Positions 1 through 37,322 of a stretch of 37,322 bases of DNA are shown here, one piece after another. Where the stretch lies: assembly GCA_017465865.1 (NCBI GenBank), contig JAFTVF010000005.1, positions 1 through 37,322 on the forward strand, in the 5' to 3' direction. The number at the start of each line of letters is the position of its first letter. Within the stretch, counting starts at the first letter, position 1. Origin of the DNA: Clostridia bacterium (GTDB lineage Bacteria; Bacillota; Clostridia; Christensenellales; Borkfalkiaceae). The translations under genes were made by a program, and so were the position numbers. The notes beneath the pieces were generated by a model. That model saw nothing but the letters and a program-made list of their open reading frames with translations. It did no database searches and was not told where the DNA came from.

Positions 1-65
1 CCCTGAAAATTTGTCAAGCGTTTGAATGGGGCTGTGAAAAAATAATTATTTTAACGCAAAAAAAA

Positions 66-310
66 GCCTCCCTTGCATAGGGAAGCTATAAAGTAAATTG
101 CAAGGCTTTGCCTTGCGTGAATTGAAAAACTTCGTTTTTCGTGAATTGTGCCTGTCGGCGCGTGAATTGCAACGCATAGCGTTGCGTTGTGGAATTATTC
201 AATAACGCGTTGCAAAGCAACGCAATTCACGACGGCGCAAGCCGTCATTTCACTGAGCGTCAGCGAAAATTCACGAATTGCAACAGCAATTCAATTCACT
301 GGCTTTGCCC
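66..310. repeat. Hairpin-cassette array A (3' of dnaJ)
   Basis: Intergenic array of short palindromes separated by GTGAATTG at 117-124, 141-148 and 162-169, and by CAATTCAC-type separators at 223-230, 247-253, 267-274 and 292-299. Left cassettes are AAGGC-ttt-GCCTT, AAAAAC-ttc-GTTTTT, GC-ctgtc-GGCGC and AACGC-atag-CGTT. Right cassettes are GTTGC-aaa-GCAAC, GACGGC-gcaa-GCCGTC, a GCG-tca-GCG unit and GAATTGC-aaca-GCAATTC. The core at about 185-212 is the short form without the 16-bp palindrome. The array stops against the dnaJ stop codon. A further hairpin, CTCCCTTGCATAGGGAAG, and a variant separator AGTAAATTG lie at 66-100. Bases 1-65 show no gene or clear motif. Confidence 0.85.
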
Positions 311-1462
311 TTACTTCACGAACGGTTTTTCGCCGTACAACGCCTCTACGCTGTCCGAATACCGTTTCATACGGTCGCATTGTTTTAATTCGATTTCTTT
401 GTCGAGCTTCTCTATCTCCTTTTTCTGGTCGCGCGAAAGTTTGGTCGGCACTTCGACAAGCACCCGTAAAATGAGATTTCCCGTACCCCCGCGCGCGGAC
501 TTGATGCCTTTACCGCGAATGGTAAACACCGTACCGCTCTGCGTGCCCTCGGGGATATTGAACTCGAACGTATCGTCCACGGTAGGCACTTTCACCGTAC
601 CGCCGAGCGCCGCGATTTTATACGAAATAGGCAAATCAAGCCGTAAATCGAATTTATCCCGAACGAGGATTTTATGCGGTTCTACGCGGAATACGATAAT
701 CAGATCGCCCGGCGTACCGCCGTTTGGCGCGGCTTGACCCATACCCCGTTTTTTCATGTAACTGCCGTTGTCCACGCCCGCGGGAATGTCCATCGAAACG
801 GTGGTTTCTTTGCGCTCGTAGCCCCTGCCCTTGCAATCAGGGCATTTTTCCTTGATGCTCCTGCCCGAGCCGCCGCAATCGGGACAAACGCTCTGACGGA
901 TCGTGCGCCCGAACATGGTGTTTTGTACCTGTTGCACGACCCCCTTGCCCTGACATTTCGAGCAGGTGCTGTACGCCGTGCCGTTCTTCGCGCCCGTACC
1001 CCGACAGCTCTCGCAGGGCTGATTTCGGGTATACGTAAGGGTCTTTTTACAGCCTTTTGCCGCGTCCATAAACGACAGGGTCATTTCGCGTTGGATATCC
1101 TCGCCCACCGCCGATTGCGCCGTGCGCGTGCCGCCACCGAACCCGCCGCCGAAGAAGCTGCTGAATATGTCCGAGATATCCTCGAAGCCGCCCGCGCCGC
1201 CAAAACCGCCGAAGCCGCCGCCGAACCCGCCCATACCGGGGTGTTCCAGCTCGTAATCGTACGCCGCGCGTTTTTGCTGATCGGAAAGCGTTTCGTGCGC
1301 TTCGTTGATCTCTTTGAATTTTTCCGCCGCTTCCGCATTGCCTTGGTTGCGGTCGGGGTGGTATTTCATCGCGAGCTTGCGATACGCGGATTTGATCTCG
1401 TCGGCGCTGGCTTTTTTATCCACGCCGAGTATATCGTAATAGTTCTTTTTCTGTTCTGCCAT
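311..1462 (-). CDS. dnaJ: Chaperone protein DnaJ
   Basis: Hsp40 co-chaperone that delivers unfolded proteins to DnaK and stimulates its ATPase in the cytoplasm. The 383-residue product has the family's usual length and order: an N-terminal J domain with the HPD motif at residues 35-37, a Gly/Phe-rich linker, a zinc-binding region with four CxxCxGxG repeats (CESCRGTG, CSKCQGKG, CPDCGGSG, CPDCKGRG), then the C-terminal substrate-binding domains. I chose the ATG at 1462, giving MAEQKKNYYDILG, because the longer open frame to 1492 begins inside the neighbouring repeat array. Last gene of the chaperone cluster, separated from dnaK by hairpin array B. Identification is secure. Confidence 0.98.
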   Translation of the reverse strand: MAEQKKNYYDILGVDKKASADEIKSAYRKLAMKYHPDRNQGNAEAAEKFKEINEAHETLSDQQKRAAYDYELEHPGMGGFGGGFGGFGGAGGFEDISDIFSSFFGGGFGGGTRTAQSAVGEDIQREMTLSFMDAAKGCKKTLTYTRNQPCESCRGTGAKNGTAYSTCSKCQGKGVVQQVQNTMFGRTIRQSVCPDCGGSGRSIKEKCPDCKGRGYERKETTVSMDIPAGVDNGSYMKKRGMGQAAPNGGTPGDLIIVFRVEPHKILVRDKFDLRLDLPISYKIAALGGTVKVPTVDDTFEFNIPEGTQSGTVFTIRGKGIKSARGGTGNLILRVLVEVPTKLSRDQKKEIEKLDKEIELKQCDRMKRYSDSVEALYGEKPFVK

Positions 1463-1481
1463 AATCGTATACCTTTGTTGG

Positions 1482-1679
1482 GTGAATTGCAACTTTACGG
1501 TTGCGTGAATTGAAAAACTTCGTTTTTCGTGAGTTGCGCCTGTCGGCGCGTGAATTGCAGCGCGTAGCGTTGCGTTGTGGAAATATTACAATAACGCATT
1601 TCGTAGAAATGCAATTCACGGGCGAAGCCCAATTCACTGAGCGTTAGCGAAATTTCACGCGCGTTCACGCACAATTCAC
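1482..1679. repeat. Hairpin-cassette array B (between dnaK and dnaJ)
   Basis: Same architecture as array A. Left cassettes: CAAC-tttacg-GTTG, AAAAAC-ttc-GTTTTT, GCGCC-tgtc-GGCGC and a GCGC-gta-GCGTT unit, separated by GTGAATTG or GTGAGTTG. Right cassettes: GCATTTC-gta-GAAATGC, GGGC-gaa-GCCC, GCG-tta-GCG and a GCGCG-ttca-CGC unit, separated by CAATTCAC-type octamers. The core is the short form: GGAAATATT is joined directly to ACAATAACGC at 1587/1588. This copy serves as the apparent 'empty' version of array D. It fills most of the dnaK-dnaJ gap, so a dnaK-dnaJ transcript would carry it. Confidence 0.85.
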
Positions 1680-1745
1680 TCTTTCTTATAATAGCGTTTA
1701 CGGGCTTGACTTCCGCCAAACCCGATTTCGCCTTAAACTTAAAAC

Positions 1746-3587
<1,842 letters not shown>

Positions 3588-3668
3588 TTATTTTACAATT
3601 ATATGTAACCCGCCTTTTCACCTCTTAAACAAAATTTCCAAAAATTTTTTTCAAGAGTTTTTTCGGCA

Positions 3669-3708
3669 TAAAAAACGGGCGAAGAAGTTTTCACTTCCTC
3701 GCCCGTTT
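3669..3708 (-). terminator. Intrinsic terminator downstream of the SDR gene
   Basis: Read on the minus strand, AAACGGGCGAGGAAGTG and its complement form a long stem with a short loop, followed by a run of six or more T. It lies 19 bases after the stop of the short-chain dehydrogenase gene, so that gene and dnaK are probably separate transcripts. Confidence 0.85.
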
Positions 3709-3726
3709 GATTTTCTTATATACCGT

Positions 3727-4488
3727 TTACGGTCTTAAACCGCTGCCGCCTTGCAGGGTGATCGTTTCGCCCGTTACGTAGCCCGCTTCTTCCGAGCAAA
3801 GGAATACGCACACGCTGCCGATATCCTTTTCGGGGTCGGCAAATCTGCCCATAGGTACGCCCTTAATCGTCTGTTCGTAGCGTTCGGGGTATTCTTCCTT
3901 GAACTTTTTCAAGCCCTCGGTCATTGCCAAAGGACAGATCACGTTCACGCGTACGCCGTAGGGCGCCCATTCGGTTGCCGCCACGCGCGACAGACCGCGG
4001 ATACCCTCTTTCGCCGCCGCGTACGAGGATTGCGCGATACGCCCGAACAAACCCGCGCCGCTTGCGAAGTTGACCACGCAGCCCTGCGTTTCCTTTAAGT
4101 ACGGGAACGCTTTTTGCATATAGAAGAAGGTCGCGTAAAGCCCCGAATGGATCGCAAGATCGAGATCCTCTTTCGTGTGGTCCACGAGCATTTTGCCCGA
4201 AGCGGAAGCCTGCGCGTTGTTTACGACCGCGTCGATCTTACCGAACTTTCCCACCGTTTTGTCGATAACGTTCTGGATCGCCGTTTCGTCCGCGCCGTCC
4301 GCCGTTACACAGAGCACTTCACAGCCGTACGCCGATTCCAGCTGTTCTTTCGCCGAAAGCAAGGTACTTTCCGTTCTGCCCGTAATAACGAGCTTTGCGC
4401 CCGCTTTTGCAAACGCCGTGGAAAGCCCGAATCCGATACCTCTGCCGCCGCCCGTGATGATGACGACTTTGTCTTTCAAACTGATCAT
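3727..4488 (-). CDS. SDR-family NAD(P)-dependent oxidoreductase
   Basis: Short-chain dehydrogenase/reductase of 253 residues, the classical family length. It has the N-terminal cofactor motif TGGGRGIG (Rossmann fold), the NNA motif, the catalytic Ser in NFASGAG and the YAAAK form of the Tyr-xxx-Lys pair, and a C-terminal GGSGLRP end. The arginine of VITGRTE after the second beta strand suggests NADP(H) preference, which is inference. The substrate cannot be told from sequence. The ATG at 4488 has an AGGAG site at 4496-4500. It sits between grpE and dnaK but has its own promoter and terminator, so it looks like an independent insertion in the chaperone cluster. Confidence 0.9.
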   Translation of the reverse strand: MISLKDKVVIITGGGRGIGFGLSTAFAKAGAKLVITGRTESTLLSAKEQLESAYGCEVLCVTADGADETAIQNVIDKTVGKFGKIDAVVNNAQASASGKMLVDHTKEDLDLAIHSGLYATFFYMQKAFPYLKETQGCVVNFASGAGLFGRIAQSSYAAAKEGIRGLSRVAATEWAPYGVRVNVICPLAMTEGLKKFKEEYPERYEQTIKGVPMGRFADPEKDIGSVCVFLCSEEAGYVTGETITLQGGSGLRP

Positions 4489-4552
4489 AATAAAACTCCT
4501 TTATATTTATTACGCGCGTTGCGCGTGCTTTTATTGTTATCAAATATATTTT

Positions 4553-4580
4553 ATAATAATTTTCGAACGTTTTATATCAA
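4553..4580 (-). promoter_or_regulatory. Candidate sigma-A promoter for the SDR gene
   Basis: On the minus strand TTGATA (4575-4580) and TATTAT (4553-4558) are separated by 16 bases, each one mismatch from consensus. The site lies in the AT-rich gap between the grpE stop and the SDR start. Confidence 0.55.
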
Positions 4581-4612
4581 TCAACAAACAAAAAAACGTA
4601 ACAAAACAAATA

Positions 4613-5152
4613 TTACTGCGTTACGATGACCTGCGCGTAGCGGAGCACCTTTTCGCCCTTTTTATAGCCTTTGACGTATACCTGCTTGACGATACCGCTT
4701 TCCTCGCCCTCGCCTGCGGGCATTGCCATGATCGCTTCCGCAACGCTCGCGTCGAACGGCTGACCGATGGGATCGATCTCCTCTACGCCCTCGCCTTCGA
4801 GCACTTTTTTATATGCCGTCAGGATCATTTCCAAGCCCTGCTTGGTGTTCTCGTCCGAGCACGCGCTAAGCGCTCTTTCAAGGTTGTCCCCGATCGGGAA
4901 CAGGGAAGATACGACGTCGTTTCTGCCGTCGGCGTAGCGTTGCGCCGACTGGTTTTGGGTACGGCGGCGGTAATTTTCATATTCTGCGGTTACGGCGTAC
5001 CATTTGCGTTTGTTGTCCTCCGCTTCCGCGAGCGCCTTTTCCAGCTCTTCCTGTTTTTTATTGCATTTTTTCTTAGGTTTATTCTCGTCCTTTTCGCAAC
5101 AAGGCTCTGCTTTTACCTCTTCTGCGGTTTCTTTCAATTCTTCGTTTTCCAT
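4613..5152 (-). CDS. grpE: Nucleotide exchange factor GrpE
   Basis: Releases ADP from DnaK to reset the chaperone cycle. The 179-residue product has a highly charged N-terminal tail, a coiled-coil region (about residues 35-75) containing NYRRRTQNQ, and the beta-wing C-terminal domain with GQPFDASVAEAIMAMPAGE and VLRYAQVIVTQ, close to the family consensus. The ATG at 5152 follows AGGA. No hrcA lies upstream; yhbY is the upstream neighbour with an 83-base gap that is AT-rich and contains TATAAA and TAATAT candidates for a -10 box but no CIRCE operator. Confidence 0.96.
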   Translation of the reverse strand: MENEELKETAEEVKAEPCCEKDENKPKKKCNKKQEELEKALAEAEDNKRKWYAVTAEYENYRRRTQNQSAQRYADGRNDVVSSLFPIGDNLERALSACSDENTKQGLEMILTAYKKVLEGEGVEEIDPIGQPFDASVAEAIMAMPAGEGEESGIVKQVYVKGYKKGEKVLRYAQVIVTQ

Positions 5153-5235
5153 ATTCCTGTCCTCGTTTGGTTGTTTATATTATTTTATAACGCAAAAAGC
5201 CGTAAATTAAACAATCTTTCTCCGCTCAGCTTGCC

Positions 5236-5547
5236 TTAGATTTCCAAATGCGCGAATTTATCCCTGCGCGAATACCGATAAAAAATCGCTTTTCTGCCGA
5301 TCACCGCAACGGGCACGGCTTCCAAAAGCTCGGCTACGTTCTCCGCGAGGTTACGCGGATCGTCGTCCGCGGTGTCGAGAATATTCACTTTAATAATCTC
5401 GTGCGCGTCGAGCGCGTCGGAAAGGGTCTTCAACAGATTTTCGGTGATCCCGCCTTTCCCGATCTGCGTTACGGGCGATAAATTCGCCGCGATCGATTTG
5501 AGTTTGCTTCTTTGTTTACTCGTAATATTTTCACTCGTTACTATCAT
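5236..5547 (-). CDS. yhbY: YhbY-family RNA-binding protein (CRM domain)
   Basis: Small protein of 103 residues formed almost entirely by a CRS1-YhbY (CRM) domain, which binds pre-50S ribosomal particles in family members studied. The IGKGG loop of the RNA-binding surface is present (TQIGKGGITENLL), preceded by KQRSKLKSIAANL and followed by the HEIIKVNIL strand. I chose the ATG at 5547 (MIVTSENIT), preceded by AGGAAG, because the longer frame begins inside hairpin array C. Neighbouring obgE is also a 50S assembly factor, which fits the role. Confidence 0.92.
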   Translation of the reverse strand: MIVTSENITSKQRSKLKSIAANLSPVTQIGKGGITENLLKTLSDALDAHEIIKVNILDTADDDPRNLAENVAELLEAVPVAVIGRKAIFYRYSRRDKFAHLEI

Positions 5548-5572
5548 AGTTTTTTTCTTCCTATATTTTTTT

Positions 5573-5780
5573 GTGAATTGCAAGGCGTTGCCTTGCGTGA
5601 ATTGAAATAAATTTCGTGAATTGCGCCTATCGGCGCGTGAATTGCAACGCTATGCGTTGCGTTATTGTAAAATTTATACTGCAACGCGTTGCAGAGCAAC
5701 GCATTTCACGACGGCGCAAGCCGTCATTTCACGTTGTCGCAAGACAACATTTCACGAATTGCGACAGCAATTCATTTCAC
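5573..5780. repeat. Hairpin-cassette array C (between obgE and yhbY)
   Basis: Canonical array. Left cassettes: AAGGC-gtt-GCCTT, AAATAAATTT, GCGCC-tatc-GGCGC, AACGC-tat-GCGTT, with GTGAATTG separators. Right cassettes: GTTGC-aga-GCAAC, GACGGC-gcaa-GCCGTC, GTTGTC-gcaa-GACAAC, GAATTGC-gaca-GCAATTC, with CAATTCAC or ATTTCAC separators. The core (GTTATTGTAAAATTTATAC) is short and lacks the 16-bp palindrome. Two right-hand stems are capped by GCAA. The array ends four bases from the obgE stop codon. Confidence 0.85.
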
Positions 5781-5784
5781 TCTT

Positions 5785-7065
5785 TTAGGGTATAAAATCA
5801 AATTCCACTTCCCCGATCGAAACGGTGTCGCCCTCAACGCAGCCCATTTTCATCAGCTCCTTGATAACCCCCCGAAGCCGTAATACTTTCTGGAAATACA
5901 GCATCGAATCGGGATTGTTCAAAACGACGTTCCGACACAGCATATCGACCAGCCCGCCTACGACCACGTACACGCCGTCCTCGTCTTTGAAGATCTCGAA
6001 ATTCAGATCGTCGTTCGCCTTGTATTCGAATTCCTCCTCAATCGGCGTCGGCTCGACGGGCGGCAGCTCGGCGAGCTTGTCCAAAACCCCCTCGACGAGC
6101 TCTCTCGTGCCCTCGCCCGAAACCGCGGTGATGGGGAAGATTTTATATTTCCGACCGTATTTTTTCTTGAACGCTTTCAGGTTCTCTTCCGCGCCGTACA
6201 CGTCGCATTTGTTGCATACGACGATCTGCGGACGGGAGGCAAGCTCTTCGCTGAATTCTTTCAGCTCGTCGTTGATCTTTTTGAAATCCTCGATCGGGTC
6301 GCGCCCCTCGCAGCCCGAAATATCAATGACATGGCAGAGCATACGCGTACGCTCGATATGCCGCAGGAAATCGTGCCCAAGCCCCGCGCCCTGCGCCGCG
6401 CCCTCGATCAGCCCCGGGATATCCGCCGCGACAAACGATTTTTCGTAATACCGCACCACGCCGAGGTTGGGCGAAAGGGTGGTGAAATGGTAGTTTGCGA
6501 TCTTCGGTCTTGCCGCGGAGATCTTGGAAAGCAGAGTGCTTTTGCCGACGTTCGGGAACCCGACGAAGCCCACGTCCGCGATGACTTTCATTTCGAGGAT
6601 CACGGAATGGGGTTTTACTTTCTCGCCTTTCTGCGCGAAGTTGGGCGCGTGTCTGCGCGCCGTGGTAAAGCGCACGTTGCCCTTACCGCCGTTACCGCCG
6701 CGCGCTACCAGCACTTCCTGTCCGTCCTCGAACACGTCGCAGATCAGTCTGCCCGTTTCCTCGTCGCGCACGAGCGTACCCAAAGGCACTTTGATATAAA
6801 CGCTTTTTCCGCTTCTGCCAAAGCATTTGTTCGTACCGCCCATTTCGCCGTTTTCCGCGAAGTATTTGGAAGTGAAACGGAACGGGAACAGGTCGTTCAT
6901 GTCCTTGTCGCCGACGAAATACACGTCGCCGCCCTTGCCGCCGTCCCCGCCGTCAGGTCCGCACGCGGGCTTGCCCTTGAACGCCTTGAACGAGTTCATA
7001 CCGTCCCCGCCGTCGCCCGCTTTTATCTGGATTTTTACTTTATCGGTAAATTCGCTGATCGCCAT
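5785..7065 (-). CDS. obgE: GTPase ObgE/CgtA
   Basis: Essential GTPase of late 50S ribosome assembly and stress signalling. The 427-residue product has the glycine-rich Obg fold (about residues 1-160, with GDGGDGMNSFKA and GGNGGKGNVRF), the G domain with GFPNVGKST, DIPGLIEGA and NKCD, and a C-terminal OCT domain ending in GEVEFDFIP. I chose the ATG at 7065 (MAISEFTDKVKI) with AAGGA upstream; the longer frame to 7149 adds a low-complexity basic stretch that overlaps the predicted promoter. In many Firmicutes obgE is near rpmA and spo0B; neither is seen here. Confidence 0.97.
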   Translation of the reverse strand: MAISEFTDKVKIQIKAGDGGDGMNSFKAFKGKPACGPDGGDGGKGGDVYFVGDKDMNDLFPFRFTSKYFAENGEMGGTNKCFGRSGKSVYIKVPLGTLVRDEETGRLICDVFEDGQEVLVARGGNGGKGNVRFTTARRHAPNFAQKGEKVKPHSVILEMKVIADVGFVGFPNVGKSTLLSKISAARPKIANYHFTTLSPNLGVVRYYEKSFVAADIPGLIEGAAQGAGLGHDFLRHIERTRMLCHVIDISGCEGRDPIEDFKKINDELKEFSEELASRPQIVVCNKCDVYGAEENLKAFKKKYGRKYKIFPITAVSGEGTRELVEGVLDKLAELPPVEPTPIEEEFEYKANDDLNFEIFKDEDGVYVVVGGLVDMLCRNVVLNNPDSMLYFQKVLRLRGVIKELMKMGCVEGDTVSIGEVEFDFIP

Positions 7066-7096
7066 ACTTTTGTCCTTGTTTTTCTTTTTCCTCAAC

Positions 7097-7125
7097 AGTA
7101 TACCAAAAATAAACGCAAAAAGCAA
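7097..7125 (-). promoter_or_regulatory. Candidate sigma-A promoter for obgE
   Basis: Minus-strand TTGCTT (7120-7125), 17-base spacer, TATACT (7097-7102), located 31 bases before the chosen obgE start. This supports the shorter start, since the longer reading frame would run through the promoter. Confidence 0.6.
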
Positions 7126-7233
7126 TGATTTACGCGCCCGCGCACGCAAAATTTTCCATTCGCCTTTTTCGCTTTTAACAAAACTTTAACTTTATTTTTA
7201 CACGCTTATCATTCTTTTCACGCGGGAAACCGA

Positions 7234-7262
7234 TTGACTTTTCCCCGTAAAAGGATTATAAT
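7234..7262 (+). promoter_or_regulatory. Sigma-A promoter of the DUF2238-like gene
   Basis: TTGACT (7234-7239), exactly 17 bases, TATAAT (7257-7262). The gene starts at 7309 with a GAGG site upstream. It is divergent from the obgE promoter with about 110 bases between the two -35 boxes. Confidence 0.8.
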
Positions 7263-7308
7263 AGGTATCGTATCATAAAAAAGCATTACAAATCGAGGTT
7301 ATTTTTAC

Positions 7309-8133
7309 ATGGAAGTAAAAAAATTGTCGAAAACAACGTTTGCGCGTTGGATATTCTTTTGCCTTTGTCAGGCGTTTTGTCTGTCCACCGCGATCTATTT
7401 CGGTATCACCAAAAACAGCGGCAAGGCGTTTATGGGCGGTATTTCCATACTTTACGTATGTATTCCGATGCTCGTGGAAAAACTGTTTAAGTTCCGTCTG
7501 CAACTTTCGCTGTATTTCGTTACGGTATTCTACGCCGTCTGCCCGTTGCTCGGCTATGCGTATAATATGTACTACACCGTTTCGTGGTGGGACGATATCA
7601 TGCACGCGTTCTCGGGCGTTATCTTCGCTATGTTCGGCGCTTATCTTCCCAAGGTTATCAATAAAAACGGCAAAAATAGCCTCGCTATGTGCGCGCTGTT
7701 CGGGTTGATTTTCTCTATGGCGATCGCGATGGCTTGGGAATTCGTCGAATTTTCCTTAGACAGCTTTTTCGGAACGGATATGCAGAAAGATACGCTGATT
7801 TATAATATCCGCTCCTATCTCCTCGGCGAATGGACGGATCTGCCCGTGAGCGAAATGGCGGAATGGAACGTAAACCAAGTAATCGTCAACGGCACGGAAT
7901 TGCCCGGGTATCTGGATATAGGACTTATCGACAGCATGAAAGATATGATCGTGGAAACGGTCGGCGCGGTGGTGTATACCGTGATCTATATCGCGGGCAA
8001 GGGCAAGCATTTCGTGTTCGAAACCCTCGAAGAAGAACGCGCAAGATTAGAGCTTTCCGCCAAACAGGCGCAGGAAGAGGAAACCGAGCCGCAAAAAGAA
8101 GCGGCGGTTGCTTCCGACGAAAAAACGGAATAA
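7309..8133 (+). CDS. DUF2238/YjdF-like integral membrane protein
   Basis: Membrane protein of 274 residues and unknown function. About five hydrophobic segments are visible at roughly residues 12-32, 40-55, 63-83, 98-113 and 125-145, with another near 220-235. Polar residues inside the membrane part match the YjdF/DUF2238 pattern: WWDDIMHAFSG, WEFVEFSLDSFFG and GLIDSMKDMIVETVGA. A stretch of about 45 residues between FFGTDMQKD and GLIDSMKDM is longer than I expect for the family. The C-terminus (about 240-274) is a charged Glu/Lys/Gln tail, probably cytoplasmic. It has its own promoter and terminator, so it is monocistronic. The family match is from pattern recall. Confidence 0.65.
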   Translation: MEVKKLSKTTFARWIFFCLCQAFCLSTAIYFGITKNSGKAFMGGISILYVCIPMLVEKLFKFRLQLSLYFVTVFYAVCPLLGYAYNMYYTVSWWDDIMHAFSGVIFAMFGAYLPKVINKNGKNSLAMCALFGLIFSMAIAMAWEFVEFSLDSFFGTDMQKDTLIYNIRSYLLGEWTDLPVSEMAEWNVNQVIVNGTELPGYLDIGLIDSMKDMIVETVGAVVYTVIYIAGKGKHFVFETLEEERARLELSAKQAQEEETEPQKEAAVASDEKTE

Positions 8134-8151
8134 CGCTTTTACGAAAAATCG

Positions 8152-8181
8152 GCACGCTACGGGAAGTAGCGTGCTTTTTTT
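8152..8181 (+). terminator. Intrinsic terminator of the DUF2238-like gene
   Basis: GCACGCTAC, five-base loop GGGAA, GTAGCGTGC, then seven T. It starts 19 bases after the stop codon. Confidence 0.92.
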
Positions 8182-8199
8182 ACGGGAAACCACCGTTTA

Positions 8200-8438
8200 G
8201 TGAATTGCAAGGCTATGCCTTGCGTGAATTGAAATAAATTTCGTGAATTGCGCCTGTCGGCGCGTGAATTGCAACGCACGGCGTTGCGTTAAGGAAATAT
8301 TATAACACTTTCATAGGTTTTACAAGTATACTTGTATAAATCATACAATAACGCATTTCGTAGAAATGCAATTCACGGGCGCAAGCCCAATTCACTGAGC
8401 GTTAGCGAAAATTCACGATAGCGTAGCTATCAATTCAC
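8200..8438. repeat. Hairpin-cassette array D (long core, between convergent genes)
   Basis: The clearest full copy. Left: AAGGC-tat-GCCTT, AAATAAATTT, GCGCC-tgtc-GGCGC, AACGC-acg-GCGTT, with GTGAATTG separators. Core 8291-8354 carries 43 bases (8302-8344) that are absent from array B at the matching junction, including the palindrome at 8321-8336. Right: GCATTTC-gta-GAAATGC, GGGC-gcaa-GCCC, GCG-tta-GCG, GATAGC-gta-GCTATC, with CAATTCAC separators. The last separator supplies the TGA stop codon of ddl. The 8134-8434 gap holds only the terminator and this array. Confidence 0.9.
8321..8336 (+). repeat. 16-bp core palindrome, copy 1
   Basis: Perfect palindrome TACAAGTATACTTGTA in the centre of array D. 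It is flanked as TTT on the left and TAAA on the right, creating TATAAA at 8335-8340, the same asymmetric flank seen in the other two copies. Confidence 0.9.
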
Positions 8439-9547
8439 TTATTTCTCAACCGCACGGAATTTAATATCCCCGTCGTCAGTAGTTTTTTCTCCTGCTCTTT
8501 CTGTACGCGGATCGCGTCTTCCAAAAGATCGGAAAAGAAATTTTTCGCGTCCGACACCCGTTCGCAGAAAAGATAATACGCGAGCGAGCCGGGCACGGTG
8601 TTTACTTCGCAAAGATACACCTGTTTCCCGCTGACGAGGAAATCCATACGCACCGCGCCGCAAAGGTTCATGCGCTTATACACCGTTTTGGTATACGCGC
8701 GGATCTTTTCCCGCAATTCCCCCTCGATCCGTCCGCCGTTCCCTTGTTTTCCCCCGTCGGAAGTGCGTTTTACGTACTTATCCTCAAAGGAATAAATGCC
8801 CGTGCCGAACGCTTCCTCGGGCTCGGAAACGAAGATCTCCCCGCCGAGGGTATACGCCGCGCAGTTGATATCCCGTTTTTCCGCGAGGTATTTTTCCACG
8901 ATCACCCGCGTATCCAGCTCGAACGCCGCCTCGATCGCCCGCCTTGCTTCTTCTTCGTTTTTCGCAAGTGAAATGCCGATAGACGAACCCAAATGCGCGG
9001 GCTTTATCACCACGGGGTATTTGAGCTTGCTCTCGATACTCCGCATCAAAAACGCGCCCCGCTTTTCATAGTCCTTTTCATTCGCGCGGATATACTCGAC
9101 GGTGGGGATACCCAGCCCCCGCAACACGACTTTCGTCAGGCTCTTATCCATAAACACTCCCGAGGCGGTGAGATCGGGCGAGGCGAGCGGAATACCGTTT
9201 AACGCCATGAGCGCGGACACGCCGCCGCCCTCGCCAAGCCCGCCGTGGCAACAATTCAGCGCGCAATCGATAACGCACAGGCGTTTGAGCTTGCGTTTTT
9301 TTTCGCCGAACGCGTACAGCGCGCCGCCCTCGAAAAACACCCGATCAAAGGAAGAAAAACGCCTTTCGCGGAAGACGGAAAGGTCGGTCATTTTCGGCGA
9401 GGTATACATTCCGCCGTCGGTATGTAGATAAATAGGCACAGGGTCGAATTTCTCCCTGTCGATGAGATTGAGCACGAACACGCCCGTAAGCACGGATATT
9501 TCGTTTTCGCAGGACTTGCCTCCGAACAGCACCGCCACTTTCCGCAT
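8435..9547 (-). CDS. ddl: D-alanine--D-alanine ligase
   Basis: ATP-grasp ligase that makes the D-Ala-D-Ala dipeptide for peptidoglycan. The 370-residue product has the N-terminal LFGGKSCENEISVLTG motif (Glu that binds the first D-Ala), the ATP-grasp segment KPAHLGSSIGISLA, EKYLAEKRDINCA, and the metal/substrate motif EVNTVPGSLAYY. I use the ATG at 9547 with GGAGGTG upstream; the longer frame to 9610 would add a basic leader across a hairpin. Last gene of the tsaE-murF operon and directly follows the Mur ligase that uses its product. The stop codon lies in repeat array D. D-Ala-D-Lac activity cannot be excluded from the motifs alone. Confidence 0.93.
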   Translation of the reverse strand: MRKVAVLFGGKSCENEISVLTGVFVLNLIDREKFDPVPIYLHTDGGMYTSPKMTDLSVFRERRFSSFDRVFFEGGALYAFGEKKRKLKRLCVIDCALNCCHGGLGEGGGVSALMALNGIPLASPDLTASGVFMDKSLTKVVLRGLGIPTVEYIRANEKDYEKRGAFLMRSIESKLKYPVVIKPAHLGSSIGISLAKNEEEARRAIEAAFELDTRVIVEKYLAEKRDINCAAYTLGGEIFVSEPEEAFGTGIYSFEDKYVKRTSDGGKQGNGGRIEGELREKIRAYTKTVYKRMNLCGAVRMDFLVSGKQVYLCEVNTVPGSLAYYLFCERVSDAKNFFSDLLEDAIRVQKEQEKKLLTTGILNSVRLRNK

Positions 9548-9589
9548 AAAAAAACACCTCCGCGTAAAAATTTTTCCGCTTTGGTGTTT
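9548..9589 (-). promoter_or_regulatory. Hairpin sequestering the ddl ribosome binding site
   Basis: On the minus strand AAACACC (9583-9589) can pair with GGTGTTT (9552-9558), the second half of the ddl Shine-Dalgarno region GGAGGTG. Inside it GCG can pair with CGC and A-run with T-run. The stem is followed by a seven-T run directly before the ATG, so it resembles both an SD-masking hairpin and a weak terminator. No ligand or leader peptide is apparent. Confidence 0.45.
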
Positions 9590-9611
9590 CTTTCGTTTTT
9601 TATTTTTCAAA

Positions 9612-11210
9612 TCAATACACGTCGGGCAGGTCGTTGAGGAACAGCACCGCGTCCCCCGCCGTCAGCCACTCCGCAAGTAGCGTTTGCGCTTCGGTCAGCG
9701 TTTTCGCCGTCGATAATTTTTCCTTATCGCCGTTTGCGGTTTCGTAACCGCTCTTTACCGCGCCGACGAGGGTATCGCCTACGAGAATTACTTTATCCAG
9801 CTTTGCTATTGCAATCTCCGCGCCAAGCTCGCCGTTTACCCGTTCTTCCAGAACGCCGCATTCGACGATACCAGGGGTTACGATACATTTCCTGCCCGTG
9901 AAACGGCAAAGCGCCTCGATCCCCTCTTTCGCGCCTTTGGGATTGCAATTATACCCGTCGTCGAGGATATACACCCCGCCGTTTTCCAAAAGCTGTAACC
10001 TGTGCGCGATCGGCTGTAATTTCCCGATCCCGTTTGCGATCTCTTCCGCCGTCAAGCCCATTTCAAAAGCGAGCCTTGCCGAAAGCGTGATATTCTCCAC
10101 CGCCGCTTTCCCAAGCAACGGCGTTTTTACGGCAATGCGTTCGCCTCCCAAGCGCAGCGTGAACGCGGTTTCCGTGGCAAACAGTTGGACTTCTTCCGTT
10201 TCCTCGCCGATAAATACCACCCGTTCGTTCTCCGAAAACGCCTCCGAAAACGGTTTCAAGCCCGCGCCGCAGACGGCTTTTTTCTTGACCGACCAGAGTA
10301 TCTCGCTCTTTTCCTTGAAAATATTTTCGATACAGCCGAACGTTTGGATATGCTGTTCGCACACGCCCGTAAACACCGCGTAATCGGGCTGTACGAGCGC
10401 GCAAAGCTCCTTGATATCCCCCGATTTTCTCGCGCCCATTTCGGCGATAAACACCTGCTTTCCCTCAAATTCGGGAGAAAATACCGTTTTGGCGATACCC
10501 ATGGGCGTATTGAACGATTCGGGCGTTTCCACCACGGTATATTTTTCGGATAAGATCGTTTTCAGGATATTTTTTACGGAAGTCTTGCCGTAGCTCCCCA
10601 CCACGCCCACGCGGATCATCTCCGTTTGGGCGAGCTTTTCGCCTGCACGGCGTACGAATTTTCTGTTCCGCGCGTTCTCGAACACACCCGTTACGGCGTT
10701 CGCTGCGCAGAGCAGGAAAGGCGCGAGAATCGGCATAAGCGCAAACGGCGCGTACGCAATCAGTCCGTACAGCTCCGAGCCGTTCCAAGCCGATAAAAAA
10801 CCGAGCAGAGCGATCAGGATATACGAAGCGCAAGCAACGAAGAAGAAATACCCCGCAAACAGGCGTTTTACCCGACCCGTGTATGTAACGGGTACTTTCA
10901 AAGCGTATTTCCCGTCCGCAAACGCATACAGAATGAGCAACGCGAAAAAGGGCACAGCCGAGCAAAGAAGCGCGGCTTTTACGCCGAGGAAAGAAAAGCA
11001 CAGCGCCGTTACCGTCGAAGCAAGCGCTAAGCAAAGCGCGAGCACGGACAGGCGGTTGAAATATAAATTGTCCTTACGCTTAAACCAACGCAAGAACCCG
11101 CCGTTTTTATAGCCGCTCTGTTGCATCGCGCCCAAGAGCTTGGTCGTCGATACGCACAAGATCAGCGCCGTTACGAGCGCGGCGATTACTCTTTCCGTTA
11201 CTTCCATCAT
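9612..11210 (-). CDS. murF: MurF-like Mur ligase with N-terminal membrane domain
   Basis: The C-terminal two thirds (from about residue 198) is a Mur ligase: P-loop GSYGKTS at about 205-211, ETPESFNTPMGIAKT, the metal-binding EMGARKSGDI, a His in GVCEQHIQTFG, and DDGYNCNPKG near the third domain, all closest to MurF, which adds D-Ala-D-Ala to UDP-MurNAc-tripeptide. The first 190 residues are not the usual MurF UDP-binding domain but about five hydrophobic segments (roughly 7-25, 52-74, 78-98, 117-140, 148-172), which would tether the enzyme to the membrane. Start ATG 11210 overlaps the upstream stop as ATGA. Next gene is ddl, supplying its substrate. The exact substrate is inference; total length 532 residues. 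Confidence 0.82.
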   Translation of the reverse strand: MMEVTERVIAALVTALILCVSTTKLLGAMQQSGYKNGGFLRWFKRKDNLYFNRLSVLALCLALASTVTALCFSFLGVKAALLCSAVPFFALLILYAFADGKYALKVPVTYTGRVKRLFAGYFFFVACASYILIALLGFLSAWNGSELYGLIAYAPFALMPILAPFLLCAANAVTGVFENARNRKFVRRAGEKLAQTEMIRVGVVGSYGKTSVKNILKTILSEKYTVVETPESFNTPMGIAKTVFSPEFEGKQVFIAEMGARKSGDIKELCALVQPDYAVFTGVCEQHIQTFGCIENIFKEKSEILWSVKKKAVCGAGLKPFSEAFSENERVVFIGEETEEVQLFATETAFTLRLGGERIAVKTPLLGKAAVENITLSARLAFEMGLTAEEIANGIGKLQPIAHRLQLLENGGVYILDDGYNCNPKGAKEGIEALCRFTGRKCIVTPGIVECGVLEERVNGELGAEIAIAKLDKVILVGDTLVGAVKSGYETANGDKEKLSTAKTLTEAQTLLAEWLTAGDAVLFLNDLPDVY

Positions 11211-11965
11211 ATCAAAAATTCCTCTGCAATGAGATTAAACAGCACGGGATATTCCGCAAAGGCAAAATGCCCGCCGTCCATCGTACGAAGTCTGCCTCTT
11301 GAAAAACAGGCGAGGTACGCCTCCGCTTCCGAAAGCGGGGTAGTTGTATCCTCTTTGCCCTCCACGATCAGCACTTCGTTCCCGATTTTCCGCGCGGCTT
11401 CGCGTAGATCCTCGTTGACTATCTTTTTATAGCTTTCTTTCATCACGGGCGAGAGCGTTCTGTATTCCGCGCTCCCGAACCTTTTCTCCGCGAATTTCGG
11501 CGCGAATTTTTTCACGAACCGATACGCGCCCACCCGCACGCGGTAGGAAAACCCGCGTTTTAAGATCACGCCCGCAGGGCCTGTGAGCAAGATTTTATCG
11601 AATACGGCGTTATCCCGCGCCGCCATTTTCACCGCAACCCGACACCCGAAAGAATGTGCGATAATATGCGGTTGTTCTATTCCTAAAAGACTGAACGCCT
11701 CGTTCGTCCATTCGGCGTAATCGGATACCGAAAAGGGCTTTGTCAGAGGCGCGCTCTTGCCAAAACCGATAAAATCGATCGCGGTTACGCGGAAAAATTT
11801 CGAAAAGTAGTTTATCTGCGCCGTGAACGCTTCCTTAGACGAAAGATACCCGTGCAAAAACACGAGATCCTTGCCCTTGCCCTTTTGTAAAAACGAAACG
11901 TCGGATAGCTTGATCGTGGCGTTGCCTCCTTTCGTTTTTGATCGCGTTATTCCTCTTCGGGACAA
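11207..11965 (-). CDS. Alpha/beta-fold hydrolase
   Basis: Serine hydrolase of the alpha/beta fold with HGYLSSKEAF (oxyanion region), nucleophile in AHSFGCRVA (a variant of GxSxG), acid in EGKEDTTTP and His in DGGHFAFAE. Substrate unknown. It is translationally coupled to murF (ATGA). The start is uncertain: the longest frame begins with TTG at 11965 inside rimI, with AAGGAG only two bases away, whereas a perfect AAAGGAGG lies seven bases before an ACG (11917) and ten before an ATC (11914), just before the first conserved residues. No ATG or GTG fits. The product is about 235-252 residues, normal for the family. Confidence 0.85.
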   Translation of the reverse strand: MSRRGITRSKTKGGNATIKLSDVSFLQKGKGKDLVFLHGYLSSKEAFTAQINYFSKFFRVTAIDFIGFGKSAPLTKPFSVSDYAEWTNEAFSLLGIEQPHIIAHSFGCRVAVKMAARDNAVFDKILLTGPAGVILKRGFSYRVRVGAYRFVKKFAPKFAEKRFGSAEYRTLSPVMKESYKKIVNEDLREAARKIGNEVLIVEGKEDTTTPLSEAEAYLACFSRGRLRTMDGGHFAFAEYPVLFNLIAEEFLI

Positions 11966-12393
11966 AGCTCCTTTTTCATTTCCAGCGCGTCCTCGCCGCC
12001 CGCGTAATAGCGTTTTCTCAAACGCGTTTTCTCAAACCCGCGCGAACGGTATAGCCCAAGCGCGACTTCGTTCGAGGCGCGTACCTCCAAAAACACCCGC
12101 TTCGCGCCGAGCGCAAGCGCCGTTTCGAATAAGCCCTCCGCAAGATCGCCGCCGATGCCTTGCCCGCGGTAATCGGGCAACACGGCGATCCGTAAAAGCT
12201 CCGCGTCCTCAAACAAAACCGAACCGCAGGTATACCCGAGAATTTCCCCGCCTGCTTCCGCAACGATCCCGAATGCGTGCTCTTTCGAAAATTCCTCTTT
12301 CAGCATCTCCGTCGTCCAAGGCTCGGTAAAACAAGCGCGCTCTAAAAGCGCGAGCTTTGGCAGGTCCTTTTCCGTCCAACTCCGTAGTTCCAT
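11947..12393 (-). CDS. rimI: Ribosomal protein alanine N-acetyltransferase RimI
   Basis: GNAT acetyltransferase of 148 residues; RimI acetylates the N-terminal Ala of ribosomal protein S18 and perhaps other proteins. The acetyl-CoA loop RGQGIGGDLAEG is clear, followed by VFLEVRASNEVALGLYRSRGF and RKRYYAGGEDALEM, which are typical of RimI. Start ATG 12393 lies one base after the tsaB stop, and the 3' end overlaps the hydrolase frame. Placement directly after tsaE-tsaB is a common arrangement and supports RimI over a generic GNAT. Confidence 0.93.
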   Translation of the reverse strand: MELRSWTEKDLPKLALLERACFTEPWTTEMLKEEFSKEHAFGIVAEAGGEILGYTCGSVLFEDAELLRIAVLPDYRGQGIGGDLAEGLFETALALGAKRVFLEVRASNEVALGLYRSRGFEKTRLRKRYYAGGEDALEMKKELCPEEE

Positions 12394-12394
12394 A

Positions 12395-13030
12395 TTATTT
12401 CCCCGTATTCAGCTCTGCGGAGCTTTTCCGCACGTACAACGCCGTCAATTCCCCGAACGCGTTTCGTTTTGCGCGCGCAAGCGTCGCCTTTTCCAGCCCC
12501 AAAGCGGGATCGACGATCTGCAAAGCCGCTTTTTCCGCGATCGGCGCGGTGGAACACGAGCACAAGGCGTAGCCCTTTTCCACGAGCGCAAGCACTTCCG
12601 CTTCGGTGAGATACGCGGGCGGGTAAACGATTTCCCCGTTTTCATACCCGCAAACGTAATAACAACCGTGCAACGCGTCCACGATGGAAAGCAGTTTCCC
12701 CCCGCCGTCTATCGCATTATATGCCGCAACGTCGAAAGAGGTTACGGGCAAAGTCGGTTTTCCGTGCGCGAGCGCAAGACCTTTTACGACCGAGATCCCG
12801 ATGCGGATACCCGTGAACGAGCCTGCGCCCACCGCCGCCGCGAAAAAGTCGCATTCTTCCGTTTTCAAATCGGCTTTTTTCAGCGTTTCGTCGATCACGC
12901 CCATCACCGATACCGAATGCCGCATCGCGCAGTTTTCGATTTTACCGTATGCCGTTTTTCCGTTTTTTACGGCGACGACGGCGAGATGATTCCCGCTCGT
13001 ATCCACCGCTAAAAAGTTTCTATTTTCCAT
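12395..13030 (-). CDS. tsaB: tRNA t6A synthesis protein TsaB
   Basis: Pseudo-peptidase subunit that, with TsaD and TsaE, transfers threonylcarbamoyl to A37 of ANN-reading tRNAs. The 211-residue product starts FLAVDTSGNHLAV (ASKHA phosphate-1-like loop) and has the family hallmark GAGSFTGIRIGISVVKGLA. tsaD is not in the window. It is five bases downstream of tsaE and one base upstream of rimI, so the three are co-transcribed. Confidence 0.96.
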   Translation of the reverse strand: MENRNFLAVDTSGNHLAVVAVKNGKTAYGKIENCAMRHSVSVMGVIDETLKKADLKTEECDFFAAAVGAGSFTGIRIGISVVKGLALAHGKPTLPVTSFDVAAYNAIDGGGKLLSIVDALHGCYYVCGYENGEIVYPPAYLTEAEVLALVEKGYALCSCSTAPIAEKAALQIVDPALGLEKATLARAKRNAFGELTALYVRKSSAELNTGK

Positions 13031-13035
13031 AGCCC

Positions 13036-13437
13036 TTAATACTCGATTTCCCGTTCGTTTTCACTCATTTTTCGGATATGCACCCGTTTTACGCCCTGCG
13101 GCAGTAGCGGCGCGATATTCTGCGCCCATTCGATAAGACAGATCCCGCCCATATCAAAATAATCGGCAAGCCCGAGGTTTTCCGCCTGTTCTACGCTCTC
13201 GATACGGTAGCAGTCGTAATGGAACAGTCTGCCGTCGTAATCGTTCATATACGCGTAAGTCGGGCTGGTAACCTCTTCTTCGATCCCAAGCCCCTTGGCA
13301 ACGCCCTTGGAAAAGACGGTTTTGCCCGCGCCCATATCCCCGTCCAGCAGCACGATATCCCCTGCCTTTAAGGTCTTTGCATATTCCCGCGCGAACGCTT
13401 CCGTTTCCTCGCGCGATTTCGTGATATATATTGCCAT
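13036..13437 (-). CDS. tsaE: tRNA t6A synthesis ATPase TsaE
   Basis: P-loop ATPase needed for multi-turnover t6A synthesis. The 133-residue product has Walker A GDMGAGKT, the switch region TSPTYAYMNDY, HYDCYR and LIEWAQN, all in family order. First gene of the tsaE-tsaB-rimI-hydrolase-murF-ddl operon. The ATG at 13437 has no Shine-Dalgarno sequence, and the candidate -10 box ends only six bases before it, so the mRNA may be leaderless. Confidence 0.96.
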   Translation of the reverse strand: MAIYITKSREETEAFAREYAKTLKAGDIVLLDGDMGAGKTVFSKGVAKGLGIEEEVTSPTYAYMNDYDGRLFHYDCYRIESVEQAENLGLADYFDMGGICLIEWAQNIAPLLPQGVKRVHIRKMSENEREIEY

Positions 13438-13443
13438 AGCTTT

Positions 13444-13472
13444 ATTATAATACCTTTGCGAAAATTTTGCAA
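13444..13472 (-). promoter_or_regulatory. Candidate promoter of the tsaE-ddl operon (leaderless)
   Basis: Minus-strand TTGCAA (13467-13472), 17-base spacer, TATAAT (13444-13449). The expected transcription start, about seven bases beyond the -10, falls on the A of the tsaE ATG. A near-palindrome TTTGC-gAAAATTTT-GCAAA (13455-13473) covers the -35 and spacer and could be an operator. Confidence 0.6.
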
Positions 13473-13492
13473 ATATTTCCCGCGTAGCTTGC

Positions 13493-14074
13493 TTAAATTT
13501 TCATTTTTTTCAGAAAATTCGACAATCTCTTGTACAAAAGCAAGGTCAAAACGGACACCGCCGCCGTTTTGATCAAGTTAAACCCGACGATGAACCAAAA
13601 GGTATCCGCAAACACCGCCGCCGCGCTCTTGCCCATATACAGCGGGAACGTGATAAATCGGTTGGTAATCAGTGCCGCGCCCGTACCGAGAAAACAAGCG
13701 GCAACGAGGCAGGGTACGACCCATTTCAGTCCTTTTCGGAACTGATAGACGATAGACGGCAACAGGATAAACGCCGAGGTCGCCAGCATATTCGCAAGCT
13801 CACCTACCCCGCCCGAGGACGAGCCGATGATCCGAAGCAGTTCTTTCATCACGCACACCGCCACGCCCTCGACAGGGCCGAGCAAAAAGGAAATGAGCAA
13901 AATAAACACGTTCCCGAAATCGAGCTTCAAAAAGGGCGTTGCGGGGAAAATGGGAAAGTCCAACAGGCTCACGACGTACGCAAGCGCGACAAACGCCGCC
14001 ATCAGCGCCAACCGTTTTGCGGAAAGTCGGTTTTTGAAGCCTGTTTTTTTGCGTTCGTTTTGCGTTTCGTTCAT
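13493..14074 (-). CDS. ribU: ECF transporter S component, riboflavin type (RibU-like)
   Basis: Substrate-binding membrane subunit of an energy-coupling factor importer. The 193-residue product is almost all hydrophobic, with about six membrane segments starting at residue 22. The region SLLDFPIFPATPFLKLDFGNV and the following GPVEGVAVCVMKELLR match RibU-type S components. The upstream FMN riboswitch with terminator makes riboflavin the likely substrate. The ATG at 14074 follows GGAGGT; an ATG closer to that site (14082) runs into TGA after three codons. The shared ECF ATPases and T component are not in the window. The start at 14167 would lie in the riboswitch leader and is rejected. Confidence 0.93.
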   Translation of the reverse strand: MNETQNERKKTGFKNRLSAKRLALMAAFVALAYVVSLLDFPIFPATPFLKLDFGNVFILLISFLLGPVEGVAVCVMKELLRIIGSSSGGVGELANMLATSAFILLPSIVYQFRKGLKWVVPCLVAACFLGTGAALITNRFITFPLYMGKSAAAVFADTFWFIVGFNLIKTAAVSVLTLLLYKRLSNFLKKMKI

Positions 14075-14095
14075 AATTTCATACCTCCGTATATA

Positions 14096-14128
14096 AGAAA
14101 AGCCGCCCCGACGATCGGTCGGGGTGGC
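14096..14128 (-). terminator. Riboswitch-controlled terminator before ribU
   Basis: On the minus strand GCCACCCCGAC, a short loop, and GTCGGGGCGGC form a strong stem followed by TTTTCTT. It lies between the FMN aptamer and the ribU ribosome binding site, the standard layout of a transcription-terminating riboswitch. Confidence 0.9.
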
Positions 14129-14177
14129 ATGATCGCGCCGAATATCCAAACGCTCTGCTTTCTGCAAAACGCCGATA

Positions 14178-14293
14178 CTCTTTTTCCATCCGGACTATAC
14201 CGTCGGTATCGGAATTTCACCGATTCGGGAGCGCGATACGCGCTCTTCGCAGACTTTACTGCCGGTGAGGAATTTCACCTCGCCCCAAAGAAT
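14178..14293 (-). promoter_or_regulatory. FMN riboswitch (RFN element)
   Basis: The minus strand carries the conserved RFN blocks in order: CTTTGGGGCGAGGTGAAATT (14271-14290), CCGGCAGTAAAGTC near 14245-14262, GGTGAAATTCCGATACCGAC, and GGTATAGTCCGGATGG followed by AAAAAGAG. The element senses flavin mononucleotide; with the terminator at 14096-14128 it should switch off ribU when FMN is plentiful. It begins nine bases after the histidine kinase stop codon, leaving no room for a separate promoter except inside that gene. Confidence 0.96.
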
Positions 14294-14302
14294 ATATTCT
14301 AT

Positions 14303-15799
14303 TTATTGTTCTATCGGGAATACCGCGTAGAAGGTACTCCCCTTGCCCTGTTCGCTCTCCACGCCGAACTGCAAGTTATGCCGCTGTAAGATAGTCTTGA
14401 CGATAGACAACCCAAGACCCGTGCCTTGTACGGGGCGTTTATGCGCCTCGCTCGAACGGTAGTATCTGTCCCAGATCTCGCTCATTTCCTCGGGCTTGAT
14501 GCCCTTGCCCGTATCCCGTACGGAGAAACGGAATTGCCCGTCCGTTTGCTTTTTCAAGCTGACGAATACCGTCTTGTCCTCGCCCGTATAATTGACGGCG
14601 TTCCCGATCAAGTTATACAGAACTTGTCCTATTTTCAATTCGTCCGCGCGGGTATACAGTCCGTCGTCGATATCGGTAATAAATTGATAGCCCTGCGTTT
14701 CTTTCAAATACGCGAACCGATCGAGGATCTCGTACAGATACGCCGACATATCGAACGCTTTCATTTCCAAAGGCGTAACGCCCGAGCGGATCTTAGAAAG
14801 ATCGAGCACGTCCCCTACGAGCGAAGCCAGCCTGTCCGCTTCGTCCACGATCACTTGCGCGTGCTTGTTCCGCTTTTCGGGATTATCCCCCGAGATCTCG
14901 ATAATCATCGACGCGTACGCCTTGATCATAGTCAGCGGGGTTTTGAAATCGTGCGAAACGTTGGCGATCAGCTCCTTTTGCATACGGTCGGTTTTCGACA
15001 GCTCCTCCCGCGCAAAGTTCAGCGTTTCGGCAAGCTCTACCATTTCTTTGTTATAATCCGCGCCGTGGAAATCGACCTCGAAATCCCCTTGCGCCAGCCG
15101 TCTTGCCTTTTCCGTCATTTCCGAAATCGGCTTTGCCAGCCACCCCGATACCGCGCTCGACATCGCGAACGCGAGCACGAGCACGAACACCGCGATCAGC
15201 ACCATGCGCACGTTCATACGCGCAATCGCCGTTTCCATAAGCGACAGCGATTTTCCCACGTACAGATACCAAGTCGAATCCTCGTACAGCGCAATTTCAC
15301 AGCCGTATACGTACTCGCCGTCCCCCTCGAACACCGCGAAATCAGCGGTGCTTTTCGTAAGCTGTTTTTTCAGCTCCGCAGTTTCCTCGGTGAAATCGAA
15401 ATATTCCTGTATGTCGGGGTCGGTCATATCCACGTTCGGTTCTTGGGGCAGGATACGCCGTCCGTCCTCGCTCAAAATAAAGATCCGCACGTCGTATTCC
15501 ATTTCCATAATATGGATATACCCGCTCTCGTTCCCACCGAACGAATCGGGCGGGCGGTTTTTGATATGCCCGCGGATCTTCTCCCCCTTTTCCGCGATCT
15601 CCTGCGACGCCTCCGTCTTATACGATTGCTCCATCAAAAGCTGTTGCGACACCCCGAAGATCAAAACGATCAACAGCGACAGCGCGGAAAATATCGCCCA
15701 GAGCAGGAAATAAATGCTCGTACTGCGCTGTTTTTTGCGATAGCGCCGTGTACGGCGCGGCTTTATTTTCGGTTGTTTGGGTGCGACCGAGCCGTGCAT
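14303..15799 (-). CDS. Sensor histidine kinase
   Basis: Membrane histidine kinase of 498 residues. Order: basic N-terminus, membrane segment at about 28-50, extracytoplasmic sensor domain to about 195, second membrane segment about 197-218, HAMP linker, H-box SHDFKTPLTMIKAY, N-box NLIGNAVNYT, G1 DTGKGIKPEE and G2 GTGLGLSIVK. It is the partner of the OmpR-family regulator six bases upstream. The stimulus is unknown; overall layout resembles cell-envelope sensors of the PhoR/WalK/VanS type. Transcription appears to continue into the FMN riboswitch. Confidence 0.94.
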   Translation of the reverse strand: MHGSVAPKQPKIKPRRTRRYRKKQRSTSIYFLLWAIFSALSLLIVLIFGVSQQLLMEQSYKTEASQEIAEKGEKIRGHIKNRPPDSFGGNESGYIHIMEMEYDVRIFILSEDGRRILPQEPNVDMTDPDIQEYFDFTEETAELKKQLTKSTADFAVFEGDGEYVYGCEIALYEDSTWYLYVGKSLSLMETAIARMNVRMVLIAVFVLVLAFAMSSAVSGWLAKPISEMTEKARRLAQGDFEVDFHGADYNKEMVELAETLNFAREELSKTDRMQKELIANVSHDFKTPLTMIKAYASMIIEISGDNPEKRNKHAQVIVDEADRLASLVGDVLDLSKIRSGVTPLEMKAFDMSAYLYEILDRFAYLKETQGYQFITDIDDGLYTRADELKIGQVLYNLIGNAVNYTGEDKTVFVSLKKQTDGQFRFSVRDTGKGIKPEEMSEIWDRYYRSSEAHKRPVQGTGLGLSIVKTILQRHNLQFGVESEQGKGSTFYAVFPIEQ

Positions 15800-15805
15800 A
15801 CGCCG

Positions 15806-16471
15806 TTATTCCTCGAATTTATAACCCAGACCGCGCAGGGTTACGATGAATTTCCTATACTCTTTCAAATTACCTCTCAGCATCTTAATATGCGTGTCCA
15901 CCGTACGGTCGTCGCCGTAGAAATCAAAACCCCATACGTCGTACAAGAGCTTTTCGCGCGTCAAAGCAATGCCTTTGTTCCGAACGAGATAGAATAAGAG
16001 TTCGTATTCCTTGGGCGTAAGCTCCGCCTTTTCGCCGTCCACGTACACGTTCCTGCCCGCCATATCGATCTGCAAGCCCTCGAATTTAAGGATCTCGTTG
16101 CCCGCGGGTTTTGCCGCGCGGCGTTTGGTTACCGCGTTGATACGCGCCATTACTTCCTTGGGCGAAAACGGCTTGGTTACGTAATCGTCCACGCCGATCT
16201 CGAACGCGAACAGCTTGTCGTATTCCTCGCCCCGCGCCGACAGCATAATCACGGGCACGTCCTTGGTCTTTTTGATCTCTTTCACCGCCGAGAACCCGTC
16301 GAGGTGCGGCATCATCACGTCCATAAGCACGAGATCGTACTCGTTTTCACGGCAGAGCTTCACCGCTTCCATACCGTCCCCCGCCTCGTACGCCTCGTTG
16401 CCCTCGAACTCCACGTATTCGCGGAGCACGCCGCGGATCATTTCTTCATCGTCTACAATGAGTATTTTCAT
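15806..16471 (-). CDS. OmpR-family response regulator
   Basis: Two-domain DNA-binding regulator of 221 residues. The receiver has the acidic pair DDEE at residues 7-10, phospho-acceptor Asp in VLMDVMMPHLDG, Thr/Ser in IMLSARGEE and Lys in VTKPFSPKE. The C-terminal winged helix has ELTPKEYELLFYL and TVDTHIKMLRGNL and ends in TLRGLGYKFEE. Partner of the kinase downstream. Its own promoter region has an 11-base-spaced direct repeat that would suit autoregulation. Confidence 0.95.
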   Translation of the reverse strand: MKILIVDDEEMIRGVLREYVEFEGNEAYEAGDGMEAVKLCRENEYDLVLMDVMMPHLDGFSAVKEIKKTKDVPVIMLSARGEEYDKLFAFEIGVDDYVTKPFSPKEVMARINAVTKRRAAKPAGNEILKFEGLQIDMAGRNVYVDGEKAELTPKEYELLFYLVRNKGIALTREKLLYDVWGFDFYGDDRTVDTHIKMLRGNLKEYRKFIVTLRGLGYKFEE

Positions 16472-16536
16472 ATCCTTATAACCCCTTTTCTTTTTTAGTA
16501 AATTCCCCGTTTTTTCCGTTTTTGGAAATCCTTACC

Positions 16537-16596
16537 TTTATACTATACCCGTATTTTGTCAATATTAAGGCAAAAATTTGTGAAATATCCGTGAAA
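16537..16596 (-). promoter_or_regulatory. Candidate autoregulated promoter of the two-component operon
   Basis: Minus-strand TTGACA (16557-16562) and TATAAA (16537-16542) are separated by only 14 bases. The same sequence with a 17-base spacer forms the consensus promoter before the glycosyltransferase gene (37154-37182). Just upstream, TTTCAC occurs twice with an 11-base period (16580-16585 and 16591-16596), the spacing used by OmpR/PhoB-type regulators. The rest of the 16472-16765 gap shows no gene. Confidence 0.4.
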
Positions 16597-16708
16597 ATTT
16601 CAAGGTCGCCGTATAAACCGCGCTTGTTTTGGGAATTTTTTCGTTCGTTTTACAGTATACCACATTTCCGTTTCTTTGTCAAGTGCGGAAACGCCGCGGA
16701 TTTGAGTA

Positions 16709-16736
16709 ACATATTTCCTTTCCCTTGCATATAGTA
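16709..16736 (+). promoter_or_regulatory. Candidate mother-cell sigma (K or E type) promoter of ylmC
   Basis: AC (16709-16710), 17 bases, CATATAGTA (16728-16736) fits the sigma-K pattern AC-N17-CATAnnnTA exactly and the sigma-E -10 in part. It lies 30 bases before the ATG. No sigma-A promoter is apparent nearer the gene. Confidence 0.4.
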
Positions 16737-16765
16737 TATGGAGAGCATTTTTAAGGAGCGTCGTT

Positions 16766-17110
16766 ATGGAATTGAGTTTTTCGGAACTTCGAACGAAAGA
16801 GGTCGTCAACACACTCGACGGAAGAAAACTCGGACGGGTCTGCGATATCGCGCTGTGCTATCCCGAAAACAAATGGCTGGGCATTATCGTACCGGGCAAC
16901 CGCGGCTTCGGTTTTAAGAAAAACGAACTGTTTATCGATCTGAAAAATATCGTCAAGATCGGCGAGGACGTCATTCTCGTCAACGTCGGACTTCCCCGAA
17001 AACAAAGCGGCGGAAAACGCGGTCGGAACACGCCACCGCCTCCCCCGCCGTCGGATTGCAATTTTGACGGCGGTTGTAACGCAGGCAGAAACTACGATGA
17101 ATTTGAATAA
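16766..17110 (+). CDS. ylmC: YlmC/YmxH-family PRC-barrel protein
   Basis: Small protein of 114 residues. The first 78 form one PRC-barrel domain (SELRTKEVVNTLDGRKLGRV, then WLGIIVPG and the DLKNIVKIGEDVILV end), which is the whole of the YlmC/YmxH sporulation-associated family. The tail carries a run of seven prolines and two cysteines and looks disordered. The ATG at 16766 has AAGGAG upstream. Members of the family often sit near sigE-sigG in Firmicutes, as here. Molecular function is not known. Confidence 0.85.
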   Translation: MELSFSELRTKEVVNTLDGRKLGRVCDIALCYPENKWLGIIVPGNRGFGFKKNELFIDLKNIVKIGEDVILVNVGLPRKQSGGKRGRNTPPPPPPSDCNFDGGCNAGRNYDEFE

Positions 17111-17118
17111 AAAAAGCA

Positions 17119-17151
17119 GGGGCGGCTCGTTCGAGCCGCCCTCCCGTTTTA
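17119..17151 (+). terminator. Intrinsic terminator after ylmC
   Basis: GGGCGGCTC, loop GTTC, GAGCCGCCCT, followed after CCCG by TTTTATATTTATT. It begins about ten bases after the stop codon. The inverted repeat core at 17121-17140 is perfect. Confidence 0.85.
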
Positions 17152-17228
17152 TATTTATTGTACTAAATCCGTACATTTTCCCAAATCCTCTCTTAAATAT
17201 TATATAATTACTGTAAGGAGTATTTGAA

Positions 17229-17465
17229 ATGTTAAATTTAGGAACGAAATTAAAAGAACTTCGTAAAGAAAAAATCCTCACACAGCAAGAACTTGCTAAA
17301 AGTATTGACCTATCTCAATCCACAATCTCGTGTTGGGAAAATGGGAAACGCACCCCTACCGTATCTGCCTTAATAAAACTTTGCTTATTGTTTAATGTTT
17401 CCGCAAATTATTTGTTGGGTCTTACCGATATACGCCAACGAAAAGTTACGAAATATTCAGCCTGA
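17229..17465 (+). CDS. XRE-family helix-turn-helix regulator
   Basis: Small DNA-binding protein of 78 residues consisting of one HTH_3 domain: LKELRKEKILTQQELAKSI, LSQSTISCWENGKRTP, LIKLCLLFNVSANYLLGLT, as in Cro/CI-type repressors. The ATG at 17229 has AAGGAG eight bases upstream and TATAAT at 17203-17208. Codon use is clearly more AT-rich than its neighbours, which suggests recent acquisition. It converges on sigG and overlaps its 3' end by 20 bases. A weak hairpin CCTGA/TCAGG with seven T (17461-17486), lying inside the sigG coding strand, could terminate it. Target unknown. Confidence 0.85.
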   Translation: MLNLGTKLKELRKEKILTQQELAKSIDLSQSTISCWENGKRTPTVSALIKLCLLFNVSANYLLGLTDIRQRKVTKYSA

Positions 17466-18213
17466 TATTGTTCAGGGCGTTTTTTTCAAGCCTTGAAACC
17501 TGCGCTTGGGATATGCCTACCTCTTCGGAAATTTCCGTCTGCGTTTTGCCCTCGTAGTAACGCAAGAACAGAATTTTCTTTTCGCGCTCGCCCAGCTTTT
17601 CCATCGCTTCGCCAAGCGCGACGTGTTCCGTCCAGATCTCGTCCGTGTTCTTTTCGTCGCAGAGCTGATCCATCAAAAGAAGCGTATCGCCCGCTTTATT
17701 ATACACAGGCTCGTAGATAGAGATCGGGTCGGAGATCGCGTCGAGCGCGTACACCACTTCGCGTTCCGCCACCTGCAAGACTTCCGCGATCTTTTCGATC
17801 GTCGCTTCCTCGTCGCGGCTTTCGATCTCCTCGCGCGCTTTCAGCACCTTATACGCCATATCGCGGATACTGCGCGAAACGCGGAGGGAATTTCCGTCGC
17901 GGAGATACCGCTTGATTTCCCCGATGATCATCGGCACGGCGTAGGTCGAAAACTTCACGCCTACGCTTAAATCAAACCCGTCGATCGCCTTGATGAGGCC
18001 CACGCAACCCGCCTGAAACACGTCGTCCGCGCCGAGGTTTTTGATACGAAACCGTTTTACAAGCGATAACACCAACCGCATATTGCCGATAATGAACTTA
18101 TCCCGAGCCTGCTTATCCCCGCTTTTGAGGCGTTTCATGAGTTCTTCGTTTTCCTTAGCCGTCAGCTTCGGTAGTCCCGAGGTATCCACCCCGCAAATCT
18201 CCACTTTCTGCAT
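17446..18213 (-). CDS. sigG: Sporulation sigma factor SigG
   Basis: Forespore-specific RNA polymerase sigma factor of late sporulation, 255 residues. The N-terminal KVEICGVDTSGLPKLTAKE is a SigG hallmark. Region 2 has NMRLVLSLVKRF and FQAGCVGLIKAIDGFDLSVGVKFSTYAVPMIIGEI; region 4 ends with TQTEISEEVGISQAQVSRLEKNAL. The ATG at 18213 has AGGAGG upstream. It follows sigE as in Bacillus and Clostridium, with an 83-base gap that contains a sigma-G-like promoter. Confidence 0.97.
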   Translation of the reverse strand: MQKVEICGVDTSGLPKLTAKENEELMKRLKSGDKQARDKFIIGNMRLVLSLVKRFRIKNLGADDVFQAGCVGLIKAIDGFDLSVGVKFSTYAVPMIIGEIKRYLRDGNSLRVSRSIRDMAYKVLKAREEIESRDEEATIEKIAEVLQVAEREVVYALDAISDPISIYEPVYNKAGDTLLLMDQLCDEKNTDEIWTEHVALGEAMEKLGEREKKILFLRYYEGKTQTEISEEVGISQAQVSRLEKNALNNIRLNIS

Positions 18214-18272
18214 ACCTTTTTCCTCCTTTTTCGTATGTAAAAAACAAAAAACAAGGGTAGCAGGTGTGCAAT

Positions 18273-18302
18273 GAGTATGCGCAAACCGTAAATTTTTTAT
18301 TC
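18273..18302 (-). promoter_or_regulatory. Candidate sigma-G promoter upstream of sigG
   Basis: Minus-strand GAATA (18298-18302), 18-base spacer, CATACTC (18273-18279) matches the published sigma-G pattern GnATR-N18-CAtnnTA at all but the last base. The -35 element is formed by the last codon and stop codon of sigE. The -10 lies about 60 bases before the sigG ATG. Confidence 0.55.
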
Positions 18303-19010
18303 CATTTTCGCGATTTCTTTTTTCAGGCGCAAAATGATCTTTTTTTCCAAACGGGATATGTAGCTTTGGGAAATGCCAAGCAGATCGGCGACGTCTTTTT
18401 GGGTCATTTCCTCCCCGCCGCCTAGCCCAAAGCGCAGAAACATAATTTTGCGTTCCCGTTCGGATAATTTCTTCAAAGCCTCTTTGAGCTGTTCGCGCTC
18501 CGCGTTCGCTTCGATATCCCCGTACACGCTGTCCGCAGACGTGCCTAAAATATCGGAAAGCAACAGTTCGTTGCCCTCGAAATCGGTGTTGAGCGGCTCG
18601 TCAAAAGACACCTCGCTTTTCAGCCTCGCGGTACGGCGCAGATACATCAAAATCTCGTTTTCGATACAGCGCGAGGCGTACGTGGCGAGCTTGATATTCT
18701 TGTCCGTTTTGAAAGAATTGATCGCTTTGATCAGCCCGATCGTGCCGATCGATACGAGGTCGTCGTTTTCCACCCCCGTATTGTCGAATTTGCGCGCAAT
18801 ATACACGACCAAACGCAAATTGTGCTGGATAAGCAGCGCTTTCGCCTTTTCCTTTTCCGCGTCCTCGCCTAATTTTCTCAGCATTTCCCCCTCTTCCTCG
18901 GCAGAAAGCGGCAACGGCAACGCCTCGCCGTTCCCGCAAACGTAGTCTACCGCGTCTTTGTCCGAAATGATCTTTTGTAAAAACATTCGTAACACTTCTT
19001 TGATGCTCAT
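18297..19010 (-). CDS. sigE: Sporulation sigma factor SigE (pro-sigma-E)
   Basis: Early mother-cell sigma factor, 237 residues. About 25-30 N-terminal residues before [14 protein letters not shown] form the pro-sequence that SpoIIGA removes. The core [71 protein letters not shown] and [20 protein letters not shown] is nearly identical to the family. It starts four bases after the spoIIGA stop, so protease and substrate are co-translated. Confidence 0.97.
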
Positions 19011-19014
19011 AACT

Positions 19015-19806
19015 TTATCCCTCGAATATCCCTGCGTTTAACAGTATCTTGTACTCTCTCTTTACCATATTCGCCGACGGCGCAAAATATACCTCTTTTA
19101 TTTCATGGATTTCCTCTTGTGTTTTTATGGCAATTTTGCCTTTATATAACGGCGTTTTTTTCTCGCCCGTAACCGTTGCGATACTCATTTCATCGCATAC
19201 CTGCCCCGTGTTTTCGAAAATTTCCCTTGCAAACAGCTCGTAGATCAGCTCAGGCGAAAGGAAGCAGACGGGCACGCCGTTTTTCGTCGCCCTGTTTCCG
19301 CTGTCGAAAAAACCCGTAGCGTTTACCGTTTTTTCGCCGTTGATAAGCCTGCAATCGTAGATAAAGGCGTACAATGCCCGCCTCCCATAGAGTTTTCGGA
19401 CGAACACGAGGGCAAAAGCGGCAAGCGCGGTAAATCCGAGCAGTACCCAAAAGGGCTTATGCCTTGAAAATTTCCCCGAAACGCCCAAGAGCGTACCCCC
19501 GAACGCGAACGAGAAAACGAAGAAAAAAACCGCGGTCAACGCATACCTGCTCCGTTCTTTTTTCGTTTTCACCCGTCCGAACGCGAACAAACACAATAGC
19601 GCGCCAACGGAGAATTTCAGCAAGGTCAAAAGCACGCTCGGCAAACGCAAAAACGGATAAACGAGCGCAAACCCCGCGCCGACGAGCGCGGAAAAGAGTA
19701 TGCTTCGCCAGCGGATATACGATTTCGAAGCGGCGAGGGAGAGCGACAAGAGTACGCCGTCGAAAAAGAAGTTTTCCAAAAACGCGTACTCGATATATAC
19801 CGTCAT
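19015..19806 (-). CDS. spoIIGA: Sigma-E processing peptidase SpoIIGA
   Basis: Membrane-bound aspartic protease of the septum that activates pro-sigma-E. The 263-residue product has five hydrophobic segments in the first 140 residues and a cytoplasmic protease domain with the catalytic motif GFFDSGNRA (Asp at about residue 168). Position directly before sigE is diagnostic. The ATG at 19806 has AAAGGAG upstream. A TATAAT -10 lies at 19846-19851 (minus strand); no clear -35 or Spo0A box was seen. Confidence 0.95.
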
Positions 19807-19845
19807 GTAAAGCGCCCTCTCCTTTTCCGCCGAGTGATCGAGGCT

Positions 19846-19851
19846 ATTATA
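19846..19851 (-). promoter_or_regulatory. -10 element before spoIIGA
   Basis: Minus-strand TATAAT, 39 bases before the spoIIGA ATG. Neither 17- nor 22-base spacing gives a recognisable -35, which would fit an activator-dependent promoter such as the Spo0A-driven spoIIG promoter, but no TGNCGAA box is visible. Confidence 0.4.
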
Positions 19852-19870
19852 CCACGCCCGCGCGCAAAAA

Positions 19871-19904
19871 ATAAAAACGCTTTTTAGCGAAAAAGCGTTT
19901 TTAT
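19871..19904 (-). terminator. Strong bidirectional terminator after yraN
   Basis: Perfect 15-base inverted repeat (ATAAAAACGCTTTTT) with the four-base loop AGCG and T-rich ends on both strands. It lies 17 bases after the yraN stop and closes the long minus-strand run that starts at asnS. Confidence 0.85.
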
Positions 19905-19921
19905 TGTCTTATGAAAATATC

Positions 19922-20281
19922 TTAAAATGCGTTTTTATAATACTCTACCTTTCCGTCGGCGTACACTTCGGCAACGTCGAACCGCGCGTTGGGTTCTTCG
20001 CCCGTTTGCAACCCGTAATATTCCGCGATCTTATAATAACGGCGTTGCTTGTCGTAGCCCACCGCCTCGCGGGGCGCGCCGTAGTTTGCGTTCGTCCGCG
20101 TTTTGACTTCCACGAACGCGATCTCGTCGCCGTCTTTCACGATGATATCCGCTTCGCCGAACGGGGTTTTATAGTTTTTCAAAAGCAGTTTACAGCCCTG
20201 CTTTTTGAGGTATTGCGCGACGAGCTTTTCCCCTTTCCTGCCTAAAACTTTTTTGTGAACGTCCTGCGATGAATGGGGCAT
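19922..20281 (-). CDS. yraN: YraN/UPF0102 family nuclease-like protein
   Basis: Small protein of 119 residues with the restriction-endonuclease-like fold: GRKGEKLVAQYLKKQG, then FGEADIIVKDGDEIAFVEVKTR, where the Asp and the ExK pair are the putative metal-binding residues, and RFDVAEVY near the end. Function in the cell is not established. The ATG at 20281 has AAAGGAG upstream and overlaps the rnhB 3' end by 40 bases, the usual pairing of these two genes. Confidence 0.93.
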   Translation of the reverse strand: MPHSSQDVHKKVLGRKGEKLVAQYLKKQGCKLLLKNYKTPFGEADIIVKDGDEIAFVEVKTRTNANYGAPREAVGYDKQRRYYKIAEYYGLQTGEEPNARFDVAEVYADGKVEYYKNAF

Positions 20282-20862
20282 AAGCCGTACTCCTTTATCC
20301 CTGCGATATGCGCCGCCGTGCCGTAGCCCTTGTTCTTTTCAAAGGCGTACTGCGGATAAGTTTTCGCGTATTCGTCCATCAGATTATCCCGATAGACCTT
20401 GGCGATAATGCTTGCCGCGCCGATGGAATAGGACAGCGCGTCGCCGTGGATAACGCTGCGCTGCGGAAATGCGATATCGATCGTCATATTCCCGTCCGTC
20501 AGCACCGTATCGGGCGGTATTTCCAGCGTTTCGATCGCCCGTTTCATGCCCAGCTTCGTCGCTTCTAAAATATTGATTTCGTCGATCGTCTTTTCGTCGA
20601 TTTCGATGATCGTATAGCAAAGCGCGCGTTGTTTGATCTCCTCCGCAAGCTGTTCGCGTTTCTTTTCGGAGAGCTTTTTGCTGTCGTCCACGCCCTCGAC
20701 GAGCTGATCGCTATCGAGCGGCATCACGACCGCCGCGCAGACCACAGGACCTGCGAGCGGACCTCTGCCCACCTCGTCCACGCCCGCGATATACCGACAG
20801 CCCTGCGCAAAAAGCGCGCGTTCGTATGCAAGTTTTTCGTCTGCGTTCCAAATCTTTTTCAT
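20242..20862 (-). CDS. rnhB: Ribonuclease HII
   Basis: Removes ribonucleotides from DNA and RNA from hybrids. The 206-residue product has the catalytic start GVDEVGRGPLAGPVV (Asp-Glu), DSKKLSEKKRE, the Asp in LTDGN, and HGDALSYSIGAASIIAKVYRD with the fourth acidic residue. Full length. It starts seven bases after rbgA and overlaps yraN. Confidence 0.97.
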   Translation of the reverse strand: MKKIWNADEKLAYERALFAQGCRYIAGVDEVGRGPLAGPVVCAAVVMPLDSDQLVEGVDDSKKLSEKKREQLAEEIKQRALCYTIIEIDEKTIDEINILEATKLGMKRAIETLEIPPDTVLTDGNMTIDIAFPQRSVIHGDALSYSIGAASIIAKVYRDNLMDEYAKTYPQYAFEKNKGYGTAAHIAGIKEYGLCPIHRRTFTKKF

Positions 20863-20869
20863 AGCGTTT

Positions 20870-21727
20870 TCAAAACTCGAAATCTTTATAGTCGGTCGGG
20901 TTTTCCAAGCAAATTTTCCCGATCCTGCCCTTGCGGAAATCGTCGATCAGCGCTTTTGCGCCGCGCTCGTAATCGAATTCCCCGCCGCGGAGAATAAAGC
21001 CGCGGCGCTTGCAGAGCGCCTCGTACATGCCCAGCTTTTCGGAAAAGTCGGTGATACCGTAACGCTCGGTGAGGTACTGCGGGTATTTTTCCGCCAGCTC
21101 GCCCAAAAGTTCGAGCGCGATATCGTCCATATCCAAAATATCGTCGTTGATACTGCCGATATACGCAAGATGCCGCGCGTGGTATTGATTATCAAAGGAC
21201 GGGGGCATCGTGCCGGGGGTGTCAAGCAAATCGAACGCGCCGCATTTCAGCCAACGCACGTCCCGCGTAACGCCCGCTTTATCGCCCGTCTTGGCGCGTT
21301 TTTGACCGCTTAACAGATTGACGATCGTGCTTTTGCCCGTATTCGGAATCCCCGCCACCATAAATCGGAAAGTACGGTTCAAGCCCTTGGCTTGCGCGCG
21401 GGCGCGTTTTTCTTCGGTGATTGCGTTCAGCTTCTGCACGAGAATACGCTTCGTCGAAATATTCGTCGAGTCGCATTTGACGGCGAGCTTGCCCTTATCC
21501 TCGAACAGCTTCAAAAACGCGTCCGCCTTGCCGTCGGCGAGGTCGGATTTATTGAGCACGTATAAAATCGGCTTTTCGCCGAAGATCTTTTTGAAATTCT
21601 TGTTCACGGTCGCAATCGGCGCGCGCGCGTCGAGGACGCAGATCACGCCGTCGCAAAGATCGCGCTTCGCCTCCATGTCGCGCATGGCTTTCGTCATATG
21701 ACCGGGAAACCATTGTATATTTTTCAT
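20870..21727 (-). CDS. rbgA: Ribosome biogenesis GTPase RbgA/YlqF
   Basis: Circularly permuted GTPase needed for late 50S assembly. The 285-residue product begins IQWFPGHMTKAMR (the family hallmark), has the G4 motif LNKSDL before G1 GIPNTGKST and G3 LLDTPGTMPPSF, and a C-terminal helical domain. Order trmD-rbgA-rnhB is common in Firmicutes. Start ATG 21727 follows AAAGGTG. Confidence 0.96.
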   Translation of the reverse strand: MKNIQWFPGHMTKAMRDMEAKRDLCDGVICVLDARAPIATVNKNFKKIFGEKPILYVLNKSDLADGKADAFLKLFEDKGKLAVKCDSTNISTKRILVQKLNAITEEKRARAQAKGLNRTFRFMVAGIPNTGKSTIVNLLSGQKRAKTGDKAGVTRDVRWLKCGAFDLLDTPGTMPPSFDNQYHARHLAYIGSINDDILDMDDIALELLGELAEKYPQYLTERYGITDFSEKLGMYEALCKRRGFILRGGEFDYERGAKALIDDFRKGRIGKICLENPTDYKDFEF

Positions 21728-21736
21728 TTCACACCT

Positions 21737-22402
21737 TTACTTCAACAGATCGGGGCGGTTCTTTTTCGTGATCGCGATCGACTGTTCCCTGCGCCACGCG
21801 TCGATCTTGGCGTGGTCGCCGCTGCGGAGCACCTCGGGCACGGCAAGACCGCGGTATTCCTGCGGCCGCGTATACTGCGGGTATTCGAGCAGGTTTTCCG
21901 AAAAGCTCTCGTCTACGAGCGACGACGTGCTAATCACCCCGTCCACGTACCGTGAAACGCAATCGGCAACGACCATAGCGGGCAATTCCCCGCCCGTCAA
22001 AACGTAATCTCCGATGGAAATTTCCTCGTCGATAAACAGATCGAGCACGCGCTGGTCTACGCCCTCGTAGTGTCCGCAAAGCAAGATCAAATGCTCGTAT
22101 TCGAGTAGTTCAAACACCTTTTGCTGACGGAATACCTGTCCTTTTGGGGACATATAGATCCGCCTTGCCTTGTGCTCGGGGTCGAGCGCCTCGATCGCGC
22201 TGCCGATGGGCTGCGCCATCATCACCATACCCGCGCCGCCGCCGAACGGATAATCGTCGCATTTCAAATGCTTATCCTCGGTATAATCGCGGATATTGAC
22301 GATATTGATTTGTATTTTTCCCGATTTCTGCGCTCTGCCGATAATGCTTTCTTGCATCGCCGAGAACATCTCGGGGAAAAGGGTTAAAATATCGATTTTC
22401 AT
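21737..22402 (-). CDS. trmD: tRNA (guanine-N1)-methyltransferase TrmD
   Basis: Makes m1G37 in tRNA with SAM, preventing frameshifts. The 221-residue product has MKIDILTLFPEMF, the gap PFGGGAGMVM, and the trefoil-knot SAM site LLCGHYEGVDQRV and SIGDYVLTGGELPAM. The C-terminal helical domain has the expected YPQYTRP sequence. Unlike the usual rpsP-rimM-trmD-rplS order, rimM and rplS are absent, and ftsY is the upstream neighbour. Start ATG 22402 with AAGGA. Confidence 0.97.
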   Translation of the reverse strand: MKIDILTLFPEMFSAMQESIIGRAQKSGKIQINIVNIRDYTEDKHLKCDDYPFGGGAGMVMMAQPIGSAIEALDPEHKARRIYMSPKGQVFRQQKVFELLEYEHLILLCGHYEGVDQRVLDLFIDEEISIGDYVLTGGELPAMVVADCVSRYVDGVISTSSLVDESFSENLLEYPQYTRPQEYRGLAVPEVLRSGDHAKIDAWRREQSIAITKKNRPDLLK

Positions 22403-22412
22403 ACGCTCGTCC

Positions 22413-23309
22413 TTACAGGATCGCTTCTACGAAGCTCTTGCTGTCGAAAAATTCAAGGTCTTCCATTTTCTCGCCAACGCCTGCAAACACCACGGGCAGG
22501 GTCAATTCCTGCGCGAGCGAGAACACGAACCCGCCCTTTGCCGTGCCGTCGAGCTTGGTAAGCACGATCCCGTCGAGTTCTACCGCTTCGTCGAATACAC
22601 GGGCTTGATTTACGGCGTTCTGTCCCGTCGTCGCGTCGAGCACGAGCAGTTTCAAAAAATCCGCTTCGGGGTACTCGCGCGTAACCACGCGGTCCATTTT
22701 CCGAAGCTCGTTCATGAGGTTATCCTTGACGTGCAATCTGCCCGCCGTATCCACGATCACGACGTCCGTGCCCTTTGCCTTTGCCGAGGACACCGCGTCG
22801 AAGATGACCGCCGACGGATCGCTGCCCTCCTCGTGCTTGACGATACGCACTTTCGCGCGCTCCGCCCAGATCGACAGCTGTTCGCTCGCCGCCGCGCGGA
22901 AAGTATCCGCCGCCGCGACGGTAACCGTCTTGCCCTGCGCGAGGAAATAGTGCGCGAGCTTGCCCACCGTCGTCGTTTTTCCCACGCCGTTCACGCCTAC
23001 GAGCATAATAACGCAGGGATACTGCGGAGGCTCAACCTCGCTTTCCTCCAAAATATCGGTGAGAATACCCCGAAGCAGTTCGGTTACGTACGCCTCATCC
23101 TTGAGTTTTTCGGAAATCGCCAGCTTTTTCACACGCCCTACGACCTCTTGCGCCGTCGTATACGATACGTCGGAGGCGATTAAAATTTCTTCTAATTCGT
23201 CATAAAACTCGTTGCCGAGCTTGTTTTTGGAAAAGAGCACGCGGAGTTTTTCCGAAAGGTTGTCTTTCGTCTTTTTCAACGCGCCGAAAAGTTTTCCGAA
23301 TATGCCCAT
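22413..23309 (-). CDS. ftsY: Signal recognition particle receptor FtsY
   Basis: SRP receptor GTPase that docks ribosomes to the membrane. The 298-residue product has an N domain (about 25-90), then the G domain with GVNGVGKTTTVGKLA, DTFRAAASEQL, VDTAGR and TKLDGTAKGG. The acidic A domain of enterobacterial FtsY is missing, as usual in Gram-positives. Separated from smc by hairpin array E, then closely followed by trmD (ten bases). Confidence 0.97.
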   Translation of the reverse strand: MGIFGKLFGALKKTKDNLSEKLRVLFSKNKLGNEFYDELEEILIASDVSYTTAQEVVGRVKKLAISEKLKDEAYVTELLRGILTDILEESEVEPPQYPCVIMLVGVNGVGKTTTVGKLAHYFLAQGKTVTVAAADTFRAAASEQLSIWAERAKVRIVKHEEGSDPSAVIFDAVSSAKAKGTDVVIVDTAGRLHVKDNLMNELRKMDRVVTREYPEADFLKLLVLDATTGQNAVNQARVFDEAVELDGIVLTKLDGTAKGGFVFSLAQELTLPVVFAGVGEKMEDLEFFDSKSFVEAIL

Positions 23310-23472
23310 ATTTTCTCCTTTTTCCGCCCTACGGGCGCGATATAAAGGCTTACGCCAGTGAAATGATTAAAGCCAGTGAATTGCGCGTAAACGCGCGTGA
23401 ATTTTCGTTAACGCTCAGTGAATTGGGCTTGCGCCCGTGAATTGCGTTTCTACGAAACGCGTTATGGCAAAA

Positions 23473-23501
23473 ATTATACAAGTATACTTGTAAACCCGCA
23501 A
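23473..23501 (-). promoter_or_regulatory. Promoter-like element inside array E core
   Basis: Minus-strand TTGCGG (23496-23501), 17-base spacer, TATAAT (23473-23478), facing ftsY. The 16-bp palindrome at 23477-23492 fills most of the spacer and touches the -10, where an operator would sit. Confidence 0.45.
23477..23492 (-). repeat. 16-bp core palindrome, copy 2
   Basis: TACAAGTATACTTGTA in array E; on the minus strand the flanks (TTT before, TAAT after) match copy 1. Confidence 0.9.
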
Positions 23502-23639
23502 AGGCGTTAGAATATTCCCTCAACGCAACCATAGGTTGCAATTCACGCGCCAAAGGCGCAATTCACGAAATTTATTTCAGTTCACGCAAGGCTTTGCCTT
23601 GCAATTCACTCTATTCCTCGGTTTGCCAAAGGCAAAGCC

Positions 23640-26600
23640 TTATTCTACCGTACCTGCGCCCAAACGGCTCTCTACTTCCGCAAGCTTGACGGATACGATC
23701 TTGGACACGCCTTTTTCCTGCATCGTTACGCCGAACAGGGTATCCGCTTGGTTCATCGTCGGTTTTCTGTGCGTGATAACGATAAACTGCGTATCCTCGG
23801 CAAACCGTTTCAAATAGGAAGCAAATCTGTCCACGTTCGCGTCGTCGAGCGCCGCTTCGATTTCGTCGAGAATACAGAACGGCATCGGACAGGATTTCAA
23901 AATCGCGAACAGGATCGCGATCGCCGTCAACGCTCGTTCACCGCCCGAAAGCAGGGAGATCTTCGTCAGCTTCTTGCCCGGAGGACAAGCGACGATCTCC
24001 ACGCCCGCGGCAAGCGGGTCTTCCACGCCCTCGTAATCGATCTGCAATTCCGCTCTGCCGCCGCCGAACAGCTCCTTAAACGTAACCTTGAAATTCTCGT
24101 TGATCTGTTCAAAGCCCGCGTCGAAGATACGCAGCATTTCCCCGCGGATCTCGTCGAGCGCCGCTTGCAAGTCGGCAAGCGCTTTTTGCAGGTCCTCGCG
24201 CTGGGTCAGCATTTCGTCGCAGTGCGCGCGTTCTTCCTCGTATTCCTCTACGGCGTTGGGGTTGACCGCGCCGAGCATGGTGATCTTGCGCTTTAACACC
24301 GTAATCGTGTTCGCGCCCTCTTCCACGTCGAAATTCTCCTTGCGGTAGGCAAGACAGCCCTCGTAATCCATTCCGTACGCCTCGTCCACGCGAAGGCGCA
24401 TGTTTTCGAGGTTGGTGTCGATCTTACTGATCTCGATCTCGCATTTATAACGCTTGTCCGAGCTTTTCGTCAGCGTTTCCTGCAAGCCCGTCTTTTCCTC
24501 TTCCAAAGCCAGCTGCGCGGCGTTGATCTCTTCCTTTTCCTTGGAGAGCTTCGCGATCTCGTCCACGATCGCTTGCACCGCCGCTTTTTCCTCGTCGGTA
24601 AGCTCCTTTTCCTGCGCCTCCGCTTCCAAGCCGTTGAGCCTCGTCTGCGTTTCCGTCAATTCGTATTCGGTGTCGAGGATACGCTTTACAAGCTCTTCCT
24701 TTTCCGCGCTCAAACGCTCGATATTCTCTTTCTGCTTTTTCAGTTCCGCAGTCAGCGAGGCGTATTCCACTTCCAAAGCCCGAAGTTGCGCGCTCTTTTC
24801 CGCGCGTTCTTCCTTAAAGCTGTCGCATTGACGACGCTGGGTTTCCATTTCCGCTTCCGCGCTCTTTCTCCGCGCGGCAAGCTGTTCTTCGCTCATCGAC
24901 GAATTCGCTTCTTCCGACTGCAATTCCTGCAATCTCGCCTCAAAATCGTTCTTCGCGTCCGCATAGGTTGCGATATCGTTTTCCGCTTCTTCGAGCTGCT
25001 GCAAAAGCGCGGTTTCGCGTTGCATCAGCCCCGCGATCTCGCTGTTTGCGCCCTGGTATCTTTCGCGGAGCGCGTCTACCGCCTCTTCCGCCGCCTTTCT
25101 CGCGCGTTCGCTCTCCGCGATCGCCGTTTTCAGCTTTTCGATATATTTCTGCTTGCGCGCGATATTCTCTTTACATTCCTGTATCTTACGCTCGTGCGAA
25201 AGCAGCGAAGCCGTGTCCTTTCTGCGGCTGCCGCCCGTCATCGCGCCGCTCGTCGAAACGGTGTCGCCGTCGAGGGTTACGATCTTGAACAGGTTGCCGT
25301 ATTTTTTCGCGATCGCCGTCGCGTTGGCGATATTGTCGCAAACGAGGGTGTTGCCCAAGAGGTTGGAAATGACGTTGTAATAATATTCGTCGTATTTGAC
25401 AAGCTCGGTCGCCAAGCCCATTGCCCCGCGTTCGTCTAACGCTCTTCTGATCTCGCGGGAGTCGGGACGGGGGCGCATGCTCGCTACGGGCAGGAAGGTA
25501 ACCACGCCGCCGTTGGTGCGTTTCAGATATTCGATAAGGTATCTCGCGTCGTCCGCCGTGGGCGTAACGACGTTTTGCATCGCGCCGCCAAACGCCGTTT
25601 CGATCGCCGCTTCATAGCGTTGGTCGGTGGAAACGATGTCCGCAAGCGCGCCTTTTAAGTGCTTGGAAAGCTCGGGGTTGGTCTTGGAAACGGACAGCAA
25701 ACGGCGTACCGATTCCTTATAGCCCTCGAAACGGTTCTTCAAGCTGATATACATTTCCAAGTTCTCGCGCAAGGACGCGATCTGACCGTTAGCGTTGAAC
25801 AGCTCCTGATTGAAATCGTTGACGGTGAGCTGCATCTCCCGCGCTTCTTCCTGTTTTTCCTCGAAATCGCGCATACCCGTCGAGGTAAGGTCTTTCAAGC
25901 TCTTGATATCCTTACGCACGGAAGCAAGCTCGTCTAAAAGCCGTTCCTTTCTTTCTTCCGCCTTTTTGAGCGCGGAAACAAGCTCGTTTAACCTGTCTTT
26001 CGTCGCTTCCATACGCGCGGCGAGCGTACCGAGGCTCTTTTTGAGCTCGGACAGATCGTCCGCGGAGGAGAGCTGGGAAAGTCGGTTTTCGTCCGAGAAT
26101 TTCTCGAAAACTTCTATCTTTTTATCGAGCGCGCGGACTGCCGCGGAAAGGACTTCCGTCTGCGTTTCTATTTCCGCAACGCGTTTTCCGCCGTCCGCGT
26201 TCTTTTTCTCCGTGATCGCGATCTCGTCCCCGATTTCGCCGATACGGATCTTGCCCTGTGCAAGCGCTTCCGTCGCCGCCTCGATCTGCGAGCGGTAGGT
26301 ATTGATACGCTCGCGTACGAGTTTTAACTCGCCGTCCTTTCTTTCGTTGCCGACGGAAAGCTCCACGCGGCGGTCGTTCAGCTCGGTGAGCTGCGCGTCC
26401 GCACGGTTGATCTTACCGCGGTTGTCGTCCAAGCGGCGGTTGATCAGCTCGATCTGCGTATTCAGGGAAATGATCTTTTCGGAAATGACCGCAATGTCCT
26501 TCTTGAATTTGCTCTTTTCCTGTTCGGCGTTCTCGTAGCGGTATATGTAGGTATTCGCTTCGGCGATCTTCAACGCGTCCGAATATTCCGCGTATTCCCG

Positions 26601-27239
26601 CGCCTTTTCCGCTTCCCCTTTCATACGGCTAAGATGCCGTTCGGATTCGTCGATACGCTGGCTGTAAATAAACAGGTTAGAGTTGGAATCCGCGATCTTG
26701 CGTTCAACGTCCTCTTTGCGGTCTTTGAAATTCATAAGCCCGAGCGCTTCTTCGAAAATAAGTCTTCTCTTTTCGGGCGGAGCGTTCATGATCTGCTCGA
26801 CCTTGCCTTGCCCGATGATCGAATACCCCTCTTTTCCAAGCCCGATGGTATGGAACAGCGCGACGAGATCCCTTTGACGGCTCGCCTGACCGTTGATAAG
26901 GTATTTACTCTCCCCTTTGCGGTCGAGTCGGCGGGTCATCGACACTTCCGAATCCGCGATATCGGGGAAAATATGATTTTCGTTGTCGAAAACGAGGGTT
27001 ACTTCGCAGAACGTCTGCGGATTTCGCTCCTGCGTGCCCCCGAAAATGACGTCCTGCATATTCGTTCCGCGGAGCGCCTTTGCCGATTTTTCACCGAGCA
27101 CCCAACGCACCGCGTCCGCAACGTTACTCTTACCGCAGCCGTTCGGACCGACGATACAGGTAACGCCCTCTTCAAAGCGAATTTTCGTTTTGTCGGCAAA
27201 CGACTTAAAGCCGACGAGTTGTATTTCTTTCAGATCCAA
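23640..27239 (-). CDS. smc: Chromosome segregation protein SMC
   Basis: Structural maintenance of chromosomes ATPase, 1199 residues, normal length. N-terminal Walker A GPNGCGKSNVADAVRWVLGE, first long coiled coil, hinge at about 520-670 (with GALADIVSTDQRYEAAIE), second coiled coil, and the C-terminal head with the signature LLSGGERALTAIAILFAI, Walker B CILDEIEAALDD and the D-loop. The start codon is TTG at 27239 (MDLKEIQLVGFKSFADKT), with AAAGGAG six bases upstream; no ATG is available. It follows rnc by 45 bases, a common pairing (rnc-smc-ftsY). Confidence 0.98.
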   Translation of the reverse strand: MDLKEIQLVGFKSFADKTKIRFEEGVTCIVGPNGCGKSNVADAVRWVLGEKSAKALRGTNMQDVIFGGTQERNPQTFCEVTLVFDNENHIFPDIADSEVSMTRRLDRKGESKYLINGQASRQRDLVALFHTIGLGKEGYSIIGQGKVEQIMNAPPEKRRLIFEEALGLMNFKDRKEDVERKIADSNSNLFIYSQRIDESERHLSRMKGEAEKAREYAEYSDALKIAEANTYIYRYENAEQEKSKFKKDIAVISEKIISLNTQIELINRRLDDNRGKINRADAQLTELNDRRVELSVGNERKDGELKLVRERINTYRSQIEAATEALAQGKIRIGEIGDEIAITEKKNADGGKRVAEIETQTEVLSAAVRALDKKIEVFEKFSDENRLSQLSSADDLSELKKSLGTLAARMEATKDRLNELVSALKKAEERKERLLDELASVRKDIKSLKDLTSTGMRDFEEKQEEAREMQLTVNDFNQELFNANGQIASLRENLEMYISLKNRFEGYKESVRRLLSVSKTNPELSKHLKGALADIVSTDQRYEAAIETAFGGAMQNVVTPTADDARYLIEYLKRTNGGVVTFLPVASMRPRPDSREIRRALDERGAMGLATELVKYDEYYYNVISNLLGNTLVCDNIANATAIAKKYGNLFKIVTLDGDTVSTSGAMTGGSRRKDTASLLSHERKIQECKENIARKQKYIEKLKTAIAESERARKAAEEAVDALRERYQGANSEIAGLMQRETALLQQLEEAENDIATYADAKNDFEARLQELQSEEANSSMSEEQLAARRKSAEAEMETQRRQCDSFKEERAEKSAQLRALEVEYASLTAELKKQKENIERLSAEKEELVKRILDTEYELTETQTRLNGLEAEAQEKELTDEEKAAVQAIVDEIAKLSKEKEEINAAQLALEEEKTGLQETLTKSSDKRYKCEIEISKIDTNLENMRLRVDEAYGMDYEGCLAYRKENFDVEEGANTITVLKRKITMLGAVNPNAVEEYEEERAHCDEMLTQREDLQKALADLQAALDEIRGEMLRIFDAGFEQINENFKVTFKELFGGGRAELQIDYEGVEDPLAAGVEIVACPPGKKLTKISLLSGGERALTAIAILFAILKSCPMPFCILDEIEAALDDANVDRFASYLKRFAEDTQFIVITHRKPTMNQADTLFGVTMQEKGVSKIVSVKLAEVESRLGAGTVE

Positions 27240-27284
27240 AATGTACTCCTTTTCGCTATAACGTAGCTCCGATTTTTTACTTGA

Positions 27285-27944
27285 TTAGTTCTTATGCGAC
27301 AGCTCCCAAAGCAGCCGCGCCGCCGCCGTTTGTTCGGCTTCCTTTTTGCTCCTGCCCTCGCCCCTTGCCTCCGCGCCGAGCGCGGAAACCGTGCAATGAA
27401 ATAAGGGCGCGTTGTCCTTGCCCGTCTTTTCCGAACGGTACTTTGGTGGGGTTTCCCCCATGCCCTGCAAAAATTCCTGCAAAGCGCCCTTGGGGTTGTC
27501 CAGCTCTTTTTTTAAAGTCAAATTCCCGTGTGCGAGAATAAATTTCTGCGCCTTAGCGTACCCGCCGTCGAGATAGATCGCGCCGACGATCGTTTCGAAC
27601 AGGCTGGAAGTCGTCTTTTGCCCGATATTTGCCTTACTCCCCGAAACGAGCAGGTATTTCCGTACGTCCAACGCGTCCACCGCCGAATCAAGCGCGCTTT
27701 GACAAACGAGCTTTTGCCGCTCGCGCGTGAGCACGCCCTCGCTCGCCTGCGTGTCGCGCGCGTATTGCCACTCGGTAACTACGAGCTGCAACACCGCGTC
27801 GCCGAGGTATTCCATACGCTCGTTGTCCTTGCCCCCGTGCGCGTTGGCGTAAGTGGAATGGGTGAACGCTTCTTTGAGCAGAGATTTATCTCGGAAAATA
27901 TATCCGATCTTTTTTTCTATATCCGTATAGGGAAAGCCGTTCAT
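27285..27944 (-). CDS. rnc: Ribonuclease III
   Basis: Double-strand-specific RNase for rRNA and mRNA processing. The 219-residue product has the signature NERMEYLGDAVLQL, the second catalytic acidic site in LFETIVGAIYLDGG, and a C-terminal dsRBD (about 150-219) with GEGRSKKEAEQTAAARLL. The ATG overlaps the plsX stop as ATGA. The acpP gene often found between plsX and rnc is absent. Confidence 0.97.
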   Translation of the reverse strand: MNGFPYTDIEKKIGYIFRDKSLLKEAFTHSTYANAHGGKDNERMEYLGDAVLQLVVTEWQYARDTQASEGVLTRERQKLVCQSALDSAVDALDVRKYLLVSGSKANIGQKTTSSLFETIVGAIYLDGGYAKAQKFILAHGNLTLKKELDNPKGALQEFLQGMGETPPKYRSEKTGKDNAPLFHCTVSALGAEARGEGRSKKEAEQTAAARLLWELSHKN

Positions 27945-28984
27945 TCCGCTTTTTCCGTGGTTTCGGGCGCGACGGGGTTCAAATCCACGCTGTCGATCAT
28001 ACCCTTGATCTTGCCGACGAGTTCCCCCCGAACGGCGTTTGCCGCCTGCTCGATACAGACGGAGAACGCGTACGCCTTAGAGTTTCCGTGCCCTTTCACT
28101 ACGGGCTTATTCAAACCCAAAAACATAGCCCCGCCGCAGGTTTCGTAATCGAGGCTGGTGCGGATACCGCCGATGATGTCCTTGCACAATAACGCGCGGA
28201 GCTTCGACCAAAGATTGCGCTTGAATTGCTTTTTCAGGGTCGTGCTCACCAGCTTACCGCAGCCCTCTACCGCTTTCATCGCGATATTGCCCGTAAACCC
28301 GTCGGACACCATAACGTCGATATCGCCGAACATCAGATCCCGTCCCTCGACGTTGCCTACGTAGTTGATGCAATCCATATTTTTAAGCAAGCCGTTTGCT
28401 TCCTGTTGCAATATGAGCCCCTTGTGTTCTTCCGTTCCGTTGTTGAGCAAGCCGACCTTGGGGTCTTTGATCCCGTATACCGACTGCGCGTACGCCGTCG
28501 CCATGATCGCGAAATGCGCGAGGTTGATGGGCTTACATTCGAGGTTCGCGCCGCAGTCGCAAAGGAACGTGCCCGTGCCTTTGTGGTTGGGAATGATCGG
28601 ACAGAGCGCAGGTCTTGACACCCCTTTGAGCCGTCCGAGAATAAGTACGCCTGCGGTGAGCACCGCGCCCGTCGAGCCCGAGGACACAAGCCCGTCCGCT
28701 TTGCCCTCTTTGAGCAAACGGAACGCCACGACGGTAGACGAGTCTTTTTTCGTCTTTACCGCTTTCGTCGGGATCTCCTCCATACCGATCACTTCGGTCG
28801 TGTGGACGATCTCCAAGCGTTTTTCGTCGTATTTGCAAGCGGAAAGCTCCGCCTTGATCTGCGTTTCGTCGCCGCAGAGAATAAGATACAAATCCTTGTC
28901 TTTATTCAATGCTTCCACGCAACCGAGCACCTGCTGTTTGGGTGCGAAATCTCCGCCCATGGCGTCGATGATGATTTTCGTCAT
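27941..28984 (-). CDS. plsX: Phosphate acyltransferase PlsX
   Basis: Converts acyl-ACP to acyl-phosphate for phosphatidic acid synthesis at the membrane. The 347-residue product starts IIIDAMGGDFAPKQQVLG and contains VVAFRLLKEGKADGLVSSGSTGA and VMVSDGFTGNIAMKAVEG, typical of the family. I chose the ATG at 28984, preceded by AAAGGAG; the frame to 29119 runs into hairpin array F and is not credible. Coupled to rnc by ATGA overlap. Confidence 0.96.
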   Translation of the reverse strand: MTKIIIDAMGGDFAPKQQVLGCVEALNKDKDLYLILCGDETQIKAELSACKYDEKRLEIVHTTEVIGMEEIPTKAVKTKKDSSTVVAFRLLKEGKADGLVSSGSTGAVLTAGVLILGRLKGVSRPALCPIIPNHKGTGTFLCDCGANLECKPINLAHFAIMATAYAQSVYGIKDPKVGLLNNGTEEHKGLILQQEANGLLKNMDCINYVGNVEGRDLMFGDIDVMVSDGFTGNIAMKAVEGCGKLVSTTLKKQFKRNLWSKLRALLCKDIIGGIRTSLDYETCGGAMFLGLNKPVVKGHGNSKAYAFSVCIEQAANAVRGELVGKIKGMIDSVDLNPVAPETTEKAE

Positions 28985-29008
28985 GTCGATTTTTCTCCTT
29001 TTATTCAA

Positions 29009-29277
29009 GTGAATTGAATTGCTATGCCTAGCGACGCGATATTCCCTATCAGGCGCGATATTTGCCTTGTGGCAAGCGATATGCCCTATCGAGCGCGATA
29101 TGTTTTGTCTTGCAACCAAGCCAAAACGTAGCGGTGAAATTTATACAAGTATACTTGTAAATAACAGCCACAACGCTTAGCAAAGCTAAGCATATCGCAC
29201 GAGCGTTAGCGAGTATATCGCATTTTAATATATCGCACGTTAGTATCTCGCGTTTGCCGTAGGCAAACACATTTCAC
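29009..29277. repeat. Hairpin array F (GCGATAT-separator variant)
   Basis: Variant array in which most separators are GCGATAT on the left and ATATCGC on the right in place of GTGAATTG and CAATTCAC. One GTGAATTG remains at the left end (29009-29016) and an ATTTCACC at the right end. Cassettes include TTGCC-ttgt-GGCAA, CCTAT-type units, CTTAGC-aaa-GCTAAG, GCG-tta-GCG and GTTTGCC-gta-GGCAAAC. The core has the same 16-bp palindrome. It fills the gap between asnS and plsX. Confidence 0.8.
29144..29159 (-). repeat. 16-bp core palindrome, copy 3
   Basis: TACAAGTATACTTGTA in array F. On the minus strand it is followed by TAAAT, giving TATAAA as in copy 1, although the surrounding cassettes belong to a different separator family. 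Confidence 0.9.
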
Positions 29278-29279
29278 CC

Positions 29280-30671
29280 TTAATACTTGAGGTCGCCGAA
29301 CGTACGGGGGTACGGAAGTACGTCGCGGATATTCGCGATACCCGTCAGGTACATGACCATTCTTTCAAATCCAAGCCCGAACCCGCTGTGCGTCGTGCCG
29401 CCGTATCTGCGCAGATCGAGATACCACGAATAGTCCTCGGGGTTCATTCCCAGCTCCTTGATACGGTTTACGAGCTTCTCGTAATCGTCCTCTCTTTGCG
29501 AACCGCCGATCAGCTCCCCGATCCCGGGCACGAGCAGGTCTGCCGCCGCCACCGTCTTTCCGTCGGGGTTTTGTTTCATATAAAACGCCTTGATCTCTTT
29601 CGGGTAATCGGTGAGGAATACGGGTTTCTTGTATACCTGTTCGGTAAGGAAACGCTCGTGTTCGCTTTGCAGGTCCTTGCCCCAGAAGATATTTTTATCG
29701 TCGAATTTATCCGCGTTCTGTTTCAAAATTTCAATCGCTTCGGTATAGCTCAACCGCACGAACGCGTTCTCGGACACGTTTTTCAGGCGTTCGAGAAGTC
29801 CTTTGTCCACGAACTGGTTGAGGAAATTCAATTCGTCCGCGCAAGTTTCGGATACGTAATCGATGATATATTTCACCATCGCTTCCGCGATATCCATATC
29901 CCCCGCAAGATCGCAGAACGCCATTTCGGGTTCGATCATCCAGAACTCCGCCGCGTGTCTTGCGGTATTCGAGTGCTCCGCGCGGAATGTCGGTCCGAAC
30001 GTATACACGTTGCCGAACGCCATCGCGTACGTTTCCGCATTCAACTGTCCCGACACGGTAAGCGCCGCGCGTTTGCCGAAGAAATCCTCTTTATAATCCA
30101 CTTTTTTGCCTTTCGCCACCTCGTCGAGATCGAGGGTGGTTACCTGGAACATTGCGCCCGCGCCCTCGCAGTCGCTGCCCGTGATGATGGGCGTGTGTAC
30201 GTACACGAAACCGCGGTCGTTGAAGAATTTATGGATCGCGATCGCCGCTTCGCTGCGGATACGGAACGCCGCGCCGAACAGGTTGGTTCTGGGGCGCAGG
30301 TATGCGATCTCGCGCAAAAATTCCACCGAGTGGCGTTTTTTCTGTAAGGGGTATTCGGGCGCGGATTTGCCCTCTACCGTTATTTTTTCCGCTTTGATCT
30401 CGTAGGGTTGTTTGTTTTCGGGCGTTACGACCACTTTGCCCGTAACGACGAGCGCACAGCCTACGTTTTCTTTCGCGATCTCGTCGTAGTTTTCCAAATT
30501 TTCACGCTCGAAAACGATCTGCGTATTCTTAAAACAGCTACCGTCGTTAAGCTCGATAAACCCGAACGCTTTCGAATCGCGTATCGTTCTCGCCCAGCCC
30601 GCTACGGTAACCGTCTTTCCGTCGTATGCTAAATAGTTTTCGCCCAGAGTTTTGAGGGGTGTTCTTTCCAT
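29280..30671 (-). CDS. asnS: Asparaginyl-tRNA synthetase
   Basis: Class IIb aminoacyl-tRNA synthetase charging tRNA-Asn. The 463-residue product has an N-terminal OB-fold anticodon-binding domain ([20 protein letters not shown]), motif 2 [20 protein letters not shown] and MIEPEMAF, and motif 3 [15 protein letters not shown]. The AEF and GLGFER residues fit AsnRS. I use the ATG at 30671; a TTG seven codons upstream is possible. It is preceded by a promoter that overlaps the vanW stop. No T-box leader is visible. Confidence 0.96.
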
Positions 30672-30745
30672 TCTAAACCTGCCTTCGTGCAAGGAAAAAG
30701 CCGATTTTTGTCTTGCGACGCTTTTCCCGATTTTTATACGGTTTT

Positions 30746-30774
30746 ATTATAACATTTTTTCACCGAAAACACAA
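30746..30774 (-). promoter_or_regulatory. Candidate promoter of asnS
   Basis: Minus-strand TTGTGT (30769-30774), 17 bases, TATAAT (30746-30751). The -10 overlaps the stop codon of the VanW-family gene. The leader to the asnS start is about 70 bases and contains the partial repeat AAAAATCGG/AAAATCGGC. Confidence 0.55.
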
Positions 30775-31595
30775 TCGTTTGAGCCTATTTTATTTGTCGT
30801 ATCGGTGATTTTTTTGACGATTATTCCCTGAACGGGACGGTATTCGTCCGTGCGAAGCCGTTTGCGCGAAAGCAAGCGATCCCCGCGATAGCGTTCCAGA
30901 TACATTTCGCTTTTCGCCCCGCTCTTTTCCTCGCGCAAGATTTCTTCCTTATCCCCCTCTTTTATAATCGGCTCGGGCGGGGGGATTTCCGAAAGCAGGC
31001 TAGACACGATCTCGTAGCGATACCCCTCGTCCTTGCCGTAAAAACAGACCCGTATCCCGCCCTCGAACACTTTCGCGGACAAGCGCACGGCGTGCGCGTG
31101 CGGATTGATAAAGCAAAGATCGCTGCCCGTCGAGACCATCGCGTCGCGCGAGGGCTGTACGTACGCCACGCGCAGGGTATGCGGGTGAAACTCCGTAACC
31201 GTCAAGCCCGCTTTCAGCGCGGCGTTGTAAAGGGTCGTGCTCACCTGACAAACCCCGCCGCCCACGCCGAGCACGTACTCGCCCTTGACGATAATTTTCG
31301 CCTGTTGAAACCCCGCCTCTTCCGTGCGCCTGCCGACGGTGGAATTGAACGAAAATTCGCCGTACGGCTGAATGGTAACGCCGTCGATAAGCGAAGCGGC
31401 GATCGCGATGTTCGCACACCTGCCTACGTCTTTTTGGCTGTAATAGGTGGTATACGACGAAATTTTATCCCAGCCGTACGGGTTTTCGGCACTGACGGCG
31501 TTTACAGGCTTCGCCGTAGGTTTCAGCGCAAAAAAAGGACAAAAGAAAAACGCCCCTGCAAAGAGGAGCGTTGCTGTTTTTACGTGCGGTTTCAT
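30747..31595 (-). CDS. VanW-family secreted protein
   Basis: Secreted or membrane-anchored protein of 282 residues. N-terminal signal-like segment (Lys at 2 and 6, hydrophobic 8-24). The VanW domain covers about 50-200, with SYTTYYSQKDVGRCANI, YGEFSFNSTVGRRTEEAGF and the hallmark LGVGGGVCQVSTTLYNAALKAGL. A G5-like beta segment follows (about 215-265). Many clostridial proteins of this type are linked to cell-wall metabolism, but the function is not known, and the name does not imply vancomycin resistance. It follows recF by 81 bases on the same strand; GAGG precedes the ATG at 31595. Confidence 0.88.
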   Translation of the reverse strand: MKPHVKTATLLFAGAFFFCPFFALKPTAKPVNAVSAENPYGWDKISSYTTYYSQKDVGRCANIAIAASLIDGVTIQPYGEFSFNSTVGRRTEEAGFQQAKIIVKGEYVLGVGGGVCQVSTTLYNAALKAGLTVTEFHPHTLRVAYVQPSRDAMVSTGSDLCFINPHAHAVRLSAKVFEGGIRVCFYGKDEGYRYEIVSSLLSEIPPPEPIIKEGDKEEILREEKSGAKSEMYLERYRGDRLLSRKRLRTDEYRPVQGIIVKKITDTTNKIGSNDCVFGEKML

Positions 31596-31676
31596 TCGTT
31601 GGTTTCCTCTCTGTTATGTACGAATATCCCTCACTTTCAGTATGTGCCGTGCGCCGTTCTTCTATTCCGTTTGCGA

Positions 31677-32762
31677 TCACGCCTTGATCCGACCGTTTTC
31701 GATACGGATCTTGTTACATTCCGCGCCGTACAGCACCCGTTCGGCGTGCGTACAGGTAAGCACCGTCTGAATACCCGAAACGCATTTGAGCAGTTTTTTC
31801 CTGCGCGGCAGATCCAGCTCGCTCATGACGTCGTCGAGCACGAGGATAGGGCTTTCCCCCGAAAGGCTCTTGAAAATTTCCACCTCGGCGAGCTTTAACG
31901 CAAGCGCCGCCGTGCGGGTCTGTCCCTGCGAAGCGTAGGCTTTTGCATCCGTACCGCCGATCAGCACGTCCAGATCGTCGCGGTGCGGTCCGACCGTCGT
32001 AAAGCCCAGCCGCAGATCCTTTTCGTAGTTATTCTCCAAACGCCGCATCAGCGTTTTGGCGATCTCCGTTTCGTCGCCCTCGTATTTTCTGTCGGGGCGC
32101 ACGATAAGCTCCTCTGCACCGTCCGTTAAAAAGGCGTGGTAGTCCTTGGCGTGCGGCGCGAGCTTTTCCAAGAACTCCGCGCGTTTTTTGATGATGACGG
32201 CGGCGTATTTGCAAAGCTGTTCGTCCCATACGGGCAGGGTATCCAAGACCATGGATACGTCGTGATTTTTTAAGAGGGTATTGCGCTGGTCGAGGATCTT
32301 GTTATAACGGAGCAGCGCGGTATAATAGGCGGGCGAGGTCTGGGAAATGGAGATATTCATAAACCGTCTGCGCTCGTCGGGTCCGTCTTGGATCAGGCGC
32401 AGCTCCCCTGGGGAAAAGAACACGCTGTTGATATGCCCCATCAGGTCGGCGTTTTTGGCGATTTTACTGCCGTTTACGCGGATCTCGCGTTTGTTTTCGT
32501 AGATATCCGCTTCGATAGTTACTCTGCCGTAACGGTTTTCCGCCTCGGCGGTGATCCGCGCGCTTTCCGCGCCGATACGGATCAGCTGTTTGTCGTGGCG
32601 GATACGCAGCGACGCGCCCGTGCAGAGGTAAAACACCGCCTCCGCACAGTTGGTTTTGCCCTGCGCGTTCTTACCGAAAAGGACGTTCAGACCCTCGGAA
32701 AAGTCAAAACGCTCGTTCTCGTAATTTCTGAAATTTTGAAGGAATAATTTTTTTATTTGCAT
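31677..32762 (-). CDS. recF: DNA replication/repair protein RecF
   Basis: SMC-like ATPase that helps load RecA at gaps. The 361-residue product has LFLQNFRNYENERFDFSEG, Walker A GKNAQGKTNCAEA, TVGPHRDDLDV, the signature-like YASQGQTRTAALALKLAE and Walker B PILVLDDVMSELD. I use the ATG at 32762 with GAGG close upstream; the longer frame starts with TTG. It is divergent from dnaA, not downstream of dnaN as in the usual dnaA-dnaN-recF-gyrB order. Confidence 0.96.
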   Translation of the reverse strand: MQIKKLFLQNFRNYENERFDFSEGLNVLFGKNAQGKTNCAEAVFYLCTGASLRIRHDKQLIRIGAESARITAEAENRYGRVTIEADIYENKREIRVNGSKIAKNADLMGHINSVFFSPGELRLIQDGPDERRRFMNISISQTSPAYYTALLRYNKILDQRNTLLKNHDVSMVLDTLPVWDEQLCKYAAVIIKKRAEFLEKLAPHAKDYHAFLTDGAEELIVRPDRKYEGDETEIAKTLMRRLENNYEKDLRLGFTTVGPHRDDLDVLIGGTDAKAYASQGQTRTAALALKLAEVEIFKSLSGESPILVLDDVMSELDLPRRKKLLKCVSGIQTVLTCTHAERVLYGAECNKIRIENGRIKA

Positions 32763-32789
32763 AATCCTCAAAAAACCCGCCAAAATTGC

Positions 32790-32818
32790 TTTCTTTTCAT
32801 CGAATTTTGTATTATAAT
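32790..32818 (+). promoter_or_regulatory. Candidate promoter of dnaA
   Basis: TATAAT at 32813-32818 with a poor -35 (TTTCTT, 32790-32795) at 17 bases. The 134-base recF-dnaA gap is AT-rich but has no TTATCCACA-type DnaA box. Confidence 0.45.
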
Positions 32819-32896
32819 TATATCAAATAATTTTCGAAAAGACAAGTTTACGAACGGATAAGTAACGAAGAATTTACGACGGGGGTAAAAAAAATA

Positions 32897-34231
32897 ATGC
32901 CGGAAAATTCCCAACTCCAATTTTTATGGAAACAAATCAGCGAACGCGCGCAGAATCTCATTCCGCCCGTGTCCTTTAATCATCTCATCAAAGACCTCGA
33001 ACCCATCGACCTTGCGGGCAGAAAGATCGTTTTGCAATGCTCTTCCGACCTCAACGCAGGCTCGATTATGAAAAAGTTCGCGGACAAGCTGCGCGAGGCG
33101 ATCGTGAAATGCGATCTGGGCTTGAACGATTTCCGCCTCGTCGTAGAGGGCAGCGACGAGTTCCCCGCCGAGTTTATCGAGGACGCAACGGAGACCTTCC
33201 GCACCGCGCCCATCAATAAAAATTTTACCTTTGATTCCTTCGTCGCGGGCGCGGGCAGTAAATTCGTATACGCCGCGGCAAAGGCGGTCGCCGAAAACCC
33301 GGGCGAGACCTTTAACCCCCTGTTTATCTACGGCGAATCGGGCTTAGGCAAGACCCATCTTATGCACGCGATCGCCAACCATATGGCGAAATACCACCCC
33401 GATAAAAAGGTATTGTATACGACAAGCGAGAATTTCCTGAACGATCTGATCGATTCCATTTCCCAAAAGAACGGCGCGAAATTCCGCTACCATTATCGGA
33501 ACGTGGACGTGCTCATGATCGACGACATTCAGTTCTTAAAAGCGCGTACGCAGCTCCAAGAAGAATTTTTCCATACCTTTAACGAGCTGTCGGCGCAGAA
33601 CAAACAGATCGTCATCACTTCCGACCGACCGCCCAAAGAAATCGCAACGCTGGAAGAAAGACTGCGCACCCGTTTCGAGGGGGGCATGATCGCGGATATC
33701 CAACCGCCCGATCCCGAAACGAAGATCGCGATCTTAAAGCGCAAAGCGCTCGATCGGAAATGCCCCGTCCCCGACGACGTTTTAGAATTTTTGGCGCGGG
33801 ATTCGGGACACGACGTCAGGACCTTGGAGGGCAGACTGACGAAAGTCATTTTCGCGAGCAAGCTCCACGAAGAGCCGATCACCCTCGCGCTTGCCAAGCT
33901 CGCGCTCAGCGAATCGGTGAACGAAACGGAAGAACAAGAGGACGTTACGCCCGAAAAGATCCTTACCGCCGTATGCGGGTATTTCAAGCAAAAGCGGGAA
34001 GACCTCATCGGCAAAGGCAAAAAAGCCGATCTCGTCAAAGCGCGCCAGATCTGCGCGTATCTAATGTGCGAAATGCTTTCTCTACCCCTCGTATCCGTGG
34101 GGAATATCCTCGGCGGACGGGATCACACGACGATCATGTACGCAAGGGATAAAATGGAAAAGCTGGCTTCTCTCAACGACCGCGTAGCAAAAGAGATCGA
34201 CGATATCAAAAATATTGTGCTGAAAAAATAA
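32897..34231 (+). CDS. dnaA: Chromosomal replication initiator DnaA
   Basis: AAA+ ATPase that opens the origin. The 444-residue product has the N-terminal DnaB-interaction domain, a short linker, the AAA+ domain with Walker A GESGLGKTHL and Walker B LMIDDIQFL, sensor residues in LEERLRTRFEGG, and the C-terminal DNA-binding helix-turn-helix with the signature LGGRDHTTIMYARDKM. The ribosome site is unusual: GGGGG twelve bases before the ATG. Next gene is mnmG, also often near the origin. Confidence 0.98.
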   Translation: MPENSQLQFLWKQISERAQNLIPPVSFNHLIKDLEPIDLAGRKIVLQCSSDLNAGSIMKKFADKLREAIVKCDLGLNDFRLVVEGSDEFPAEFIEDATETFRTAPINKNFTFDSFVAGAGSKFVYAAAKAVAENPGETFNPLFIYGESGLGKTHLMHAIANHMAKYHPDKKVLYTTSENFLNDLIDSISQKNGAKFRYHYRNVDVLMIDDIQFLKARTQLQEEFFHTFNELSAQNKQIVITSDRPPKEIATLEERLRTRFEGGMIADIQPPDPETKIAILKRKALDRKCPVPDDVLEFLARDSGHDVRTLEGRLTKVIFASKLHEEPITLALAKLALSESVNETEEQEDVTPEKILTAVCGYFKQKREDLIGKGKKADLVKARQICAYLMCEMLSLPLVSVGNILGGRDHTTIMYARDKMEKLASLNDRVAKEIDDIKNIVLKK

Positions 34232-34253
34232 CGTAATTATTCTGTGATATTGG

Positions 34254-34269
34254 CGCGGCGGTTGCCGCG
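34254..34269 (+). other. Short GC hairpin between dnaA and mnmG
   Basis: CGCGGC, loop GGTT, GCCGCG, without a T-run. It is probably not a terminator; the 64-base gap otherwise shows only a weak ribosome site for mnmG. Confidence 0.4.
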
Positions 34270-34295
34270 TTAATGCTTGTACGACGGGTAATACT

Positions 34296-36167
34296 ATGAC
34301 GAAAACTAACGAATTTTTAGAATATGCGGCTCAGGCCGCGGTAATCGGCGCGGGACACGCGGGCTGCGAGGCGGCGCTCGCGTTAGCGCGCACGGGGATC
34401 AAGACCGCGCTACTCACCTTGAACCTCGACAGCATCGCGTTTTTGCCCTGTAACCCCTCGATCGGCGGTACGGCGAAAGGACATCTCGTCCGCGAGATCG
34501 ACGCGCTGGGCGGGGAAATGGGGATCGTTGCGGACAACACCGCGTTGCAGATTCGTATGCTGAACGTAGGCAAGGGCGCGGCGGTACAATCTCTGCGCGC
34601 GCAATCGGATAAAAACGCCTATCATACGGAGATGAAACGGGTGCTGGAAAACACCCCTAACCTGCGCATTATCCAAGCGGAAGCCTCTGAAATTCTCGTC
34701 GAAGACGGGAAATGCGCGGGCGTGAAAACGACCTACGGCGGTATCATTTCCTGTCAAGCGGTGATCCTTTGCACGGGCGTATACTTAAACGGCGAAACGA
34801 TCACGGGACACGTGGTGCAAAAATCAGGTCCGAACGGGTTCGCGCCCGCAACGCATTTGACGGAAAGCCTTGTAAAACTCGGTTTTAGAGTACGGCGGTT
34901 TAAGACGGGCACGCCCGCGCGCGTGGACGGGCGCACGGTGGATTATTCGAAATGCGAAGTCCAAAACGGCGATACGGATATTTATCCGTTCTCCTTTATG
35001 CACGATACTCCGCCTGAGAATAAACTCCCCTGCTATCTCACCTACACCAACCTCACCACCCACGGGATTATTATGGACAATCTCGACCGCTCCCCCTTAT
35101 ACGACGGCACGATCCTGTCCGCAGGTCCGCGGTATTGTCCGTCCATTGAAACGAAAGTCGTGCGGTTCAAGGACAAGGAACGGCATCAAATCTTCCTCGA
35201 ACCCGAGGGCGCGGATACCTTAGAGGTGTACGTGCAGGGTATGTCTACCTCTATGCCCCACGACGTACAGCGGGCTATGTATTCGTCCGTAGCGGGGCTT
35301 GAACACGCGGATATTATGCGCTACGGCTACGCGATCGAATACGACTGTATCGACACCCTCGACGTACTGCCCACTCTCGAATTCAAAAAGGTAGAGGGCG
35401 TATACACCGCAGGTCAGATCAACGGCACTTCGGGCTATGAAGAAGCCGCCGCACAGGGCTTGATGGCGGGTATCAACGCCTCGCTTAAACTCCGCGGCTT
35501 GCCCCCGTTCGTCCTGCGCCGCGACGAAGCGTATATCGGGGTGCTGATCGACGATCTCGTTACCAAGGGCACGGACGAGCCCTACCGTATGATGACCTCG
35601 CGTGCCGAGCACCGTATCTGTTTACGGCAGGACAACGCCGATTTCCGTCTGACGGAAAAAGGCAAGGAAATCGGGCTGGTAACAAAGGCGCGCTACGACA
35701 GATACCTCGAAAGAAAATCGAAATATGAGGAATTGTTACAGGCGATGCAAACCCGCGTACCGCAAAAGGAAGCGGCGGCGTTTCTTGCCGAGTACGGCTA
35801 CGGCGAGCCGAGCGGCGGCGTTTCCTATTCGGATATGTTAAAACGCTCGATCCCCTTGAAAGATATCATGAAGAAATTCGGGGTATTCAGCGAGTACCCG
35901 AAAAACGTCTTGGAAACGGCGGAGATCGCCGTGAAATACGAGGGGTATTTGAAACAGGGCGTAGAGCTTATCGAAAAGGCAAAACGCCTCGAAGACAAGC
36001 TGTTGCCCGCGGATATCGATTATCATTCGATTGCAGGGCTTCGGCTGGAAGCGCGGGAAAAGCTCGACCGCGTCCGTCCGTTTAACCTCGGTCAGGCAGG
36101 GCGTATCTCGGGCGTGAACCCCGCGGATATTTCCGTGTTGATGGTGTATTTAGCTACAAGACAATAA
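34296..36167 (+). CDS. mnmG: tRNA uridine-5-carboxymethylaminomethyl modification enzyme MnmG
   Basis: FAD-dependent subunit which, with MnmE, modifies the wobble uridine of several tRNAs. The 623-residue product has the Rossmann motif VIGAGHAGCEAALALARTG, PSIGGTAKGHLVREIDALGG, KTGTPARVDGRTVDYS, and YTAGQINGTSGYEEAAAQGL, all strongly conserved. The C-terminal helical domain is complete. mnmE and rsmG, frequent neighbours, are absent. The ATG at 34296 has only a weak GGG site upstream. Confidence 0.98.
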   Translation: MTKTNEFLEYAAQAAVIGAGHAGCEAALALARTGIKTALLTLNLDSIAFLPCNPSIGGTAKGHLVREIDALGGEMGIVADNTALQIRMLNVGKGAAVQSLRAQSDKNAYHTEMKRVLENTPNLRIIQAEASEILVEDGKCAGVKTTYGGIISCQAVILCTGVYLNGETITGHVVQKSGPNGFAPATHLTESLVKLGFRVRRFKTGTPARVDGRTVDYSKCEVQNGDTDIYPFSFMHDTPPENKLPCYLTYTNLTTHGIIMDNLDRSPLYDGTILSAGPRYCPSIETKVVRFKDKERHQIFLEPEGADTLEVYVQGMSTSMPHDVQRAMYSSVAGLEHADIMRYGYAIEYDCIDTLDVLPTLEFKKVEGVYTAGQINGTSGYEEAAAQGLMAGINASLKLRGLPPFVLRRDEAYIGVLIDDLVTKGTDEPYRMMTSRAEHRICLRQDNADFRLTEKGKEIGLVTKARYDRYLERKSKYEELLQAMQTRVPQKEAAAFLAEYGYGEPSGGVSYSDMLKRSIPLKDIMKKFGVFSEYPKNVLETAEIAVKYEGYLKQGVELIEKAKRLEDKLLPADIDYHSIAGLRLEAREKLDRVRPFNLGQAGRISGVNPADISVLMVYLATRQ

Positions 36168-36170
36168 CCG

Positions 36171-36200
36171 AAAAAACCTGTCCAAACGGACAGGTTTTTT
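36171..36200. terminator. Bidirectional terminator between mnmG and the glycosyltransferase
   Basis: Perfect 13-base inverted repeat AAAAAACCTGTCC with loop AAAC. The A-run and T-run ends serve both converging genes, which stop at 36167 and 36202. Confidence 0.93.
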
Positions 36201-36201
36201 C

Positions 36202-37134
36202 TTATTCGTCGAAATTGTATGTTTCGGAAAGGATATATTTCGGTCGGTTTTGCACTTCTTTATAGATCATATTGACGTGCATATTCGCCAAGCCCTGACA
36301 GCTGAGGATCAGCCCCGCCGCAAGCGCGATACTCGGGAACAGCCACGCCGTTAAACCGCCGAAAGCTACGCCGCAACAAGCGAGCACGGTAAAGACGATA
36401 AAGCACGCAAGGCTTATAAAGCTGAGGAAAAAGCCGAGCTTGATCGGGAGCGTAAGCGTGTAATCGGTGTTCGGGAAAATCCCCGCTTCGGCGAGCTTGA
36501 CCATTTTTTTCAGGGTATAATGCGTTTCGCCCGCGATCCGTTCGGGACGTTCGAATTCCACGAACGTCTGCTTAAAGCCCACCCACGCCGCTTGCGCGCG
36601 GAGCAGCCGATCGTGTTCGCCCATGGATAAAATCGCGTTGACGACTTTCCGATCGTACAGCTTGAAATCCCCCACGTCCTTGGGCACGTCCATTTTCGTG
36701 ATCTTACGCATAAAACGGTAATACAGGTATGCGGTGGCTTTTTTGAAAACCGTTTCGCCCGTGCGTTTTTTGCGCCTGCCGTGGACGATCTCGTAGCCCT
36801 CTTTCCACTTTTCGATCATCTGCAAAGCGACTTCGGGCGGGTCTTGCAGGTCTGCGTCCATCGCGATCACGGCGTCGCCGCTTGCCTTTTCCAGTCCGCA
36901 TAAAAGCGCCGCTTGCTGACCGAAATTCCGCGAGAAATTACATACCTTTACCCGCTTATCCGCACCCGCAAGCCCGCGCAGGATCTCCTGCGTTTTGTCC
37001 GTACTGCCGTCGTTGATAAAGATCATCTCGTAAGTTTCGCCCGTGCTTTCCATCAGCGGCGTTACGGCTTCGTAAAACAGCCGCAGGCTTTTTTCCTCGT
37101 TATAAGCAGGGACGATGATAGAATATTTTGCCAT
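36202..37134 (-). CDS. Family 2 glycosyltransferase (DPM1/GtrB-like)
   Basis: Membrane glycosyltransferase of 310 residues. The GT-A domain has YSIIVPAYNEEKSL, FINDGSTDKT, the metal-binding MDADLQDPPE and GRRKKRTGE; two C-terminal hydrophobic segments (about 233-260 and 265-290) anchor it. The layout matches enzymes that move sugar to polyprenyl phosphate, as in GtrB or YkoT types; sugar and acceptor are unknown. The ATG at 37134 follows AGAGGT; the longer frame to 37227 crosses the promoter and is rejected. It converges on mnmG and shares its terminator. Confidence 0.9.
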   Translation of the reverse strand: MAKYSIIVPAYNEEKSLRLFYEAVTPLMESTGETYEMIFINDGSTDKTQEILRGLAGADKRVKVCNFSRNFGQQAALLCGLEKASGDAVIAMDADLQDPPEVALQMIEKWKEGYEIVHGRRKKRTGETVFKKATAYLYYRFMRKITKMDVPKDVGDFKLYDRKVVNAILSMGEHDRLLRAQAAWVGFKQTFVEFERPERIAGETHYTLKKMVKLAEAGIFPNTDYTLTLPIKLGFFLSFISLACFIVFTVLACCGVAFGGLTAWLFPSIALAAGLILSCQGLANMHVNMIYKEVQNRPKYILSETYNFDE

Positions 37135-37153
37135 AAAGTTACCTCTTAGGGGT

Positions 37154-37182
37154 ATTATACTATATACCCGTAGGTTTGTCAA
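37154..37182 (-). promoter_or_regulatory. Consensus sigma-A promoter of the glycosyltransferase gene
   Basis: Minus-strand TTGACA (37177-37182), exactly 17 bases, TATAAT (37154-37159), with no mismatch to consensus. It is adjacent to hairpin array G. Confidence 0.92.
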
Positions 37183-37322
37183 GTAACTATCCACCCGCAT
37201 AGCGGGTGGCTTTACTTTTTCGGGCATAGCCCTTTACTACTGGCGTAGCACAAATGTGCTTTTTTATTGACCTGCCAGTCATGCATTTGTTACTTGCTAC
37301 CCGTCAACGGGTCATTCGGGTC
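37183..37322. repeat. Hairpin array G (TTACT-separator variant, truncated by window end)
   Basis: A third variant of hairpin array. Cassettes CCACCCGC-ata-GCGGGTGG, GGGC-ata-GCCC, a GCACAAATGTGC palindrome and ACCCG-tca-ACGGGT are separated by TTTACT or TTACTT. The left-edge hairpin at 66-100 (CTCCCTTGCATAGGGAAG with AGTAAATTG) may be related. The array continues beyond the window. Confidence 0.65.

Follow-up and report, generated by a model that had tools for sequence, protein, structure and literature searches.

What is the array of short hairpins that lies between two converging genes at positions 8200-8438? It belongs to a stretch of 37,322 nucleotides (the window) from the genome of a Clostridia bacterium of the family Borkfalkiaceae, called G000 below. 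The original prediction described it as one of five copies (66-310, 1482-1679, 5573-5780, 8200-8438 and 23358-23609) of an undescribed family of hairpin cassettes with mirrored separators, and considered a structured 3' RNA, a mobile element moved in trans and a cassette-exchanging repeat as possible readings. All five copies were found at or very near these positions and share one plan (family A); the window also holds one sister copy (family B), which was absent from that list. A full element has four heptamer separators and four hairpins, an AT-rich centre, which is GTTRTGG...CCRYAAC in most copies, and then the mirror image with the heptamer inverted. Half-elements with a single arm are also present. 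The features of the window are as follows.

93-299 (+): full element, family A, with 4 + 4 separators, the outermost left one being GTAAATT
1482-1679 (+): full element, family A, between dnaK (1746-3548, -) and dnaJ (311-1462, -)
5573-5780 (+): full element, family A, with GTGAATT four times in the left arm and ATTTCAC four times in the right arm, adjoining the stop of obgE (5785-7095, -)
8200-8438 (+): full element, family A, the copy under study, at a convergent site between a gene at 7309-8133 (+) and ddl (8435-9547, -)
8200-8287 (+): X arm of this copy, with GTGAATT separators at 8200, 8224, 8243 and 8264
8207-8223, 8231-8242, 8250-8263, 8271-8287: hairpin cassettes of the X arm
8288-8352 (+): AT-rich centre of this copy, with the palindrome TACAAGTATACTTGTA at 8321-8336
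8353-8438 (-): Y arm of this copy, with AATTCAC separators at 8370, 8389, 8410 and 8432, the last of which contains the called TGA stop of ddl
8353-8369, 8377-8388, 8396-8409 (minihairpin GC-GTTA-GC), 8417-8431: cassettes of the Y arm
23337 and 23358: stray separator-like words near the next element
23376-23609 (-): full element, family A, inverted, between ftsY (22413-23309, -) and smc (23640-27239, -)
29009-29277 (+): full element, family B, with GCGATAT/ATATCGC inside outer GTGAATT/ATTTCAC, between plsX (27941-29008, -) and a class II (D/K/N) aminoacyl-tRNA synthetase gene (29280-30671, -)

Some details of the original prediction were revised. The element predicted at 66-310 is there, but its limits are 93-299 and its outer separator is GTAAATT; that predicted at 23358-23609 is also there, but it is inverted relative to the others and begins at 23376. 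The cassette order, described as fixed, holds for the most part, although some copies have X-arm positions 2 and 3 exchanged. Most cassettes are palindromes, as described, but TGAGCGTTAGCGAA contains no long palindrome and forms only a 2-bp hairpin, GC-GTTA-GC. The perfect 16-bp palindrome TACAAGTATACTTGTA occupies the centres of three window elements from both families (8321-8336, 23477-23492 and 29144-29159) and is found at nine places in the genome. An FMN riboswitch (110.6 bits) lies at 14174-14296 on the minus strand of the window.

The arrays are real. GTGAATTG occurs 29 times in the window, where 0.94 occurrences are expected, and this count was equalled in none of 100 shuffles. The window and twenty 20-kb stretches of G000 that were picked for holding matches (437 kb in total) were scanned by a separator-agnostic procedure, which gave 328 links between a word and a hairpin, both strands and overlapping words being counted, compared with 6 after local shuffling. 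Three separators are clearly recurrent in this DNA, namely GTGAATT, GTGAAAT and GCGATAT. The scan yielded 40 separator clusters, of which four are stray separator words and 36 are elements, partial ones included. The arrays are not CRISPRs, in agreement with the original prediction: what stands between the separators are palindromes drawn from a small set of stems, and identical direct repeats with unrelated unique spacers were not seen.

Each of the 23 family A copies in which both arms were scored has one X arm and one Y arm, the types being assigned by our own content rule with Y as the default class. In 38 of 50 arms of G000 all separators are alike, compared with a mean of 10 and a maximum of 18 arms after shuffling, and the separators of the X and Y arms are independent of each other (p 0.37). 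Complementarity of the two separator sets, as originally described, is not seen in every copy, as the 5573-5780 copy and the independent variation of the arms indicate. For the further proposal that the arms pair into one long stem, no covariation was seen: in 32 elements from seven genomes, the two arms of one element agree at 26.66 of 28 positions and arms swapped between elements at 26.65. RNAfold gave low folding energies (mean z -6.7, 21 elements) and paired 74% of separator positions across the arms, but this pairing results from the complementarity of the separator words, and arm-to-arm pairing as a selected feature is not supported. Cassette exchange is borne out in part: the arms combine independently of each other, and within one arm type the same cassette classes turn up at several positions. 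One arm in the genome G204 (L454:4253-4465, G204:C40) has ten separators and has grown by tandem repeats of a two-cassette unit, so that arrays can expand.

The stem classes differ strongly between copies, and script counts were therefore used in place of a covariance model. As palindromic we counted 215 of 263 cassettes, which contain 1180 Watson-Crick pairs, 6 G-T pairs, 6 A-C pairs and 23 other mismatches; 20 of the 48 cassettes omitted from these pair counts are of the TTCGC...GCTCA type. Loops of 3-4 nt that start with G and end with A were found in 98 of 169 cases on the AATTCAC strand and in 5 of 169 on the opposite strand, and the form c(G..A)g in 87 of 169 cassettes compared with 50 of 2186 control hairpin readings (both strands of the same DNA). 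The bias has the same direction in all eight genomes tallied, the distinct stem-loop pairs numbering 24 versus 0 in G000, 20 versus 3 in G204, 13 versus 1 in G152, 7 versus 2 in G095, 6 versus 0 in G197, 5 versus 0 in G157, 3 versus 0 in G126 and 2 versus 0 in G032. Among the tetraloops 31 are GNYA and 21 GNRA; in RNA tetraloops, GNYA is not as frequent as GNRA. According to the available text of a study of DNA aptamers (PMC4686876), a GNA or GNNA loop on at least two G-C pairs makes an exceptionally stable DNA minihairpin. The odd cassette TGAGCGTTAGCGAA conforms to this rule, as GC-GTTA-GC. To our knowledge, work on such minihairpins has been confined to in vitro systems. Between copies, 6.9% of comparisons differ at inner stem positions and 25.9% at loop positions; this contrast somewhat favours the stems, since cassettes were sorted into classes by their four outermost bases on either side. 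As far as sequences can tell, the stem and loop signature would favour DNA minihairpins rather than RNA.

The position of the elements among genes was examined for 54 elements from stretches of four genomes, for 50 of which our own simple codon-usage caller gave both neighbours. The sites comprise 37 tandem, 12 convergent and 1 divergent, whereas divergent regions account for 19% of the bases between genes (p 0.0005). At the tandem sites the element lies a median of 20 bp from the upstream stop and 38 bp from the downstream start. A stop-side distance of -4 was found in 6 of 61 cases, including ddl at 8435, which means that the called TGA stop lies inside GTGAATT. The X/Y orientation is unbiased with respect to transcription (9 versus 8 in 17 tandem cases). 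All array sites that were read are intergenic, beside protein-coding or tRNA/tmRNA genes, and not in a 23S rRNA gene.

The sites are not inherited between species. In 97 orthologous adjacent gene pairs of G000 and its congener G095, elements occupy 10 in G000 only, 4 in G095 only and 1, ftsY-smc, in both, with 0.6 joint occupancies expected (11 x 5/97). The dnaK-dnaJ copy likewise has no counterpart: no separator array was found at 29 dnaJ loci in other genomes (L357 gave an unrelated word), and the upstream flank is present at 28 of them, the L379 contig beginning inside dnaJ. Some sites that are occupied by arrays in G000 are filled in G095 and G152 by other repeat-like stretches with phrases such as cttgctcgtatctccgccgttta, which are also seen in further intergenic regions of these genomes (e.g. 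L465:9515-9760). An exact target duplication of 4-9 bp was found at none of 37 full elements, and the base immediately outside the element is A at 43 of 74 ends.

A three-separator GTGAAWT pattern occurs in 22 of the 57 genomes of the genus, with 1 to 110 matches each, and 35 genomes are without it; across the family, with control reads in two genomes, it occurs in 22 of 201. In another genus of the family (G032), L471:3219-3518 and L472 from 17882 on show a similar plan with the separators ATGATTT/AAATCAT and ATAAATT/AATTTAT. Nearly alike compact GTGAAAT elements lie in three genera (L043, L044 and L049, of G045, G078 and G172), which may reflect transfer or contamination of metagenome-assembled genomes (MAGs); those of L043 and L044 adjoin tRNA genes. 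A scan of named genomes gave, among the matches listed, at least 119 stretches, mostly chance matches. The arrays kept by script include L082, L094, L095, L113, L130, L139 and L140, all from Clostridia or Clostridiales MAGs, with three from deer or goat gut, and four further rows were kept; L111 and L117 are weak and are not arrays of this type. Among viral contigs, GTGAATT-type arrays were found by script or eye neither in the 80 loci listed from at least 120 loose-scan stretches nor in any of the 10 strict-scan stretches, and five weak loose-scan rows are plain repeats.

In G204, the two arms of an element enclose an intact ORF of 117 aa (L454:4497-4850, minus strand), which matches PF05635 (23S_rRNA_IVP, E 9e-27) and TIGR02436 (8.2e-31); this protein is called IVP below. 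A genus-wide search gave 28 matches to IVP in 21 of 57 genomes (20 above the cut-off). The flanks of 27 IVP loci were read by eye, with the following results.

IVP gene between GTGAATT arms: L476 (decayed), L478, L479, L480, L486
IVP gene between arms with other separators: L485 (ATGAATT), L490 and L496 (GTGAAGT)
IVP gene directly behind a mirrored GCGATAT/ACGATAT array: L493, L499, L501
IVP gene directly behind a mirrored GTTATAT array: L474, L475
IVP gene directly behind a mirrored ATGAAAT array: L482-L484
IVP gene directly behind another mirrored array: L498 and, weaker, L489 (GTTATGA), L477 (ATGATAA), L500 (ATGATAT)
Decayed ATGAATT-like arrays: L481
No array seen by eye: L487, L488, L491, L497 (one clade)
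Ambiguous by eye: L492; flank too short to judge: L495

In the loci of the adjacent type that were read, the array lies on the 5' side of the IVP gene. A program test for a mirrored array within 450 bp upstream and 300 bp downstream of the gene was positive at 16 of 26 IVP loci in its relaxed form and at 13 of 26 in its strict form, leaving 10 of 26 that failed the relaxed test; these counts omit L494 (IVP below the cut-off and without a tblastn match) and L495. Among control genes in array-rich stretches the corresponding numbers are 56 and 37 of 716, and none of 26 dnaJ loci was positive (relaxed test, IVP loci versus other genes, p 3e-11). An earlier and narrower test for arms on both sides gave 7 of 27 IVP loci and 4 of 721 other genes. 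A tRNA or tmRNA gene lies within about 1.5 kb of 10 of 30 IVP loci and of 0 of 26 dnaJ loci; five of the ten have a clear array (L477, L482, L484, L500 and L509), and the other half have no clear array or are not judgeable.

The association is less evident at the level of genomes. No IVP hit was obtained in G000, G095, G152, G197, G126, G228 or G216, all with at least 10 array matches, and MAG incompleteness and past loss may be the cause. An IVP of the GTGAATT/ATGAATT group is present in 4 of 22 carriers (G204, G157, G220 and G226) and in 3 of 35 non-carriers (G187, G080 and G224, of which G080 and G224 use ATGAATT, outside the carrier pattern GTGAAWT), so genome-level co-occurrence is weak. 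In the first stretches (2 to 20 kb) of 17 non-carriers no recurrent separator was found, and some of these genomes have arrays beside IVP. One IVP element lies at the same place in G187, G220, G204, G157 and G226, between genes that we take by eye, from L454 ORFs and the flanking DNA of the others, to encode an FTHFS-type ligase and an enzyme of glutaminyl-tRNA-synthetase type. This site was located in other genomes by tblastn with these two L454 proteins: G095 has there a short, relic-like stretch ending in AATTCAC and G152 a half array of GCGATAT type, and neither relic nor array was found in G126. Of the readings offered originally, the mobile element moved in trans is the one that survives, as orthologous sites differ in occupancy and congeners have gene-bearing copies; we infer from this that the arrays move or have moved.

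We know of no enzymatic motif in IVP, and searches of PADLOC and PHROGs placed none of three IVPs in a family. Among solved structures, the relatives of the IVP profile (2rld and 2gsc) have five chains each, and the available text of PMC4990558 describes S23p as a homopentamer of four-helix bundles with no known function and mentions a proposed role of its ORF in mobility. The intervening sequences of 23S rRNA treated there resemble the congener elements, though not the window copies, in that an S23p/IVP ORF lies within an element with complementary ends; they differ in their location in 23S rRNA and in having one long terminal stem, whereas many intergenic copies, hairpin arrays and a clade-specific heptamer are seen here. 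PF05635 is also described, in the available text of PMC10053308, as resembling Avd, the accessory protein of diversity-generating retroelements (DGRs). In contrast to DGRs, PF00078 (RVT_1) gave no hit in 10 of 11 carriers searched; a link to reverse transcriptase was rejected, since RVT_1 hit one of these 11 carriers and also one of 10 non-carriers searched.

The heptamer follows the IVP clade. On a tree of 27 IVPs, the eight separator labels on 21 rows require 7 changes, which is the minimum; shuffled labels require 13.3 on average, and none of 200 shuffles was as low as 7. The labels were set by eye after likely clades had already been noticed, six IVPs are unlabelled, GTGAATT was merged with ATGAATT and GCGATAT with ACGATAT, and close relatives cluster anyway. 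The GTGAATT/ATGAATT group has a support of 73/83 and is set apart by a branch of its own in 70% of bootstrap trees. GCGATAT, the separator of the family B element in the window, is the heptamer of one IVP clade. Two records filed as human-faecal phage also carry IVPs, and both pass the relaxed program test and fail the strict one: the IVP of L509, with a GTGATAT array upstream, comes closest to the GTTATAT clade (74.6%), and that of L510, which has a GTGAAAT/ATGAAAT array, comes closest to the ATGAAAT clade (71%). Viral contigs gave no IVP match with one protein as query and three loci with an alignment: L511 has two GTGAAAT arrays upstream of IVP, no array was found at L512, and none was clear at L513 (81 residues matched). 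Among 25 plasmid records with an IVP match, the seven examined (four cyanobacterial and one each from Bernardetia, Treponema and Monoglobus) showed no array at the IVP gene. Generally, an IVP gene with a clade-matching mirrored array is found at most congener IVP loci and in two outside records, and no IVP was found in the genome of the window.

The family had been called undescribed, which holds in part: one arm is already catalogued as the Gut-1 RNA of Rfam (RF01706). Gut-1 matches single arms above the gathering score, including the right arm of the 5573-5780 copy (5782-5698, 51.6 bits), and two more arms of the window fall below threshold. Matches above threshold were obtained in three of 13 array sources (L043, L044 and L140) and at 5 of 18 IVP loci scanned (L482, L484, L509, L510 and L511), where the array lies just upstream of IVP. 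L044 is not an IVP locus; there, a single element has Gut-1 matches in its two arms, one on each strand. As described by Weinberg in 2010 (PMC2864571, available text), Gut-1 consists of three hairpins with GUGAAAU spacers and thus equals one arm of the element; it is filed there as a non-coding RNA, from the human gut only, and the same text describes no mirrored arm, dispersal or IVP gene. No mention of Gut-1 was found in the main text of PMC8040213. Among the matches listed from the open-licence PMC literature, the Gut-1 paper alone concerns the arrays, and we found neither the full mirrored element, its dispersal and the DNA minihairpin signature nor a link between IVP and dispersed repeats.

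The analysis shows the arrays themselves, their sites that differ between species, loops and stems typical of DNA minihairpins, a link with IVP genes and a heptamer that changes with the IVP clade (labels by eye). We lean towards the view that there are several families of hairpin arrays, each tied to its own IVP clade, and that IVP recognises its cognate array and drives, or drove, its spread. The window copies would be short gene-less members of such families; in a complete member, the IVP gene is enclosed by, or lies directly behind, a mirrored array of heptamer-minihairpin units, usually four in each arm. IVP would bind the cognate heptamer next to extruded or single-stranded hairpins, a ring of IVP reading the heptamers between hairpins being the simplest model, and would act in trans on copies without a gene, which it would place or copy mostly shortly after stop codons and with no target duplication. 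As IVP is not known to have an enzymatic motif, a host nuclease, polymerase or recombinase presumably supplies the chemistry. That IVP moves the arrays is suggested by its place in the gene-bearing element, the clade-specific heptamers and the dispersal without target duplication. By analogy, the overall logic would be closest to that of REP sequences and RAYT, with another protein and another repeat. Rich carriers without an IVP hit, the weak genome-level co-occurrence and the 5' position of adjacent arrays are strong counterpoints, and the last also fits autoregulation through an operator or 5'-UTR.

The same 5' position belongs to an explanation in which IVP binds nucleic acids as a regulator or architectural protein, with the array at its own gene serving as operator or mRNA leader and the dispersed arrays being a regulon or chromosome-organising sites that arose by ordinary duplication. 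A heptamer that tracks the IVP clade and stems that are kept while loops vary (6.9% versus 25.9% differences) also speak for it. However, the dispersed copies shun divergent, that is promoter, regions, with 1 of 50 sites there, they lie mostly behind stop codons at species-specific sites, and carrier genomes may be without IVP, and we regard such a regulatory role as unlikely. A structured RNA of the Gut-1 type, in which transcribed arrays would, for instance, stabilise mRNAs at their 3' end or serve as protein sponges, is in our opinion very unlikely. Gut-1 does match single arms above threshold, the folding energy is low, and most copies would be transcribed, given their tandem and convergent sites, but G-U pairs are almost absent and equal to A-C (6 and 6), GNYA tetraloops (31) stand beside GNRA ones (21), orientation shows no preference (9 versus 8), and the Gut-1 matches on the L044 element lie on opposite strands. 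The structured 3' RNA of the original prediction is weakened by the same scarcity of G-U pairs, mixture of loops and lack of orientation bias.

Classical non-autonomous repeats, either MITEs or REPs moved by a RAYT or IS200-type transposase with IVP as a mere passenger, could also account for the inverted-repeat plan and the intergenic dispersal, and we consider them distinctly unlikely. Like REP/BIME, as described in the available text of PMC3733652, the elements are built of short palindromes, lie scattered over the genome, carry an unpaired tag on one side, often come in oppositely oriented pairs and have a similar location bias (mostly between tandem or convergent genes, 3' of coding regions); as with RAYT, a related protein gene is flanked by the repeats. 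However, the tags here are GTGAAWT, GCGATAT and others, the hairpins differ and form 4 + 4 arrays, and the partner is a four-helix-bundle protein, whereas REP tags are GTAG or CGTC beside a palindrome of 20-40 bp; CGTC REPs also lack RAYT according to the same text. G000 does have one IS200-type Y1 transposase gene (L040; G000:C6:127814-128170, minus strand), but there is no array at its ends, PF01797 gave no hit in the carriers G095, G157, G228, G220 and G216, and Y1 hits do not follow carrier status, so that the linked transposase suggested for checking was not found in Y1/IS200 form and this candidate was rejected. The original statement that the arrays are not simple REP sequences is upheld by the recurrent tags GTGAATT, GTGAAAT and GCGATAT and by the lack of a Y1 hit in several carriers. 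A search with the Y2_Tnp profile matched nothing in carriers and is uninformative because the controls were silent too. RVT_1 in 1 of 11 carriers likewise speaks against repeats of this classical kind. The mirrored arms recall the terminal inverted repeats of a MITE of a DDE transposon, but an exact target duplication of 4-9 bp is seen at 0 of 37 elements.

The explanation that we lean towards, with IVP recognising and spreading its cognate arrays, would tie S23p/IVP, which has no known function according to the available text of PMC4990558, to a specific DNA architecture. It is possible, though we offer this part more tentatively, that the arrays are a new class of selfish repeat, in which a ring-forming IVP without a catalytic domain reads the heptamer and propagates the arrays as single-stranded or cruciform DNA. 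If so, the orphan IVP family would gain a function, and since the recognition word changes with the protein clade, this function is directly testable by binding to matched and mismatched arrays. A catalogued RNA family would be reinterpreted as well, the Gut-1 "RNA" becoming the DNA site of IVP, and the minihairpins would point to a natural use of GNA/GNNA loops. The intervening sequences of 23S rRNA might then be seen as one specialised branch of the same elements.
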